From NCBI GenBank assembly GCA_017999915.1, contig JAGNKX010000018.1, positions 1-64,000 on the forward strand: a stretch of 64,000 nt of DNA. Reading direction: 5' to 3'. This document shows positions 1 through 64,000 of this stretch, piece by piece (position 1 is the stretch's first letter; the number at the start of each line of letters is the position of its first letter). Under the pieces are notes generated by a model. It was given only the letters and a program-made list of their open reading frames with translations. It had not been told where the DNA came from and ran no database searches. The translations under genes were made by a program, and so were the position numbers. The DNA comes from Spirochaetota bacterium (GTDB lineage: Bacteria; Spirochaetota; UBA4802; UBA5550).

Positions 1-45
1 ATGTGATGCGATGTAGGTAGATAAAGATTGTAATTGATGCGGTAG

Positions 46-85
46 TCACCCCCCTCCCTTGATGGGAGGGGCTGGGGTAGGGTGA
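46..85. repeat. GC-rich palindromic repeat, copy 1
   Basis: This is an imperfect palindrome bounded by TCACC and GGTGA. Its core has arms CCCCTCCC and GGGAGGGG around a TTGAT-type loop. The 21-nt core at 51-71 is identical to the core at 19933-19953, so it is one copy of a dispersed intergenic family resembling REP elements. It has no T-tract, so I do not call it a terminator. Confidence 0.7.
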
Positions 86-117
86 TGTATAACTGCATAA
101 CGCATTCGGTGATCTGT

Positions 118-163
118 TCACCCCCCTCCCCCCACCCATTCTCCCCCGTCGAGGGGGAGGGAG
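118..163. repeat. GC-rich palindromic repeat, copy 2
   Basis: A C-run followed by a hairpin with arms CTCCCCC and GGGGGAG around GTCGA (141-159). It lies in the same spacer as copy 1, just upstream of glgX, and has the same polarity of C-rich then G-rich arms. It is probably a diverged member of the same family. Confidence 0.55.
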
Positions 164-204
164 TACTGCATGGAGAAATTAAACTGCAAACGGGAGGTGT
201 CACT

Positions 205-2337
205 ATGGCAGCACCGTTATCGCATAATACCAAAAGAAAGCTTACTCCGGGCAGGTTCTATCCCCTGGGCGCCACCCTTCAGGAATATGGCGTCAATTTC
301 GCGCTTTTTTCACAGGACGCGCAGGAGGTCTTCCTGCTCCTCTTCGACAGGCCTGACGGTGACCCCACCGACGTTGTCAGGATCGAAAACAGGGACCGCT
401 TTATCTGGCACGTTTTTGTCCACGACATTAAAGAGGGCCAGCTCTACGGATACAAGGTAAGGGGAGAATTCAATCCCGCCTGGGGGTTACGCTTTAACGA
501 GAGCAAACTCCTCCTTGATCCCTACGCGAAAGCCGTCAGCGGCAAATGCCGCAACGACGACAATCTTCTCCTCGCCTATAATATCAACGCCCGGGAGAAA
601 GATCTTTCCATGGACACGCGGGACAGCACACGGGTCATGCCGAAGGGCGTTGTCGTTGGCGATGTCTTTGACTGGCAGGGTGACAGGCCACCGGACCTGG
701 TGTTGAACGACCTGGTCATATACGAGGTCCACGCCAAGGGCTTCACGGCCCACGCGAGCTCCGGGGTGAAGAATCCCGGCACCTACCTTGGTTTCATCGA
801 AAAAATTCCATACCTGAAGGAGCTCGGCGTCAACGCGGTGGAGCTCCTGCCCGTTCACGAGTATTACGTGGAGGACTTCCTCATAAAGAAGGGCCTTACC
901 AATTACTGGGGATACAACACCATCGGTTTCTTCGCGCCGGAGTCCTCCTACGGGACAGGCGTGTCCTCTGGCTGCCAGGTGCGCGAATTCAAGACCATGG
1001 TGCGGGAGCTGCACCGGGCCGGCATCGAGGTGATCCTTGACGTGGTCTACAACCATACGGCCGAGGGAAACGAGCTGGGGCCCACCATCAGCTTCAAGGG
1101 CATCGATAACAGGAATTACTATATCCTGACCGGGGTGCACGGCGCCCCCGGCCGGTATTACATGAACTACACCGGGTGCGGCAACAGCATGAACCTGTCC
1201 AGCACGCCGGTCATACGCTTCGTCCTCGACTCGCTGCGCTACTGGGTGGAGGTGATGCACGTGGACGGGTTCCGCTTCGACCTGGCGTCGGTGCTGGGGC
1301 GCGAGGAGGGGTACTTCCGGGCCGGCGCGTCCTTCTTCGACGCGGTTTCCCAGGACCCGGTGCTGAACAGGATCAAGCTCATCGCGGAACCGTGGGATAT
1401 CGGCACCTACCAGGTGGGGAACTTCCCCGTGGATTGGTCCGAATGGAACGGGAGGTACCGGGACACGGTGCGGAAGTTCGTCAAGGGCGACGCCGGGCAG
1501 CTCCGCGAGCTGGGATGGCGCATCACCGGGTCGGCCGACATGTACGCGGACGACGGCAGGACCGCGTACAACTCGGTGAACTTCATCACCTGCCATGACG
1601 GCTTCACCCTGTGCGACCTGGTCTCCTATGACGGCAAGCACAACGAGGCAAACCTGGAGAACAACAGCGACGGGTCCAACGACAACAATTCCTGGAACTG
1701 CGGCTGGGAGGGCGAGACGGATAATCCCGATATCATGGCCCTGCGCAGGCGGCAGGTGAAGAACTTTTTCTGCCACCTTCTTTTCTCTCAGGGGACGCCG
1801 ATGGTGCTGGGCGGGGACGAGTTCATGCGCACCCAGAAGGGAAGCAACAACGCCTACTGCCAGGACAACGACATCAGCTGGTACGACTGGACCCTGGCGT
1901 CGAAGAATGGCGATATCCTCGGGTTCGTGAAAAAGGCCATAGCCTTCCGCCACCGCTACCCGATCCTCCGGAGCCGCAAGTACCTCTCAGGTACCGATTC
2001 CGATTCGGATGGCATGCCCGATATCTCCTGGTTCGGCCTTGGCCTGGACCGGCCCGGCTGGGACTATTCGGAAGCCCGCGTGATCTGCTACATGCTGGAC
2101 GGCGGCGAGGTGAAATCAGACCTCGGCGACTACCTGCTGTTCTTCATGCTGAACGCCGACCACAATTCCCACGACGTCATGGTACCGAAGGTCTCAGGCA
2201 TGAAATGGAGGAGGGTGGTGGATACCAGCCTGAAAGCCGGTGATGATTTTCTCGAGCCGGGATCAGAGGCTCCCATCGATCCTCAGGACCATTACATCGT
2301 CAATGGCCGGAGCACGGTGGTTCTTCTGGCGCGGTAA
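205..2337 (+). CDS. glgX: Glycogen debranching enzyme (isoamylase-type, GH13)
   Basis: A cytoplasmic GH13 enzyme that hydrolyses alpha-1,6 branches of glycogen or limit dextrin. The 710-residue product has an N-terminal CBM48-like region (YPLGATLQEYGVNFALF, about residues 15-100), then the TIM barrel. The barrel carries DVVYNHTAEGNELGP (near 279), FRFDLASVLGRE with nucleophile D359, the acid/base in AEPWD (E395) and the transition-state stabiliser in TCHDG (D465). I chose ATG 205 because GGAGGTG lies about 6 nt upstream. An in-frame upstream extension to 82 would translate the GC-rich repeats and is unlikely. It converges on the transporter at 2342 with only 4 nt between stop codons. No other glycogen genes are nearby. 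Glycogen/TreX-type specificity is inferred. Confidence 0.93.
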   Translation: MAAPLSHNTKRKLTPGRFYPLGATLQEYGVNFALFSQDAQEVFLLLFDRPDGDPTDVVRIENRDRFIWHVFVHDIKEGQLYGYKVRGEFNPAWGLRFNESKLLLDPYAKAVSGKCRNDDNLLLAYNINAREKDLSMDTRDSTRVMPKGVVVGDVFDWQGDRPPDLVLNDLVIYEVHAKGFTAHASSGVKNPGTYLGFIEKIPYLKELGVNAVELLPVHEYYVEDFLIKKGLTNYWGYNTIGFFAPESSYGTGVSSGCQVREFKTMVRELHRAGIEVILDVVYNHTAEGNELGPTISFKGIDNRNYYILTGVHGAPGRYYMNYTGCGNSMNLSSTPVIRFVLDSLRYWVEVMHVDGFRFDLASVLGREEGYFRAGASFFDAVSQDPVLNRIKLIAEPWDIGTYQVGNFPVDWSEWNGRYRDTVRKFVKGDAGQLRELGWRITGSADMYADDGRTAYNSVNFITCHDGFTLCDLVSYDGKHNEANLENNSDGSNDNNSWNCGWEGETDNPDIMALRRRQVKNFFCHLLFSQGTPMVLGGDEFMRTQKGSNNAYCQDNDISWYDWTLASKNGDILGFVKKAIAFRHRYPILRSRKYLSGTDSDSDGMPDISWFGLGLDRPGWDYSEARVICYMLDGGEVKSDLGDYLLFFMLNADHNSHDVMVPKVSGMKWRRVVDTSLKAGDDFLEPGSEAPIDPQDHYIVNGRSTVVLLAR

Positions 2338-2341
2338 CCAC

Positions 2342-3274
2342 CTACTCGATCTTTCCGCAATTCTCCAAACACTCGTCGGTGCACCTGTCGTCGCACGGCT
2401 CGACGTGGATGACGACCTTGGCGTCGGGATAGTGCTCCTTGACCCTGGCCACGATGCGGTCTCCGATCTCGTGGGACTCCTGCACGCTCATTTCAGGCGT
2501 CACCACCAGGTGGAATTCGTAGAATCGCTGCGAACCCGATTTCCTGGTCCTGAGCTTGTGATAGCTCAGGACGCGGGGGTGCTGCTCCGTGACGTAGCGG
2601 TCGATCAGGGCCTCGTCCTCCATGGAGAGGCGCGCGTCAAGGAGGTCGCGCACAGATTCGCGGGTGAGGTCATAGGCGGCCTTGACGATGAGGAAGGCCA
2701 CGAGGATGGCCGCAATGGGGTCGATCCAATGGAGGTCGACGTGTGGAAACAGGAGCCTTCCCGCCCAGTAAATGAGAAGTCCCGCCATGACCCCGAAGGA
2801 GGTCCACACGTCGGTGCGAAGGTGCCAGGCGTCGGCCTTGAGGGCGATGGAATCGGTCTCGTTGCCGACTTTGAATAGCATGTGGGAGACGAAAAAGTTC
2901 GCCGCCACCGATATCGTCATTACCAGGACACCCCATCCGGCCTGTTCCAGTTGCTGGGGATGCTTCAGCTTTTCGACCGCCTCGTAGATGATCCATCCTG
3001 CGGCGAAAAAGATCAGCAGGGCCTCGATGGTGCCCGAAATGTTCTCTATCTTGCCGTGGCCGAAGGCATGGCGGTGGTCCTCCGGCTTGCCCGATGTGCG
3101 AACGGCAAAAAAAGCAATGATGGCGGCAACAAGGTCAACGGCGGAGTGAATGGCCTCTGAAATGACGGATACGGAATTGATGAGGAGGCCGATGGTGAGT
3201 TTCATCACCACCAGCGAGCTGTTGGATGCGACGGAAAGAATGGCGACTCGTGATTTCTTTTTATTGTTATCCAT
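2342..3274 (-). CDS. Cation diffusion facilitator (CDF) metal transporter with Cys-rich tail
   Basis: A proton-coupled exporter of divalent metals such as Zn, Fe, Mn or Cd, in the inner membrane. The 310-residue protein has about six membrane helices (residues 10-200). Two HxxxD-type metal sites are visible: SEAIHSAVDLVAA in helix 2 and AWHLRTDVWTS in helix 5. The family signature DHRHAFGHGKIENISG sits between helices 2 and 3. The C-terminal cytoplasmic ferredoxin-like dimerisation domain ends in VHVEP. A short tail then holds four cysteines spaced CX3CX3CX3C, which is not usual for CDFs. Metal specificity cannot be read from the sequence. The gene is divergent from the reductase at 3519. Confidence 0.9.
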   Translation of the reverse strand: MDNNKKKSRVAILSVASNSSLVVMKLTIGLLINSVSVISEAIHSAVDLVAAIIAFFAVRTSGKPEDHRHAFGHGKIENISGTIEALLIFFAAGWIIYEAVEKLKHPQQLEQAGWGVLVMTISVAANFFVSHMLFKVGNETDSIALKADAWHLRTDVWTSFGVMAGLLIYWAGRLLFPHVDLHWIDPIAAILVAFLIVKAAYDLTRESVRDLLDARLSMEDEALIDRYVTEQHPRVLSYHKLRTRKSGSQRFYEFHLVVTPEMSVQESHEIGDRIVARVKEHYPDAKVVIHVEPCDDRCTDECLENCGKIE

Positions 3275-3363
3275 ATAATATAATGCCTCATCCGGGAATG
3301 CCGGGATTGATCAAACTAACAGTAGTTCAACGAGTTCGTAATATGTAATAAAAAATATTTCTT

Positions 3364-3377
3364 TTTCGATATCGAAA
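3364..3377. promoter_or_regulatory. 14-bp perfect palindrome, possible operator
   Basis: TTTCGATATCGAAA is a perfect palindrome in the AT-rich 244-bp spacer between two divergent genes (CDF transporter and FAD reductase). The position suits a repressor site acting on either gene. No regulator is adjacent, so function is inference. Confidence 0.3.
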
Positions 3378-3518
3378 TTTGCAAGCTTTTTTTAATTGAA
3401 AAATTCAAGTGGTGTTATATGAATTGTTTTATAAAGATATAAAAGATAGATCTGCATAAAAATGTTTTATATATCTATCTTCCACTGCTGTCATAAACAA
3501 ACACATGGTGTACCTTAT

Positions 3519-4715
3519 ATGAGCGAACAGTTCGACGCTATAATTGTAGGCGCCGGTCCCGGCGGCTGCAGCACCGCATCCTTTCTTTCAAAAGCGGGAT
3601 TAAACGTCCTCCTCATTGAAAAGGCCAGATACCCCCGCGATAAGACCTGCGGCGACGGACTCTCCGCCACCGCTGTTACCGTCCTGGATGCAATCGGGGT
3701 CCTTGATAAAATCGAAGCCATCAAACCATGGAGATGCGACGGTGTCGTTATCACGTCCTCGGATGATGTGGCCATGCGGGGTCATACCAGGCCTGTGCCT
3801 GGCAGGTATAACTACGGTTACGTGATTCCGAGGAAAATACTGGACGACATCCTTTACCAGCATGTCAAGGGGCTTCCCGGCGTTACCGTCAGGGAGGAGT
3901 GCGCCTTCAGGGATTTCATAGAAGAAGGCGGGCGCATCCGGGGAATACGGGCCCGGTGCGGCAATGATGAAATCGAGGCCCGCGGAACATTCATCGTCGG
4001 CGCCGACGGGGTGCATTCCATCGTGGCGAGAAAGCTCGGTAGCCACGAGAACCCGGCCATGACAAAAGCCTTTGCCGTGCGGGCCTATTTCGACAATGTC
4101 GACGGCCTTGAACACAGCATATCGTTGCATTACGAGAAGGCCATTCTCCCCGGATATGGATGGATCTTTCCCACCGGGGAGCGGAGCGCCAATGTGGGCG
4201 TGGGCCTCATGTGCAGCGATAAATCGGTAAAGAACATCAAAAGCCTTTTTGAGATATTCGTCAACCGGAACAGCTTCGCCAGGGAAAGGCTGAAGAACGC
4301 GGTCATGGTCGAAGGATCCTACAAGGGGGCACATCTTTCGACCGGCGCCCTGGGCGTTCGGCGCTCTTTCGGAAATGTTCTCCTGGTGGGGGACGCGGCC
4401 GGGTTCGTCGACGCCCTGACCGGCGAGGGCATATACTATGCCCTCAAGAGCGGCGAGCATGCCGCCCGGGCGATAATCCACGGCCTTTCCGGCAAGGACC
4501 GGCTGGACGGCGCCTGCAGGATGTATGATGATCTCTGGCGGAAGGAATTCCGGCGGGACATCATCTTCGGCAATATCTTCCAGAGGGTCATGACGAAAAA
4601 GACGATGATAAACTTTATCGTAAACCGGGCCAGCAGGAACCAGGACAAGGCCGATATCCTCAGCGGCGTGATCCAGCACGCCCTTCCCAAGAGCCGGCTG
4701 TTCCGCATCCTCTGA
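3519..4715 (+). CDS. Geranylgeranyl-reductase-family FAD oxidoreductase
   Basis: A group 2 (p-hydroxybenzoate-hydroxylase fold) flavoprotein of the geranylgeranyl reductase family, which reduces isoprenoid double bonds or oxidises related lipids. It has an N-terminal Rossmann motif IIVGAGPGGCSTASFL (residues 8-23), the CGDGLSA motif near 45, the DG motif VGADGVHSIVARKLG near 165, and the FAD-ribityl motif GDAAGFVDALTGEGIYYAL near 290. Length (398 aa) fits the family. I prefer ATG 3519 over the upstream in-frame ATG at 3462 because the flavin motif conventionally starts within about 10 residues of the N terminus. The Shine-Dalgarno is weak in either case. No isoprenoid or quinone genes are adjacent, so the substrate is unknown. 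Confidence 0.82.
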   Translation: MSEQFDAIIVGAGPGGCSTASFLSKAGLNVLLIEKARYPRDKTCGDGLSATAVTVLDAIGVLDKIEAIKPWRCDGVVITSSDDVAMRGHTRPVPGRYNYGYVIPRKILDDILYQHVKGLPGVTVREECAFRDFIEEGGRIRGIRARCGNDEIEARGTFIVGADGVHSIVARKLGSHENPAMTKAFAVRAYFDNVDGLEHSISLHYEKAILPGYGWIFPTGERSANVGVGLMCSDKSVKNIKSLFEIFVNRNSFARERLKNAVMVEGSYKGAHLSTGALGVRRSFGNVLLVGDAAGFVDALTGEGIYYALKSGEHAARAIIHGLSGKDRLDGACRMYDDLWRKEFRRDIIFGNIFQRVMTKKTMINFIVNRASRNQDKADILSGVIQHALPKSRLFRIL

Positions 4716-4830
4716 TCATTCAAAATCTAAAAATTAATAATGACAAGCAAGTAGGCTGGTTCTATTGTTGTTTCTCACCATCGAACAAAGCAATAAACGG
4801 GTGGAATTCGACTAAATCGTGTAATTTGAT

Positions 4831-6279
4831 ATGGAACGTTTCTTTCATCCCCGGTCAATTGTCCTCTTCGGCGCGAGCTCCAACCCGAGCAAAGGCGGCA
4901 ACCAGGTGTTGCAGAACTTCAAGCAATACATGGAAAAGCAACAATACGGGGACCTGTTCATCGTCCATCCCCGCGAGGAGACCGTTGACGGAGTCCCCTG
5001 TTACCGGAGCCTTGACAAGGTGCCTCCCAATGCCAACGGTACCGGGCGGATAGACCTCGCGGTCATTGTCCTGCCCGTGCAGGAGGTGATGCCGGCGGTC
5101 CGCGCCTGCGTCGCCCGCGATATCCGCGGCATTTTGATAGAATCGGGAAATCTCTCCAATGACGAAAAGGAGGCGGCGGCTTTCGCGAAGGAAATGCTGT
5201 CGCTGATCCGGGGTAAAGACATCCGCGTCGTGGGGCCCAACTCGATCGGCTTCAACGTCCCGGATCTGCGCTACTGCACGCCCATCAAGCACTACAGCGA
5301 GTTCCTGGAAACGCGGGAGCGCAACGTGTCCATCGTCGGCCAGTCGGGGCTTTTCGTCACCGGCTTCGTGGAGTGGTTTTTCGACACCACCGGCCATGGT
5401 CAGCCCTTCGGGGTGTCGAACATCGCCGCTATCGGCAACAAGCTGGACGTGAACGAGTGCGACCTCCTCGAGTATTACCTACATGATTCGAGGACACACG
5501 CCATCGGGATGTACCTGGAGGACATCCGCGACGGCAGCCGCTTCATATCCCTTTTAAAAGAGAACCGCGAGCGGCACCGCAAGCCCGTGGTGCTGCTGAA
5601 GGCGGGAAAGAGCGAGAAGGGGAAGCAGGCGGTGTCATCCCACACCGGGTCCCTGGCGGGAAGCTACACCGCGGTGGAGGCCGTGGCCAGGCAGTTCGGC
5701 ATGATCCTGGTGGAAACCTACGACGAGCTCTTTGAGATGCTTTCCATCGTCTGCCAGTATCCTGTGATGCAATCGAACAGGGTAGGCGTGATATCCGTAT
5801 CAGGTTCCGGGTGCGTGCTGTCGTCGGATTTCGCAGAGAAATTCGCCATGGAGCTGCCGGAGCTGGATGAGGCTACCCTTGCCAGGCTCAGGCCCCTGTT
5901 CCCGGACTGGGCGCCCATCCACAATCCCATCGACACCTGGGCGTCGGTCGAGAAGGTGGGGCCCCGGGAAAGCTTTAACAGAATCCTGGAGATATTCCTG
6001 GAATCCGGCCTGTACGATTCCATCGTCCTGATGACCATCAGCTCCCCCTTCACGAACTTAGACTGGCAATACCTGAGCGAGATGCAGCGGCGTTATCGGG
6101 ATATTCCGCTGGTGGTTCACTTTTTTGGCGGGCAGTCCATCATCGAGCACACGGCCCTGGCCAAGGAGTACCGGATACCGGTCATAGGGAGCTTTGACCG
6201 CATTTTCAAGCTTCTCGATCTGGCCTGGGATTTTTCCAGGAGGATTTCCCGCAGGGCGGCCGCAGGGACTGCGCCGTAG
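4831..6279 (+). CDS. Acyl-CoA synthetase (ADP-forming), alpha-subunit-like protein
   Basis: Resembles the alpha part of NDP-forming acyl-CoA synthetases (ACD/succinyl-CoA synthetase superfamily), which make ATP from acyl-CoA, ADP and phosphate. The 482 residues contain an N-terminal CoA-binding domain (RSIVLFGASSNPSKGGNQVL, residues 7-26), a ligase-CoA domain with VVGPNSIGFN and IVGQSGLFVTGF, and the phospho-histidine region SSHTGSLAGSYTAVEA. A second flavodoxin-like domain (GVISVSGSGCV) follows, and the protein then ends. The ATP-grasp beta domain present in the paralogue at 29549 is absent. No beta subunit is encoded in the window. It may pair with a distant partner or bind acyl-CoA without catalysis. 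No clear Shine-Dalgarno precedes ATG 4831. Confidence 0.8.
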   Translation: MERFFHPRSIVLFGASSNPSKGGNQVLQNFKQYMEKQQYGDLFIVHPREETVDGVPCYRSLDKVPPNANGTGRIDLAVIVLPVQEVMPAVRACVARDIRGILIESGNLSNDEKEAAAFAKEMLSLIRGKDIRVVGPNSIGFNVPDLRYCTPIKHYSEFLETRERNVSIVGQSGLFVTGFVEWFFDTTGHGQPFGVSNIAAIGNKLDVNECDLLEYYLHDSRTHAIGMYLEDIRDGSRFISLLKENRERHRKPVVLLKAGKSEKGKQAVSSHTGSLAGSYTAVEAVARQFGMILVETYDELFEMLSIVCQYPVMQSNRVGVISVSGSGCVLSSDFAEKFAMELPELDEATLARLRPLFPDWAPIHNPIDTWASVEKVGPRESFNRILEIFLESGLYDSIVLMTISSPFTNLDWQYLSEMQRRYRDIPLVVHFFGGQSIIEHTALAKEYRIPVIGSFDRIFKLLDLAWDFSRRISRRAAAGTAP

Positions 6280-6300
6280 TTGCCTTATGGTCGGCTCATT

Positions 6301-6465
6301 TCAGGGCAGGAGGCCGCCCTTCAGGAATTGCCCGAAAATATCCCTCCATGTATCCCAGTCGTGGCCCCCTTTAATCATGACGACATTTCGGCCGGGTAGA
6401 ATGTCGGCTACGATGCGGTTTGAACGCTCGAAGCGATCCGATTCGCCGAAACCGCTATTTAAAAC
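6301..6465 (-). pseudogene. 3' remnant of an alpha/beta-hydrolase esterase
   Basis: Minus-strand frame ending in TGA at 6301-6303. The last ~54 codons read SGFGESDRFERSNRIVADIL, then GGHDWDTWRDIFGQFL. This matches the C-terminal end of serine esterases of the esterase D/enterochelin esterase type, with the catalytic Asp (ESDRF) and catalytic His (GGHDW). Upstream of about 6465 the frame becomes the antisense of an ankyrin gene and no hydrolase features remain. The nucleophile elbow and most of the fold are therefore missing. I read it as a relic left by deletion or rearrangement. Confidence 0.6.
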
Positions 6466-6528
6466 TTGACAGGGTGCTAAACGTAATGCATCAAATAGAT
6501 ACATTTTGGAAAAAGGAGGCCCGTCGAC

Positions 6529-6894
6529 ATGAAACCAATATCCATAACTGTAATTATTCTCGCCATGGCAATCATGACATTTCAGGGATGCAAGGGAGCC
6601 TACGAGGGAGCCCTGGCGGACGCCGCACGGGTCGGTGACGTTAAAGAAGTAGAAAAGTATATAGCCAAAGGGGCCGATGTGAACGCGCAGTGGTTCGGCA
6701 GGACACCGATCCAGGTGGCCTCGGAGGAGGGGAAAACCGAGGTTATCGATCTTCTTCTGGCCAAAGGGGCCGATATCAACGCCAAATCCAAATTTGATAA
6801 AACGGCGCTGGACTTCGCAGAAAAGAAAGGGGACAAGAAAATTATTGATCTCCTGAAGAGCAAAGGTGCCAAGCGGGCGTCGGAGCTGAAATAG
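6529..6894 (+). CDS. Small ankyrin-repeat lipoprotein
   Basis: A 121-residue exported protein. Residues 1-20 form a signal peptide ending in a lipobox-like TFQGC with Cys20. The rest is two to three ankyrin repeats (DAARVGDVKEVEKYIAKGAD, then TPIQVASEEGKTEVIDLLLA, then a diverged third) that mediate protein-protein contact. GGAGG at about 6515-6519 precedes ATG 6529. It lies between the esterase relic and the CoA-transferase and may be co-transcribed with the latter, 31 nt downstream. The partner is unknown. Confidence 0.8.
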   Translation: MKPISITVIILAMAIMTFQGCKGAYEGALADAARVGDVKEVEKYIAKGADVNAQWFGRTPIQVASEEGKTEVIDLLLAKGADINAKSKFDKTALDFAEKKGDKKIIDLLKSKGAKRASELK

Positions 6895-6925
6895 CCGGCG
6901 CCGATTCAATGGCGCCGTCACGGTC

Positions 6926-8818
6926 ATGACAAAGCGGCAGGATAAAAAATATCTCGACCGTCTCAGGGAAACCTCCCCTGGGAAATTCGCCCCGCTGGAG
7001 GATGTTTTCAATCTGATCCACCGGGGCACCAGCATCTTCATTGGCTCGTCCTGCGGGGAGCCGCAGTTTCTCATTAAATCCCTTGTCGAGCACGTGGAGT
7101 CGAAGACGCACCGAATTTACGGCTCCCGGGTGATCCATGTGTGGACCCTGGGAGTGGCCCCCTATGCGCAGAAGAAATTCGAGGAAAACTTCAGGCACAA
7201 TTCCTTCTTTATTAGCGATAGCTCCCGCGAGGTGGTCAATCGCGGCCTTGGCGACTACACACCGGTCCATCTCTCGGAGATACCGAAGCTCTTCAGGCAG
7301 CGCAAGCTGCAGGTGGACGTGGCCCTGGTGCAGGTTTCCCTTCCCGATGAGAACGGCGACATGAGCCTCGGTGTCAGCGTCGATATCGTCCGGGAAGCGG
7401 TGGACCACTCGGCCATAGTGGTGGCCCAGGTCAATTCCTTCATGCCCTACGTGTCCGGCGATTCCCTGGTCGGCGCGGATGACATCGATTACCTGGTGCC
7501 CCACGACGAGCCGCTCCTTGAATACCGGCTGGACCCGCCGGATGAAACAGCCCGGGAGATCGGGCGGTACGTGGCGCGCATCATCAGGGACGGGGACACC
7601 CTGCAGGTCGGCTACGGCGCGATACCCAACGCCATACTTTCAAGCCTCAAGGGCAAGAAGGACCTGGGGATCCACACGGAGCTCCTCACCGACGGCGTCG
7701 TGGACCTCATGCGCAGCGGCACGGTGACCAACGCCAACAAGAGCCTTGACCGGGGAAAAACGGTCGCTTCCTTCTGCATGGGGACCGCCGATACCTACGG
7801 CTTCATCGACAACAATCCGGACGTTGAATTCAGGCCCATCGATTACACCAACAGCCCCTTTATCATAAGCAGGCACGACGCCATGACCGCCATCAACACC
7901 TCGCTCCAGATCGACCTGACCGGCCAGTCCACGGCCGAGTCCCTGGGGACCACCCTCTATAGCGGCGTCGGCGGCCAGGCCGATTTCATGCGCGGCGCCG
8001 CCCTGTCCGAGAGGGGGAAGACCATCCTCACCATGCGCTCCACCTCCAATGACGGGACCAGGTCGCGCATCGTCCCGATCCTGGACAGCGGGGCCAGCAC
8101 GACCCTGGCGCGGGCCGATGTCCAGTACGTTGTGACGGAGCACGGTATTGCCTATTTGTACGGGAAGAATATCCGCGACCGCGCCCTCTCCCTTATAACC
8201 ATCGCCCATCCGAAATTCAGGGAGTGGCTCCTGGCGGAGGCGAAAAAGCTGAACCTGGTGCAGGGTGACCATGAGTGGATCGACGGCGCCCTGGGCGAGT
8301 ATCCGGCCCACCTGGAGACCTACCGGAAAACCGGGGACGGACTCCTGTTCCTCCTGCGTCCCGTCAAGGTCAGCGACGTGGAAAACCTGAGGCTCTTCTT
8401 TTACTCGCTCTCGGACCAGAGCATGTACACCAGGTTCTTTTCCACCATCGAGTTCGTGCCGCAGAAAACGATACGCAGGTTCACCGTCATCGACTATTCC
8501 AGGGAGATGACGATCCTGGCCGTGATCGAGGAAGAGGGAATGGAAACGGTCATCGGCATAGGTCAGTACGTGGTGGAAAAGGGAAAGCTCGCGGCCGAGA
8601 TCTCGCTCCTGGTGAGGGATGACTACCAGAACCGCGGCATCGGCAGCATCCTGATGGATTATGTGTTCGCAGCCGCCCAGCGCGAGGGGATACTGGAGAT
8701 GTCGGCCACGGTGATGAGGGAGAACGCGAAAATGCTCCACCTGTTCTACAAGACCGGGCTGCCTGTCACCGCCGTTGAGAGTACCGATGCGGTGCGCCTT
8801 ACGATGCCCCTGGCATAA
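6926..8818 (+). CDS. Acetyl-CoA hydrolase/CoA-transferase fused to GNAT acetyltransferase
   Basis: Residues 1-460 are a family I CoA-transferase of the 4-hydroxybutyrate/acetyl-CoA hydrolase type. Landmarks are QVGYGAIPNAIL and HTELLTDGVVDLM, where the Glu aligns with the catalytic residue of 4-hydroxybutyrate CoA-transferase. GVGGQADFMRGA and VVTEHGIAYLYGKNIRDRAL follow. Residues about 475-630 are a GNAT domain starting LRPVKVSDVENL, with the acetyl-CoA pyrophosphate loop DYQNRGIGSIL. The transferase would move CoA between acetyl-CoA and an organic acid. The GNAT half may acetylate protein lysines, as in ligase-fused Pat enzymes, but its target is inference. No strong Shine-Dalgarno is visible. 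Confidence 0.87.
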   Translation: MTKRQDKKYLDRLRETSPGKFAPLEDVFNLIHRGTSIFIGSSCGEPQFLIKSLVEHVESKTHRIYGSRVIHVWTLGVAPYAQKKFEENFRHNSFFISDSSREVVNRGLGDYTPVHLSEIPKLFRQRKLQVDVALVQVSLPDENGDMSLGVSVDIVREAVDHSAIVVAQVNSFMPYVSGDSLVGADDIDYLVPHDEPLLEYRLDPPDETAREIGRYVARIIRDGDTLQVGYGAIPNAILSSLKGKKDLGIHTELLTDGVVDLMRSGTVTNANKSLDRGKTVASFCMGTADTYGFIDNNPDVEFRPIDYTNSPFIISRHDAMTAINTSLQIDLTGQSTAESLGTTLYSGVGGQADFMRGAALSERGKTILTMRSTSNDGTRSRIVPILDSGASTTLARADVQYVVTEHGIAYLYGKNIRDRALSLITIAHPKFREWLLAEAKKLNLVQGDHEWIDGALGEYPAHLETYRKTGDGLLFLLRPVKVSDVENLRLFFYSLSDQSMYTRFFSTIEFVPQKTIRRFTVIDYSREMTILAVIEEEGMETVIGIGQYVVEKGKLAAEISLLVRDDYQNRGIGSILMDYVFAAAQREGILEMSATVMRENAKMLHLFYKTGLPVTAVESTDAVRLTMPLA

Positions 8819-8870
8819 TTAATCATTGACGGGGTTGTTCCGTCCTTTTTCATGACAAGTAAAATATCAT

Positions 8871-10511
8871 ATGAACTTTATAAAAAGCATTTTCAGGCGA
8901 AAAACAATCAATGACATGCTCGCCGGAGTGTCCCAGGACGGCCTTGGGCTGAGGCGGGTCCTCACCGCGCCGGACCTGGTCCTCCTGGGGATCGGCGGCA
9001 TCATCGGCGCCGGGATATTCGCCACCGTGGGCACGGCCACGGTGGGCGACACGGTCAGGCCCGGGGCGGGTCCCGCCATCATTCTATCCTTCGTGATTAC
9101 AGGCATTGCCTGCGGGTTCACGGCACTTTGCTACGCGGAGCTCTCGTCGATGGTCCCGGTATCGGGCTCCGCCTATACCTACGCCTATCTCACCATGGGG
9201 GAGTTCGTCGCCTGGATCATCGGCTGGGACCTGATGCTGGAATACGCCATAGGCAACGTGGCCATAGCGATTTCCTGGTCCGGCTATTTCAAGGAGCTCC
9301 TCCGCGGTTTCGGCATCGCCATCCCTTCATGGCTTGTCACCGACTACCGGAGCGCCCTCCATGGGGACACGATCTACAGCGCCGTGGAGCTGCTAAAGAA
9401 GGGCGTCTCCATTGATCATATCGCCGCTCTCAAGGGCGCCGGCGCCTATATCGCGGAGCAGTTGGCTGCAGGGAACACCCTTGATAAGATCGCCGCCGGT
9501 TTTCAGAACGCCCATGAAGCGATAGCCTTGGCGCCGAAGATCTTCGGCATCCCCGTCGTGTTCAACCTCCCGGCGGTGTGCATCGTGGCCCTGATCACGA
9601 TCGTGCTCTACCGCGGTATCAGGGAATCGGCGCGGTTTAACACCATCATGGTTATTCTGAAGCTCCTGGTCCTCGGATTCTTTGTCGCGGTCGGCTTTTT
9701 CTACGTGAAGCCGGACAACTGGACGCCCTTCATGCCCAACGGGTGGAGCGGGGTTCAGGCCGGGGCGGCCATCGTGTTTTTCGCCTACCTTGGCTTTGAC
9801 GCGGTATCGACCGTGGCGGAGGAGACCGTAAATCCCCGCCGCAACCTTCCCATCGGCATCATTGGGTCCCTTGTCATCTGCACCATCGTATACGTGGTGG
9901 TCGCGGCTATACTCACCGGGATGATCCCTCTCACGGCCTTCAACCAGTCGAACAAGGCGGAGCCCCTTACCGTGGCCATGACCTTTCACCATCTGGACTG
10001 GGCCGCAGGCTTCATAGCCCTCGGCTCGGTGGTGGCTCACACGGCCGTGCTAATCGTGCAGCAGACCGGGCAGACGCGCATCTTTTTTTCCATGGGCCGG
10101 GACGGGCTCCTGCCGCGGTCCTTCTCGAAGGTGCATCCCCGGTACCGGACACCCCATGTCAACATCGTGATCACGGGCCTCTTCGTGGGATTCTTCGCGG
10201 CCTTCACGAACATCGACGAGATGGTGGACCTGACCAACGTGGGGACCCTCTTTGCCTTCATGCTGGTGTGCCTCGGCGTCATCATACTGAGAAAGATCGA
10301 GCCGACCCGGGATCGAGGCTTCCGGGTGCCCTTTGTCCTGGGAGTGGCACTGGCCGGTATCGTCATGTGCATGTACCTGATGGCGGGTCTTCCGGCCGTC
10401 ACTTTCATCAGGTTCTTCCTCTGGCTGGTCATTGGTTCGGTAATTTACTTTTCCTACGGCTACTGGCATAGCGGAAGGAGGAACGGGAAAATGGAGCGAT
10501 CAGCCCCCTAA
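8871..10511 (+). CDS. APC-superfamily amino acid permease
   Basis: An inner-membrane amino acid transporter of the cationic amino acid transporter/YfnA group. It has 546 residues and about 12 membrane helices. The first holds the unwound substrate-binding motif GIGGIIGAGIFATVG (residues 42-56), and helix 2/3 has CYAELSSMVPVSGSAYTYAY. A hydrophilic stretch of about 80 residues (about 155-230, VTDYRSALHGDTIY onward) sits between helices 4 and 5 and is longer than usual. The AYLGFDAVSTVAEETVNPRR segment is a family signature. Substrate is not determinable. It follows the CoA-transferase by 52 nt with no strong ribosome site. Confidence 0.9.
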   Translation: MNFIKSIFRRKTINDMLAGVSQDGLGLRRVLTAPDLVLLGIGGIIGAGIFATVGTATVGDTVRPGAGPAIILSFVITGIACGFTALCYAELSSMVPVSGSAYTYAYLTMGEFVAWIIGWDLMLEYAIGNVAIAISWSGYFKELLRGFGIAIPSWLVTDYRSALHGDTIYSAVELLKKGVSIDHIAALKGAGAYIAEQLAAGNTLDKIAAGFQNAHEAIALAPKIFGIPVVFNLPAVCIVALITIVLYRGIRESARFNTIMVILKLLVLGFFVAVGFFYVKPDNWTPFMPNGWSGVQAGAAIVFFAYLGFDAVSTVAEETVNPRRNLPIGIIGSLVICTIVYVVVAAILTGMIPLTAFNQSNKAEPLTVAMTFHHLDWAAGFIALGSVVAHTAVLIVQQTGQTRIFFSMGRDGLLPRSFSKVHPRYRTPHVNIVITGLFVGFFAAFTNIDEMVDLTNVGTLFAFMLVCLGVIILRKIEPTRDRGFRVPFVLGVALAGIVMCMYLMAGLPAVTFIRFFLWLVIGSVIYFSYGYWHSGRRNGKMERSAP

Positions 10512-10512
10512 A

Positions 10513-10527
10513 TCCCCCGGAGGGGGA
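10513..10527. repeat. GC-rich palindrome, short copy
   Basis: TCCCCC-gga-GGGGGA hairpin directly after the permease stop codon. It resembles the other C-rich/G-rich palindromes in this window. It has no T-tract. Confidence 0.4.
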
Positions 10528-10567
10528 CATCTCTGACAATTATCAATCATAATAATAAGGATGATCA

Positions 10568-11446
10568 ATGCGTTACGAAGGAAATATATTCAGGCCCTTC
10601 AGCGAGGCCAACAGCTACCTGCTCCAGTGCACAGTCGGCTGCTCCCATAACAAGTGCACTTTCTGCGCCATGTACAAGGACAAGAAGTTCCGCGTGCGCG
10701 GCCTGGACGAGATCAAGGAAGATATCCGCATGGCGGCCGATGCCTATGGCGACGTGGAAAAGGTCTTTCTCTGCGACGGCGACGCCATAGAGATCGAAAC
10801 GGGGATCCTTCTTGAGATCCTGGCGGAGCTCAGGAAGGCTTTTCCCTCCCTGCGCCACGTCGGGTCCTACGTGGGACCGGCCAGCACCCTGCGCAAATCG
10901 ATGGAGGAGCTGAAAAGCCTGAGGGACGCGGGCCTGACCAAGGCCTATCTCGGCGTTGAGACCGGCGACGAAAGGCTCCTCAAGGAAGTGAACAAGGGCG
11001 TGACCTATGACGAGATGCTCAGGGCAGGGAGAAACCTCATCGAGTCCGGCATGAACCTTTCTTCCATGATACTTCTCGGCCTTGCCGGCAGGGGGCCCCG
11101 CTCGGAGGAGCATGCCCTGGCCACGGCGAAGATCACCAACGAGATGGCGCCCCAGTACCTGGCCGCCCTGACGGTGACGCCGGTCCCCGGCACCGTGCTC
11201 TATTCAAGAATGCAGAAAGGAGAATTCCAACTCCTCGATCCCTTCGAGACCCTGGAGGAGATGAAGCTCCTTTTCGAGAACCTTACGGTGGATAACATGA
11301 AGTTCGTGGGGATCCACGCGTCGAACTACCTGCCCGTCAACGGCACGCTGCAGAGGGACAAGGCGCGCATGCTGGAGACGATCAATTCCGTGCTGGCGTC
11401 AAGGGACCGGTCAGCCATACGGTCGGATGAAAAGAGGGGATTGTGA
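10568..11446 (+). CDS. Radical SAM protein with CX4CX2C cluster motif
   Basis: A 292-residue radical SAM enzyme that would use a [4Fe-4S] cluster to cleave S-adenosylmethionine. The cluster motif is C25, C30 and C33 (GCSHNKCTFCAMYKDKKF), i.e. CX4CX2C rather than the canonical CX3CX2C, with a further C21. FLCDGDAIEIETG and YLGVETGDERLLKEVNKG match the barrel strands of the Elp3/MiaB-like radical SAM core. No SPASM or B12 domain is present. AAGGATG precedes the ATG. The product is unknown. A strong structured element begins at its stop codon. Confidence 0.85.
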   Translation: MRYEGNIFRPFSEANSYLLQCTVGCSHNKCTFCAMYKDKKFRVRGLDEIKEDIRMAADAYGDVEKVFLCDGDAIEIETGILLEILAELRKAFPSLRHVGSYVGPASTLRKSMEELKSLRDAGLTKAYLGVETGDERLLKEVNKGVTYDEMLRAGRNLIESGMNLSSMILLGLAGRGPRSEEHALATAKITNEMAPQYLAALTVTPVPGTVLYSRMQKGEFQLLDPFETLEEMKLLFENLTVDNMKFVGIHASNYLPVNGTLQRDKARMLETINSVLASRDRSAIRSDEKRGL

Positions 11447-11554
11447 TATACGCGGGGGTTCATCGCTCGCCCGCCTCGTATAACCTCCATGTTGACTTGG
11501 AGGGACCGGCGACGTCCCTGTCGCCTCCTCGCTGATGAACCCACCGCGTTATAT
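11446..11554. other. Strongly structured intergenic element (19-bp stem, two inner hairpins)
   Basis: The left arm 11446-11464 (ATATACGCGGGGGTTCATC) pairs with 11534-11554 over all 19 bases, with only two single-base bulges on the right. Inside are two perfect 6-bp hairpins: CCTCCA/TGGAGG (11484-11503) and GGCGAC/GTCGCC (11508-11525). The element begins at the stop codon of the radical SAM gene and has no T-tract. It could be a structured RNA, a miniature palindromic mobile element or a processing site. I cannot assign it to a known family. Confidence 0.6.
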
Positions 11555-11598
11555 GCATAATCATCTTGGACAAGAACTTAAAAAAAATAATGAAACTA

Positions 11599-11637
11599 TT
11601 GACATCACATAGCCTTTCAAGGATTTATGTTAGGATG
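11599..11637 (+). promoter_or_regulatory. Possible promoter for the FrhB-IorAB operon
   Basis: A perfect -35 TTGACA at 11599-11604 lies 70 bases before the start at 11676. Candidate -10 boxes downstream (ATTTAT with an 18-nt spacer, TAGGAT further on) are weak, so the assignment rests mainly on the -35 and the position. Confidence 0.35.
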
Positions 11638-11675
11638 ATGATAATTGACAATTGCTTCCAATCCGGAGGGATCAG

Positions 11676-12782
11676 ATGAAGGTGCTCGGTTCCAGGGAAT
11701 TGCTGGCCGATGTTCTCGAAAAAGAGCTCTGTATCGGCTGCGGCGCCTGCGTTTCCCTCTGTCCATATTTCAAGTCCTATAACGGTAAGACAGCCATGGT
11801 CTTTCCCTGCACCCAGGAGCAGGGCCGCTGCTTCGCCTACTGCCCCAAGGTAGAGGTTGATCTCGATGCCGTGTCCCGGAGCATCTTCGGTTCTTCCTAT
11901 TCCATGGAGCCCCTGGGACCGGCAATATCCGTCATGATGTCCCGGGCCGGAAAGAAGGCGGCCGGCGATAATTTCCAGTGCGGCGGAACCGTGACGGCCC
12001 TCATGATCTACGCCCTTGCCGAAAAGCTCTGCGACGCCGCTGTCCTGACCGGCAGGGAAGGACTCGACGCCGTACCGGCCATTGTCACCGATCCCGGCGA
12101 CGTGAAAAACTTCGCTTCATCAAAATACACCTCGGCACCGACACTGGCCGCCTTTAACCGTGCGGTAGATGAAGGATATAAACACATAGGCGTGGTGGCC
12201 ACGCCGTGCCAGGTCCTGGCCCTGGCCCAGATGCGCTCGAACCCCATGGCCAGCAAGGATTTTTCCGATCCCACTTCCCTGGTGGTGGGGCTCTTCTGCA
12301 CCTGGTCCCTGGACTTCCGGGACTTCCGCCGCCTCCTTGCAGGCAGGGTAGATATCAATGACGTCAAGAAGTTTGATATACCGCCGCCGCCGGCGGAAGT
12401 AATGAAGGTCTATACTTCAAAGGGCGCCATCGAGATACCCCTGGCGGAGATCCGCGCCACGGTGCCAAATTCCTGCGACTATTGCTTTGACATGACCTCT
12501 GAATTTTCCGATATATCGGTGGGCGTTGTGGAGGGGCGGGACGCCATGAACACTCTCATCATCAGGACAGGCCGGGGCCGCGCGGCCATTGACGGCGCGG
12601 TAAAGGCGGGCTACCTCGAAATCGAGGATATGCCGGCGGAAAACCTTGAGCGCCTCACAATCGCGGCCGGCAACAAGAAGAAGCGCGCCCTTAAAAAGGG
12701 CCTCGGGGAAGGAATGATCAACACCACGGACGGCCGCTGGTCGATCATCCGTGTGGATTCCAAAACCGCTGGCGCGATATAG
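11676..12782 (+). CDS. FrhB-like iron-sulfur flavoprotein (coenzyme F420 hydrogenase/dehydrogenase beta family)
   Basis: Residues 15-70 form a ferredoxin-like segment with CIGCGACVSLCP followed by CTQEQGRCFAYCPK. The remainder matches the FrhB N and C domains (FASSKYTSAPTLAAFNRAV, GVVATPCQVLALAQM, CDYCFDMTSEFSDISVGVVEG). Family members use FAD and iron-sulfur clusters to move electrons between ferredoxin and F420, NAD(P)H or a substrate. ATG 11676 has GGAGGG 6 nt upstream and is preferred over the in-frame TTG at 11652. It is the first gene of an operon with iorA (21-nt gap) and iorB. I infer that it takes or gives the electrons of the IorAB reaction. F420 use is not shown. Confidence 0.82.
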   Translation: MKVLGSRELLADVLEKELCIGCGACVSLCPYFKSYNGKTAMVFPCTQEQGRCFAYCPKVEVDLDAVSRSIFGSSYSMEPLGPAISVMMSRAGKKAAGDNFQCGGTVTALMIYALAEKLCDAAVLTGREGLDAVPAIVTDPGDVKNFASSKYTSAPTLAAFNRAVDEGYKHIGVVATPCQVLALAQMRSNPMASKDFSDPTSLVVGLFCTWSLDFRDFRRLLAGRVDINDVKKFDIPPPPAEVMKVYTSKGAIEIPLAEIRATVPNSCDYCFDMTSEFSDISVGVVEGRDAMNTLIIRTGRGRAAIDGAVKAGYLEIEDMPAENLERLTIAAGNKKKRALKKGLGEGMINTTDGRWSIIRVDSKTAGAI

Positions 12783-12803
12783 GGGAACCGGAGGATATCT
12801 GAC

Positions 12804-14741
12804 ATGTCATACCTGTTCGACACAACCGAAGGCGCCCGCTACTTGATGATGGGCAATGACGCCATCGTCCGCGGCGCCCTGGAGGCCAATGTCAATGTCG
12901 CCAGCGCCTACCCGGGCACGCCCTCGTCCGAAATAATCGAAAACCTCTCAAAGGCCTCGCAGAAGCGCAATATATACGTGGAGTGGTCGGTCAATGAAAA
13001 GGTCGCCCTGGAAGTAGCCTTCGCCGCCTCCATCGCCGGCCTCCGCTCCCTGTGCGCCATGAAGCAGAACGGCGTCAACGTGGCGTCCGATTTTCTTCTT
13101 CATGTGGCCCTGTCCGGCACGCGGGGCGGCACCGTGCTGCTCCACTGCGACGATCCCGGTGCCCTTTCGAGCATCAACGAGGGGGAATCGCGCCACTTTG
13201 CCCGCATGATCGAATTGCCCCTGCTGGAGCCGGGTGACTTCCAGGAGGCCAAGGAGATGACGAAGTGGGCCTTTGAGCTATCCGAAGAACTGCGCTCCAT
13301 CGTCATCATGCGGAGCGTGACGCGACTCTCCCACGCCAGCGGCAACGTGACCCTGGGGAGGCTCACTGAGCCGTCGGGCACGGCTCGCTTCAAGTTCGAG
13401 TCGATCCCGGGCGATCCCGATTCCGGACCGGTCATTACCATGCCGGTGCCGCCGCACCACGCCCTGCTCCAGGAAAAGCTGAAAAAAGCCGTTGCCATCT
13501 TCGAAAATTCTCCCTTCAACACCTACACGGGCCCTGAAAAGCCTGATCTCCTCATCATAACCTGCAGCGCCTGCAATCTTTACAGCAGGGAAGCAGTGCA
13601 CCTCCTCAACGCGAAGGATCGGGTGGGCATACTGAAGATCGGCACGACCTGGCCCCTGCCGCCGAAGCTGATCAAAAAGAATCTGGCCATGGCAGATAAA
13701 ATCCTCTTTGTCGAAGAGGTGCTTCCGTTCCTTGAAGAGAACGTGAAGGTCATAGCGGCCGAAACCGCCGCCGAGGTGGGCATCAAGAAATTCTACGGCA
13801 AAAACGACGGCGCCATGCCCACGATCAACGAGCTGAACCCGGATATCGTGGTAGACGCGATCAGTAAAATCCTTAACATCGAATATACCGCCATGGAGGA
13901 TGGATACGCGAAGCGCGCGAAGGAACGCCTGGCGGCCCTTGCGCCGGTCCGCGACCTGACCTTTTGCCCCGGGTGTCCCCACCGGGCTTCCTTCTGGAAC
14001 CTCCACAACGCCCTGGCCATCGACAACCGCCGCGGCTTTGTCTGCGGAGACATAGGGTGCTACACCCTGGGGTTCCTTCCCTGCGGGTTCAGCACCATGA
14101 AGACGTCCCATTCCATGGGCTCCGGCATCGGCATCGCCAGCGGCTTCGGCAAGCTCACGCAGTTCGGCATGGACCAGCCGATTCTGGCGGTCTGCGGAGA
14201 TTCCACCTTCTTCCACGCGGCCATCCCGGCCCTGGTTAACGCCATACATAATAAATCAGACGTGATATTCGTGCTCCTCGACAACAGCGGCACCGCCATG
14301 ACCGGCTTCCAGCCGCACCCGGGGACGCCCCTGGATGCGACGGGGGGAGACCTCCCCATCATCGATCCGGCCGCGGTGTGCCGCTCCCTGGGGGCCACGG
14401 TGGAATACGCCGATCCCTTTGATACGGAAGAGACACAGAAGAAGCTCCTGGCCCTCATGGATGAGAAGGGCGCCCGGGTCCTCATCATGAAGCAGATGTG
14501 CGCCCTGTCGCCGGAAAAGAAGGGGAAAAAGAAATTCGAGGTCAGGGTCGACCAGGACATTTGCCGGGGCGATACCTGCGGGTGCAGCCGCCTCTGCACG
14601 CGAATATTCCGCTGTCCCGGCCTTGTGTGGGATCGGGAGCGCCAGGCCGCGTTGATCGACGAGGTCATTTGCGCCGGCTGCGGCGTCTGCTCCACCATCT
14701 GCCCGGCTGGAGCCATCAGCAAAACGGAGGCCGGCCGATGA
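12804..14741 (+). CDS. iorA: Indolepyruvate:ferredoxin oxidoreductase, alpha subunit
   Basis: Catalytic TPP subunit for oxidative decarboxylation of aryl pyruvates, or related 2-oxoacids, to acyl-CoA with ferredoxin. It has an N-terminal pyrimidine-binding domain (AYPGTPSSEIIENL, residues 33-46) and a central transketolase-C-like domain. The TPP-binding domain shows FCPGCPHR, GDIGCYTLGFLP, GDSTFFHAAIPALVNAI and LLDNSGTAMTGFQPHPG. A C-terminal ferredoxin domain has one regular cluster motif (CAGCGVCSTICP). The other, CRGDTCGCSRLC...CPG, is irregular. Length 645 aa is normal. GGAGG precedes the ATG. The stop overlaps the iorB start (ATGA). Confidence 0.93.
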   Translation: MSYLFDTTEGARYLMMGNDAIVRGALEANVNVASAYPGTPSSEIIENLSKASQKRNIYVEWSVNEKVALEVAFAASIAGLRSLCAMKQNGVNVASDFLLHVALSGTRGGTVLLHCDDPGALSSINEGESRHFARMIELPLLEPGDFQEAKEMTKWAFELSEELRSIVIMRSVTRLSHASGNVTLGRLTEPSGTARFKFESIPGDPDSGPVITMPVPPHHALLQEKLKKAVAIFENSPFNTYTGPEKPDLLIITCSACNLYSREAVHLLNAKDRVGILKIGTTWPLPPKLIKKNLAMADKILFVEEVLPFLEENVKVIAAETAAEVGIKKFYGKNDGAMPTINELNPDIVVDAISKILNIEYTAMEDGYAKRAKERLAALAPVRDLTFCPGCPHRASFWNLHNALAIDNRRGFVCGDIGCYTLGFLPCGFSTMKTSHSMGSGIGIASGFGKLTQFGMDQPILAVCGDSTFFHAAIPALVNAIHNKSDVIFVLLDNSGTAMTGFQPHPGTPLDATGGDLPIIDPAAVCRSLGATVEYADPFDTEETQKKLLALMDEKGARVLIMKQMCALSPEKKGKKKFEVRVDQDICRGDTCGCSRLCTRIFRCPGLVWDRERQAALIDEVICAGCGVCSTICPAGAISKTEAGR

Positions 14742-15370
14742 AATCCGTAAATCTGGCTTATGATCCCTATAACGCGATAATCACCGGCGTGGGCGGCCAG
14801 GGGAACGTGATGGCCTCCCGAATCCTGGGGAACATCCTGTCCCGCAAGGGATATTACGTAACCATCGGCGAGACCTTCGGCGTTTCCCAGCGGGGCGGTT
14901 CGGTCATGAGCCACCTGCGCATCTCGAAGCAGTCCGTCTGGAGCCCCCAGATACCCCGGGGACAGGCCCATATCATCGTGGCCCTGGAGCCCACCGAGGC
15001 TATCCGGGTGATCGCGGCGTACGGCAATCCCTCCGTGAGGGTCCTCAGCAACACCAGGCCGATACACCCGGTGGGAGTCATCGCCGGTGAATTGAAGTAT
15101 CCCACTACGGAAGAGATCCGGGAGGCCCTCGTAGAGCTTGCCTCCGAGGTTTCCCTCCTTGACGCCACGGACGAGGCCCTGAAGCTCGGCCAGCCGATCC
15201 TGGGCAATGTTATCATGATGGGGGCTGTCGCCGGCACCGGCGTGCTTCCCTTCGACGCCGATGATTTCAGGAGCGTCATTGCCGAAACCATGTCGCAGGA
15301 CAAGGTCGATATAAACATGAAGGCCTTCAGGAAGGGAGAGGAGATGATCCGTGCGCAGCAGCAGAAATAA
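14738..15370 (+). CDS. iorB: Indolepyruvate:ferredoxin oxidoreductase, beta (gamma-type) subunit
   Basis: A 210-residue pyruvate:ferredoxin oxidoreductase gamma-domain protein, the second subunit of the IorAB complex. ITGVGGQGNVMASRILGNIL (residues 13-32) and GETFGVSQRGGSVMSHLR are the family signatures. ATG 14738 overlaps the iorA stop as ATGA and has GGAGG about 8 nt upstream, which implies translational coupling. A longer upstream in-frame extension within iorA is not plausible. It is the last gene of the FrhB-iorA-iorB operon and is followed by palindromic repeats. Confidence 0.92.
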   Translation: MKSVNLAYDPYNAIITGVGGQGNVMASRILGNILSRKGYYVTIGETFGVSQRGGSVMSHLRISKQSVWSPQIPRGQAHIIVALEPTEAIRVIAAYGNPSVRVLSNTRPIHPVGVIAGELKYPTTEEIREALVELASEVSLLDATDEALKLGQPILGNVIMMGAVAGTGVLPFDADDFRSVIAETMSQDKVDINMKAFRKGEEMIRAQQQK

Positions 15371-15674
15371 GCTTCGGGGCCTGCGGTAATTAACCCCTCA
15401 TCCCCCGGCCCCTTCTCCCATTAAAAAATGAAAAAAGGAGAAGGGGGGTAATTTTAATCTCCTTAATTTAGAAACCCTCTCCTTTATACCAAGCTTAATG
15501 GGAGAGGGTGCCCCGGAGGGGCGGGTGAGGGTGTAAAGATATTCAAAACCGGGATGTGGTCTATTATCCTCAATTTAAAAAAAAAGCTTGCCATCATACC
15601 CCCCGCTTATAAAAAGCCCTAACTGGTAATACCCGCATGGTATGGCCTCGTAAATCAATGCCGATGGATGTCAG
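15371..15674. other. Intergenic region iorB-bipA
   Basis: A 304-bp gene-free spacer. The first half is filled by a composite GC-rich repeat (15393-15532). The rest is AT-rich with an A-run near 15580 and no convincing promoter. Confidence 0.6.
15393..15532. repeat. Composite GC-rich palindromic repeat
   Basis: Two hairpins in series with A/T-rich loops. The first has arms CCCCTTCTCC (15409-15418) and GGAGAAGGGG (15437-15446). The second has ACCCTCTCC (15474-15482) and GGAGAGGGT (15501-15509). A CCCC-gga-GGGG palindrome follows (15511-15521). Sequence motifs (CCCCTCATCCCCCGG at the left, CGGGTGAGGG at the right) suggest a decayed inverted-repeat unit of the same dispersed family as copies at 46 and 19930. 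Confidence 0.6.
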
Positions 15675-17510
15675 ATGGAAAAAATACGCAATATCGCAAT
15701 AATAGCCCACGTTGACCACGGGAAGACGACCCTGGTCGATGAGATGCTCAAGCAGTCAGGGACCTTCCGCTCCAATGAAAGGATCGAGGAGCGGATAATG
15801 GACTCCAACGACCTCGAGAAAGAGCGGGGCATAACCATATTCTCCAAGAACGCTTCATTCTTTTACAAGGATTACAAGATAAACATCGTCGATACCCCAG
15901 GCCACGCGGATTTCGGCGGCGAGGTCCAGCGGGTCCTTGACATGGTCGACTCGGTGCTCCTGGTCGTCGACGCCTTCGAGGGCACCATGCCCCAAACCAA
16001 GTATGTGCTCAAGAAGTCTCTCGAGTTTGGCCACCGGCCCATTGTCGTGGTGAACAAGATCGACAGACCCAACTGCCGGCCTGAGCAGGTCGTGGACATG
16101 GTCTTCGACCTCTTCATCGAGCTCAACGCCACGGACGAGCAGCTCGATTTCCCGGTCATCTTCGCCTCTGCTAAAAATGGCGATTCGCACTACAAGCTCT
16201 ATGACGAGCACAACGACATGGTGCCCCTGTTCGAGACCATCATCAGGCACGTGCAGGCCCCCGGCGGGGACGCCACGCTTGATTCGCAGTTCCTCATTTC
16301 AGCCGTGGAATACGACAACTATATCGGCAAGATAGGGACCGGGAAGATCCATAACGGCGTCATCAGGGCCGGGGACGAGGTCACCCTTATCAAGCAGAAG
16401 GGCGGCGAGCCTGTAAAGGGCAAGATCACGAAGCTGTTCGAATACAGGGGCCTTAAAAAAGCTGAAATACAGGAAGCTTCGGCAGGCGACGTCGTGGCCA
16501 TCGCCGGCTTCGACAAGATAGACCTCGGCGACACCATAGCCGGCGGCGACGATCCCAGGGCGCTTCCCTCGGTCAAGATCGACGAGCCCACCATCGCCAT
16601 CACATTCCAGATCAACGATTCCCCCTTTCTCGGCAGGGAGGGAAAGTATGTCACCTCGCGGCATATATGGGAGCGCCTCGAGCGTGAGCTTGAAACCAAC
16701 GTGAGCCTGGTCATAGAGCGGTCCGAGAACAAGGACTCCTTCACCGTGAAGGGCCGCGGCGAGCTCCAACTTTCTATCCTTATAGAAAACATGCGCAGGG
16801 AAGGGTACGAGTTCCAGGTCTCCAGGCCCCAGGTCATATACAAGGAGATCGACGGCGAGATCCATGAGCCGATGGAGCTGGCCCTCATAGACGTAGGGGA
16901 CGAGTTCTCCGGCGTGGTGATCGAGAAGCTGGGCAAGCGGCGGGGCGAGCTCGTCAGCATGAACCAGGGGAGCGACGGGTACACGCGCCTCGAGCTGAAG
17001 GTGCCTTCCCGGGGCCTCATCGGATTCCGCGGCGAGTTCCTGACCGATACCCGCGGCACCGGCATCCTTAACCATATCTTTGACGGATACGCCCCCTTCA
17101 AGGGCGCTATACCGTCGCGGAACCGCGGGGTCCTGGTGGCCATGGAGGACGGCCTGTCCAACGCCTATGCCCTCGACAACCTCCAGGACCGGGGAACCCT
17201 CTTCATTGGCTCCGGCGTTCCCGTGTACGAGGGAATGATCATCGGCGAGAACAGCAGGGAAAACGACATGGAGGTGAATCCCTGCAAGACGAAAAAGCTC
17301 ACCAACATGCGGGCATCCGGGTCGGACGAGGCCATCCGCATCACCCCGCCGCGCCTCTTTTCGCTGGAGCAGGCCATCGAGTTCATCGATGATGACGAGC
17401 TCCTCGAGATCACGCCGAAAAGCGTGCGCATGAGGAAGCGCCTCCTCGGGGCCCTGGACAGGAAACGGTCGGACAAGTATAAGGCATATGACGACCGGAA
17501 ACGAGCCTGA
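15675..17510 (+). CDS. typA: GTP-binding protein TypA/BipA
   Basis: Ribosome-associated translational GTPase of the EF-G family, needed for ribosome assembly and stress or low-temperature growth. The 611-residue protein has the G1 loop AHVDHGKTTLVDEML (residues 10-24), ERGITIFSKNASF (switch I), DTPGHADFGGEV (G3) and NKIDRP (G4). Beta-barrel domain II, the EF-G domain III/V pair, and the BipA C-terminal signature GIGENSRENDMEVNP-like segment (IIGENSRENDMEVNPCKTKK) follow. Length and order are normal. It stands alone between repeat-bearing spacers. Confidence 0.96.
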   Translation: MEKIRNIAIIAHVDHGKTTLVDEMLKQSGTFRSNERIEERIMDSNDLEKERGITIFSKNASFFYKDYKINIVDTPGHADFGGEVQRVLDMVDSVLLVVDAFEGTMPQTKYVLKKSLEFGHRPIVVVNKIDRPNCRPEQVVDMVFDLFIELNATDEQLDFPVIFASAKNGDSHYKLYDEHNDMVPLFETIIRHVQAPGGDATLDSQFLISAVEYDNYIGKIGTGKIHNGVIRAGDEVTLIKQKGGEPVKGKITKLFEYRGLKKAEIQEASAGDVVAIAGFDKIDLGDTIAGGDDPRALPSVKIDEPTIAITFQINDSPFLGREGKYVTSRHIWERLERELETNVSLVIERSENKDSFTVKGRGELQLSILIENMRREGYEFQVSRPQVIYKEIDGEIHEPMELALIDVGDEFSGVVIEKLGKRRGELVSMNQGSDGYTRLELKVPSRGLIGFRGEFLTDTRGTGILNHIFDGYAPFKGAIPSRNRGVLVAMEDGLSNAYALDNLQDRGTLFIGSGVPVYEGMIIGENSRENDMEVNPCKTKKLTNMRASGSDEAIRITPPRLFSLEQAIEFIDDDELLEITPKSVRMRKRLLGALDRKRSDKYKAYDDRKRA

Positions 17511-17536
17511 ATCCCGGCGCAATCCCAAATTATTTA

Positions 17537-17612
17537 TTGACACCCGATAAAATGATCATAGACTAATCCACGTAACATGTAAACAGGTTCTTCTCCCATG
17601 ACAAGGGAGAGG
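17537..17612. other. Intergenic promoter-like motif and short GC palindrome
   Basis: TTGACA at 17537-17542 with TAGACT after 16 nt looks like a sigma-70 promoter, but the next start codon is over 200 nt away. A palindrome TCTCCC/GGGAGA (17592-17610) follows, probably a minimal copy of the dispersed GC-rich family. The remaining sequence to 17787 shows nothing more than a TATAAT at 17767-17772 just before the next gene. Confidence 0.3.
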
Positions 17613-17787
17613 GATCGTCCACTTCTTTTTTCAGTGAATGAATTGTTGAAGCGATTCTAAAGCGGAGCTAAAAGCAGGTCCGCTTTATCTGCGATGGCAA
17701 CGAATGGGCAAAATCAGTGAAAATTCAAAAAAATTTTCATGATATAGTCATTCTTGCAGTATATTATATAATGGTATAGAGGGCCCT

Positions 17788-19002
17788 ATGCGTTCCCCAA
17801 GAGCGGTATCATACATCCTTGCGATCATTGCGATATCGTGCACTCTCGTTCTGTTTTCACAGCCGGCGCAGCTCGCGTGGCAGAGGATCTTCGGCGGTGA
17901 GGACTTTATGGGAGGGACCTTCGAGGATATCCCGGCAAGGGTTGTCAACGCGAAGGACGGCGGATACGTCATCTCCGGCATGAACCGCGGCCAGGACGAG
18001 GATTCTCCCCGGGGCATGTACGTCGCCAAGCTCGATAAGGCGGGGAAGGCCCTCTGGATGAAGTATCCCGCCGTCGATTCGAACTATCACGCGAATCCTA
18101 CCCTGTTCACCCCCACGGCCGACGGCGGATTCCTCTTCGGCGGAAGGAAGTATTTCTCCATTGGCATGACAAAAATCGATGGAAACGGCGAAGTCGTGTG
18201 GGACAGGAAATACGAGCTTGATAACGTAAAAAACATTCTCTTCATCGTGGAAACGAAAGACGGCACCATTACCTCCATGCTGTACGGGCGCGGCGGCAAT
18301 AAGCCCGTATTGATGAAGCTGGATAAGAACGGCCGCGTCCTTTCCTTCAAGAGGCTTGCCAATGACATTGACGGGTTCCAGGTCGGCAGCGTCTCATACA
18401 CCAGGGAAGGCTTTTTCATCCTGGCCGGCACCAAGTATAACAACGGCTATAACACCATTAACACCTATATCCAGGATCTCCGGCTCATGAAACTGGACGC
18501 AGAGGGGACCGTCCTGTGGGACAGGGGATACGGCGGCCTGAAGCAGGATTTCGGACGGCGTGCCTCCGGTACCGCCGACGGCGGCTTTGTCGCGGCCGGC
18601 TGCTCCTCTTCGTTCAACAATCGGAATGAATGGGATTTTTATATCGTCCGCGTCGATTCCCATGGGAACAGGCAGTGGGAAAAGTATTACGGGGGCGCAG
18701 ATACGAACTATATCAGCTCATGCCATGAGACCCAGGACGGCGGCTACATCTGCGGAGGCACCAGGATCAGAAAGGCCGGAAGCCAGTATATGCTGGTCAA
18801 GCTTGACGGCAGGGGGAACAGGGTCTGGGAAAAATTCTACGGCGCGGGGAAGCTGAACTTGATGATGAACGATTTCTCCATTGCCGGTGATGGCGGTTTT
18901 ATCTGCATAGGCCAGCTGGAAAACGCGCCTGCCCAGCGGATCGACAATTACGCGGTCAAGACAGACGACAAGAGGAACTCCGGTTCCTTTCCATCGCGAT
19001 AA
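17788..19002 (+). CDS. Secreted repeat protein, probable beta-propeller
   Basis: 404 residues. A signal peptide covers residues 1-28 (hydrophobic VSYILAIIAISCTLVLF). The mature part is six to seven repeats of about 45-55 residues with the pattern DGGYV-ISG-x-KLDxxGxxxWxKxYGG (WQRIFGGEDF, DGGYVISGMNRG, KLDKAGKALWMKY, ADGGFLFGGRKYFSIGMTKI, DGGFVAAGCSSSF, DGGYICGGTRIRK). This pattern is seen in PQQ/Kelch-like propeller proteins of uncharacterised function. It is likely periplasmic or surface-exposed. No cysteine lipobox or sorting domain is visible. It stands alone. The ligand is unknown. Confidence 0.75.
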   Translation: MRSPRAVSYILAIIAISCTLVLFSQPAQLAWQRIFGGEDFMGGTFEDIPARVVNAKDGGYVISGMNRGQDEDSPRGMYVAKLDKAGKALWMKYPAVDSNYHANPTLFTPTADGGFLFGGRKYFSIGMTKIDGNGEVVWDRKYELDNVKNILFIVETKDGTITSMLYGRGGNKPVLMKLDKNGRVLSFKRLANDIDGFQVGSVSYTREGFFILAGTKYNNGYNTINTYIQDLRLMKLDAEGTVLWDRGYGGLKQDFGRRASGTADGGFVAAGCSSSFNNRNEWDFYIVRVDSHGNRQWEKYYGGADTNYISSCHETQDGGYICGGTRIRKAGSQYMLVKLDGRGNRVWEKFYGAGKLNLMMNDFSIAGDGGFICIGQLENAPAQRIDNYAVKTDDKRNSGSFPSR

Positions 19003-19085
19003 ACCTCAGAAATAATTTTTCAAGAAGGCGGGATTCCTTGACCCCAATCTTGCTATTAACCCAAACTTGTCCCCGCAGTAATGTA

Positions 19086-19114
19086 TTGACAAAATATTGA
19101 CAATGGGTTGTTAT
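19086..19114 (+). promoter_or_regulatory. Sigma-70-type promoter for the SDR gene
   Basis: TTGACA (19086-19091), a 17-nt spacer, then TGTTAT (19109-19114), placed 37 nt ahead of ATG 19151. The -35 is perfect and the -10 matches four of six. Confidence 0.5.
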
Positions 19115-19150
19115 TGCTCAATTTTTTTCGAAACAACCTGGGGGGAAATC

Positions 19151-19918
19151 ATGAAAATTTCGGAAGTTGCGGCCATTGTTACGGGCGGCGCGTCGGGTCT
19201 CGGCGAAGCCGTCGTTCGCGCCATAATATCCGGCGGAGGAAAGGCCGCGATCCTTGACCTGGCGGATGATAAGGGAAGCAAGCTGGCTGCCGAACTGGGC
19301 GGCGCCGCGATATACTGCAAGACGGACGTATCCAGCGAGTCGGATGTCGCCGCGGCCATTGAACGCGCGGTTGAGAAATTCGGCCGTATCAATGTTGCGG
19401 TCAACTCGGCCGGTATCCTCAATCCGGGTAGAGTCTTAAGCAAGAAGGGCCCTATTGACCTGGGGAAGTTTGAACTGCTGATCAAGGTCAACCTGGTCGG
19501 CACCTTCAATGTCATACGCCTCGCGGCCATGAAGATGTCTGAAAACGAGCCCAACAGCGAAAAGGAGCGGGGCGTTATCGTGAACACCGCCTCGGTCGCC
19601 GCCTTCGATGGTCAGATAGGACAGGCCGGATACGCGGCGTCAAAGGGCGGGATTGTGGGGATGACCCTTCCCATCGCCAGGGAGCTGGCCGCGTACGGTA
19701 TCAGGAACATGACCATTGCCCCGGGAATCTTCGATACGCCAATTATGGCCTCCTTATCTGACGAGGTGCGAGCGTCCTTCGGCCAGAGCATTCCCTTCCC
19801 TTCAAGGATGGGCCGGCCCGACGAGTTCGCGTCGCTGGTGCTCCATGTGATTGAGAATACCATGTTGAATGGAGAGGTCATCAGACTCGACGGCGCCCTG
19901 CGTATGGCGCCGAAATAA
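19151..19918 (+). CDS. Short-chain dehydrogenase, 3-hydroxyacyl-CoA dehydrogenase type
   Basis: A classical SDR of 255 residues resembling the 17beta-HSD10/3-hydroxyacyl-CoA dehydrogenase type II group. The NAD-binding motif is VTGGASGLGEAVV (residues 10-22), with NSAGIL near 90 and NTASVAAF for the catalytic Ser strand. The active site is YAASKGG. The C-terminal segment with FPSRMGRPDEFASLVLHVI is typical. I start at ATG 19151, which has a GGGGGGAA ribosome site. An upstream in-frame ATG at 19097 would overlap the promoter. It lies 145 bp before a thiolase on the same strand, so it probably performs step 3 of beta-oxidation there. Confidence 0.88.
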   Translation: MKISEVAAIVTGGASGLGEAVVRAIISGGGKAAILDLADDKGSKLAAELGGAAIYCKTDVSSESDVAAAIERAVEKFGRINVAVNSAGILNPGRVLSKKGPIDLGKFELLIKVNLVGTFNVIRLAAMKMSENEPNSEKERGVIVNTASVAAFDGQIGQAGYAASKGGIVGMTLPIARELAAYGIRNMTIAPGIFDTPIMASLSDEVRASFGQSIPFPSRMGRPDEFASLVLHVIENTMLNGEVIRLDGALRMAPK

Positions 19919-19929
19919 TTACATGAGTG

Positions 19930-19976
19930 CTCCCCCTCCCTTGATGGGAGGGGTCAGGGGAGGGTGATAATCACTT
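19930..19976. repeat. GC-rich palindromic repeat, copy 3
   Basis: The core 19933-19953 (CCCCTCCC-TTGAT-GGGAGGGG) is identical to copy 1 at 51-71 and is followed by a similar GGGGAGGGTGAT segment. It sits between the SDR and thiolase genes. Confidence 0.7.
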
Positions 19977-20002
19977 TCGATTGGTTATCCCTCCCCATCA
20001 GT

Positions 20003-20022
20003 CCTCCCCCTTGATGGGGAGG
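20003..20022. repeat. GC-rich palindromic repeat, copy 4
   Basis: Arms CCTCCCC and GGGGAGG around a CTTGAT loop, 50 bp after copy 3. The TTGATGGG centre is the same as in copies 1 and 3. Confidence 0.6.
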
Positions 20023-20063
20023 ATGTGTTGATATTAGTATAACGGTTTATCAGGGGGAAAGAG

Positions 20064-21239
20064 GTGAAAGAAGTTGTTATTGTAAGCGGATGCCGAACGG
20101 CGCAGGGGAGCTTTAACGGGTCCCTGGCCGGGGTCGGAGGGACGAAACTGGGGGCCCTGGTCATGGAAGAGGCCATAAAAAGGGCCGGCATATCCAAAGA
20201 AGTCGTGGATGAGGCCATCATGGGTATGGTGCTTCCCTGCGGATACGGCCAAAACCCGGGGAAGCAGGCGGTCATCCAGGCCGGTCTTCCCTGGCATGTG
20301 GGCGGCATCACCGTTAACAAGGTGTGCGGTTCCGGACTGAAAGCGATAATGCTGGGTGCCCAGGCCATCGCCGTTGGCGACGCGGAGATTGTCATTGCCG
20401 GCGGCATGGAAAACATGTCCATGGCGCCCTATTACCTGGAAAAGGCGCGCTTCGGGTACCGGATGAACGCCGGGAAGATCGAGGACCACATGGTCCATGA
20501 CGGCCTGTGGGACATCGTCAACGATTTCCACATGGGCATTTCCAATGAGCTCTGCTCTGAGAAATACAATATCACGCGAGAAGACCAGGACCGCCACGCC
20601 GCCGAATCGTACAGCCGGGCCCTTGACGCGATCAGGGCCGGCAGGTTCAAGGATGAGATCGTGCCGGTCCCTTTGCAAAAGCGCAAAGGCGAAACCGTTC
20701 TCTTCGATACGGACGAATGTCCCCGGGAAACCACCTACGAGGACCTGTCGAAGATGAAGGCGGCCTTCAAGCCGGGCGGCCTGACCACGGCCGGCAACTC
20801 CTCCGTGATAAGCGACGGGGCGGCGGCGGTGGTCCTTATGTCGCGGGAAAAGGCGAAGGAGCTGGGCTGCACGGTACGGGCCACCATTGGCGCGCAGGCG
20901 TCGATGGGAATCGACATGAAATACGTTCTCGTGGCCCCGATCTGGGCTATCCCCAAGTGTCTTAAAAAAGAAGGGATTTCGGTTGACGATGTCGACCTAT
21001 TCGAGATAAACGAGGCCTTCAGCGGCGCCTACGTGGCGGTTTTGCGGGAGCTCAAGATCGATCGGGCGAAGTCAAACGTGAACGGCGGCGGCATAGCCCT
21101 GGGCCATCCCATCGGCGCCAGCGGGTGCCGCGTCCTTGTATCGCTGATGTACGAGATGGAGCGGCGCGACAAGCATGTCGGGTGCGCCTCCCTCTGCCTG
21201 GGCGGCGGCGAGGCCGTGGCCATGGTCATCAGGCGGTAG
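20064..21239 (+). CDS. Acetyl-CoA acetyltransferase (thiolase)
   Basis: A thiolase that cleaves 3-ketoacyl-CoA or condenses acetyl-CoA. 391 residues with the three catalytic signatures: VNKVCGSGLKAIMLGAQAI (nucleophile Cys near 90), NVNGGGIALGHPIGASGCR (His) and CASLCLGGGEAVAMV (proton-transfer Cys). The start is GTG 20064, with GGGGGAAAGAG immediately upstream. Length is normal for FadA/AtoB-type enzymes. It is probably co-expressed with the SDR gene. Its stop codon is 2 nt from that of the convergent acyl-CoA dehydrogenase. Chain-length preference is not evident. Confidence 0.93.
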   Translation: MKEVVIVSGCRTAQGSFNGSLAGVGGTKLGALVMEEAIKRAGISKEVVDEAIMGMVLPCGYGQNPGKQAVIQAGLPWHVGGITVNKVCGSGLKAIMLGAQAIAVGDAEIVIAGGMENMSMAPYYLEKARFGYRMNAGKIEDHMVHDGLWDIVNDFHMGISNELCSEKYNITREDQDRHAAESYSRALDAIRAGRFKDEIVPVPLQKRKGETVLFDTDECPRETTYEDLSKMKAAFKPGGLTTAGNSSVISDGAAAVVLMSREKAKELGCTVRATIGAQASMGIDMKYVLVAPIWAIPKCLKKEGISVDDVDLFEINEAFSGAYVAVLRELKIDRAKSNVNGGGIALGHPIGASGCRVLVSLMYEMERRDKHVGCASLCLGGGEAVAMVIRR

Positions 21240-21241
21240 GG

Positions 21242-22378
21242 TCATAAGTCCCGTTCCGTTTCGCGGGCGATGACCATGCGCTGGACCTCCGAGGTCCCCT
21301 CGTATATGGTCGTCACCCGGGCGTCCCGGTAGAGCCTCTCGATCTTGTTGTCGCGGATGTATCCGTATCCCCCGAAGACCTGGAGGGCCTTGTAGGCGCA
21401 GCGGTTGAGACTCTCCGTCGCGTAGAGCTTGGCGATGGAGGCTTCCCGCGAGAAAGGCCCTTTCTTGTCCTTGAGTGATGCGGCGCTCCAGGTGAGCAGC
21501 GCCGAGGCCTCGTGGGCTACGGCGATATCAGATATCATGTTCTGGATCGCCTGGTGCTTGATGATGGCCTTGCCGAACTGCTTCCTGTCCCGCGCGTAGG
21601 TCACGGCCTCGTGGAGGCAGGCGGCGGTCATGCCCGTGGCCTGTGACGCAATGCCGATCCTCCCGCTGTCCAGGGCATTCAGGGCGATCTCCAGTCCCAT
21701 GTCCGGCTTCCCCAGGAGGTTCTTCTCCGGGACCTCGCAATCCTCGAGGAAAACGCTAACCGTGTTGGACGCGCTGAGGCCCATCTTCTTTTCATCCTTG
21801 CCGATGACGAGCCCCTTTGATCCAGCCGGCACCAGGAAGGCCGAAAGACCGCTTCTGACCTGGGACGTCCTCGCTATGAGAATGAATAACCCCGCATACC
21901 TGCCGTTGGTGATGAACTGCTTGGCACCGTTCAGTATGTATGATTTTCCTTTTTTCACCGCCATTGTCTTGAGCGAGGAAGGGTCGGACCCCGCCTCCGG
22001 CTCGGTAAGGGCGAAGGCGCCCACGTGCTCTCCCGACGCCATCGGAATGAGGAAGGATCTCTTCTGCTCGTCCGAACCGAATTTGAGGATAGGCTCGGCG
22101 GCAAGATTGGTCACGCTCAGGGTCACGGCCACGGAGGCACAGGAGAAGGCGATCTCCTGGAGGGCCAGGCTGTAGCTGACGGCGCCGGCGGCGGAGCCTC
22201 TATAGCGCTCCGGCACCATCATGCCGAAAAGGCCGAGCTCTCCCAGTTTCTTGATGATCCCCTCCGGATATTCGCCGCGGTTATTGTACTCTTGGGCGTA
22301 GGGCTCGATCTCGCTCTTGGCGAATTCGCGCATCATGTCCCGGATCATTATTTGTTCATCGGTCAACTGGAGATTCAT
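21242..22378 (-). CDS. Acyl-CoA dehydrogenase
   Basis: An FAD flavoprotein that introduces the alpha,beta double bond into acyl-CoA and passes electrons to ETF. 378 residues: all-helical N domain (QIMIRDMMREFAKSEIEPYA), a middle beta domain with FALTEPEAGSDPSSLKTMA, and a C domain with RKQFGKAIIKHQAIQNMI. The catalytic glutamate lies in YRDARVTTIYEGTSEVQRM. The length is that of short/medium-chain or butyryl-CoA dehydrogenases. GGAGGATTA precedes the ATG. It lies 8 nt after the XRE-cupin gene on the same strand, so the two are likely one transcript. Confidence 0.93.
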   Translation of the reverse strand: MNLQLTDEQIMIRDMMREFAKSEIEPYAQEYNNRGEYPEGIIKKLGELGLFGMMVPERYRGSAAGAVSYSLALQEIAFSCASVAVTLSVTNLAAEPILKFGSDEQKRSFLIPMASGEHVGAFALTEPEAGSDPSSLKTMAVKKGKSYILNGAKQFITNGRYAGLFILIARTSQVRSGLSAFLVPAGSKGLVIGKDEKKMGLSASNTVSVFLEDCEVPEKNLLGKPDMGLEIALNALDSGRIGIASQATGMTAACLHEAVTYARDRKQFGKAIIKHQAIQNMISDIAVAHEASALLTWSAASLKDKKGPFSREASIAKLYATESLNRCAYKALQVFGGYGYIRDNKIERLYRDARVTTIYEGTSEVQRMVIARETERDL

Positions 22379-22386
22379 TAATCCTC

Positions 22387-22953
22387 CTACGGTGTATAGA
22401 TGGTGACTATGAGAACGGTAACGGTGCTGCCGGGATTTTTCAACGTGTGTCGTATGCCTGAATTGAAATGAAGGGACTGGTCTTTTTTGAGGCGGTGTTT
22501 TTTTTGCCCCACCTGTATGATCACCTCTCCCTTCAGGACGTAGACGAATTCCTCGCCTTCATGCTGGTACCTGACGCCCGGGTGCTCGGACCGCGGCGCG
22601 ATGCCGACCCTGAAGGCGCGGAGATGGTCCTTCGTGGCCTGGGGGGTGAGGACCTCGTATTGGTAGGCTTCCTCCCTTTTCTTGAAATCCTGGATCCTCC
22701 GCTTTTCCAGCTCCTTCTCGCTGGACTTGCTTTTCAGGAGCAATTCTCCAGGGTTTATTGTCAGGGCCCGGGCGATCTTCAGTAAGTCGCCCACCGGCGC
22801 GAAGCCGGTCCCTTCCTCAATTTCCCCCAGGTGAGGCACCGTGAGCCCCGTGATCTCCGAAAGCTCATCGATGGTAACTTTCTTTTTCATTCGCATGGCG
22901 CGAATTTTTTGTCCTGTTGGATTGCCGCCCTTTGGTATGCGCTTTTTATCCAT
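22387..22953 (-). CDS. XRE-family regulator with C-terminal cupin
   Basis: A 188-residue transcription regulator. Residues about 14-68 form a helix-turn-helix of Cro/CI type (GQKIRAMRMKKKVTIDELSE, VPHLGEIEEG). Residues about 105-185 form a cupin (VRYQHEGEEFVYVLKGEVII, LHFNSGIRHTLKNPG), which usually binds a small ligand. This architecture is common for regulators of amino-acid or fatty-acid metabolism. I place the start at ATG 22953. The frame stays open for another ~107 codons upstream, but that stretch is antisense to the barrel gene and looks non-coding. It sits 8 nt upstream of the acyl-CoA dehydrogenase and probably controls it. Confidence 0.82.
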   Translation of the reverse strand: MDKKRIPKGGNPTGQKIRAMRMKKKVTIDELSEITGLTVPHLGEIEEGTGFAPVGDLLKIARALTINPGELLLKSKSSEKELEKRRIQDFKKREEAYQYEVLTPQATKDHLRAFRVGIAPRSEHPGVRYQHEGEEFVYVLKGEVIIQVGQKKHRLKKDQSLHFNSGIRHTLKNPGSTVTVLIVTIYTP

Positions 22954-22966
22954 AGATGCCTCGTCG

Positions 22967-23665
22967 TCAGATGGCGCCGAAGATAAAGCCGGCATTTGCG
23001 TATCCCTCATAATTAAAGCCGCCATTCCTGATAAAATAAAAACCGCACCGGAACCCGCCTTCAACCGTAATGGCCGCGTTTTCGGAAAGGCGGATGTTAA
23101 CGCCCATGGCGATGCCGACCGGGATAAAAATGCCGTATTTGCGTTTCCATAGATTTTCGTAATACATATAATAGAGCCCATAGAGCAGGTAGACCGGCGG
23201 CGCATACGACAATAACGACAAATGATTGCTGCGCTTGTAGAAGGACCATTCACTATCGCGCGTGGTGCGGACATGTCCGGTAAGAAGCTGGATTCCGATG
23301 AGGGGCCCTAACCAGAAGCGCACCTGCTCATTCCCTGCAACGCGGAAGGCGAAGATGTTGTCGATTTTGGCCCGCATGAAGCGGCGGAACTGGTACCGTC
23401 CGCCCATGGGATAGGACCCTTCCACTCCGGCATTGAGGCGGTTATGATAGTTTTTCGAATCATCTCCCGATTCCAGTATGAGACCTGCTCCGTACACTGA
23501 GTTTTTAATTGAATACATGACGCGATAGTCGTTTCCGTTATCAATAAATCTCATCATGTCGACTTTGCCGTACCCGCCGGTCCCGTAAAATCCGAATCCT
23601 ATGGGGAAGGCTGGCGCGGAAATCAATAACAGCCCGAAAAATACAATGACGCAATATTTTTTCAT
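22967..23665 (-). CDS. Predicted outer-membrane beta-barrel protein, unrecognised family
   Basis: 232 residues with a signal peptide (MKKYCVIVFFGLLLISAPAF, cleavage near residue 21). The mature part has alternating aromatic-rich beta strands and ends in AGFIFGAI, compatible with a small barrel. Segments GFYGTGGYG, QVRFWLGPLIGIQLLTG and GIAMGVNIRLSENAAITVEG recur in diverged form in the C-terminal half of the protein at 62312 (GVFGTGGVS, WVRFWLGPELSFSFTTHG, GLIVGLNINLGDYVSLSL). The two therefore belong to one barrel family. GCGAGGT precedes the ATG. Function is unknown. Confidence 0.7.
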   Translation of the reverse strand: MKKYCVIVFFGLLLISAPAFPIGFGFYGTGGYGKVDMMRFIDNGNDYRVMYSIKNSVYGAGLILESGDDSKNYHNRLNAGVEGSYPMGGRYQFRRFMRAKIDNIFAFRVAGNEQVRFWLGPLIGIQLLTGHVRTTRDSEWSFYKRSNHLSLLSYAPPVYLLYGLYYMYYENLWKRKYGIFIPVGIAMGVNIRLSENAAITVEGGFRCGFYFIRNGGFNYEGYANAGFIFGAI

Positions 23666-24022
23666 AACATACCTCGCGATTAAAGCGTTAATAAGTATAT
23701 CGGTAAAAACAATTATTTTCAGTCCAGATATACAGCGTGAAACTTCATTTTTGCTTAATATCTTGATTTAGATGATATTTTCGATATACTATGAGCGAAT
23801 TTGATAATGAAAAATTGCCTGGCGCAAATTAATAAATGAATGATTGGCATGAAAAATATTATATATAGCCTAAAAAAACAATGTCAAGTCTTGTTTCTAT
23901 TTTTTGTCTCTTCCATTGTTTCTCTGTACATTACACTATCATATTACATTCTTTATAACAACATATGAATCGCCAGGTAAATGTCGTGAAGCCGGGCGGA
24001 TCATCGGTTGAGGAGGTGTGTC
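23666..24022. other. Intergenic region between divergent barrel gene and small ORF
   Basis: A 357-bp AT-rich spacer. It holds the minus-strand promoter listed separately, giving the barrel gene a leader of about 185 nt with no convincing small gene or terminator. On the plus side only the ribosome site of the small ORF is evident. Confidence 0.5.
23858..23887 (-). promoter_or_regulatory. Consensus sigma-70 promoter, minus strand
   Basis: On the minus strand TTGACA (23887-23882) and TATAAT (23863-23858) are both perfect matches, separated by 18 nt. The only downstream gene on this strand is the barrel gene starting at 23665, so transcription would include a long leader. Confidence 0.6.
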
Positions 24023-24220
24023 ATGTCAGCTCAGGAAATATGGGAAGGAATGGTGCGGGTCGGATCGAATATGACGGAGAAGCAGCCCATGCCGTATCAT
24101 CTTGATGACCCCGACGAGATGGTGGAATTTCTGGACGAGGACTCCAAAGCCATGGCCATGGGCAGGGATGCCGTGAGCCGCGAGAATGATGCCGATATGA
24201 TGGGAACCTATCTGCATTGA
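24023..24220 (+). CDS. Small acidic hypothetical protein (65 aa)
   Basis: I do not recognise this protein. It has a strong ribosome site, AGGAGGTG, 5 nt before ATG 24023, which supports translation. The product is acidic (DDPDEMVEFLDEDSK), has no membrane segment, signal peptide or cysteines, and ends in DADMMGTYLH. It lies between the divergent barrel gene and the convergent etfBA operon. An in-frame start at 24008 would place the ribosome site inside the gene. Confidence 0.6.
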   Translation: MSAQEIWEGMVRVGSNMTEKQPMPYHLDDPDEMVEFLDEDSKAMAMGRDAVSRENDADMMGTYLH

Positions 24221-24268
24221 TCGGCGCGACGGCGGAATTCTCGCGCCGCTGTTCCGCCGGAAACGAGT

Positions 24269-25309
24269 TCAGGCGCGTTTTTCCTTACGGAGGCGGTCGA
24301 TGAGGCGCCCGAGAAAGGCTGCGGCGTCTTCGGGAATCACGTAATCGGACATTTCGATGATGGGAGCCGCGTCGCTGGTATTGATCGACACGATTATTTC
24401 GGAATCCACGATGGAGGCGGTGTGCTGTATCTGTCCCGAAATGCCGAAGCCGAGATAGAGGCGGGGCCTGATGGTCTTCCCCGTCTGGCCGATCATCCGC
24501 TCCTCGCCGCACCAGTTGTTGAACACCGGCACTCGCGTCGCTCCGACTTCGCCGCCGAGTATATCCGCTATCTCGAAGAGCCTGTCGAAGTTCTTCTTTG
24601 AACCGAGGCCGCGTCCGCCGGCCACCACCACTGAAGCCTGTTCCAGGGGGACCCGGGGCTTATCCCAGCGCACCGGAGCCTCGAGGCTCCTGATGCGGAG
24701 CTGAGACATATCGTAATCAAAGGGAAGCCGGATGATTTCAGGTTTGACGCCGGCGATCTCTTTTTTGTCGAATACGCCCTGCTGCACCGTGGCCATCTGG
24801 GGTCGGGCATGGGGGCATATGACCGTGGCTATGGCATTGCCGCTGTAGGCCGGCCGCTTCATAACCAGGAGACCTTTTCCGTATAGTTCGGAATCCATGA
24901 TGGAAAGGCCGGTGCAGTGGGAGGTGAGGCCGGTGGAAAAACGCTGGGCCAGGCGCGGCGCCAGGTCCGCCCCGGCTTCGGTCGATGGAAAGAGCACGAT
25001 GGAAGGCCGGTGGCGCTCGATGAGGCCGGTGTACAGGTCGGGAAATATCTGGCTGTCATAGTGCTTCAGGGAGCGGTCGCTGCAGTAGAGAATGACATCA
25101 GTGCCGTATTTCTCTATGACGGAAAGATACTGCTCCGCGTCAAGAGCGAAGACCACGGCGCAGAGCCGTGAGCCCACGGCGTCGGCTATTTCGCGTCCCT
25201 TGGAGAGAAGCTCCAGGGCGCCGTCAAGGACACGCTCGTGGTCCTGTATCTCCGTAAAGACCCATACATCGCCAGGTTTTCCCGTTGTCTTTTTCGCACT
25301 TGTCGTCAT
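24269..25309 (-). CDS. etfA: Electron transfer flavoprotein, alpha subunit
   Basis: The FAD-binding subunit of ETF, which collects electrons from acyl-CoA dehydrogenases. 346 residues: N-terminal adenine-nucleotide-alpha-hydrolase-like domain (DVWVFTEIQDHERVLDGALE), a linker, then the C-terminal FAD domain with VVVAGGRGLGSKKNFDRLFE, GQTGKTIRPRLYLGFGISGQ and SIVDSEIIVSINTSDAAPI. Length is normal for a classical EtfA without a ferredoxin extension. It begins 3 nt after etfB ends and is last in acd-etfB-etfA. Confidence 0.95.
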   Translation of the reverse strand: MTTSAKKTTGKPGDVWVFTEIQDHERVLDGALELLSKGREIADAVGSRLCAVVFALDAEQYLSVIEKYGTDVILYCSDRSLKHYDSQIFPDLYTGLIERHRPSIVLFPSTEAGADLAPRLAQRFSTGLTSHCTGLSIMDSELYGKGLLVMKRPAYSGNAIATVICPHARPQMATVQQGVFDKKEIAGVKPEIIRLPFDYDMSQLRIRSLEAPVRWDKPRVPLEQASVVVAGGRGLGSKKNFDRLFEIADILGGEVGATRVPVFNNWCGEERMIGQTGKTIRPRLYLGFGISGQIQHTASIVDSEIIVSINTSDAAPIIEMSDYVIPEDAAAFLGRLIDRLRKEKRA

Positions 25310-25312
25310 AAA

Positions 25313-26104
25313 TCAATATCTCAGAATATTCTGTTTTTTAAGCCGGTGAATGAGATTGTCCACCTTTTCGTCGATAGCGCCGGTGAGGACCTCGCGCTCA
25401 CGCCTGTGGGTAAAGATCTCTGTTTCGATGACCACCGTCGGCGATCCGGCCGTACCGTATTCGGCCTCGTCCCCGCCTATGTCATCCATGGTCATTACCG
25501 TGACATCCCTGTCCGCGCAGGTCCTGATGTCGGCCAGGCGGGGTGTCCGGACCCGGTTCGCGGTTTTTCCGACTGCTATCAGGATTGGAAGATCCACCCG
25601 TATCTTCTGGTATTCGTGACCGTAGAGACGCTCTATCGTTGCAGTATTTGATGAGATCTGGAACTTGTGTATCTGCGTCATCAGCGGTATACCCAGAAAT
25701 TCCGACAACTGGAAGCCGACGTGGCCCGTGTTGCCGTCGATGGCCTCGCACCCGGTCATGATGAGATCAAAGCGGCCGAGCCTTTCGATGGCCCGGGAGA
25801 GTATTTTGCCGGTGACAAGGGAATCGGAGCCGGCGAAGCGCGGGTCCGACAGGAGGACGCACCGGTCGACGCCCAGGGCGTAGGCTTCGGCGAGGACATC
25901 GGAGGCCTGGGGCGGTCCCATGGTCAGGGCGGTGATCGAAGCGCCGCAGTCGTCCCTGACGGCGAGGGCCATCTCGATGGCGTGGAGGTCGTCGGGGTTC
26001 ATGATGTTGTCCGCGCCGCTTCGGTCGATGGTCCCGGTCCGGGGATCGAAGAGGGCCTTCTGCGTGTCCGGCACCTGCTTTATGCATACGATGATCGATA
26101 GCAT
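25313..26104 (-). CDS. etfB: Electron transfer flavoprotein, beta subunit
   Basis: ETF beta, 263 residues, which binds AMP (or FAD in bifurcating forms). It starts SIIVCIKQVPDTQKALFDP and has MNPDDLHAIEMALAVRD, ALTMGPPQASDVLAEAYALG and LSDPRFAGSDSLVTGKIL. TGCEAIDGNTGHVGFQLSEF is the family signature loop. It follows the acyl-CoA dehydrogenase gene by 4 nt and precedes etfA by 3 nt. Operon order implies that this ETF serves that dehydrogenase, and possibly the one at 21242. Confidence 0.95.
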   Translation of the reverse strand: MLSIIVCIKQVPDTQKALFDPRTGTIDRSGADNIMNPDDLHAIEMALAVRDDCGASITALTMGPPQASDVLAEAYALGVDRCVLLSDPRFAGSDSLVTGKILSRAIERLGRFDLIMTGCEAIDGNTGHVGFQLSEFLGIPLMTQIHKFQISSNTATIERLYGHEYQKIRVDLPILIAVGKTANRVRTPRLADIRTCADRDVTVMTMDDIGGDEAEYGTAGSPTVVIETEIFTHRREREVLTGAIDEKVDNLIHRLKKQNILRY

Positions 26105-26108
26105 GGGA

Positions 26109-27266
26109 CTAGAACCTGCTGAATTCGTTAATAATGTCGTTACCGATGATGATCTTCATCACCTCGGATGTTCCTTCGTAGATCTCGGTGATCTTGGCGT
26201 CGCGAAAAAAGCGCTCCACCGGGAGGTCCTTGACGTAGCCGTAGCCGCCGAAGACTTGGAGGGCCCGCGTGCACGCCTCCATGGCCGCCGACGAGGCGTA
26301 GTATTTGCACATGGCCGATTCGGTCGAGAAGGGAAGGCCCCTGTCTTTAAGATCGGCCGCGCGGTAGATCAGGAGGCGCGCCGCTTCGAGGCTGGTCCGC
26401 ATGTCGGCCAGCATGAAGGAGATGGCCTGGAACGTGCCGATGGGCCGGTCAAACTGCTTCCTCTCCATTGCGTAGGTCGCTGCCGCCGTATAGGCCGCGG
26501 TCCCGATGCCGAGGGCCTGGGCCGCGATGCCGATCCGGCCCATGTCGAGGGTCTGCATCGATATCTTGAACCCGTCCTCGACCCGGCCCAGAACGTTTTC
26601 CCGGGGAACGCGCACGTTGTTGAAAAAGAGCTCGGAAACCATATTGCCGCGCATGCCCATCATGTCCTCGATCTTGCCCACTTCGAAGCCTTTCATCGAT
26701 TTTTCCACGATGAATATGGCGATGCCCCTGGTTTTCTTCGCGCGGTCCACCGACGCGGCCACGAGGAAAAGATCGCCGACGCCTCCGTTGGTCACGAAGG
26801 CCTTCTGGCCGTTAAGGATGTAGTGATCCCCGTCAGGGACCGCCGTGGTCTGGATCGACGCCGCGTCGGAGCCTGACTGGGGCTCCGTTACGGTGAAGCC
26901 GCCGATCTTTCCGCCTGTGGCGAGGTCCGGGGCGTAGCGCTCTATCTGCTCCTTTGTACCGAACTTGAGGAGCGGCGCCAGGCACACGGAATTGTGCACG
27001 GTGACGCCGAGGCCCACGGCCGCGCTCACCCGGGAGATCTCTTCGATCACAAGGCAATAGCTCACCGAGTCGAGTTCGGCGCCGCCGCAGGAGGCCGGGG
27101 CCTGGATGCCCCAGATGTTGAGCCTTCCCATTTCACGGACTATGTCGGGAGGGAGCGGTTTTGATTCCCGGTCGAGGTAATTCGACCATTCATCGAGAAC
27201 CTCGGTGGCGAATTTCCTCATGCTTTTCCGGATCATCAGCTGAGATTTTGACAGGGAAAAATTCAT
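26109..27266 (-). CDS. Acyl-CoA dehydrogenase (ETF-operon)
   Basis: Second acyl-CoA dehydrogenase, 385 residues from ATG 27266 (MNFSLSKSQLMIRKSMRKFA). Landmarks are FTVTEPQSGSDAASIQTTAV, RKQFDRPIGTFQAISFMLAD, and catalytic Glu in FRDAKITEIYEGTSEVMKI. It is first of an operon with etfB and etfA, so it donates electrons to that ETF. An in-frame ATG 13 codons upstream exists, but the shorter form aligns with the usual N terminus. It differs clearly from the enzyme at 21242, so the two likely handle different chain lengths or branched/aryl acyl-CoAs. Confidence 0.93.
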   Translation of the reverse strand: MNFSLSKSQLMIRKSMRKFATEVLDEWSNYLDRESKPLPPDIVREMGRLNIWGIQAPASCGGAELDSVSYCLVIEEISRVSAAVGLGVTVHNSVCLAPLLKFGTKEQIERYAPDLATGGKIGGFTVTEPQSGSDAASIQTTAVPDGDHYILNGQKAFVTNGGVGDLFLVAASVDRAKKTRGIAIFIVEKSMKGFEVGKIEDMMGMRGNMVSELFFNNVRVPRENVLGRVEDGFKISMQTLDMGRIGIAAQALGIGTAAYTAAATYAMERKQFDRPIGTFQAISFMLADMRTSLEAARLLIYRAADLKDRGLPFSTESAMCKYYASSAAMEACTRALQVFGGYGYVKDLPVERFFRDAKITEIYEGTSEVMKIIIGNDIINEFSRF

Positions 27267-27413
27267 GATTATAGAATGAGAAGTAATACAGCGCTTATAT
27301 GTCAAGCAAATTCAAGAAAGATGATTGACACGGGGTATTTATGGATAATTGTATACAGGTTGTATCGAATTGTAATGAGGAATAAAAAGGTACGATATGG
27401 CGGAGGAGGGAAC

Positions 27414-28259
27414 ATGAAAAAGGCACTGCTCGTTATCGGCTTGTTGATTCTCGTCGTTGCCGCGGTCGCTGGCATATTTATCTGGAAAGATTTCCAGAAA
27501 TTTATGGCCATGGAGGTCGTAAAGGTCGATCCGCAGCTCACCGTGTTCATAGGCGGAAGCGGCAATTCCCTTGTCCTCACCTCTGATGACGGCAGGCAGG
27601 CCCTGGTCGTTGACACCAAGATGAGGGGCGCGGCCCAGGAGATGAGGGACACTGTTAAAGCGGAAGATATTATCGTCGTTAATACCCATTCCCATTCAGA
27701 CCACACCGCCGGTAATACTATCTACCCGAAGGCGAAAATTATCGCCGGCGCCTATGATAAAAATGAATGGGACGTGGCTTCCGATAAAAGCAGGTACCCG
27801 GACATAACCCTGAAGCCGGGCGAGGAAAAGGAGCTGAAGATAGGCAAGGAAACGGTCATCCTGCGCAACATGGGAAGGGCCCATACCACCAATGACGTTG
27901 TGGTGTATATAAAGAACAGGAAGTTCCTCGTCACCGGCGATCTCATATTCCTCGACATGCATCCGGCCGTTATTGCCAAAAGCGGCGCCAACGTTTCCCT
28001 CTGGATAAAGGCCCTGGAGGATCTCAAGGATCGCTATGACATAGAGAAACTGGTCCCGGGGCATGGTAAGCTCTCCGATAGGAACGCCCTCGTGGTCATG
28101 AAAGAGTATTTTACTTCGATCGGCGACGGAATCGGGAATAAAGAAAGACTGGCCGAGCTCAAGAAGAAGTATGAAGGATACTTTTCATTGCCCGGTATGA
28201 CCGGTTTTGACCGAACCGTGAAATTCATTGAGAATGAGAAGAAAAGCTCTGGGAAGTAA
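27414..28259 (+). CDS. MBL-fold metallohydrolase, membrane-anchored
   Basis: 281 residues. Residues 1-24 form a hydrophobic anchor or uncleaved signal (KKALLVIGLLILVVAAVAGIF), so the enzyme probably faces the periplasm. The metallo-beta-lactamase core has the zinc-binding motif NTHSHSDHTAGN (HxHxDH), then LVTGDLIFLDMHP (metal-bridging Asp) and LVPGHGKLSDRNAL (His). Family members hydrolyse thioesters, lactams, lactones or glutathione adducts. The substrate here is unknown. GGAGGAGGG directly precedes ATG 27414, so the upstream in-frame codons from 27276 are not used. Confidence 0.85.
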   Translation: MKKALLVIGLLILVVAAVAGIFIWKDFQKFMAMEVVKVDPQLTVFIGGSGNSLVLTSDDGRQALVVDTKMRGAAQEMRDTVKAEDIIVVNTHSHSDHTAGNTIYPKAKIIAGAYDKNEWDVASDKSRYPDITLKPGEEKELKIGKETVILRNMGRAHTTNDVVVYIKNRKFLVTGDLIFLDMHPAVIAKSGANVSLWIKALEDLKDRYDIEKLVPGHGKLSDRNALVVMKEYFTSIGDGIGNKERLAELKKKYEGYFSLPGMTGFDRTVKFIENEKKSSGK

Positions 28260-28330
28260 CATTCCTCTATGGGCGGATGTATAATCATCCGGATGGAATA
28301 GCGCAAATAAAACATGTAAGGCATGGAACA

Positions 28331-29227
28331 ATGGCACAGGTGACTGCAAAAGGGGAATTCTCCAAAAGTAAATCAGCGTTAATATGCCTTGGGGCATACG
28401 GCGCCGCTCTCACAGTCGCGGTGCTAATTGTCCTTTTTCTGCATGATTTCAATGACATCGCTGCGGCCTTCTTCGCCGATGTGGCTGCAACCGTGGTGAT
28501 TTTCCTGTTCAGCGTGGGAATGAATAATTCCAGCATGTACGATCCCTACTGGAGCGTGGCCCCCCTGCCCATCGCCCTCTATTGGGCCCTGGGGCGTGAG
28601 TATGGACCGGTCTCCTACAGAGGGGTCATTGTGATCTTACTCGTGCTGCTGTGGGGAGCCAGGCTCACCTATAACTGGTACCGTCAGTGGAAGGGCCTTG
28701 TCCACGAAGACTGGCGCTATGCCGATTTCAGGAATAAAACGGGCCGTCTATACTGGCCCATCAGCTTTCTCGGCATTCATTTGTTCCCGACGGTGATGGT
28801 ATTCCTCGGATGCCTTTCGATGTACCCGGTCATGAGCGCCGGCAATACTGAGCTTGGATTCCTTGACGGCGTGGCTCTTTTTATCACTGTCAGCGCTATC
28901 ATTATAGAAACGATGGCGGATAAACAGCTCAACCGGTTCGTGACAGGCAAACCGCCGAAAGATGCCATTCTTTCCTCCGGTCTCTGGGCATACTCGCGCC
29001 ATCCCAATTACTTCGGCGAGATCTCTTTCTGGTGGGGGCTCTTCCTCTTTTCGCTGGCGGCAGACGGTTTTCGTTGGTGGATCATCGTGGGTCCCCTTGC
29101 CATCACTATCATGTTCCTTACCGTCAGCATCCCGATGATGGAAAAGCGGATGCTGAGCAGCAGGCCCCATTATGCGGAGCGGCAGAGGTCGGTTTCAAGA
29201 CTGGTGCCGTGGTTTCGTAAAAAGTAG
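28331..29227 (+). CDS. DUF1295 membrane protein (steroid 5-alpha-reductase/ICMT-like)
   Basis: 298 residues with about seven membrane helices. The C-terminal motif SRHPNYFGEISFWWGLFLFS is the NAD(P)H/SAM-binding signature shared by DUF1295 proteins, steroid 5-alpha-reductases and isoprenylcysteine methyltransferases. An internal YNWYRQWKGLVHEDWRYADF is also typical of DUF1295. It probably reduces an enone in a lipid or sterol-like substrate, but this is family-level inference. I use ATG 28331; the frame is open from 28277. It follows the MBL gene by about 70 nt and is probably co-transcribed. Confidence 0.8.
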   Translation: MAQVTAKGEFSKSKSALICLGAYGAALTVAVLIVLFLHDFNDIAAAFFADVAATVVIFLFSVGMNNSSMYDPYWSVAPLPIALYWALGREYGPVSYRGVIVILLVLLWGARLTYNWYRQWKGLVHEDWRYADFRNKTGRLYWPISFLGIHLFPTVMVFLGCLSMYPVMSAGNTELGFLDGVALFITVSAIIIETMADKQLNRFVTGKPPKDAILSSGLWAYSRHPNYFGEISFWWGLFLFSLAADGFRWWIIVGPLAITIMFLTVSIPMMEKRMLSSRPHYAERQRSVSRLVPWFRKK

Positions 29228-29345
29228 AATTTACCGCACATGAACCGATAAAAATCTGTCTCCCCATCGAATTCATCGCAGGTATTTCAACCGATAACTA
29301 TCGTTCCCCAGCCAATGAAGATAGGGGGTCAGAGCCGATAACTAT

Positions 29346-29378
29346 CCTTCCCCCGCCGCCTTCGGCGGCGGGGGAAGG
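29346..29378. repeat. Perfect 15-bp GC hairpin with 3-nt loop
   Basis: Left arm CCTTCCCCCGCCGCC, loop TTC, right arm its exact complement. It is extremely stable but lacks an immediate T-tract (T-run only from 29395). It overlaps the second copy of a 19-nt direct repeat. It may stop transcription after the DUF1295 gene or be a repeat element. Confidence 0.6.
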
Positions 29379-29420
29379 AATCCACCCGCCATCATTTTTT
29401 TATAAATTTACTTGACACAT

Positions 29421-29452
29421 AAACACTGTTTGTAATGGTAAACATTGTTTAC
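29421..29452. promoter_or_regulatory. Two AAACAYTGTTT palindromes, probable operator pair
   Basis: AAACACTGTTT (29421-29431) and GTAAACATTGTTTAC (29438-29452) share the palindrome AAAC-N3-GTTT. TTGACA lies at 29412-29417, just upstream, and again at 29484-29489. The form resembles published sites of TetR-type fatty-acid regulators such as PsrA (CAAAC-N2-4-GTTTG), which would suit the acyl-CoA ligase gene downstream. The regulator is not known. Confidence 0.5.
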
Positions 29453-29548
29453 ATGTCGATTGATATACAACCTCTATATATCATTGACAGTATTTGGACA
29501 GAAACTTAAGGTGTTATTATTGAACAAATTCAAGATGAGTGTATAGCT

Positions 29549-31690
29549 ATGATAGATGTAATGGAAAAAGAATCAATCAGCAGAAAATCAACCAATGATC
29601 TTGGTAAATTCTTTTATCCTGAAAGCCTTGTTGTGATCGGGGTATCGATCAAGAGGCTGAACCTTGGACAGATCATTGTGTCAAACAATCAGCGCATCGG
29701 GTGCAAGGCCCGTGTATACGGCGTAGGCAGGGATGCCGGGGATCTCAATGGTATTCCTGTCTTTAACAGCGTCAAGGATCTTCCGGAAGTCCCCGATGTC
29801 GCCATCATCATAACACCGGCTAAAACCGTACCCGATATCATGCGCGCCTGCGCGGAAAAGGGGATAAAACATATAGTCATCGAATCAGGGGGGTTCAGCG
29901 AATTTTCCGCAAGCAACCGCTCCCTGGAAAAGGAAGTTTTATCAATCGCCCGTGAGAACGGCATACGCCTCATCGGTCCAAATTGCATTGGCACCATATG
30001 CCTGGAGCACCGCCTGATGATGCCCTTTGTCTTTTCGCAGAGCAGCGGCGTCCAGATCGGCTCAGTGTCCATCGTCACGCAGAGCGGCGGCGTCGGCGAC
30101 ACGCTCCTCAAGATCGTCGTGGAGAACCAGGTCTTTTTCAATAAATTCATCGCCACCGGGAACAAGCTGGACCTCGACGAGGTGGATTTTCTCGAATACC
30201 TGATACAGGATGAGTCCACGAAGGCCATCATCATGTACCTTGAGGGCTTTTCCCGGGGGAGGGCCTTTTTCGAGGCGGCCATGAAGTCGCCCAAGCCGAT
30301 CATAGTGTTCAAGTCGAACCGCTATCCCCTGAGCGCGAAAATCGCCCAGTCCCACACCGCGGCCCTTTCCGCGAGCGACGAAGTGGTAAGCGCCGCGCTG
30401 CAGCAGGCGGCGGTGATCAGGGTGAACGGCGAGGACGAGCTCATGGTAGCGGCGAAGTCCCTGAAGATGCCGCCGATCAGGGGGAAGCGCCTGGCCGTAC
30501 TCTCGCGGTCGGGAGGGCACGCCGTCGTGACGGTGGATGCCTGCGCACAGTATGGCTTGGACCTGGTCGAGTTCCCCGCCGAATTTTTAAAGAAGATAGG
30601 GACCCTTTACAATACCAACGTCATCGCCCACCAGAATCCCCTTGACCTGGGCGAAATATTCGATTACACGATCTTCACAAGGATACTCGAGGAAACCATC
30701 AGTCTTGAAGGCATTGATGGCCTCATTTTCAACCATAACTATCAATCAAATTATGAGGCGCAGATGTCCAGGACCTTCCTGGACGGCGTGAAGGAGCTCG
30801 TCGAAAAGCACCAGCGCCCGGTGGCAATAACCCTCATATCCGACGCGAAAGAAGTGCTCGATGTCACCATGAACCATCCCTATCCGACATTTTCAGTCAC
30901 CCACCATGCGGTCCAGGCCCTCTGGAACACCCTCGATTACATTCAGCGGAAAGAAAAGCGCGATAACCGCGGCGTTCCGGAATCGTTCCCGGTGCGGTGG
31001 GAAGAGATCGAGAAGATAAGAAACAAGTGCAGAAACGACGGGCGAATACCCCTTACCGATGAGGCACTCGCAATATGCGCGGCAACGTCAATGGAGCCGA
31101 CACGCTACGCTGTCGTTAAGAATGCGAAGGAATTACAGGGAATCGACCTGCGCTATCCCGTGGCGGTGAAGCTCCTTTCGCGGGACGCGTCGCACAAGAC
31201 CGACGTGGGCGGCGTTAAGCTGAACCTGTCGTCGCCGCAGGAAGCAATGGCGGCCGTTGAGGAAATGTCCAGGTCGGTGCGGGAAATGAATAAAAGCATC
31301 TCCATTGACGGATTTATCCTTCAAGAAATGGCCCCGAAGGGAGAGGAATTTTTCATCGGGGCGCGCCATGACGGCTCCTTCGGCCCCATCATCATGGTCG
31401 GCATGGGGGGCGTTTTCATCGAGCTTTTCAAGGACCGTTCGATCAGGCTGGCACCGGTCACCAGGAACGAGGCTGAAGACATGGTCAGGCAGCTCAAGGC
31501 TTTCCCGCTCCTGAACGGATACCGGGGACGGCCGGCCCTGGATGTGAGGGCCCTGGTCGACTGCATCTGCAAGGTTTCGAACCTGATTTCCGGCGCCCTT
31601 TACATCGACGAGATCGACCTCAACCCGGTCATTCTCCATCCTGCGGGACAGGGCGTATCCATCGTCGATTCGCGGGTCTTTTTCAGATAG
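29549..31690 (+). CDS. Acetate-CoA ligase (ADP-forming), fused alpha-beta
   Basis: A 713-residue ACD-type enzyme that converts acyl-CoA + ADP + Pi to acid + CoA + ATP, or the reverse. Domains in order: CoA-binding (ESLVVIGVSIKRLNLGQIIV, residues 24-150), ligase-CoA with GPNCIGTICLEHR and TQSGGVGDTLL, and the phospho-His loop AQSHTAALSASDEVV. A second flavodoxin-like domain (RLAVLSRSGGHAVVTVDAC) and a C-terminal ATP-grasp (about 490-713, RYPVAVKLLSRDASHKTDVG, MVGMGGVFIELFKDRSIRLA, LYIDEIDLNPVIL) complete it. All parts for catalysis are present, in contrast to the protein at 4831. No ribosome site is obvious at ATG 29549. A transcription terminator follows at 31751. Confidence 0.93.
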   Translation: MIDVMEKESISRKSTNDLGKFFYPESLVVIGVSIKRLNLGQIIVSNNQRIGCKARVYGVGRDAGDLNGIPVFNSVKDLPEVPDVAIIITPAKTVPDIMRACAEKGIKHIVIESGGFSEFSASNRSLEKEVLSIARENGIRLIGPNCIGTICLEHRLMMPFVFSQSSGVQIGSVSIVTQSGGVGDTLLKIVVENQVFFNKFIATGNKLDLDEVDFLEYLIQDESTKAIIMYLEGFSRGRAFFEAAMKSPKPIIVFKSNRYPLSAKIAQSHTAALSASDEVVSAALQQAAVIRVNGEDELMVAAKSLKMPPIRGKRLAVLSRSGGHAVVTVDACAQYGLDLVEFPAEFLKKIGTLYNTNVIAHQNPLDLGEIFDYTIFTRILEETISLEGIDGLIFNHNYQSNYEAQMSRTFLDGVKELVEKHQRPVAITLISDAKEVLDVTMNHPYPTFSVTHHAVQALWNTLDYIQRKEKRDNRGVPESFPVRWEEIEKIRNKCRNDGRIPLTDEALAICAATSMEPTRYAVVKNAKELQGIDLRYPVAVKLLSRDASHKTDVGGVKLNLSSPQEAMAAVEEMSRSVREMNKSISIDGFILQEMAPKGEEFFIGARHDGSFGPIIMVGMGGVFIELFKDRSIRLAPVTRNEAEDMVRQLKAFPLLNGYRGRPALDVRALVDCICKVSNLISGALYIDEIDLNPVILHPAGQGVSIVDSRVFFR

Positions 31691-31750
31691 CGGCATCGGC
31701 CCGGTCATCGCAGAGAAGACTCCATAGACCGCAGCAACATAGGGACGATA

Positions 31751-31783
31751 AAATACCCCGCAGCAAAATGCGGGGTATTTTGT
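31751..31783. terminator. Rho-independent terminator, possibly bidirectional
   Basis: A perfect 12-bp stem, AAATACCCCGCA paired with TGCGGGGTATTT around loop GCAAAA, with T-rich sequence on one side and A-rich on the other. It lies 60 bp after the ligase stop codon. Confidence 0.85.
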
Positions 31784-31835
31784 GGCATACTGTTTTGCGC
31801 GGAGTGTTAAAAATGATTCGACCCGTAAAAATTTA

Positions 31836-31863
31836 TTGACGTACTTCTCCGAACGTGTAAGAT
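31836..31863 (+). promoter_or_regulatory. Promoter for the Tim44-like gene
   Basis: TTGACG (31836-31841), 16-nt spacer, TAAGAT (31858-31863), 49 nt before the start codon and after the upstream terminator. Confidence 0.5.
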
Positions 31864-31911
31864 ATTTTTTTACGATAAGGCCGCATTGATCTTGAATCAA
31901 GAGGTGCCGCA

Positions 31912-33510
31912 ATGAAGACAAAATCGCCTGCCAGGATTCTGCTTGCCTCGCTCATAATTCTTGCAACAGCGCTCTATTTCGTTCTCATTACAACAGACGC
32001 TTTTTCAAGGGCCGGTAGGGGCGGCAGCTACCGTTCCAGCTCAAGCTCCCGGTCGTCCAGCTCATCAAGGTCTTATTCCGGCAGTTCCAGCAGGAGTACC
32101 TCATCGAGATCATGGAGCAGTTCTTCGGGTAGAACCCATACCTATATTCCGCCCTACAGCTCCACGCACACCAGTTCGGGATCAGGCACGAGCGGCACTA
32201 CCGGAACAACCGACACATCCACGTCCTCGGACGAACCAGGCTGGATTTGGGTCATCATCGCCTTGATAATCATTTTTGGCGGCATCGGCCTGGTCATATA
32301 TTTCATCGTGAAAGTGATCAAAAAAATTCTGGGCATTGCCGGCGCCGGGGCGAAGGCCGGCTTTGACGATTCAGCGCCCACACAATATGAATTCCCGCAG
32401 GCCATTGCGGAGCGCCTGAAGGCCGATGACCCGGAATTCTCTCCGGAAAAGTTCATGGAGAAGGGTAAGACCATTGCGGAACGGCTCCAGCAGGCCTGGT
32501 CCGACGGCGACATGATCCCGGTCCGCAACTATGTCTCACAGGGGATCTTCAACCGCTTCAGGCTCCAGCTCGAGCTGATGGTGGAGGATGAGGGGGTCAG
32601 GAACCTGGTGTCCGATTACAAGGTCATGAAGGTTTCGGTCCTTGCCCTGAGCGCGTCGAAGAGCTACCAGACCCTCCACGTGGGCCTCTTTGCCTCGGCC
32701 CGTGACGTGACGGTCGCCGCCGGAGCCTCGGAGGAACAAAAGCAGAAGGCCCTGGCGGCGACGCCCAAGGAGGCCTTCACCGAGGTCTATTCCTTCACCA
32801 GGAAACTGGGCGTTAAGACCAACACCAGTAAGGACTGGCTGAAGGGGGAATGCCCCAACTGCGGCTATGTCCCGGATAATTTCAGCGAAAACAACAAGTG
32901 TAAAAGCTGCGGTTCGATATACAACTCCGGCGAATTCGACTGGGTTCTCTCCGAGATAACCCAGCGGGAAGAATGGAAGGAGGATTCGTCGCGCGACATC
33001 GAGGGCCTGGCTGAGCTGGAAGGGAGCAATCTTTCCATAAACAGGGAAGTCATCGAGGACCGCGCGTCATATCTCTTCTGGCGCTGGATATATGCCCGCA
33101 TAAAGGGAACCTCGGCGCCCCTCGCCAGGGACGCTTCGCCCGGATTCATCAAGGGATTCGATCCGAAGCCTCACAAAATGTACGATATAGCCGTGGGCGC
33201 CGTTGACCTCATGGCGGTGGCGCTCCAGGGCGAGGAGGCGGTGGCTAGCGTCAAGGTCCTCTGGAGCAGGGCCGCCCAGAAGGGCGCTGAACCGTACCAC
33301 CAGGAGCACCTGTTCACGCTTACAATGCCGGTGGCCCTCAAGAACCCCTACGGCCTGGCCGATCACAGCTGCGATAACTGCGGGGCGCCTCTGCCCGAGA
33401 CGGACGCGTTGAAATGCTCCTACTGCGGAAGCGATCTGCCGGCCGCGGTAAGCGACTGGCTTCTGGCGAAGATCGAAACAATTAACTGGGAAGAGGGAGA
33501 AGGGGCCTAG
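31912..33510 (+). CDS. Tim44-like domain membrane protein with zinc ribbons
   Basis: 532 residues. A signal or first membrane helix (residues 8-31) leads into a low-complexity Ser/Arg/Thr segment (about 36-100), probably periplasmic, then a second membrane helix (WVIIALIIIFGGIGLVIYFI, near 115). The rest is cytoplasmic: a Tim44/MRPL45-like fold (FSPEKFMEKGKTIAERLQQA, VRNYVSQGIFNRFRLQLELM), which in other proteins binds membranes. A zinc ribbon follows (CPNCGY...CKSCGS, about 310-335), and a second lies near the C terminus (CDNCGAPLP...CSYCGS). GAGGTGCCGCA precedes the ATG. The role is unknown; it may be a membrane scaffold. Confidence 0.75.
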   Translation: MKTKSPARILLASLIILATALYFVLITTDAFSRAGRGGSYRSSSSSRSSSSSRSYSGSSSRSTSSRSWSSSSGRTHTYIPPYSSTHTSSGSGTSGTTGTTDTSTSSDEPGWIWVIIALIIIFGGIGLVIYFIVKVIKKILGIAGAGAKAGFDDSAPTQYEFPQAIAERLKADDPEFSPEKFMEKGKTIAERLQQAWSDGDMIPVRNYVSQGIFNRFRLQLELMVEDEGVRNLVSDYKVMKVSVLALSASKSYQTLHVGLFASARDVTVAAGASEEQKQKALAATPKEAFTEVYSFTRKLGVKTNTSKDWLKGECPNCGYVPDNFSENNKCKSCGSIYNSGEFDWVLSEITQREEWKEDSSRDIEGLAELEGSNLSINREVIEDRASYLFWRWIYARIKGTSAPLARDASPGFIKGFDPKPHKMYDIAVGAVDLMAVALQGEEAVASVKVLWSRAAQKGAEPYHQEHLFTLTMPVALKNPYGLADHSCDNCGAPLPETDALKCSYCGSDLPAAVSDWLLAKIETINWEEGEGA

Positions 33511-33518
33511 CAACCGTC

Positions 33519-33914
33519 ATGGATACAGCGACACAAGTTATCATATTCATCGTTGCGTTGTTGTTCTCGGCCGGATTCCTCGCGCTGGTGATCGTGCTGG
33601 TCCCGGCGATCCGCGAGCTGAAAACGCTCTTCATCGACTTGCAAAAGACTTCCACCGAGGCCAGGGAGCTCGTGGAGGAAATGAAGAAAATAAGCGCCAA
33701 CGTGGAGGGGAAGCTGGAAGGGATCGACGGCATGATCGCCAATTCCCAGAAAATAGCGGCCAATGTCGGCAGGGCCTATTCGATGCTGAATAATTCCGTG
33801 CTGAAGGATACGGTGCTTAAAAATATCGAATGGCTGGCCATGATCCCGGCCGTACTCCTGGGATGGAAAGCGGTCAGCAAGATCAAAAGGAGGAAGGATG
33901 AGCGACAACAATGA
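33519..33914 (+). CDS. DUF948-type single-pass membrane protein
   Basis: 131 residues. One N-terminal membrane helix (VIIFIVALLFSAGFLALVIV, 7-26) is followed by an amphipathic coiled-coil (LFIDLQKTSTEARELVEEMK), then a second hydrophobic patch and a basic tail (KIKRRKDERQQ). This is the layout of DUF948 proteins, often encoded with YtxH proteins as here. It begins 8 nt after the Tim44-like gene and overlaps the next gene by 17 nt, so translation is probably coupled. Function is unknown, possibly general stress. Confidence 0.75.
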   Translation: MDTATQVIIFIVALLFSAGFLALVIVLVPAIRELKTLFIDLQKTSTEARELVEEMKKISANVEGKLEGIDGMIANSQKIAANVGRAYSMLNNSVLKDTVLKNIEWLAMIPAVLLGWKAVSKIKRRKDERQQ

Positions 33915-34179
33915 CGGCCTCAAGACTCTCATGACCTTTATCGTCGGAGCTGCGGTGGGAGCGGTTTTCGGCGCCCTCTTCGCGCCTAAGCCGGGCAGGG
34001 AGCTCCGGGAAGATGTGCGCGAGTTCGCGGATAAACTCGCCGAAGACGCGAAATCGGAATACGTGAAAATGAGCGCCAGGGCGAAGGATGTCGGCGAAAA
34101 GGCGAAGCATTTCGCAGAGGAGACGAAAAGCCGGTTCCGCAAGGGCGAGAGCGGAGAAGAGTCCGGGCCGGCGACCTAG
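33898..34179 (+). CDS. YtxH-like stress protein
   Basis: 93 residues. It has the glycine-zipper-like membrane segment FIVGAAVGAVFGALFAPKPG (14-33) followed directly by GRELREDV and a charged amphipathic helix, the signature of YtxH/gas-vesicle-like proteins. The start is ATG 33898 inside the preceding gene, preceded by AGGAGG. It is last in a three-gene unit with the Tim44-like and DUF948 genes. It converges with the AI-2E-type transporter, 9 nt apart. Confidence 0.8.
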   Translation: MSDNNDGLKTLMTFIVGAAVGAVFGALFAPKPGRELREDVREFADKLAEDAKSEYVKMSARAKDVGEKAKHFAEETKSRFRKGESGEESGPAT

Positions 34180-34188
34180 GCCGCCGGA

Positions 34189-35502
34189 TCAGATGAGGTA
34201 GTACTCCTTCAGTTCCCTGAAGAACGTCGAAACGATCTCCTTTGCCACGACAATGGTCGGGATGGCGAGGATGAGGCCGGCGAAGCCAAAGAGCATCGAC
34301 CCGCCGATTATGCCGATGAACACCGCCAGCGGGTGCAGCTTGACAGCGCCGCCCACGACCACCGGCTGAAATACCCCGTTGTCAAGGACCATCACGATCA
34401 GCACGCAGACTGCCACGGCGATTATGAGATTGTTGGATGTGATGAAAGGAATTATCGACCCCGTGTTTTCCGCGATAATCGCATAGGAGGATCCCAGCCC
34501 GAGAGCAATGGCCGGCCCGAGTATCGGTATGGCGTTCGCCATGCCGGCCAGAAGGCCGATGACGACGGCCATCTTGAATTCAAATCCGATAATGGTCAGC
34601 AGCACCACGTAGGTGATTCCCACAAGCAAACACTCGATGAGTATTCCACGGAGATAGTTCCCAATGGCCTTGTCAACCTTGTCGAAAACGGCGAGGGAGA
34701 CCTCAAAATAGCGGTTCGGAACGAGGCCGACGAAAAACCGCTTGATCTCACCATTATCGATCAGGAGAAACAGGAACACGAAGGGCATGATGATCCAGAG
34801 CTTGACCGTGCCCATAACCGTTGAGAAATGCGATTCCTGTACCCTGGGCGCTTCATCGCCTTTTTTCTTGTCTTTTTGTTCCCCGGCGATCTCCTCTTCT
34901 TCCTTGTCGGATTTTTCGAAGTTCTTGTGATAGTACTCGTAGTACTTGATCGGTATGGGAGGCTGATTGTTGTATCCTTCAAGGTACTTCATGAACTTCT
35001 CCCTCTCCTCTGTATCGAGGCGGATGAAGGAATTCACGTTTTCGAGGAAGCCGTCGAAGTCGCTGCTGAAGTATCTGTACACCATGTTCCCCGTCGTCTC
35101 GGGGCCTTCGAGGCCCATGATGCTTCTGTAGCGCTCGTTAAGCTTGTACTGGAAACGGGTCTTGAGGATCAGCTGCTCCCGTTCATCGGGGATCAAGGCG
35201 CCGATCTGTTTCCCCAGCATGAAGATGGCGATGAAAAAAGACCCGAAGAGAAGGAGTATCCCGGCGCCGCGGGGAAGCCCCGTCCTGGTGAAAAGCTTCA
35301 GCAGGGGGAAGCATATATACGCAGCCAGCGTGCCGATTATGATGGGGAGGATGATCGGTCTCAGCGACCAGATGAGGAACCCTCCTGCAAGGACCGCTAT
35401 CACGGCGGTCAGGGTGAAGACGATCCTCCGTGTCTGCTTGCGGATGTTCATCCGGAGAACTATTGTCGAGTGCGACGCGCGACGATCGGGAGCGTTTGCC
35501 AT
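34189..35502 (-). CDS. AI-2E family transporter (UPF0118)
   Basis: An inner-membrane protein of 437 residues with 7-8 membrane helices. N-terminal pair (RIVFTLTAVIAVLAGGFLIW; IILPIIIGTLAAYICFPLLK), a large central soluble loop, and the family-typical C-terminal helices with GLLAGMANAIPILGPAIALG, NGVFQPVVVGGAVKLHPLAV and FGFAGLILAIPTIVVAKEIV. Relatives export AI-2 or act as Na+/H+ antiporters, so the substrate is open. The loop carries an unusual run of Asp/Glu/Lys (about 205-230, SDKEEEEIAGEQKDKKKGDE). The start is 1 nt after the upstream gene's stop, indicating an operon. Confidence 0.87.
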   Translation of the reverse strand: MANAPDRRASHSTIVLRMNIRKQTRRIVFTLTAVIAVLAGGFLIWSLRPIILPIIIGTLAAYICFPLLKLFTRTGLPRGAGILLLFGSFFIAIFMLGKQIGALIPDEREQLILKTRFQYKLNERYRSIMGLEGPETTGNMVYRYFSSDFDGFLENVNSFIRLDTEEREKFMKYLEGYNNQPPIPIKYYEYYHKNFEKSDKEEEEIAGEQKDKKKGDEAPRVQESHFSTVMGTVKLWIIMPFVFLFLLIDNGEIKRFFVGLVPNRYFEVSLAVFDKVDKAIGNYLRGILIECLLVGITYVVLLTIIGFEFKMAVVIGLLAGMANAIPILGPAIALGLGSSYAIIAENTGSIIPFITSNNLIIAVAVCVLIVMVLDNGVFQPVVVGGAVKLHPLAVFIGIIGGSMLFGFAGLILAIPTIVVAKEIVSTFFRELKEYYLI

Positions 35503-35503
35503 G

Positions 35504-36037
35504 TTATTTCCCCGCGCCGTATAGCTGTTCGTTGCAGGCCTTGAGGCGCTGTCCGATAATGATGGCGAGGTCCCTCATTATCTTGCTGCCTATGGCGGGA
35601 TGGGTCTCCAGCAATTCGTTCAGGTCTTCGCGGAAAAAGGCCAGGGCCTCGGTTTTTTCAACCGCCTTTGCGGAGGCCGAGCGCGGGGTATCGTCAAGGA
35701 GGGCAAGCTCCCCGAGAAAATCTTCAGGATTTATCACGGCCAGCACGGATTCCTCGTCGGTGCGTCCGGGCAGGACAATTTGCACCAGTCCGGTCTTAAC
35801 GATGAACATGGCCGTCCCGGGCTGCTCCTTCTCGAAGAGAAATTCACCAATCTGGTACCGGCGTTCGTATATGAGGGCGGATACTTTTTTCAGCTCGCGG
35901 TTCGTCAGGTTCCGGAAAATGGGGCACAGCTTCAGGACATCGGCATTGGGGATGGCCGCGCCTCTCCTGAATCGGGAAAATATGTTGCCCCAGAACGGGT
36001 TCGCGGGTTTTTCCATTGTTCCGTTGTTATGTTCCAT
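35504..36037 (-). CDS. Cyclic nucleotide-binding domain protein
   Basis: 177 residues. A cNMP-binding beta-roll spans about 35-150 (KVSALIYERRYQIGEFLFEK, GTAMFIVKTGLVQIVL, EDFLGELALLDDTPRSASAK). FLGELALLDDTPRSASA is the phosphate-binding cassette with the key Glu and Arg. There is no DNA-binding HTH after it, only a helical tail, so it is not a CRP/FNR repressor. It may gate or modulate a partner. It lies directly upstream of the AI-2E transporter gene and is likely co-transcribed with it. Confidence 0.83.
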   Translation of the reverse strand: MEHNNGTMEKPANPFWGNIFSRFRRGAAIPNADVLKLCPIFRNLTNRELKKVSALIYERRYQIGEFLFEKEQPGTAMFIVKTGLVQIVLPGRTDEESVLAVINPEDFLGELALLDDTPRSASAKAVEKTEALAFFREDLNELLETHPAIGSKIMRDLAIIIGQRLKACNEQLYGAGK

Positions 36038-36080
36038 TGATCACCGTCAGCAAGGGAAAGTTGTAATAATGATAGGAAAA

Positions 36081-36109
36081 GCCATACAAGAGAAATTATT
36101 ACATGTCAA
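36081..36109 (-). promoter_or_regulatory. Promoter of the cNMP-domain/AI-2E operon
   Basis: On the minus strand TTGACA (36109-36104), 17-nt spacer, TATGGC (36086-36081), 44 nt before the start codon. The -10 is weak. Confidence 0.4.
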
Positions 36110-36198
36110 TATCTTTTTGTCCGGGGATATGCAGGTCAGCCGGGTAGCTGTATAATTTTAGGGATGGCCCATGCCCCCCAATTTTCGACTGCTACCGG

Positions 36199-38031
36199 TC
36201 AGCCGTCAATAACAGTGAACATGTCCACCTTGGACTTAAGGGTGTTGGCCATTTCATAATTCTTTTTAGTATTCATGACGATATCCTCGGATCCGTTGCT
36301 TATTTTCTGGGTGAGCTCGTTGATGTCGTTTATCGAGCGCACCACGTCCCCGATGGCCACTTTCTGCTCGCTGATGGATTGCTCGATCGACTCCGAATGG
36401 ATTCGCACCTTGCTCATGTTGGTGTTTATGCCTTCATTGATATCGATCTGACTTTTCATGAATTCGGACATGTCGTGGACCATGGTGTCGATCGACTCGA
36501 CGCCCTTGATGATGTCGCTGATGCGGGAAACGACGTCGTTTACGATGACGAGGCCCCTATTTATTTCATCCTCGCTGGACTGTATGAGAGACCCGATCTC
36601 CTTTACGCTCGACGCGGTCGTGTCGGCCAGCTTCGACACTTCGTCTGCTACCACGGCGAAGCCGCGGCCGGAATCGCCGGCCCGGGCGGCCTCGATTGAC
36701 GCGTTCAGGGAAAGGAGGTTGATCTGGTCCGAGATGTCATTGATGATGCCGATTATCCCGGTCATCTGCCGCGATCGTTCCCCGATTTTACCCATGTTTT
36801 CCTTCATCCGCCCGAGGGATTCCCCGCCGGTTTTCGCCTGATGGACGATGTCCCGGGTGAGATTGAGGGCCGTCGTTGTGTCGCTGCCCATGGTGCGGAC
36901 GCTTTCCGTGAGATCGTCCATCCTGCCGATAAGGGCCCCCAGGTCGCCCATCTGGTTGCGGGCGTTGTTCGAAATGGACTCCATGCCAGCGGATATCTCC
37001 TCTATCGTGGCGGTTATCTCCTCGATGGTGGCCGCCTGGCCCTGCGTGTCCCGGGAGAAGGATTGCGTTATGTTCGAGGTGTCATTGGATGAATATTCGA
37101 GCTGTGATGTTATCTTCTTTATCTCACGGATGATATCGGCGATATTTTCCCTCATGGTGTACACATTGTGGCTTATCCTGGTAAGGTCGTCCGTTACCGC
37201 CATTACATCGCGGTTCGCCGAAAGATCGCCCGAGGCCATTCGGACCATGAAGTTTATGATCATCGTGACCTTTTCCCGAATCGAATTGGTCAGAAAGAAG
37301 ACCAGGGTCGCGGCGACAAGCACGCCGAAGAGCACGATCATGCTGAACTTGACATAGGAGATGGACCACTTGACGCCGGACTGTTCGAGCTGAAGCAGAA
37401 AATACCCGGTTACGGCTATGATGGGAATGCCGATCATGACAACGAGTGACACGATCATGCGCGTGACGAAATTAACGCTCGTTGTGACGTCTTTCACGCT
37501 CCTGGTGAAAATGCCGGCGTTCAGGTATGACTGGATGAAGCGTTCGGTAAGAAAGAAATAGAGGACCATGCCGAAGGGGGGGATAACGAAAGCAGTCGTC
37601 CACACGTTGATCGTCTGGATCGGCGTAAGGTTGGAAAGAATCGTGAAGGGAATGTACGCCATGACGAGACCCAGTATCCACCGGGCGAGGGACCCGGCGG
37701 CATGAATAAGCGGAAGGGCGAAAAAGCGCTTTTGCGCCAAGGTATAATCGGCTTCGGACGGCTCCGCGACGGACAGGGTTTTTCTAAAGTAGGCCAGTAC
37801 GGGCTTGATCTCGATGATGTCGGATATGAACGTCGTCAGCATCGAAACCGGGATGACCACCGCGAGTATCTGGAGAAGAAGGATCAAATTTTCAAGGCTG
37901 ATATCAAGATTGACCCAGAAGTATATGAAGAGAAGGGGTATAATGATAAAATAGCTGAAGAATTCAGTATTTATGAGAAACCTGAGTGGAAACCGTTTCA
38001 TCAGTGTTCTGATCGTATCGGTTTTTTCCAT
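36199..38031 (-). CDS. Methyl-accepting chemotaxis protein with polytopic N terminus
   Basis: 610 residues. The N-terminal half has about six membrane helices with short loops and no periplasmic sensor domain. A HAMP-like segment lies near 235-290. The signalling domain includes the hairpin tip ISDQINLLSLNASIEAARAG and GRGFAVVADEVSKLADTTAS, which binds CheA/CheW. It probably senses membrane or energy state or small permeating ligands (inference). CCAGGAGGATTAC precedes the ATG, a clear ribosome site. No che genes are nearby. It stands alone after a long gene-free region on its 5' side. Confidence 0.9.
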   Translation of the reverse strand: MEKTDTIRTLMKRFPLRFLINTEFFSYFIIIPLLFIYFWVNLDISLENLILLLQILAVVIPVSMLTTFISDIIEIKPVLAYFRKTLSVAEPSEADYTLAQKRFFALPLIHAAGSLARWILGLVMAYIPFTILSNLTPIQTINVWTTAFVIPPFGMVLYFFLTERFIQSYLNAGIFTRSVKDVTTSVNFVTRMIVSLVVMIGIPIIAVTGYFLLQLEQSGVKWSISYVKFSMIVLFGVLVAATLVFFLTNSIREKVTMIINFMVRMASGDLSANRDVMAVTDDLTRISHNVYTMRENIADIIREIKKITSQLEYSSNDTSNITQSFSRDTQGQAATIEEITATIEEISAGMESISNNARNQMGDLGALIGRMDDLTESVRTMGSDTTTALNLTRDIVHQAKTGGESLGRMKENMGKIGERSRQMTGIIGIINDISDQINLLSLNASIEAARAGDSGRGFAVVADEVSKLADTTASSVKEIGSLIQSSEDEINRGLVIVNDVVSRISDIIKGVESIDTMVHDMSEFMKSQIDINEGINTNMSKVRIHSESIEQSISEQKVAIGDVVRSINDINELTQKISNGSEDIVMNTKKNYEMANTLKSKVDMFTVIDG

Positions 38032-38785
38032 GTAATCCTCCTGGAGAATGGGCGAGCATTTTGAGAATCAAAACAACAGTTAATTCTATGTGACAGTCGA
38101 TTAATGCTTATCCTCACAGACAAAAAAATCTAACATGGAGGTAGCTGCATTATTTCGAGGAATTATGAATTTTTTCGAGGTTCACTTATAATACTTTATC
38201 CAATTGACATAATATTAGTCAAATCAAAATTGCCCAATCGATAGCATAACTCCGGCGTTTCAGGACCGGGGATATTTTTATTGTTGATTTTTATTGCGCA
38301 TAACATATCGTCTGCTCTACATAAATAAATCCCGGGGCTCGATCACATCAAATCAGCCTTGATTTTCCGAGCGTGGGACGTCGGTGGCACTATTAAAAAA
38401 CTATGCATACGGCCCCATCAGCACCGGTCAAGGAAATACCCTTAAAATAACGAAAAATTGAGGCGGCGTTTTCTTCCGTCATTTTGTGGCAATCCTCCTT
38501 CAAGGGAGTTGGATATAGTGATTTCAATTTGCTGAGTTTTATTGATAAATGATATATATAATATTTAATATAAAAATAATTATGAACAAATATAACTTGA
38601 ATTTTTATTTATTAAATGACATTTATTGTTGACCAAATTAGAAATGCAATAAAATTGTATACAATACGCACGGGCGGGCTTTTTTTTATTGTCAAAATCA
38701 ATTTTATTGAATATTTTGTATAAGTTTATAGAATAATCGATTGGGAATATCTAAAAGAGTTATAAAATTGTCAAAGTAGAGAATC
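38032..38785. other. 754-bp gene-free AT-rich region
   Basis: It separates the divergent chemoreceptor and diguanylate-cyclase genes. I see no open frame with coding character. Features: two nearby TTTCGAGG direct repeats (about 38153 and 38174), a 12-bp palindrome ATTGTATACAAT (38654-38665), and a promoter-like TTGTCA (38689-38694)-N17-TATTTT (38712-38717) facing the cyclase gene. No riboswitch of the c-di-GMP type is recognisable. Confidence 0.5.
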
Positions 38786-40324
38786 GTGTCTCAAGCGAAA
38801 TGGAGAATTAGATCCTTGCAACAGCGGAATAAAATAAAATCCAATGGCAAATCAGAAAAGGCTAGAAAGGATAATACCGTCTCATCAAAGAAAATTGAGC
38901 AGTTACAGCATATGCTTAAGCTTGAAGAAGAAAAAGTTGTTAAGCTAAAAATCGCCATAGATAAAACAAAGAATAATGAGATCCTTTCCAATGCGGAACT
39001 GAAGAAGAAACAATCGGAAAACAGGATCTACAAGCAGCAGATCGCCATGCTCCAGGATCAAATAAAGGTCCTGAACGATATGCTCGAAGCCATCCAGAAT
39101 AACTACCAGATTTCAGCTGAAGCGTCGGTCAATCTCCTGTCTGACCTGGAATACAATAAATACAAATCCAGATTTGTCGATATCGACATTGAAAGCTATC
39201 CAGGACTGGAAAAGCTGAAGGAATACGGTAAGAACATCAGGGATTTTTTCCTCAATGACATGCATTGCACCTATATATATATCCATTGCGACGGCATCAC
39301 CGAGGATTTGAAAAATCTTCTTCATATTAACATCAAGAAGAAGCAGAAAGATTCCGCCAGTTTTGAATTTGACCGGAGCAGGGTGTATTACTTCGATCTG
39401 GAGGATATAGACCTGCCGGAAAGGAAGCTGGGCCGGATAATAATCGGCAGGTTTCCTTACAAATCAAAGGAGAAGGATCTCAGCTTTGATAAGCGGATCG
39501 AGTCTGAGATACTCATTACGAAAAGGCTCCTGGAAAAATGCATCCTCGAGATTCAGAACAAGGAGCTCGCGATCAAGGACGCCCTGACCGGCCTTCACTC
39601 GAGAAAATTCCTGACCGAGCGGCTCACGGAGGAGTTCAACAGCGTCGATCTCTTCACGAAGCTCACCGCCAATGAGGGCTCCCTTTTGAGAATAATCATG
39701 AAAGCCGGGGGAGCCGCGTCGTCGATAATCAAAAACCAATTCTTTTCGAAGCAGAAAACAAGGGACGATGATCTATTCAACAAGGCCCTGCACAAGCTGA
39801 AGTCGATGCATATCATCTCGACGGACAGCGTGAAATACGCCGGCGAGCTCCAGGACTGCTATTTTTTTGAAAATTCAAAGATCAGCTACGAGCTGTACCT
39901 GGCCCTTCTGGACCTTGATCATTTCAAGGATGTCAATGACAATTGGGGCGGACATTCGGTGGGCGACAAGATTCTCCGCGAATTCGCCGACATCATCAAG
40001 AGGAACATACGGACGACGGATATCCCGGTGCGCTACGGCGGGGAGGAGTTCATCATCGTCTTTCCGCGCTCCGTAAATTACACACGCATCCAGAACGTAC
40101 TTGAATCGATACGCCTGGAATGCGAAAAAAAACTGAACGTTGCCTGGGGCGGAAAAAGCAGGAATGTGACGGTATCCATCGGGATCACGCAGATAAACAA
40201 GTTCGACATGAATGTCAATTATATCATCAACCGCGCCGATGCCGCGCTGTACAAGGCGAAAATGAAGAGAAACAGGATCGTCATGTGCGCCCAGGACCAG
40301 GATGGAGAGTTGATCTACAGGTAG
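38786..40324 (+). CDS. Diguanylate cyclase with domain inserted in GGDEF
   Basis: 512 residues, start GTG. An N-terminal basic and coiled-coil region (about 20-110) leads to an alpha/beta region (115-255, possibly GAF-like). A GGDEF domain starts with DALTGLHSRKFLTERL (265-280). The next conserved element, ALLDLDHFKDVND (373-385), is about 90 residues away rather than about 20. The active-site motif is intact, YGGEEFIIVFP with GGEEF at 418-422, so c-di-GMP synthesis is likely. The intervening stretch (about 285-365) has three predicted helices and a beta pair (LLRIIMKAG, LFNKALHKLKSMHIIST, DCYFFENS) like a winged helix. No RxxD inhibitory site is evident. Confidence 0.87.
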   Translation: MSQAKWRIRSLQQRNKIKSNGKSEKARKDNTVSSKKIEQLQHMLKLEEEKVVKLKIAIDKTKNNEILSNAELKKKQSENRIYKQQIAMLQDQIKVLNDMLEAIQNNYQISAEASVNLLSDLEYNKYKSRFVDIDIESYPGLEKLKEYGKNIRDFFLNDMHCTYIYIHCDGITEDLKNLLHINIKKKQKDSASFEFDRSRVYYFDLEDIDLPERKLGRIIIGRFPYKSKEKDLSFDKRIESEILITKRLLEKCILEIQNKELAIKDALTGLHSRKFLTERLTEEFNSVDLFTKLTANEGSLLRIIMKAGGAASSIIKNQFFSKQKTRDDDLFNKALHKLKSMHIISTDSVKYAGELQDCYFFENSKISYELYLALLDLDHFKDVNDNWGGHSVGDKILREFADIIKRNIRTTDIPVRYGGEEFIIVFPRSVNYTRIQNVLESIRLECEKKLNVAWGGKSRNVTVSIGITQINKFDMNVNYIINRADAALYKAKMKRNRIVMCAQDQDGELIYR

Positions 40325-40351
40325 CGGCCGTATCGGGCCGACGTCGCGTTC

Positions 40352-43321
40352 TCACTGGCCCAGGACCGATTGTATCGCTTCGCGCAATTCATCAAAATGA
40401 TAGGGCTTCATGATCATTCCGTTGAAGCCGTATTCGAGGTAATTGCTCATGACGGGATCATTTGAATAGCCGCTTGAGACGATCACGCGGGCGCCTTCAT
40501 GAAATTCCCTCAGCCGTTTGACCGTTTCCTTTCCCCCCATCCTTCCGGGTATGGTAAGGTCCATGATCACCAGATCGAACGGATTTCCCGATTCAACGGC
40601 CTGTCTGTACTTGTTGAGCGCTTCCTCGCCGTGGAGTGCGCAGGCGACGTCGCAGTGCAGGTATTTCAGCATCTCCGATGCCACGTGAAGGACCATTTCA
40701 TCATCGTCCATCACCAGAATGTGCCCGCGCGTGAAGACATGCTCGCAGGCGACCGGTGACGCTTCCGTAACTGGCATCCTGGACGCGGGGAGATATATTT
40801 CGAAAATGGTTCCCCGGTTGACGCTTGAATCCACCATGATAAGTCCGCCGTGCTTTTTTACGATCGAATAGGAGATGGCGAGGCCGAGTCCGCTTCCGGT
40901 GTTCTTTGTCGAAAAGTAGGGATCGAAGATGTAGGGGAGCTTCTCCCGTGGAATACCGCTTCCGGAGTCGCTGATGGTGATCTTTATGTAATCCCCCTCA
41001 TCCAGGGGGAGGCTGGTGTCGCCGCTCATGCGGTAATTCTGTACCGACAGTCGTATGGATCCCCCGTCGGGCATCGCCTGGCGGGCATTGATGAGGATGT
41101 TATGGATTACCTGGCTTACCTGGCCGGGATCGATATCAGCGTTCCAGATGTCGGGCGGGATTTCGTGGATGAACCTGATGTTCGAGCCGCTCATGACAAA
41201 ATCGGCGGTTTCGCTTATGAGGTCGCTGATCCTGGTGATCTTTCGGATCGGATCGCCCCCGCTGGAGAAGGTGAGGAGCTGCTGTGTCAGGTCCCGCGCC
41301 CTGAGCGCCGCTTTTTCAGCCGTAACGAGCATGTCGTTGCTGTTTTCATTCTTTTTTATCTTTTCGATCGAAAAAGATATGCTCCCGATGATGGCGGTCA
41401 ACAGGTTGTTGAAATCGTGGGCTATCCCCCCCGCGAAGACGCCGAGTGATTCGATTCGCGAGGCTTTGAGCAGGGTTTCCTCCATCATCCTGCGCACCGT
41501 AACGTCGCGGAGCACGAGGACCGCCCCTATTATTACGCCATAGGCGTCCCGTACAGGAGATGAGCTGGCGCTCACAAGGTGCTTGCCCTTGGGCGTTATG
41601 ATCGCGTAATCGCCGTCGATTTCGATCGTACGCCCCTCCGCGAGGGATGAATAGATCGGATTTTCCACATTTTTCCCGCTGTTCGTGTCTGTCATGGGTG
41701 CTATTTCGGATATGGGCATCCCCCGCGAAGAATCCTGGATCCGGCCGGTGATCGTTTCGGCCGCTTTGTTGAGTATGTCGACATTGCCCTTGATGTCGGT
41801 CGTTATGACGCCCTCGCTGAGGGACCGGAGCGTGGTGGAAAGGCGCTCCTTTTCTTCCTCGAGACGGTCGTAGGCCTGGATCAGCTCGCCGTGTGTCCTT
41901 GACACTTCCTTGTTGATAGCTTCGAGCTCTTCATTCTGTGCGTGTATTTCCTGAATCTGTTCCTGGATCATTTGATCGGCTTTTTTCCGATCGGTGATGT
42001 CGAATCCGGAGCCCAGGACGGCCGGCTTTTTGTCGTATTCAATGATCGAGGCGGCGTAATCGAGCCATATGGGTTTGCCGCTTTTATGAAGGGCCATGAA
42101 TTCATATCTCTGCAGCTCGATCTCTCCCTTTTGCCTGTTCAGCCCCCTCTGGATGGTGATCTCTTTGTAGTCAGGATGCACCATGTCCCAGAAATCCATG
42201 GTGCCGAGTTCATCCCTTGAATAACCGGAAATATCAAGAAATGCCTGATTGACATAGCGCAGCTTCGAGCCCTGGATTATAAAGATCGCCGATGGGCTTG
42301 ATTCAGTAAGGGCGCGGAATTTCGATTCGCTCTCCTGGAGCGCGATTTCGGATTTTTTCTTGTCCGATATGTCCGTGATGAGGGCAAGGGCCGCGGGACT
42401 GCCGGACCAGTCAATGCGCACGGCGTTTATCTGGATCCACCTGAGTTCCTTGCTCTTTGTAATGATCCTGATATCGTACAGCTTGGGGACGTCCTTGCCC
42501 ATGAGCCGCTGATTGTGATAGGTGATGATTTTATCCCTGTCGTCGGGATACACGATGTCATAGAATTTCATCCGGGTTATCTCATCGATGGAATACCCGG
42601 TGATCTCGGTGACCATGCTGTTGCTGAATGATATGTTGCCGTCAAAGATGATGAGTATGGCCTCGTTGGCGTTTTCAACGAGATGGCGGTATTTTTCCTC
42701 TGAGGACCGAAGGGCCTCCTCCGCTTTTTTTCTTTCCGATATCTCCAGCAGAAGAAGCTCATTGGCGTTTTTCAGCTTTCGGGTGCGCTCCTCCACAAGC
42801 TCTTCGAGGTTTTCCTGGTACTGCCGTATACTGTCTTCCGTGATTTTCCTTTCGGTGACATCCCTGAAAATGCCTTCAATGAACAAGGGATTTCCCGCGG
42901 TATCGCGAAAAACATGCGAGCTGGTCTCGACAAAGATCGGGGAGCCGTTTTTCTTTTTGAGCCGGACGAGGAAGCTTTTAACAAAGCCGCTCTTCAGTAT
43001 CTTAAGCATGAACCGGTCGCGCTCGTCGTTGTCGTAATATCCCTCATCCGCGATATTCATTTCGGCCATTTCTTCAATGTTTTTATAACCGAGAAGGGAC
43101 GCGCCCGATGGGCTCACGAGGAGGAGGCGGCCCTCCATGTCGGCGCGATAGTACACATCCTGGATGTTGTCGAATATGCTTTTATAGTTCGCCTCGCTTT
43201 CCTCGAGCCTTGTTTTTAATTTTACCAGCTCGGCCCTGGATGACCTGAGCTCGCTGATTTCCGCACGCAGCGTTGTGATTTCATCCAGGAGATCGGATTT
43301 GTTTTTCGTCGTGTCCGCCAT
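40352..43321 (-). CDS. Multi-PAS hybrid histidine kinase
   Basis: A 989-residue cytosolic sensor kinase with no membrane helices. A coiled coil is followed by PAS1 (about 45-165), PAS2 (205-325), PAS3 (330-450), a second coiled coil, and PAS4 (505-620). The HisKA dimerisation domain has H635 in GGIAHDFNNLLTAIIGS, and the HATPase shows QVIHNILINARQAM and SDSGSGIPREKLPYIFDPYF, then GSGLGLAIS. A C-terminal receiver carries phospho-acceptor D921 in LVIMDLTIPGRMGG. The H-box type (GIAHDFNN) is of the HisKA group often found with a receiver. No Hpt or output gene is adjacent. Its upstream neighbour is an orphan HATPase. Confidence 0.92.
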   Translation of the reverse strand: MADTTKNKSDLLDEITTLRAEISELRSSRAELVKLKTRLEESEANYKSIFDNIQDVYYRADMEGRLLLVSPSGASLLGYKNIEEMAEMNIADEGYYDNDERDRFMLKILKSGFVKSFLVRLKKKNGSPIFVETSSHVFRDTAGNPLFIEGIFRDVTERKITEDSIRQYQENLEELVEERTRKLKNANELLLLEISERKKAEEALRSSEEKYRHLVENANEAILIIFDGNISFSNSMVTEITGYSIDEITRMKFYDIVYPDDRDKIITYHNQRLMGKDVPKLYDIRIITKSKELRWIQINAVRIDWSGSPAALALITDISDKKKSEIALQESESKFRALTESSPSAIFIIQGSKLRYVNQAFLDISGYSRDELGTMDFWDMVHPDYKEITIQRGLNRQKGEIELQRYEFMALHKSGKPIWLDYAASIIEYDKKPAVLGSGFDITDRKKADQMIQEQIQEIHAQNEELEAINKEVSRTHGELIQAYDRLEEEKERLSTTLRSLSEGVITTDIKGNVDILNKAAETITGRIQDSSRGMPISEIAPMTDTNSGKNVENPIYSSLAEGRTIEIDGDYAIITPKGKHLVSASSSPVRDAYGVIIGAVLVLRDVTVRRMMEETLLKASRIESLGVFAGGIAHDFNNLLTAIIGSISFSIEKIKKNENSNDMLVTAEKAALRARDLTQQLLTFSSGGDPIRKITRISDLISETADFVMSGSNIRFIHEIPPDIWNADIDPGQVSQVIHNILINARQAMPDGGSIRLSVQNYRMSGDTSLPLDEGDYIKITISDSGSGIPREKLPYIFDPYFSTKNTGSGLGLAISYSIVKKHGGLIMVDSSVNRGTIFEIYLPASRMPVTEASPVACEHVFTRGHILVMDDDEMVLHVASEMLKYLHCDVACALHGEEALNKYRQAVESGNPFDLVIMDLTIPGRMGGKETVKRLREFHEGARVIVSSGYSNDPVMSNYLEYGFNGMIMKPYHFDELREAIQSVLGQ

Positions 43322-43606
43322 GAGTTCTATCCATCAGGTCATGGATATGATAATCCCGGCGGCATGGGTTGAGCCGCAATGGATATCAGATGCGTTATTC
43401 CATGATTAACTATTATATCATCATTAAAACCTTGATCTTGTTAATCAAGAATTATTTAAGAGATTAAATAAATTTGAAAAATGGAAATATCCGAATTTAT
43501 GCGGTTCTGCGCGTATAGTTGAGACCAGATGAAGGGATATGACGACAGGAGATTTAAGATTATCACGGCCTCTGATTTTAAAAACGTATCCGGTGTGGTG
43601 GGGTGG

Positions 43607-44035
43607 TCATGCAACCAGCACTACATTGATGGAATTGCCTTTTTTATTCCATCGTATCGTTCCGATATTATTCAGCAGGCACAGCCCCCTACCGTGAGGC
43701 GAGAAAAAGTCATTGGCCGCTGATTTTTCAAGCTGTGATTCAGGTTTGAATCCGGCCCCTTCATCTTCAATCGTCATGTCCACTTTATCCGAAAAACCAG
43801 TGATGGTAATGATGATTTTCTTTTCAGGATTAAATGAATTCCCGTGACTGATGGCGTTTTCTATGGCTTCGTCAAGGGCAAGCCTGAAGTTGAATTCAGA
43901 TATATCGTGGGCAAGACCGGATCGTTGCAGATTCTCGAAGTACACGAGGGCTTCGGCGATCATTTTTTTTGCTTCTTTTTTATCGCTAAGAATTACCCGC
44001 CTGAAGATCGATGATTGATTTTGTTCGTTTTTCAT
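43607..44035 (-). CDS. Serine-kinase-like HATPase (anti-sigma/RsbW type)
   Basis: A 142-residue stand-alone GHKL ATPase domain. The N box is FNFRLALDEAIENAISHGN, the G1 box EDEGAGFKP and the G2 loop HGRGLCLLNNI. This is the layout of RsbW/SpoIIAB-like regulators, which bind and phosphorylate an antagonist protein or hold a sigma factor. No STAS antagonist or sigma factor is adjacent. It lies upstream of the hybrid kinase on the same strand, separated by 285 bp without other features. Confidence 0.8.
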   Translation of the reverse strand: MKNEQNQSSIFRRVILSDKKEAKKMIAEALVYFENLQRSGLAHDISEFNFRLALDEAIENAISHGNSFNPEKKIIITITGFSDKVDMTIEDEGAGFKPESQLEKSAANDFFSPHGRGLCLLNNIGTIRWNKKGNSINVVLVA

Positions 44036-44228
44036 TTTTATTCAAATTCGCTCTATCATGACCGCTCAATCAAACCACAGGACCTGTTTATGATCGCCGG
44101 CCCATGTTTGAATATACTACTTTCTAATATTAGTGGTCGGCATTTGCGGTTAAGCACTTGAATGTAATATGAACCTGCTTCGGTTCAACTGTTTCCGGGA
44201 AATTTAAGAATTATTTGTGAAAAATGGA

Positions 44229-44274
44229 TTGACAAATATCAAAAAGTTATACTAAAAATACTATATTAGTATAA
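44229..44274 (+). promoter_or_regulatory. TetR promoter with overlapping operator
   Basis: TTGACA (44229-44234) and TAAAAA (44253-44258, 18-nt spacer) form a promoter. Nested inverted repeats cover its -10 region: TTATACTAA (44247-44255) with TTAGTATAA (44266-44274), and ATACTA-TAT-TAGTAT (44258-44272). The position fits autorepression by the TetR protein encoded immediately downstream. Confidence 0.55.
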
Positions 44275-44289
44275 ATAGTTCGTTTGGTT

Positions 44290-44862
44290 ATGACAATGAA
44301 GGTAAATAATAGTAAAATTCACGATAATATTTATGAAAAAACGGAAAAGCTCTTTCTGCAGCATGGCATCAAGGGCTGGAACATGGATACCGTGGCCTAT
44401 GAGTCCGGAATGGCGAAAAATACCCTCTATAAAATTATAGGGACCAAGGAACAGCTTCTGGGGCAGATAATAATATCTAAATTAAAGAAAAATATCGAGA
44501 CGATTGTAGGTATTTTCCAAAGTGAGCCTGATTTCATGAAAGCCGTTACGATCGGCGTCAGGCAGCTGACCCAGAGCATCAGCAGGGACAATCCGCTCAT
44601 GCTGGCCCAGGTGTTCCGCGAATATCCGGCGATCAAAGAGCGGTTTGACGCAATCGCGTCGAAGCTCAGCACCTCGATCCACGACTATCTGAACCAGGCG
44701 AAAAAGTCGGGAATAGTACGGGAGGATATCGATAACGATATCCTGATAAGCTCGGTGACGGCAGTCATCAATCATTATCTTAACGGGAATTTCAAGGGAC
44801 GGGATTTTGAGGAAAGGGTCTATAAATCCCTTACCTACCTGTTGCACGGTATCCTGAAATAG
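44290..44862 (+). CDS. TetR-family transcription regulator
   Basis: 190 residues. An N-terminal TetR HTH (about 10-55) reads EKLFLQHGIKGWNMDTVAYE then SGMAKNTLYKIIGTKEQLLG. A helical ligand-binding domain follows (FMKAVTIGVRQLTQSISRD, LTYLLHGILK). I prefer ATG 44290 or 44296 to an upstream TTG; none has a good ribosome site. It starts right after its putative operator and is 49 nt before the Fe-S gene. I infer that it represses the 44.9-52.1 kb cluster. The ligand is probably a hydrophobic substrate of that cluster. Confidence 0.87.
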   Translation: MTMKVNNSKIHDNIYEKTEKLFLQHGIKGWNMDTVAYESGMAKNTLYKIIGTKEQLLGQIIISKLKKNIETIVGIFQSEPDFMKAVTIGVRQLTQSISRDNPLMLAQVFREYPAIKERFDAIASKLSTSIHDYLNQAKKSGIVREDIDNDILISSVTAVINHYLNGNFKGRDFEERVYKSLTYLLHGILK

Positions 44863-44911
44863 CGCAAATCCTAAAATTTCCATTCATCTTCGCAGTGGAG
44901 GCCATGACGTC

Positions 44912-46234
44912 ATGTCATCAATGTTTAAAGAAGAAACCGTGAAGTATCCCGAACTCAGAGCGCTGGAAAATGAGATAGCCACCTGCTTTCGATGCTCCCT
45001 GTGCAAGATGGTGCCCCTGCCGGTATTTAAAAGCAAAGAATTTTCAACGATCTGCCCGATCAATACCCATTACGCCTTTCACAGCTATTCCGCCTCCGGA
45101 TTCGGCTACATGGCCCTTGCCCTTTCAGAAGGGCGCATAGAGGCAGACAGGACGCTGGCTGATATTGTTTTTTCCTGCCGAACCTGCGGGTATTGCGACA
45201 TGGCTTGCAAGTTCATCATGGAATCGGAGCGTAATGAGGTGAACATGGCCCTCCGGGAAGCTCTTGTCAGGGAGGGACTGGCGCCGGCCGAATACAAGGA
45301 GATGGTTCGGCTACTGAAAGAAACGGGGAGTCCCGCCGGAGCGCCATCTGGAAGCGCCGGTGAGTGGGCATACGGCCTTGATCTCAAGAAGCTGCCGGAG
45401 CAGAAGGCGCAGGTGCTCCTCTATGGCGGCTGCATGACAAGGGGCGACAAAAAGGCCATGGTATCGGCGAGAAAACTGGCGAAGCTCCTGGTCAATGCCG
45501 GCGTTGACGTGGGGATCCTGGGCGCTGACGAGCTTTGCTGCGGCCTTCCGGCTCACTGGGCGGGTTTTAAAGATGATTTTGTACAATGCGCCGGTAAAAA
45601 CGCGAGCACCTTGGACCGGTCCGGAGTGAAGACGATCGTAACCGTCTGCGGCGCCTGCCTCGGGACGGCCCGGGCCCTGTACCCACGGTATGGGATCACA
45701 CCACGGACAGAGGTGGTCCATGCCACTGAGTTACTGGAGCGTCTCATACGGAAAAAGAAGATCCGCCTCCCTCGGCCCGTCAACATCAAGGCCACCTATC
45801 ATGATCCCTGTTACCTGGGACGGCGATCGGAGCCCTATGAGGAATGGAAGGGCGAGGAAAAGACCGTCTTCGGCCAGATGAAATACTTCGATCCTCCCAA
45901 GAAAATACGGTATGGCACCGAGGGGGTCTTTGACGCGCCCCGGAATATTTTAAAATCGATCAAGGAGCTATCGTTCAGGGAAATGTTCCGGATCAGGGAG
46001 TATTCCCACTGTTGCGGCGGGGGCGGCGGACAGTCACCGCTCTACGACGAAATGTCTTTGCGGGCGGCCCGGGACCGCGTCGGTGAGGCCCGCGCCGTGG
46101 GCGCCGACTATTTGGTAACAGCCTGTTCCCATTGCAAGACCCACCTGGGAAAAGCGTGCGGGGATAATGATGATAAAGGCATGCGGGTGGTCGATATCAT
46201 CGATATCGTGTACCAGGCAGCAGGTCTTGAATAG
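44912..46234 (+). CDS. CCG-domain iron-sulfur oxidoreductase (GlcF/HdrD-like)
   Basis: 440 residues. The N-terminal dicluster ferredoxin is degenerate at its first site (CFRCSLCKMVPLP with a later CP) and clear at the second (CRTCGYCDMACKF). Two cysteine-rich CCG domains follow: LLYGGCMTRGDK with ELCCGLPAHWAG, and YHDPCYLGRRSE with YSHCCGGGGGQSPL. Such proteins carry electrons from FAD-linked dehydrogenases (GlcDE, LldE, GlpAB) to the quinone pool or to heterodisulfide-type sites. Two FAD-binding-4 proteins are encoded just downstream, so this is their likely partner. It has no membrane anchor. Confidence 0.87.
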   Translation: MSSMFKEETVKYPELRALENEIATCFRCSLCKMVPLPVFKSKEFSTICPINTHYAFHSYSASGFGYMALALSEGRIEADRTLADIVFSCRTCGYCDMACKFIMESERNEVNMALREALVREGLAPAEYKEMVRLLKETGSPAGAPSGSAGEWAYGLDLKKLPEQKAQVLLYGGCMTRGDKKAMVSARKLAKLLVNAGVDVGILGADELCCGLPAHWAGFKDDFVQCAGKNASTLDRSGVKTIVTVCGACLGTARALYPRYGITPRTEVVHATELLERLIRKKKIRLPRPVNIKATYHDPCYLGRRSEPYEEWKGEEKTVFGQMKYFDPPKKIRYGTEGVFDAPRNILKSIKELSFREMFRIREYSHCCGGGGGQSPLYDEMSLRAARDRVGEARAVGADYLVTACSHCKTHLGKACGDNDDKGMRVVDIIDIVYQAAGLE

Positions 46235-46247
46235 GAGGGCCCGTTCC

Positions 46248-47720
46248 ATGATAACAGATAAAAACCTTCAACTGCTATCCGATCACAACTCGGTGGAAAC
46301 CTCCCCGGAGGCCCTTCGAAGATATGAGCTTTACAATCCTCTCATCGAGGGGCACCGTGCGCCCCGGTGCGCCATAAAACCGAAAGACGTCGGACAGCTT
46401 CAGCGCGTCATCCGCACGGCAAAGGATGAATCCTTAGGGCTGGTGCCCGTGTCCTCGGAAGGGCCCCATCTGAAAGGAGGCACAGCCTGCGGGGCCGACC
46501 ATGCTGTTGTGGACCTGTCCCACTGGAAGAGCATCCCCTGGGTCAATAAAAGGAACAGAGTCTGCATTGTCGAGCCGGGCGTCACCTACGATGAGCTGAA
46601 CCGGTTCCTGGAAAAAGAAGGGATGACCCTGCCGACGCCCCTGGCGCCGCGGAGCGGCAAAAGCGTCCTGGCCTCTGTCATCGACCGGGAGCCCCACATA
46701 TGGCCGAGGATGCAGTGGGACATGCAGGACCCGGTGGCGAGCACGGAATTCATCTATGGGACCGGCGAGCTCTTCCGGAGCGGCGCGGCAGGCGGCCCCG
46801 GAACGCTGGAGGAGCAGAGACGGTCGAAGGGCGCCCAGAAAATGCCGATGGGCCCCGGACAGTCCGATTTCCAGAGGATACTCATCGGCGCCCAAGGCTC
46901 CATGGGGATCATGACCTGGATAAGCCTTCGGACCGAGCTGCTTCCCTCCGTGGAGCGGCCCATGGTCATCGCCTCGGACCGTCTCGACAGGATCGTGGAA
47001 TACGTGTACGAGGCCCAGCGCCCCTGGCTGGGGGAACAGACCTTCATCCTTAACCGCACCGCTGCAGCGATGCTTATGACCTGGGCCGGGCCAGAGAACT
47101 ATGGCCGGGTCAGGGGTTCCATTCCGGAATATATCTGCATGCAGAACATCGCCGGGTTCGAGCGGCTTCCGAAGGAGAGACTGCAATACCAGTTCGAGGA
47201 ATTGAATGACATGGCCGGCGGCAACGGCCTCAGGTTCGCCGAATCGGCCGGGGAGGTGGACGCCGCGGAGCTGTTGAAAGCGGCCCGGACACCCTGCGGC
47301 ATTTCGGACTGGCGCCACGCCATCATGGGCCACTGCCTTTCTGTCTTCTTCCTTTCCCTGCTCAATAAATCAGCAGAATATATCCGAATTGTCCAGGAAG
47401 CTGCCGCGGCAGCAGGCATAGACCGCGAGCGGATAGGCGCGTATCTCCAGCCCGTGGTGCAGAACCATGCCTGCCACATGGAATTCATGATACCATTCAA
47501 TCCCCAATCGGCCGGCGAGATTGAGACAATGAAAAGGCTGGAGGCCGATTTGACAGAGCGGCTCATGAAGGAAAAGGCCTTTTTCAGCAGGCCCTACGGT
47601 TCGGCCTCCCGCAGGGTCTTTGACAATAACCCGGGCAATACGGAGCTCCTGAAGATAATCAAGGAAATGTTCGATCCGGGGAACGTTCTCAATCCCGGAA
47701 AATTCGGGCTCACGGTGTAA
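46248..47720 (+). CDS. FAD-linked oxidase (VAO/PCMH superfamily), first of two
   Basis: 490 residues from ATG 46248 (AGGAGGG 10-15 nt upstream). The N-terminal FAD-binding domain has AIKPKDVGQLQRVIRTAKDE, VVDLSHWKSIPWVNKRNRVC and IVEPGVTYDELNRFLEKEGM. The pyrophosphate-loop region is unusual (PVSSEGPHLKGGTACG). The C-terminal substrate domain ends in MFDPGNVLNPGKFG, typical of this superfamily. It begins 13 nt after the CCG gene and is surely in the same operon. It probably oxidises an alcohol or hydroxyacid, with electrons leaving through the Fe-S partner. Confidence 0.83.
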   Translation: MITDKNLQLLSDHNSVETSPEALRRYELYNPLIEGHRAPRCAIKPKDVGQLQRVIRTAKDESLGLVPVSSEGPHLKGGTACGADHAVVDLSHWKSIPWVNKRNRVCIVEPGVTYDELNRFLEKEGMTLPTPLAPRSGKSVLASVIDREPHIWPRMQWDMQDPVASTEFIYGTGELFRSGAAGGPGTLEEQRRSKGAQKMPMGPGQSDFQRILIGAQGSMGIMTWISLRTELLPSVERPMVIASDRLDRIVEYVYEAQRPWLGEQTFILNRTAAAMLMTWAGPENYGRVRGSIPEYICMQNIAGFERLPKERLQYQFEELNDMAGGNGLRFAESAGEVDAAELLKAARTPCGISDWRHAIMGHCLSVFFLSLLNKSAEYIRIVQEAAAAAGIDRERIGAYLQPVVQNHACHMEFMIPFNPQSAGEIETMKRLEADLTERLMKEKAFFSRPYGSASRRVFDNNPGNTELLKIIKEMFDPGNVLNPGKFGLTV

Positions 47721-47783
47721 GGTTAAATACCAGCGCAGAATGAGTATATTGTAATACGATACTTTCATTACCAGGATAGGGCC

Positions 47784-49514
47784 ATGTTAACATCTGATGA
47801 ACTGGAAGAGCTGCGGCAGATCGTCGGTCCCCAATGGGTGAGGGATGATCCCGCCACCAGGGACGCGTACGCCATCTATTATAACTCGTCGTCCCTGAAC
47901 AGGGAGGACAAGCTCTGGACCAGCCGCCCCGCGGCGGTCATCATGCCCCGGACGGCGCAGGAGATATCGGCGCTGACGAAGTTCTGCAACAGGAAGGATT
48001 TCATGCTCAAGCCCTTTTCCACGGGCTGGATCACCTCCTCGGCGCCAGGGAGCCGCAAGACCATCATCCTCGACCTGAAGCGCATGGACAGCATAATCGA
48101 CATAGATGTGAAGAACCAGATCGCCATCGTGGAGCCCTACGTGAGGGCTATAGACCTGCAGACGGAGCTCTGGAAGGTGGGACTCAACGTCCATGCCGTT
48201 TCGTGCGGCGGCAATCATTCCATCCTTGCGTCTGCGGCCGCCGCCTGGGGATACGGCATCACCGGGGCGTCCATGGGATTCCAGGCGCGGAACATGCTCG
48301 GCGTCGAATGGGTCATGCCCTCCGGGGAGGTCGTCACCCTGGGGAGCGCCGGGGACGGCGCCGAATGGTTCAGCATAGACGGGCCGGGCCCGGGGGTGAG
48401 GGGCCTCATCCGCGGGTTCCAGGGCACCTTCGGCGGCCTCGGCACCTTCACCAAGGCCGCCATCAAGCTCTACCGCTGGAACTCGGACGCCGAGTACGAA
48501 GTGCACGGCGGGTCTCCCAAGTACGTGCTCAACCGCGACCTGCCCAACATCGGCATCTTCCTCTGCACGTTTTCATCGAAGCAGCAGATAACGGACGCGG
48601 GGTACAAGCTGGGCGAGGCCGAGTGCAACTACGCTGATTTCAGGATGCCCGCCTTTTTCGTGGCCCTGGGGTTCACCGACAATAATCTTGAATTGAAGAA
48701 GCTCTGGTCCACGGGGATATTCCAGAACCTGGCCCGGTACATGATCACGGTGTGCGTTCACGGTCATTCCAAAAAGGAATTCGAATGGAAGGTGAAGGCC
48801 CTCAAGGAAATAATAAAAGAGACCGGTGGCATCACGTTCCCCATGGTGCAGATCCCCATCCCGGTCTTCTCCCTGATGAAGCCCCTGTTCAAGATGATGA
48901 AGGACCCGGTGAAGGTCATGAGGCGCATACCCTTCATGCAGAAGATAATGGATTCTATCGTGCTCAGCGAGGAGCAGCGCCTGAAGCTCCTCACCACGGC
49001 CTTCTTTATCCTGCTGCGCCACGCCAACAACACCCAGGGCGGTTTCAGGGCGTCGTCGGGCATGTTCACGTCCGTGGGCGCCTTCGATACCTGGGACATG
49101 GGCTTTGAGCAGGCCGAGTATATCGCCGGGGTCAAAAAGTCTGCCATCGAAAAGGGGCTGATCGTGGACGACGGCGGCGATCTCGGCTGCGGCGGTACCT
49201 TCGATTCCGGTCACCTCGGCTACATTGAGGGCATCGGGGAATACTCCACCAACAATCCCGATTCGAGGAAGGCCACCAAGGAGATCGTGGCCGAGTCGCT
49301 CCGGGGGACCATCGAGAAAGCACTGGGGGTGCCCATCGCCGCCTTCGGCGGGCCCATGAACAGGATGTTCGGCCCCCATTGCTACAATTATCATGAAATG
49401 ATCATGAAGATCAAGGAAAAGCTCGATCCTAATTCATCATACGACTCGTGGACCTACAGCGGTCCGTCGGAAAAGGCTTTTCCTGATGAAAAAGAGGATT
49501 ATACGTTTTTTTAA
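47784..49514 (+). CDS. FAD-linked oxidase (VAO/PCMH superfamily), second of two
   Basis: 576 residues. The FAD domain has AVIMPRTAQEISALTKFCNR, FMLKPFSTGWITSSAPGSRK, IAIVEPYVRAIDLQTELWKV and ILASAAAAWGYGITGASMGF. The latter segment is followed by MPSGEVVTLGS and a GPGPGVRGLIRGFQGTFGGL stretch reminiscent of VAO/4-cresol-dehydrogenase enzymes. A hydrophobic insertion PIPVFSLMKPLFKMMKDPVK may touch the membrane. It differs strongly from the first oxidase and lies 63 nt downstream. A GlcDE-like heteromer with the CCG protein is one reading; two independent substrates is another. Confidence 0.83.
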   Translation: MLTSDELEELRQIVGPQWVRDDPATRDAYAIYYNSSSLNREDKLWTSRPAAVIMPRTAQEISALTKFCNRKDFMLKPFSTGWITSSAPGSRKTIILDLKRMDSIIDIDVKNQIAIVEPYVRAIDLQTELWKVGLNVHAVSCGGNHSILASAAAAWGYGITGASMGFQARNMLGVEWVMPSGEVVTLGSAGDGAEWFSIDGPGPGVRGLIRGFQGTFGGLGTFTKAAIKLYRWNSDAEYEVHGGSPKYVLNRDLPNIGIFLCTFSSKQQITDAGYKLGEAECNYADFRMPAFFVALGFTDNNLELKKLWSTGIFQNLARYMITVCVHGHSKKEFEWKVKALKEIIKETGGITFPMVQIPIPVFSLMKPLFKMMKDPVKVMRRIPFMQKIMDSIVLSEEQRLKLLTTAFFILLRHANNTQGGFRASSGMFTSVGAFDTWDMGFEQAEYIAGVKKSAIEKGLIVDDGGDLGCGGTFDSGHLGYIEGIGEYSTNNPDSRKATKEIVAESLRGTIEKALGVPIAAFGGPMNRMFGPHCYNYHEMIMKIKEKLDPNSSYDSWTYSGPSEKAFPDEKEDYTFF

Positions 49515-49596
49515 GTGAATTATGTAGGCAACCTCCGCCTTCTGATTACATTTGTAAATCAATATTTGCATATGACTTATAACGCAGGTGAATGCT

Positions 49597-50673
49597 ATGA
49601 GCGAATATGTGAGTCCGAAAGTGAAAGAGGGTTGGACCGGCCCCGGCAGGAGCGATGGCGATATACGCCCCCTGGAACCGGCGGATGACGCCCTCCATAT
49701 AGAAATCGGCAAGAGGGGCCTGTACGAGTGGTGGTACTTTGACGCCCACCTTGACGGAGGACACACCATCGTGGCGTTCTTCTACGCGGCAAATCCCAAC
49801 CCGGGCATGTCAGGCAAAAGCGGAGTGGAAATCGTACTCCTCAGGCCGGACGGTAAGAAAACCCAGGTCTTCATACCATACGGTGCCCGTGATTTTGCCG
49901 CATCGAGGGAAAAGCCGGAAGTAACGATCGGCGCCAACTACATGAAGGTCCGCAAAGGCAAAAACGGGCTGCCGGAATATGAGATATTCATCAAGGAGAA
50001 GGACCTCGGCTGCCATCTCATTTATAATGCAGAGGTCAACGGTTGGAAGCCGGGGAGCGGCTACTCCCATTTCGGGGACATGGGCTACTTCGCCTGGGTC
50101 ATTCCTTTCGCGAGGGCGTCGGTGAAAGGGACCGTGACCGACGTCGATTCAGTCATGAAGGTGAGAGGGATCGGTTACCATGACCACAACTGGCTCAACT
50201 TCCAGTTCGCGCGTATAATCAACTACTGGATGTGGGGACGTATCTATTCGAAGCGCTACACCGTTTCCTACGCCTACATCCAGTGCAACAAAAAAATGGA
50301 TAATCACACGGTTAAGGTCCTGATGGTGGCTGACGGAAAGAACGTCATCGCCAGCACCGGCGATTTTCATTTCCAACAGGACGAGCATGTTTATAACCAG
50401 AAGGCAGGGCACCGCTATCCAAAGAACGTTACCATAGCAATGACGGGTAAGCTCAAGGTAACGCTTTCCGTTGAAAAGGTGCTGGAGGCGGTGGACATGC
50501 TTGAACAATTCAACCCGCTCCTCAGGATTCTGGCGAAGATGATCGGCGGGATCAAGCCCGGGTATTTCAGGCTTCTTTCCAGTTTCACCGTCGCCGTGAC
50601 CGGTAAGGGAAAGACCATACAGGAGAAGGGAACAACGCTGCACGAGATCGTGCTGTTGAAGCCGTCAGAATAA
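49597..50673 (+). CDS. CrtC/AttH-like lipocalin-fold protein
   Basis: 358 residues, no signal peptide. The opening segment YEWWYFDAHLDGGHTIVAFF (about 45-64) and YHDHNWLN (near 190) are the signatures of hydroxyneurosporene synthase (CrtC, carotenoid 1,2-hydratase) and the related AttH-like double-lipocalin fold. The rest is beta-rich. Related proteins hydrate or bind terpenoid or other lipophilic compounds. No carotenoid genes are nearby. Its place between FAD oxidases and a FadL porin suggests a role on a hydrophobic substrate. AGGTG precedes ATG 49597; an in-frame GTG lies 9 nt upstream. Confidence 0.7.
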   Translation: MSEYVSPKVKEGWTGPGRSDGDIRPLEPADDALHIEIGKRGLYEWWYFDAHLDGGHTIVAFFYAANPNPGMSGKSGVEIVLLRPDGKKTQVFIPYGARDFAASREKPEVTIGANYMKVRKGKNGLPEYEIFIKEKDLGCHLIYNAEVNGWKPGSGYSHFGDMGYFAWVIPFARASVKGTVTDVDSVMKVRGIGYHDHNWLNFQFARIINYWMWGRIYSKRYTVSYAYIQCNKKMDNHTVKVLMVADGKNVIASTGDFHFQQDEHVYNQKAGHRYPKNVTIAMTGKLKVTLSVEKVLEAVDMLEQFNPLLRILAKMIGGIKPGYFRLLSSFTVAVTGKGKTIQEKGTTLHEIVLLKPSE

Positions 50674-50783
50674 GCATATCAGCGTACATGAAAGATAGAG
50701 GCAGGTGCCGGTAGGAAGAATATGAAAATTGTCTGTTAAAGCGGGATTTGATTATTTCTTTATCTATTATAGGGGGGTCTTTC

Positions 50784-52094
50784 ATGAAGAAGATACATGT
50801 TCTGTCCATGGTTTGCGCTTTTGTCGTGGCCGCTTCCGCCGCTCTCTTCGCCGGGAGCGCCGAGGAGAACACCAACCAGAGCGCCGAGTACATGAAAACG
50901 CTTAACCGCGGCGCGTCGACCGATGCCGACGCATCATTTTATAATCCCGCCGGCACGGCCCTCATGGAGGAGGGGGCATACATCTATCTCAGCGCCCAGT
51001 ATATTTTACTGCCTATCGAAATCCGCGGACACAGCCTTTCGCGTAGCGTCTACCGCGGGGAAAAAACCTCCTACTGCATGCCGAACATCCATGTTGTCTA
51101 CAACAAGCACAACGCCGGCGGCGGATCAGGCGATCTTGCCTGGTCCTTCAGCGGGATGGCCCTCGGCGGCGGCGGGTTTGGGAAGTATAACCAGGGCCTA
51201 TCCTATATCGACAATACCCTTTTTCTTCTAAAAGATGTATTTAATTCATTCTTCACATCCGCCGGCATTCCCTATTCCATAGGGCCACTTATCACCTCGA
51301 AGTTCGAGGGCTCCTCGGTCTATTATTCGGCCATGACCAACCTTGCCTACACGGTCCTTGATGACAGGCTGGCTTTTTCCCTGGGATACCGCTTCATCCT
51401 CGGATCGGGAACCTACGACGCGAAGCTTTACAGCAACGGATTCCTCATTCCGCTGGGGGGGGATTTCCATGCGACCCAGAGCGGCCTGGCCCACGGCGTC
51501 ATAGTCGGCCTGAGCGCAAAGCCGGTCGATGACCTCACCATCGGTTTCAAGTACGAATATAATTCACCGCTCAAGATGAAGACAAACGCTAGCGGTTACT
51601 ACATAGTCGGCCTTGTCGATTCCAGCCTGATGGATGGCGGGGAGGCCCACCGCCAGATTCCGATGAACCTGAACCTGGGCCTTGCCTACCGGGTCAAGGG
51701 GTTACAGTTCTCCTGGACCTATTCACATTACCTGTGCCATATTGCCCAGTGGAAGGGTAAAGAGAAAAGTTACTATGACGGATACGAGGTCGGGATGGGC
51801 CTTGATTACACCTTCTCCACGGCGCCGCTGAATATCGGCTGCGGCTATGTATTCACCAATGGCGGCGCCAGGCCGTCGGGCCAGAGCCAGATAGCTGAAT
51901 TGCCCAACGGCCATACCTTTGGAGTAGGCCTTTCATACACATACGCTAAGATCGTTAAACTAACAGTAGCCCTCGGATACATATATTTCGAAACTGTTGA
52001 TATCAACAAGGGGACCATGCTGAAGTTCTTGCCTGCCCGTTTTTATAAAAAGGGTTATGATGCGGCAATCGGCGCTGAGTTCAAGGTCATTTAG
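50784..52094 (+). CDS. FadL/OmpP1/TodX-family outer-membrane transporter
   Basis: 436 residues. A signal peptide covers residues 1-23 (KKIHVLSMVCAFVVAASAAL). The N-terminal plug starts with NRGASTDADASFYNPAGTAL (about 41-60), the FadL signature region, then a 14-strand barrel with typical aromatic girdles (YTVLDDRLAFSLGYRFILGS, GFKYEYNSPLKMKTNASGYY). The family imports long-chain fatty acids, aromatics and other hydrophobic molecules through the outer membrane. The ribosome site AGGGGGG precedes ATG 50784. It is the last gene of the TetR-Fe-S-FAD-CrtC-like cluster, which suggests the cluster's substrate enters here. Confidence 0.87.
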   Translation: MKKIHVLSMVCAFVVAASAALFAGSAEENTNQSAEYMKTLNRGASTDADASFYNPAGTALMEEGAYIYLSAQYILLPIEIRGHSLSRSVYRGEKTSYCMPNIHVVYNKHNAGGGSGDLAWSFSGMALGGGGFGKYNQGLSYIDNTLFLLKDVFNSFFTSAGIPYSIGPLITSKFEGSSVYYSAMTNLAYTVLDDRLAFSLGYRFILGSGTYDAKLYSNGFLIPLGGDFHATQSGLAHGVIVGLSAKPVDDLTIGFKYEYNSPLKMKTNASGYYIVGLVDSSLMDGGEAHRQIPMNLNLGLAYRVKGLQFSWTYSHYLCHIAQWKGKEKSYYDGYEVGMGLDYTFSTAPLNIGCGYVFTNGGARPSGQSQIAELPNGHTFGVGLSYTYAKIVKLTVALGYIYFETVDINKGTMLKFLPARFYKKGYDAAIGAEFKVI

Positions 52095-52534
52095 CACCTC
52101 GGGACCACATCCGGGTACGGGGATCGTCTGGGATACGATTTAATTCAGGGTTCATCCCAATTTTGGGATGCGCTCTGAATATCACCGCGGAAGTGATGAA
52201 TTATTGTATGATCTCTCCATGAATGGGGATAACCGGACCATCGATGGTTATCCCCTTTCCGATGATGTTCACCTAACTGACATAATAATCCTCATGAAAG
52301 CGATTCCTTATACACAATTCATCGCTCGAGCCAGTGATGACTCTTTTTTTAAGGCATAATAATTTCAGGCTTACAGCTCCGGAACATAACTCCTGAGGTT
52401 TTCGCGCAATTCAATAAAAATTACTGGCAAGTAATATTTTTAGTATTGTATTATTAATAGATAGTGCTATATTGTATAGAGAATGCCATAAGTAAGGATT
52501 GCTGACATATCTATAAAAAGCGAATGATTGTCAT
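52095..52534. other. Intergenic region after the FadL gene
   Basis: A 440-bp spacer. An 18-bp palindrome CATCCCAA-TT-TTGGGATG lies at 52153-52170 and a hairpin terminator at 52225-52258. The rest is AT-rich. A 63-codon frame at 52168-52359 runs through both structures, has no ribosome site, and I do not consider it a gene. Confidence 0.55.
52225..52258 (+). terminator. Possible terminator of the FadL cluster
   Basis: Stem GGGGATAACC/GGTTATCCCC around an 11-nt loop, followed by only three T. It is 131 bp after the FadL stop codon. Confidence 0.45.
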
Positions 52535-55500
52535 ATGATGGCCCATTGTAATCGCCGTGCTGTTGTGTATTCCTGGCCTGCCCGCATTGGTCTTACGATT
52601 GCATTGTTGATAATGGGCGCCTGCGCTCCTTCCCGCGGCTCTGACCCCGCACATCCCCGCGCCATCCGTGGGATAATCGACCTTCGTGGGTATGATTTTA
52701 CCGGGAACGGCGCCGCCATACTCTCCGGCGAATGGGAATTTCACTGGAAGAAACTGCACACTGAAGTATCTCCCGATACCGGGCCGTCTTTCATAAAGGT
52801 TCCTGACCGATGGAGAGACAGCATTGTCAACGGCATGGCGCTTTCCGGCCATGGCTACGGAACGTATCGCCTGAAAATTAAACTGCCGGCGTCAGTCTCA
52901 AATCTCGCGATTCGGTTTCCCGATGTTGAAACGGCCTACAGTCTCTATGCCAATGGACGAAGGATCGGCGGTGTCGGGACAGTGACCACGGACGGACGGT
53001 CCGATGACTGGCGCTTTGAACCGCGCGTCTATTCCCTTCCTGAAGCCGGGGATACGCTGGATCTGGTCGTTGAGGTTTCCAACTATGTGTACAAGGGAGG
53101 AGGCCTGACGAGGGATATCCAGCTGGGACCCGAGCCGGCCCTTCACAAAGCCTGGGAACGCGAGGCCTTTCTTGAATATTTTATGCTCGGCGGCATGATT
53201 CTTATCGGTTTGTACCATCTCGGTTTTTTCATGATACGGCGCCGCGACTATTCAGCCCTTTATTTCAGCCTGTTCTGCATTATTCTCGGCGTGCGGGGGA
53301 TGCTCGTCGGGGAAAGGCTGCTCAGTACGGCCTATCCTGCCGTACCTTTTGAGTATTTTTTAAAAATGGATGTTCTCACTATCTTTCTGCCCGTGCCGCT
53401 GTTCCTCCTGTACCTGTTCGAGATATTCCCCGCTGAAAGTCCCCGGAAGCTGAGAGCTCTATTCATCTTACCGGGATTCCTGTTTTCCCTGTTCGCGCTG
53501 GTCACTCCGGCCCGGATCTTCCACCATGCCATAGACTGGTATAACGGCGTATTTGCGATCTCAGTCCTTTTAACGGTATTGATCACCGCCAGGGCCGTGA
53601 AACAGGGCAGGGACGGCTCGGTGGTTTTCATCCTCGGCATCGCAATCCCCATCGCCGCCCTGGTAAACGATATTCTCCGCACACTGTATATCATACAGTC
53701 GCCGAACATCGTCTCCTTCGGATTCCTTGCCTTTACCATGTGCCAGGCATACATAATCGCCCTTCGTTTTTCACGTTCCCGCGATCAAATGGAAATAATG
53801 TCCCATCAGCTGGAGGCTTTCAGCAAAAGCCTTGAGATCAGGGTCGATGAGCGGACGGAAGAGCTTGCCGAGGAAAAGACACGGCTTGCCCTTCGAAACG
53901 AGGAGATCGAGCGGAGTGAAAAGAGGTTCCGCGACCTGGTGGACCTGCTCCCCGTCGGCGTCTATGAATCCGACGGCTCGTACAAAATAACCTACGCGAA
54001 TCGCGCCGCCGCCGAAATATTCGGATATGATCTGGATGAATTGAAGAGCGGCAACATCACGACCTTTGACATGCTATCTCCAGATTCTCGGGATGATGCA
54101 GTAGAAATAAGGAAGAGCATCAAGCCGGCATCACCGATCTTGCGACTTGAGCACATGGCCAGGCGCAAGGACGGCTCGATTTTTCCGATGGTTGTCAGCG
54201 CATGCCTGATCGATCCGGCCGAACCGGCGAAGGGCACACGAGGCGTCATCATCGATGTCAGCTCTACAAAGCGCGCGGAGATGATAATGCGCGCCAGGGT
54301 CGACCTGATGGAATATGCAGTTGAACATAACCTTGATGAACTGCTGCAGAAAACGCTGGATATCGTGGAAACGCTGACCGACAGCCTTGTGAGTTTCTAT
54401 CATTTCGTGGAGCCGGACCAGAAGACTCTCTCTCTCCAGGCATGGTCCACCAGAACGGTCAGGGAGTTCTGCCGGGCCGAGGGGAAGGGCCTCCATTATG
54501 GCATTGACCAGGCCGGCGTTTGGGTAGACTGCGTCCACGAGCGGCGGCCGGTGATCCATAACGATTACGCCGCTCTTGCCAACCGGAAGGGGCTGCCGGA
54601 GGGCCATGCGCCTGTGGTGCGTGAGCTGGTCGTACCCATCCTCAGGGGAAACATCATCGTGGCCATACTGGGCGTGGGCAACAAGGCCGTTGATTACACG
54701 AAAGAGGACGTGGAGGTCACGGAATACCTTGCAGATATCGCCTGGGAGATCGTCGAGCGGAAGCGCGCTGACGACAGGCTCAGGGAGAGCGAGGAAAAGT
54801 ACCGCCTTATCACGGAAAATATGGACGACACCATATGGCTCATGGATATGAATCTCCAGACAACCTTCATAAGCCCGTCAGTAAGCCGCAAGCGAGGCTT
54901 TACTCTTGAAGAGCTACAGTCGTTAACCATAGATAAGCACCTGACGCCGGCATCCCTGGAAGCCGCGCTGGCTGTGATTGCCAGGGAAATGACGCCGGAG
55001 ATGCTGGGGGATCCCAATTATACTATCACGGTCGCCATGGAGCTCGAATTCTACTGTAAGGACGGAAGCACGTTCTGGAGCGACAACACCATGTCCGTGA
55101 TTCGTGATGAGGCGGGAAAGCCCATCGGCATCATGGGGGTCGGACGCGATATCACGGAGCGCAAGAAGGCCGAGGAAGCCCTGGCCGTATCCCAGAAGAA
55201 TTTTGCCACGTTCTTCAATACCATCGAGGACCTCCTATTCATACTCGATATGGAAGGGAAGATCCTCCACGTGAACGATACCGTCATTAAACGGCTCGGC
55301 TATTCTCCCGAGGAGCTCCAGGGCCAGAGTGTTCTCCTGGTGCACCCGCCTGACCGCCATGAAGAGGCCATGACCATCATAACAGCGATGCTGAACGGAA
55401 AGGCCGACCTGTGTCCCGTTCCGGTCATGACAAAAACGGGGATGCAGATACCTGTTGAAACCCGGGTGGTGGTGGGCGAATGGAACGGCAGACCGGCCCT

Positions 55501-58500
55501 CTTCGGCGTCACCAAGGATATATCAAAGCTCAAGCTTTCCGAGGAGAAGTTTTCCCACGCCTTCCACACCAATTCGACTCTTATGGGTATTTCGCGTATC
55601 TCTGACGGAATATACCTGGATGTCAACGAGTCTTTCCTCAAAAACTTTGGATTTACCAGGGAGGAGGTGATCGGCAGGACCTCCCAGGAGCTTGGCATCT
55701 TCGCGGATTATGAAGACCGGGAGCGGGTACGCCGGGAGTTCGAAACAAACGGTAACATCCGAAACGTGGAGATGAGGATCCGCCGCAAGGATGGCACGCT
55801 TCGCATCGGCCTGTTATCGGCCGATCCGATCATGGTTGGCGCGGACAGGTGCTGGCTCACAACCATGGCGGATATCACTGAGCGGAAAGAGGCCGAGGAG
55901 GCGTTGAAGGAAAGCGAATCGTACAACAAGGTGCTCTTTTCCGATTCGCGTATAGCCCTGATTGTTCTGGACCCTGAAACCGGACGGTTCCTTGACTGCA
56001 ATGACGCGGCGGTTCGCATCTATCGAATGAATAGTAAGGATGAAGTGATCGGGAAAGTCCCTCTTGACATGTCTACAACAACCCAGTATGATGGAAGCGA
56101 TTCGAGACTTGCCGCTCAATGGAATGTCAAGCGGGCCCTGTCTCAAGGTTCGCACCTGTTCGAATGGCGTCACCAACGTCCCGACGGCGAGGTATGGGAC
56201 GGCGAGGTGCACCTCATGACGTTCCGCCACAAGGGTAAAACGATGCTGCAGTTCAGCGTTCAGGACATAACGGCGCGGAAAGTAGCGGAGCGTGAGCTGG
56301 TCAAATCGAAAGAGGAAGCCGAGGCCGCAAACCGCGCCAAGTCGGAGTTCCTGGCGAACATGAGCCACGAGATCAGGACCCCGATGAACGCCATAATTGG
56401 ATTCACACACCTGATGGGGCGGACCGACCTCGCGCCGGTTCAGCGCGATTACTGCTCCAAAATTCAGGGCGCGGCGCGCATGCTCATGGGCATCATCAAC
56501 GATATCCTTGATTTTTCAAAAATTGAGGCAGGGAAGCTGGCGATCGAGTCCATTGATTTTGACCTGAATGACATCCTGGTGACCATCGCCAATACCCTCT
56601 CCTATGCAGCGGAGGAGAAGGGACTGGAATTGCTCTTTTACATCGCACCGGACGTGCCGTTCAGCCTGAAGGGAGATCCCCTCAGGATGCAGCAGGTGCT
56701 TTTTAATCTTATTCATAACGCGATCAAGTTCACCCAGAAGGGAACGGTAACCCTGAAAATTGAAATGCAGAACAGGATTTTCGACCCTGATATTGCAAAG
56801 TTAAAATTCCGGATCATTGATACCGGGATCGGTCTTACGGAGGATCAGCAGGCGACCATATTCAAGTCCTTTACCCAGGCCGACACCTCCATTACGCGCC
56901 GCTATGGCGGGACCGGACTCGGTCTTGCCATCTGCAAGCGCCTGGTTGAGCTTATGGGCGGGGATATCGGCTTGATAAGCAGGGCGGGCGAAGGCAGCGA
57001 ATTTTACTTTAACCTGTCACTGCATGTCAGCCGCATGACGGTGCCTGACAAGGAGCCATTCACGGGTGAAAAGCCGGAAGTGGTGGTGGCGGATGATAAT
57101 CTCGGCTCCCTGGAGATACTCAGGGGATATCTTAGCACAATGGGCTTCCCGGTAATAACGATGCAATCCGGAGAGGAGACGATAAGGTATCTCAAGGAAA
57201 GGGGATCGGCGACCCCCCTTGTCCTTATCATTGACTGGAGGATGCCGGTAATGGACGGCATTGAGACCATACAGCGGATTCGGCATGATCCCGCCATTGG
57301 CGGCATATCCTCAATTATAATGATATCCGCCTATAATCTTGATGAAGTGAAGGAACAGACGACGCTGCTGGGGGTTGACGCGCTGCTAGCAAAGCCGGTG
57401 AGCCCTTCCACATTGCTTGACGCGCTTTCCCAAGTCATGAATTTTAGATCGAAGCCGCGAATCTCCGCCGTGCGGTCTTCCGCCGCGTTCCCTCTGCCCT
57501 CGTTCCAGGGGAGGCGCATTCTCCTGGTGGAGGACAACGCCATAAACCGCGAAGTGGCTATCAGAATGCTGGAAGATACCGGCATGTCCGTCGACATAGC
57601 GGAGAACGGTGTCGAGGCCATCCAGAAGGTCGCATCGGAGATATACGATCTCGTCTTTATGGATGTGCAGATGCCTGAAATGGACGGGTTTGAGGCGACA
57701 CGGACCATACGTTCTGACGCTAAATATAACGATCTGCCAATTATCGCCATGACCGCTTACGCCATGAGCGGAGACCGCGAGCGGTGCATTGAAGCGGGCA
57801 TGAATGACCATATGTCAAAGCCCTTTGACCCGGACCAATTCTACGCCATATGCAGGAAATGGATGCCCGAACGGACCCACATCGACGGCACGGTTCCGGC
57901 AACACAAACGGAAAGGAGCCCTGATGACCTGAGTTTAATCATGGGGTTGCCGGGCATCGATGTCCATTACGCGATATTGCATTTTTCCGGGAGAACTGAT
58001 ATTCTTCCTGATATCATAAGGGAATTCTGCGATATGTACGCCGATGTCAGGGAGCGCCTTGATTCCTTCATGGCATCGAAGGACACTGACGGCCTCAGGA
58101 AGTTCGCCCACAGCATGCGCGGGGCGGCCGGCACCGTCGCGGCGATCAGGGCGATGGATACGGCGGCGGCCCTGGAGGAATGCATCATCGATGGCAGGAT
58201 CGAAGAGATCGGCGGGCATGTCGGGCGGTTCATATCGGCCATGGAGGAAGTGCTTCAGAGCGGGCCGATCCTTAAATCGCGGATGGAAGCCTATTTTAAA
58301 GAAGAGGAACAGATGCCCGGGGATGACCGGCGGGACCTGGATGCGGACATTGCAATACTTGCATCCCTTCTCGAACAGCGCAGCTTCGGGGCCGTGGACC
58401 AGATCCGGAAAATCAAGAAGCGGTTTCCAGGCGCCCGGAGCGATACGATCAGGGAGATAGAAACAATGGTCAACAGGTTTGATTACCGCGGGGCCCTTGA

Positions 58501-58552
58501 AAAACTGAGAGACGCCGGCGGGGCCATACCCGGCGGAAGTGACATGAAATGA
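52535..58552 (+). CDS. Giant hybrid histidine kinase (7TMR-DISM, PAS/GAF, HisKA, 2x REC, Hpt)
   Basis: 2005 residues. A signal or lipobox-like start ([10 protein letters not shown], Cys30) is followed by a periplasmic DISMED2-type jelly roll (about 45-185, [12 protein letters not shown]), a 7TM region (190-400) and a coiled coil. Then come PAS1 (455-575), GAF (590-735), PAS2-PAS5 (755-1255), and HisKA with H1278 in [19 protein letters not shown]. The HATPase shows [14 protein letters not shown] and [19 protein letters not shown]. Receivers carry D1567 and D1710, and an Hpt domain has H1859 (AHSMRGAAG). This is a complete internal His-Asp-His relay. It overlaps the GGDEF regulator by 4 nt (ATGA), which is its likely target. 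The carbohydrate-like DISMED2 fold suggests an extracellular ligand. Confidence 0.93.
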
Positions 58553-59490
58553 AACACAAGATCATTATAGCTGACGATGAACCCTCCAACGTCAGGATGC
58601 TGGGCGAATTTCTGAAAAACGATTACGAGATCTACGTCGCCGCCGACGGCAATGAGACTGTGCGGCTGGCGGAAAAGATACTCCCCGACCTTATCCTGCT
58701 GGATATCATGATGCCCGGCCTTGACGGCTACGGCGTGTGCCGGGAGCTTAAAACCAGGAAAGAGACTGAGAGGATCCCCGTGATTTTCGTAACGGCCCGT
58801 AAAATGGCCGATGATATCGTAATGGGATTCGACGTGGGAGGACGCGATTATATCCAGAAGCCGTTCTATCCCCAGGAGCTTCATGCCCGGGTGCGTACGC
58901 ACATAGAGCTGAAAAAGGCGCAGGAGCAGCTCATTGAGGACGCGGCCATGCTGGAGGAGCTTAATCGCAAGCTCGCTTCGGCCCTGGATAAGATGGAGAT
59001 CATGGCCCGCATGGATCCTTTGACAGGTCTTGCCAACAGGAGGTTTCTCCTGGAGCGCCTTGAACAGGAAACGGCCCGATCCCGGCGAACGGGACGTCCC
59101 CTGTCAATCGCCATGGTTGACGTGGACAATTTCAAGATAATCAATGACAGCCACGGGCATGAATGCGGCGATCTGATCTTGAAACAGGTCGCCCGGACCA
59201 TGAAGGATAGTATAAGGAAGGAGGACATGGTGGCGCGCTGGGGCGGGGAGGAGTTTCTTCTTCTTTTCGTCGAAACGCCTCTTGGCGATGCCCGGCAGAC
59301 GGCGGAACGAATTCGGCACAATATCGCATCTGTCGCGGTTGATTGCGGGGGCATCCCGGTTTCCATCACGGTCACCATAGGCGTCGCCGCCTACGATTCC
59401 GCGCAGAGCATAGACGCGAATATACGCAAGGCCGATGACGCCATGTATCGAGGAAAGCGCCTCAAGAAAAACTGCGTGGAATCGGAATGA
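58549..59490 (+). CDS. PleD-like response regulator, REC-GGDEF diguanylate cyclase
   Basis: 313 residues. The receiver (1-120) has IIIADDEPSNVRMLGEF, phospho-acceptor D52 in LILLDIMMPGLDGYG, and FVTARK then YIQKPFYPQELHARV. A linker coiled coil follows, then GGDEF (about 155-310) with MDPLTGLANRRFLLERLEQE, VDVDNFKIINDSHGHECGDL and the active GGEEF at 232-236. Phosphorylation should dimerise it and raise c-di-GMP. The start overlaps the stop of the 2005-residue kinase, so the two are translationally coupled and form a cognate pair. Confidence 0.94.
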   Translation: MKHKIIIADDEPSNVRMLGEFLKNDYEIYVAADGNETVRLAEKILPDLILLDIMMPGLDGYGVCRELKTRKETERIPVIFVTARKMADDIVMGFDVGGRDYIQKPFYPQELHARVRTHIELKKAQEQLIEDAAMLEELNRKLASALDKMEIMARMDPLTGLANRRFLLERLEQETARSRRTGRPLSIAMVDVDNFKIINDSHGHECGDLILKQVARTMKDSIRKEDMVARWGGEEFLLLFVETPLGDARQTAERIRHNIASVAVDCGGIPVSITVTIGVAAYDSAQSIDANIRKADDAMYRGKRLKKNCVESE

Positions 59491-59524
59491 TGATCACCAT
59501 GAAATGAAGGGAACGGCGCCCGGC

Positions 59525-61108
59525 CTAATCGGTTATTCCGCCCGTGTCCATATCGCCGGTATCGAAGGGCCCGATCCGGTCCTCGTCATAACACCGCTCC
59601 CACACGCGTATGAAGGCTTCCGACGAATTCTCCAGAGCTGTTGTATCAACCCCGAAATTTCTCAATTCTCGGATGATGTCGCCTTCAAGGCCTATGTGCC
59701 CGAATCCCTGGTAGTCGAGGGGGGATCCCAGCCGGCGTGTTTGCTTTTTCCTCTGGCTATCCACTCTGGCTGTATTGCCGGAGGCGCCGCAGGTCTCAAA
59801 GTTACCGCCGAAACGCGGGCGAAGCTGCTGGATGAAGCCGTTGAAGTCGCTGGCGAAGGCGATGTCGACCTTGAGGCCCCGTGTCCCGTACCGGTAGGCC
59901 TGCGCGAAGGACTTCGTCGAGCCGTCGCAGTCGTTGGGAACTCCCGACGCGGAATAGGTCTTTACCCGATCCGGTCCGGTCCGCAGGCCGATCATGCCGC
60001 CGGTTTCCCTGATCATGCGGATGATATGGTCCGGCGTCGTTTTCTCCTCCCTCTGCTTTTTCTTCATCATGATGGATCGCAGGTGACCGTGGGAAAGGAC
60101 CAGCGGATAGTATTTCATTTCTCTGGAGATATCATGCAGGTCCTTGACTGCGCGCTCGGACATGTGGGCGATGTCGATGATCATATGCCGCTCCATCATG
60201 GCCCGCGCCAGCAGTTTCCCCTCCTCGGTCAGGCCGAGCCTGTTCCTGCCGGCGCGGTCCAGGTCGAACCCGGGACGGCGATCGCCTTCGCCGAGGTCTT
60301 CGAGTATCTTGAAGAACTTGAATATGAAATGGTGCGGGGCGACGCCTGTGAACCTGTTGTCCATCTGGTGGGCCATCTGGATCGAGCGTACATGGTAGTG
60401 CCGGTAATAGAAATCGAGGCGATCCGCCCAGTCGTCGTTGTTGAACAGGCCGGTGACTTCTATGGCCAGGATCATGGCCAGCCTGCCGGAATTGATGATT
60501 TGCCGCGCCTCGCCGGGAGATCGCGCAATCTTCACCCAGTCTCTCCGCGCCGCAAAGTCGATAGCGGCCTGGAGCTGCACATCGACGCTCGACATCTCAT
60601 CGCATTTCAAGCCGGGCTTAATGTTCTTTTCAGGCATGCATTTGCATAATGGCGTAAAATCCACCGCGGACATGACGTAGAGGGTCAACCCGTCTTCATG
60701 GGCCTGCTTCAGGTGGCCCTCCCACACCTGCTGGTGCGCGATGGTGTTCCACCGGGGCCACCCCGTGTACGAGGGATAACCGTTTCGCTTGTGAAAATGC
60801 CATCCCGTGTCGCCGTCGGTGCCGGGAACCATGCCGAGAAATTCGTTCAGGACACCGAACCTGGTGCGGGCGTGATCCCCGCCCAGCGCGTCCCCGCCTG
60901 AGCATTTTTTCAGGGCAATATGTTCCGGCCCCTGATGGCTCCCGTGGAACCAGGCCCCGCCGTAGGCGTATTCCGCCATCTGGTGAAGGTGGATGTCCGC
61001 AAAGCCGTGGACCGGGCCGCTCCCCGCGTATTCGGGAGAATCAGTAAAGGCCACTGAAAAGAGCGCCACCGTGAATATCATAACTATCGAGATCAGGTAT
61101 CGTCTCAT
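59525..61108 (-). CDS. Secreted membrane-dipeptidase-like hydrolase (peptidase M19)
   Basis: 527 residues from ATG 61108. The signal peptide (RRYLISIVMIFTVALFSVAF) puts it in the periplasm or on a membrane. Core features fit M19/amidohydrolase-type renal dipeptidase folds: FADIHLHQMAEYAYG (first metal pair, HxH rather than the usual HxD), MILAIEVTGLFN (bridging Glu), IIDIAHMSERAVKDLHDIS and VLSHGHLRS (His ligands), and DIAFASDFNG near the C terminus. Substrates of the family are dipeptides or lactams. It is longer than most M19 proteins (about 400 aa), with an N-terminal insertion of about 100 residues after the first motif. It stands alone. Confidence 0.77.
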   Translation of the reverse strand: MRRYLISIVMIFTVALFSVAFTDSPEYAGSGPVHGFADIHLHQMAEYAYGGAWFHGSHQGPEHIALKKCSGGDALGGDHARTRFGVLNEFLGMVPGTDGDTGWHFHKRNGYPSYTGWPRWNTIAHQQVWEGHLKQAHEDGLTLYVMSAVDFTPLCKCMPEKNIKPGLKCDEMSSVDVQLQAAIDFAARRDWVKIARSPGEARQIINSGRLAMILAIEVTGLFNNDDWADRLDFYYRHYHVRSIQMAHQMDNRFTGVAPHHFIFKFFKILEDLGEGDRRPGFDLDRAGRNRLGLTEEGKLLARAMMERHMIIDIAHMSERAVKDLHDISREMKYYPLVLSHGHLRSIMMKKKQREEKTTPDHIIRMIRETGGMIGLRTGPDRVKTYSASGVPNDCDGSTKSFAQAYRYGTRGLKVDIAFASDFNGFIQQLRPRFGGNFETCGASGNTARVDSQRKKQTRRLGSPLDYQGFGHIGLEGDIIRELRNFGVDTTALENSSEAFIRVWERCYDEDRIGPFDTGDMDTGGITD

Positions 61109-61343
61109 TTGTGCTACCGCGGCTAATTGCGATTCCTTGTAAATATAAAGCAATTCTTCAATGATTATTGATAATATTGAGATACTGGTGCGAAGTCAAC
61201 AATTTAACGGCAGGTTAAAGAATTGGTTCTGCTATGCACCCGTGATATGCAGGATATGAATAAATTCAGTTTTTATAATTGCATTATTTTTGATGTATGT
61301 TATGTACTGTAAAAGATCCACCCTCTCGAAAAGGAGCAACCCT

Positions 61344-62309
61344 ATGAAATCGACATTGAATACAGCCATTCGACTGATGCTGGTCATATCGGTCTTCTTT
61401 TTATATGAGTGCAAAGGGGGCGCCCCGGCTGAAAAGAGCGGGATAGTGACGTTCAAGCAGGGCACCGTGAAAGTTGAGACATCGGAAGGGAAGCTGTCCC
61501 CTGTTCAGGTGAAGGACGTTCTCACCGAAGGCGATACCGTTACGACCGGAGAAAAGTCGGCGGTAATCGTACAGTTCATGGAAAATTACGTCCTCCAGGT
61601 GGACGAGAACAGCACGGTTAAGCTGTCGGCATTAAGCGCAGGCGACCGCGAGTTTTTCGTGCACAATGGCAAGGTGCTCTCCAAGGTCTTGAGGACCGGC
61701 GCCAACAACGCCACGGTCAAAACCCCGACCGCGGTCGCGAGCGTGCGCGGGACCAGGTTCAGCGTGAGCTCCATGAATGGCCGGACCCTTGTCGCGGTTA
61801 GTGAAGGAAAGGTCGCCGTCCGGTCCGGAAGATTTGTTCCTGCAGGCAAGGCGGTTCCCGTTTCGAAAGAAGAGATCCTTGCGGACGCCGGCAAGGCAGT
61901 TGAAGTGGCGGAGCTGGAAGCGAAAGCCGAGGGACGGCAGTCTCCTCTCGGGATGAAGATGCGCCCCATGAGCGCAGAGGAAGAACGGGTGCTTGAGAAT
62001 ATCGAGCTTGTTCCAGTCATTCCCAATGCGGGGAAGCTGACGCCGCGGGAAATTGATTCCGCAATCAAGAAGGCCCGGGAAAAAGGCCAGGGAGAGAACG
62101 ATAAAATAAAGAAGCTGATGGTAAAAAAGACCCGCACCATTGAAGAGATTCTCGATGCATTTCATCGCATTGACGAGGTGACGTTGTATGACGGGCGGGT
62201 CATACAGGGAGCCATCGTTTCCCGGGGAGAATACTATACTCTGATCACGACCGACGGAACCATTACAATCCCGGAAACACAGATAAAAGAATCAAGGGTG
62301 GTCAAGTAG
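61344..62309 (+). CDS. FecR-domain lipoprotein with C-terminal DGxxxxGxI motif
   Basis: 321 residues from ATG 61344 (AAGGAG at 61330). The signal peptide ends in the lipobox-like FLYEC (Cys22), so it is a predicted lipoprotein. FecR-type beta sandwich follows (about 30-175: VKDVLTEGDTVTTGEKSAVI, NGKVLSKVLRTGANNATVKT, PTAVASVRGTRFSVSS). A helical charged segment (190-275) and a short C-terminal beta module (YDGRVIQGAIVSRGEYYTLI then TTDGTITIPETQI) complete it. The latter module recurs in the next gene. Start and stop positions (2-nt gap to the next ATG) imply an operon. In this setting it is more likely structural or ligand-binding than a TonB sensor, because no FecI is near. Confidence 0.82.
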   Translation: MKSTLNTAIRLMLVISVFFLYECKGGAPAEKSGIVTFKQGTVKVETSEGKLSPVQVKDVLTEGDTVTTGEKSAVIVQFMENYVLQVDENSTVKLSALSAGDREFFVHNGKVLSKVLRTGANNATVKTPTAVASVRGTRFSVSSMNGRTLVAVSEGKVAVRSGRFVPAGKAVPVSKEEILADAGKAVEVAELEAKAEGRQSPLGMKMRPMSAEEERVLENIELVPVIPNAGKLTPREIDSAIKKAREKGQGENDKIKKLMVKKTRTIEEILDAFHRIDEVTLYDGRVIQGAIVSRGEYYTLITTDGTITIPETQIKESRVVK

Positions 62310-62311
62310 TC

Positions 62312-63745
62312 ATGGCGGCACAAAAAAGCATGAAACATCCGGCTAAAACAATGGTCATGATCGCGGTGATCGCCTCCGTGTGCCTTGCTGCGATCGAAGG
62401 GAAGGCCCAGCATGTCTTTGTCAAGGACGGGAAGATATACGAGGGGAAGATATCGGGAGACACCAGGGCCGGCGTCACGATGCAGTTAAAGGGGAGAGGG
62501 CAGAAATTCATTCCCCGTGGTGATATCCTCCGCGTGCTTTACTCCGACGAGTACCAGGCGAAGACCATGATCCAGCTTGCCGGCGGTGAAACATTCGAGG
62601 GATTCATCGTCAATGAGACCCGAGAAAACTATACGATCCGGATGAGGCTCAACGAACCCGTTGAGAAGGTGATCGCCAAGGTGGATATAGCCCGTACGGA
62701 AAAAAAGCGGCCGAGCAAGCTCGCCGGGCGAATAACCGATAAGGGCATTCGCCTGACCTGGGGCAGGCCCAACGGGCCAATCAAGGTGTTCATCGTTTAC
62801 AGTAAGAGGAAAGGCGAGGAATACCGCGCCGTCGATAAAACCAACAAAGCCATCGCCATGATCACCGCGTATAACCCGGACACGGAATACTTCTTCACGG
62901 TTCGCATGGTGGACAACGATAATTATGAATCGCCCCCGAGCAACGAGATTGCCGTCAGGACTCTCAGGGCCGGCGAAAAGGCCCCTGAATTCAAGGAAGA
63001 CGATATTTCCGGGAAGGCGATCGGAGGTGCGGAAACAAGGAGAAGCGACAACAATCTATTCACGCTGGGAATCGGCGTATTCGGCACCGGCGGCGTTTCG
63101 ATGCAGTACTGGAACAGGAAAAATGATACCGTGGGCAATGGCGGCGGCGGCATTGTTCTGGATACCGCCATGGCCCGCGATTCGCTGAGAAATTACCGTT
63201 TTACCTTCAGCTGCGAGAAAGATTATGGCTTTCGCTACAGGAACATGCCGGTTTTTTATTCCATCCCCTTGTCCGTATCGGGGTCTACCATCCCGCTGGT
63301 GCTGACGCGTTTTTACAAGTCAAAGCAGCGCATTAATCCGGTATCCTTGACCATGTCCCACGCCTTCGGATTCGGGGTCGTGCGAACTAAATGGGTACGG
63401 TTCTGGCTGGGGCCGGAACTGTCATTCAGCTTTACAACGCATGGCGCTGATAAACTTATGGGGGGATATGCCGGCTTCGGACTGATCGTGGGATTGAATA
63501 TTAACCTGGGAGATTACGTTTCCCTTTCTCTCACGGAAAGCGCCATGGTGGGATACGCGGTTCAGAGTAGCAGTTATACGACGCTGAGTCTGCGATGGGC
63601 GGATACGCGGAGCGTGCCGTCGTTGCCGGTCATACCGGTCAATCCACTCAAAAAGGAAAAGAGCCTGGAAAACGGCTTTGCTGTCGGGGGCCAGTTGAAT
63701 TTTGCCGTTTTATACCGGATCAACGATACGTATTCCGGAAATTGA
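62312..63745 (+). CDS. Exported protein: two small beta modules, fibronectin type III, outer-membrane barrel
   Basis: 477 residues. A signal peptide (residues 10-32, MVMIAVIASVCLAAIEGKAQ) is followed by two copies of a ~45-residue module: KDGKIYEGKISGDTRAGVTM...FIPRGDILRVLYS and GGETFEGFIVNETRENYTIR...VIAKVDIARTE. Next is a fibronectin type III domain (about 130-215, KGIRLTWGRPNGPIKVFIVY, YNPDTEYFFTVRMVDNDNYE). A linker and a C-terminal barrel (245-477) with GVFGTGGVS, VRFWLGPELSFS and LIVGLNINLGDYVSLSL complete it; the barrel matches the protein at 22967 by eye. It is coupled with the FecR lipoprotein upstream. Function unknown. Confidence 0.75.
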   Translation: MAAQKSMKHPAKTMVMIAVIASVCLAAIEGKAQHVFVKDGKIYEGKISGDTRAGVTMQLKGRGQKFIPRGDILRVLYSDEYQAKTMIQLAGGETFEGFIVNETRENYTIRMRLNEPVEKVIAKVDIARTEKKRPSKLAGRITDKGIRLTWGRPNGPIKVFIVYSKRKGEEYRAVDKTNKAIAMITAYNPDTEYFFTVRMVDNDNYESPPSNEIAVRTLRAGEKAPEFKEDDISGKAIGGAETRRSDNNLFTLGIGVFGTGGVSMQYWNRKNDTVGNGGGGIVLDTAMARDSLRNYRFTFSCEKDYGFRYRNMPVFYSIPLSVSGSTIPLVLTRFYKSKQRINPVSLTMSHAFGFGVVRTKWVRFWLGPELSFSFTTHGADKLMGGYAGFGLIVGLNINLGDYVSLSLTESAMVGYAVQSSSYTTLSLRWADTRSVPSLPVIPVNPLKKEKSLENGFAVGGQLNFAVLYRINDTYSGN

Positions 63746-63822
63746 TATCGGTATTAATGTCGCCCATTTATTATGTAATGATAGAATTACGAAGGTTAGT
63801 ATAACAGGCTTTATCTGCTTTG

Positions 63823-63877
63823 CCGCCAAGGGTTTATTCCCGTTTGGCGGTCCCTATATGCCGTTTTCAAACGGTAT
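63823..63877 (+). terminator. Two hairpins after the barrel gene
   Basis: CCGCCAA/TTGGCGG (63823-63850, with GGG/CCC inside) and ATGCCGTTT/AAACGGTAT (63858-63877). Neither has a clear T-tract, so terminator function is tentative. They lie between the barrel gene and the last, truncated gene. Confidence 0.35.
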
Positions 63878-63914
63878 CATTACCGTAAACTAAAAAAAAT
63901 TAAGGAAGATGCAC

Positions 63915-64000
63915 ATGGAACAAACAACCAAGCAGCGCTATTCATATGTCCTCGATAAGCCGGACAATCTGGTGGAGATGTTCGAAGAGACCCTCTCGAA
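63915..64000 (+). CDS. Probable acyl-CoA ligase (AMP-forming), 5' end only
   Basis: 28 codons run to the window edge: MEQTTKQRYSYVLDKPDNLV then EMFEETLS. A ribosome site AAGGA is 9 nt upstream. The phrase KPDNLVEMFEETLS resembles the N terminus of long-chain acyl-CoA synthetases (FadD/AMP-binding type, usually ~600 aa), which would fit the fatty-acid theme. The fragment is too short for certainty. Confidence 0.4.
   Translation, partial: MEQTTKQRYSYVLDKPDNLVEMFEETLS

Follow-up and report, generated by a model that had tools for sequence, protein, structure and literature searches.

Four of the genes at positions 44229-52094, encoding a CCG-domain Fe-S protein, two flavoproteins (FAD-A and FAD-B) and a CrtC-like double-lipocalin protein (LIPO), form a well-supported conserved unit that recurs in several phyla and in two domains of life. 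We give a probability of about 45% to the reading that this is a TetR-controlled, O2-independent unit that degrades or detoxifies a hydrophobic compound with an isoprenoid-type tail or prenyl group. In the window, by which we mean the whole 64,000-nt stretch of DNA that was analyzed, the open reading frame listing and the Pfam and NCBIfam profile models, which were used to assign domains, confirmed the cluster of six genes on one strand that the first-pass annotation had described. All six lie on the plus strand, with successive intergenic gaps of 49, 13, 63, 85, and 110 nt, so the gaps are indeed mostly short (Table 1). A search with PHROGs gave nothing useful for the cluster.

Table 1. Features of the cluster, in coordinates of the window
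Feature	Position	Strand	Remarks
Probable TetR operator	44247..44280	.	28-bp palindrome TTATACTAAAAATACTATATTAGTATAA with conserved right extension ...GTATAAATAGTT
TetR-family regulator	44290..44862	+	Start ATG at 44290 or 44296; TetR_N 7e-6
CCG Fe-S protein, 440 aa	44912..46234	+	Two CCG domains
FAD-A, VAO/PCMH-fold flavoprotein, 490 aa	46248..47720	+	FAD_binding_4
FAD-B, VAO/LDHD-fold flavoprotein, 576 aa	47784..49514	+	FAD_binding_4
LIPO, CrtC/AttH/kievitone-hydratase-like double-lipocalin protein	49597..50673	+	Residue 1 is the codon at 49600
FadL/TodX-type outer-membrane porin	50784..52094	+	Toluene_X 2.8e-10; local accessory

The CCG, FAD-A, FAD-B, and LIPO genes were found together in Dehalococcoidia, in Methanomassiliicoccales (on a partial contig), and in Asgard archaea. 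The order TetR-CCG-FADA-FADB-LIPO was the same in two Dehalococcoidia loci (L054 and L057) and nearly complete in two others (L055 and L066), and the loci L060 and L171 had CCG-FADA-FADB-LIPO. Hodarchaeota, Heimdallarchaeota, and one Chloroflexi metagenome-assembled genome (MAG) carried LIPO-CCG followed by a fused FADA+FADB gene, and the order in other Asgards (L203, L204, and L206) was FADA-CCG-FADB-LIPO. FAD-B or CCG adjoined LIPO in 18 of the 20 loci inspected. Chance clustering was rejected because the unit recurs in this way; the first-pass annotation had staked its proposal on the co-occurrence of these neighbors in relatives, and the core does co-occur across phyla and domains. Additionally, LIPO of the same lineage was also paired with a FAD-B subfamily only about 31 to 33% identical to that of the window, and the link is thus functional rather than mere co-inheritance. 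FAD modules lacking LIPO were common, so the role of the two-flavin oxidase may be broader.

The TetR protein scored above the TetR_N cut-off, and an operator-like palindrome precedes its gene (44247-44274) within an AT-rich stretch. The palindrome alone was marginal, as 4.8% of Markov simulations gave an equal or better one (p about 0.05). The motif TACTAA-N(11-12)-GTAnAAATAGTT was kept upstream of the orthologous tetR genes in three Dehalococcoidia loci (L054, L057, and L066) and in L201, which comes from another genome of the host's own family. Because of this conservation, and not on palindrome statistics, we regard the operator-like element proposed earlier as real. TetR orthologues 58 to 59% identical to that of the window occupied the same position in L054 and L057, and likewise in L201; the regulator and its probable operator are conserved across two phyla. 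The porin behaved differently: its Toluene_X match was clear (39.7 bits versus a Pfam cut-off of 29.7), but it stood beside the module in none of the other loci examined, and MFS transporters took its place at two Dehalococcoidia loci (L055 and L057). FadL, which had been counted as part of the set, was therefore rejected as a core component.

By profile, LIPO matched Svf1_C (5.5e-9) and, weakly, CrtC (2e-3; 19.2 bits versus a cut-off of 22.5), and it fell below the CrtC model NF045922 (14.9 versus 400). A PDB sequence search with LIPO gave nothing useful, and its relatives were found through fold comparison. The predicted structure (pLDDT of 88.8) resembled kievitone hydratase (7a0q; E of 8e-14, TM about 0.6), and other fold matches were AttH, Diels-Alderases, and the 25-phosphosteroid lyase of the anaerobic sterol side-chain pathway of Sterolibacterium. 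The substrates of kievitone hydratase and 25-phosphosteroid lyase are isoprenoid side chains. Residues D268, Y266, W283, W285, and W241 of a genuine CrtC, that of R. litoralis, whose gene adjoins crtD, aligned with D195, Y193, W210, W212, and W166 of LIPO, all of which were invariant in 13 of 13 LIPO sequences. In CrtC, Asp268, Tyr266, Trp241, Trp283, and Trp285 are essential (PMC4717167, PMC12402844). Thus, the hint toward isoprenoids that the first-pass annotation took from CrtC is strengthened by both fold and catalytic residues, and LIPO is predicted to be an isoprenoid hydratase or lyase. The position of CrtC His239 is an invariant Phe164 in LIPO, so the exact reaction may differ from that of CrtC, and since pericyclases have the same fold, LIPO need not hydrate. 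Unlike CrtC, LIPO has no carotenoid genes nearby and regularly adjoins a two-flavin oxidase in anaerobes.

Both flavoproteins contained FAD_binding_4 above the Pfam cut-off (1e-14 and 4e-17), and they were homologous over their full length but distant from each other (profile-profile probability of 100, 16% identity), in agreement with their earlier description as two dissimilar VAO/PCMH proteins. FAD-B carries a subfamily-specific helical insert at residues ~353 to 420. The two are fused in L061, L062, and L064; when the fused and unfused forms were aligned together, the N termini of unfused FAD-B were misplaced. The Fe-S protein contained the CCG domain twice (3e-24) and a weak Fer4 match, with CxxCxxC motifs at 25 and 89 and CCG motifs at 209 and 367, and it is predicted to act as the electron hub. 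Among 85 related loci, 16 to 18 had EtfA/EtfB and 24 had FixC-like genes, which suggests an ETF route. Electrons probably pass via the CCG protein, and in relatives via ETF and FixCX, to quinone.

From this, we infer the reaction, the substrate class, complex formation, and the acceptor of the unit as follows. A compound bearing a branched tail of isoprenoid type or a prenyl group, either of which may be attached to a phenolic ring, would pass the outer membrane through FadL. The invariant Asp of LIPO would protonate a trisubstituted C=C bond, or catalyze the reverse elimination, and its Trp residues would stabilize a tertiary carbocation; the product would be a tertiary alcohol or a compound with a moved double bond. 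A FAD-A/FAD-B heterodimer would dehydrogenate or hydroxylate an activated (allylic or benzylic) position, and the CCG protein would take up its electrons and hand them to an ETF/quinone acceptor. The terpenoid, sterol, or long-chain alcohol named by the first-pass annotation was partly right, with the LIPO fold and residues now strengthening the isoprenoid hint; a terpenoid, a sterol, a prenylated phenol, or a long-chain alcohol may be the substrate. The cluster in the window encodes neither a prenyl-specific enzyme nor a CoA ligase, which counts against this reading.

The gene set appears to be undescribed: we found no description of the combination in the open-access literature searched, as the first-pass annotation had supposed. 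Two-subunit flavoproteins that attack isoprenoid C-H bonds without O2 are known in the delta-24 desaturase of the Sterolibacterium sterol pathway and the limonene dehydrogenase CtmAB, but these are described as belonging to a different, NAD(P)/FAD-type family, and a CCG partner is not described there (PMC11061730). More tentatively, and with the odds against it, Asgard archaea and sediment bacteria may share an undescribed O2-independent machine that oxidizes isoprenoids or prenylated compounds. In it, a hydratase or lyase of the CrtC type would act in sequence with a two-flavin enzyme coupled to a CCG protein, and the same hydratase lineage has partners from two divergent subfamilies of flavoproteins. 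Isoprenoids, sterols, and prenylated quinones make up a large and persistent share of buried organic matter, and we know of few ways in which they are attacked without O2. A linked enzyme set that spans two domains and whose catalytic residues can be tested offers a concrete entry to the nutrition of uncultured Asgard archaea and Dehalococcoidia, and the large, mostly unannotated FAD-A/CCG/FAD-B oxidoreductase family is brought together as one enzyme type.

The unit might instead oxidize lignin-type phenols (4-alkylphenols, vanillyl- or coniferyl-type alcohols, and eugenol) anaerobically, with FAD-A and FAD-B as a p-cresol-methylhydroxylase-like pair that reduces CCG instead of cytochrome c and LIPO handling only the quinone methide or product. 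In profile comparisons, the solved proteins that came closest were p-cresol methylhydroxylase (the best PDB match of FAD-A, E of 9e-32), vanillyl-alcohol dehydrogenase/oxidase, and eugenol oxidase, which share the FAD domain fold, and R448 of the invariant R448-P449 pair aligns with R474 of p-cresol methylhydroxylase and was invariant in 25 FAD-A sequences. The phenolate-binding Y95 and Y473, however, are not conserved, position 447 being Ser in most alignment rows, and CxxCH, the cytochrome c motif, occurs in no frame of 43601-52600. A true p-cresol methylhydroxylase was rejected because these pocket tyrosines and the cytochrome are missing; the cluster has instead two unequal, sometimes fused, flavoproteins and a CCG partner. 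In the host's phylum, corrinoid methyltransferase sets adjoin related FAD modules (L041 and L042), an indication that methoxylated aromatics are the substrates of some members; an aldehyde:ferredoxin oxidoreductase and an aldehyde dehydrogenase also lie next to such modules. The FAD-B subfamily of the methyltransferase-linked sets, however, is about 35% identical to that of the window, LIPO is not nearby, and the window cluster has no methyltransferase, so we consider lignin-type phenols unlikely, if worth keeping in mind. A straight-chain substrate (a long-chain alcohol or an alkane-derived or ether-lipid intermediate), with LIPO as a noncatalytic carrier, is distinctly improbable. It would fit the adjoining porin, the acyl-CoA dehydrogenase and thiolase genes found close to LIPO paralogues (thiolase, BKACE, and CoA-transferase were confirmed), and yeast Svf1, a relative of the LIPO fold that binds lipid. 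A close FAD module also occurs in Desulfatibacillum alkenivorans (L058), a degrader of alkanes and alkenes, but it has no LIPO, and a pure carrier would have no need of the invariant CrtC-type Asp, Tyr, and Trp residues.

The first-pass annotation had also likened the set to GlcDEF, and the anatomy is real, with two distant FAD_binding_4 flavoproteins co-encoded with an Fe-S protein carrying two Fe-S motifs and two CCG domains. D-lactate dehydrogenase was among the top fold matches of FAD-B, a fold that cannot tell this enzyme from vanillyl-alcohol oxidase. That the unit oxidizes a small, polar D-2-hydroxy acid is nevertheless hardly credible: scores were far under the cut-offs for GlcD (43.6 and 57.9 bits versus 567.9), GlcE (17.6 versus 284), and GlcF (17.2 versus 333), and HxGDGN, the D-2-hydroxyacid dehydrogenase motif, was found in neither flavoprotein. 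Membership in these families was rejected on those grounds. FAD-oxidase_C was marginal in FAD-A and absent from FAD-B, and, unlike GlcDEF, the cluster is linked to a co-conserved CrtC-like protein and locally to FadL, with ETF/FixC neighbors in relatives. It is very unlikely that the unit serves Asgards in remodeling their own isoprenoid lipids or quinones, the bacterial copies being transferred derivatives. LIPO occurs in 46 of 227 Asgard genomes, bacterial LIPO is nested among Asgard LIPO in a midpoint-rooted tree, and the FixC-like neighbor scored best against the geranylgeranyl-reductase superfamily, below its cut-off. Most Asgards lack the unit, however, which is thus not housekeeping, and the copies in the host and in Dehalococcoidia come with a TetR of their own and adjoin transporters (FadL in the host, MFS in L055 and L057), which fits an exogenous substrate.

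The CCG protein and FAD-B of Dehalococcoidia were 72% and 83% identical to those of the host, and the 16S genes were about 76% identical. Given the FAD-B identity despite this 16S distance, horizontal transfer is likely. Although one bin (G394) contains several different 16S genes, misbinning of the Dehalococcoidia contigs is unlikely, since the module is present in no fewer than five MAGs, which come from several lakes.

ORF calls and domain searches placed six genes between 44290 and 52094, with intergenic distances, in order, of 49, 13, 63, 85, and 110 nt. The first-pass annotation had named all six on one strand, an observation that was sound, and had proposed an unassigned cluster oxidizing a hydrophobic substrate; we uphold this proposal and widen it to a cross-domain module. 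The two flavoproteins are homologous over their whole length, with an identity of only about 16%.

Genes of the cluster and its neighbors in the window
Feature	Location	Strand
Large multi-PAS hybrid histidine kinase	40352-43321	-
Small HATPase_c_2 (anti-sigma-like) protein	43607-44035	-
TetR regulator	first gene of cluster	+
CCG Fe-S protein	second gene	+
FAD-A, FAD_binding_4 flavoprotein	third gene	+
FAD-B, FAD_binding_4 flavoprotein	fourth gene	+
LIPO, CrtC/Svf1-like double-lipocalin protein	fifth gene	+
FadL/TodX porin	sixth gene	+
2005-aa ORF, predicted PAS/hybrid-kinase-like	52535-58552	+

The core of the cluster is a real unit. With the FAD-B alignment as the query, named genomes gave matches in Dehalococcoidia MAGs (82 to 88% identity), Desulfatibacillum alkenivorans (62%), and, near 50%, Myxococcota, a Methanomassiliicoccales MAG, and Asgard archaea. 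Two Dehalococcoidia loci (L054 and L057) have the gene order of the window from TetR through CCG, FAD-A, and FAD-B to LIPO, with identities of 58 to 59, 71 to 72, 70, 83, and 64 to 71%, respectively. In Hodarchaeota (L061), Heimdallarchaeota (L064), and a Chloroflexi MAG (L062), LIPO and CCG precede a single reading frame of about 1070 codons that fuses FAD-A to FAD-B; this natural fusion is strong evidence that the two flavoproteins act together. Independent searches that used LIPO as the query detected it in 46 of the 227 Asgard genomes and, for the class Dehalococcoidia, in 6 of 294; FAD-B or CCG directly adjoined it in 18 of 20 Asgard loci inspected. Complete Asgard operons are ordered FAD-A, CCG, FAD-B, LIPO, preceded in L204 by a FixC-like protein and a small ferredoxin. 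FadL, which the first-pass annotation had counted in, falls outside the conserved unit; LIPO is followed instead by two MFS genes in L055 and L057.

In trees, the window FAD-B fell with the Dehalococcoidia sequences at full support. FAD-B is 83% identical in host and Dehalococcoidia, against only about 76% for the 16S genes, a difference most simply explained by horizontal transfer. Searches of the host's phylum detected members of the wider FAD-B family in 7 of 393 genomes; for close LIPO orthologues the count was 3 of 296. In most Asgards the LIPO lineage is paired with a FAD-B only about 31 to 33% identical to that of the window; two divergent FAD-B subfamilies thus partner one LIPO lineage, which argues for a shared pathway. 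One MAG (G394; L212, L216, and L220) has several 16S genes that are mutually 71 to 76% identical, which points to a mixed bin or to divergent copies with insertions.

The palindrome upstream of tetR was marginal taken alone; its arms and right extension are kept before orthologous tetR in Dehalococcoidia and one further host-family genome. At L201:9163-10507 (G015, host's family), an intact tetR (59% identical) adjoins an ORF joining about 20 N-terminal CCG residues in frame to the final 208 LIPO residues, an apparent cluster remnant that looks as though CCG, FAD-A, FAD-B, and the LIPO start were lost by deletion, or else an assembly collapse.

The predicted LIPO structure (pLDDT 88.8, pTM 0.88) came closest among solved folds to kievitone hydratase, which adds water to a prenyl double bond (PMC5805349), and to AttH, fungal Diels-Alderases, and 25-phosphosteroid lyase. 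When the cholesterol side chain is broken down anaerobically, the lyase produces the delta-24 alkene (pathway, PMC11061730). Aligned with an authentic CrtC encoded on the photosynthesis plasmid of Roseobacter litoralis, all 13 LIPO sequences were invariant at the positions of the catalytic residues D268, Y266, W241, W283, and W285 (PMC4717167, PMC12402844); among catalytic residues only H239 differed (Phe in LIPO). The shared fold and residues make branched-alkene carbocation chemistry likely, not proven. The closest profile match of FAD-A was p-cresol methylhydroxylase (E 9e-32), whose Arg474 has an invariant equivalent, but the other phenolate residues are missing. The FAD-B model (pLDDT 79) resembled D-lactate dehydrogenase and vanillyl-alcohol oxidase alike, and the HxGDGN motif was absent from FAD-B. 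FAD-B also carries a helical insert at about 353 to 420, present in the window-type subfamily and absent from the other FAD-B rows; this insert may face the membrane or the substrate.

We propose that a lipophilic compound would enter through FadL, that LIPO would hydrate or dehydrate its isoprenoid-type double bond, and that the FAD-A/FAD-B pair would oxidize an adjacent activated carbon; CCG would be the exit for electrons, and TetR would derepress the operon in the presence of the compound. Linkage, fusion, fold, residues, and operator are observed parts of this scheme; its reaction, substrate, direction, and acceptor we infer. Functional analogues are limonene dehydrogenase CtmAB and delta-24 steroid desaturase, in which a flavoprotein pair likewise oxidizes isoprenoids without oxygen, but they are described as another flavoprotein family (PMC11061730). 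No description of this gene combination turned up in the open-access literature searched. FlaA, a flagellar sheath protein known from spirochaetes, is encoded in the host genome and absent from all 14 control genomes; together with several Omp85 proteins, it marks the host as diderm and probably a spirochaete.

The FAD-A/CCG/FAD-B trio is common in anaerobes. Among 85 related loci, 64 had CCG relatives, 16 to 18 had EtfA/EtfB, and 24 had a FixC-like protein. A second host trio (contig C2:255031-259421; L039:8031-12421), 31 to 39% identical, is followed by EtfA, EtfB, and a FixC/geranylgeranyl-reductase-like protein, as also in G016 (L040). Such neighbors support an electron route from flavin through CCG and ETF to quinone. 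In two host-phylum relatives the trio adjoins B12-dependent methyltransferase genes, aldehyde:ferredoxin oxidoreductase, or aldehyde dehydrogenase, a warning that substrates may differ between members. At L041:8291-15845 and L042:4875-13073 it adjoins a corrinoid protein and a URO-D methyltransferase, in L042 also with pterin-binding and B12-activation genes nearby, which suggests that some family members act on methoxylated compounds.

A solitary LIPO orthologue (67%) lies at L200:8522-9598 (G036, host's order) with no flavoprotein module nearby. Two Dehalococcoidia MAGs (G393 and G395; e.g., L153 and L154) had up to 11 to 14 LIPO matches per genome, some in tandem with FAD-B paralogues, corrinoid-methyltransferase-like genes, and a BaiCD-like flavoenzyme. 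Other copies adjoin SCP2-type thiolases, BKACE, and CoA-transferases (L157 in G394).
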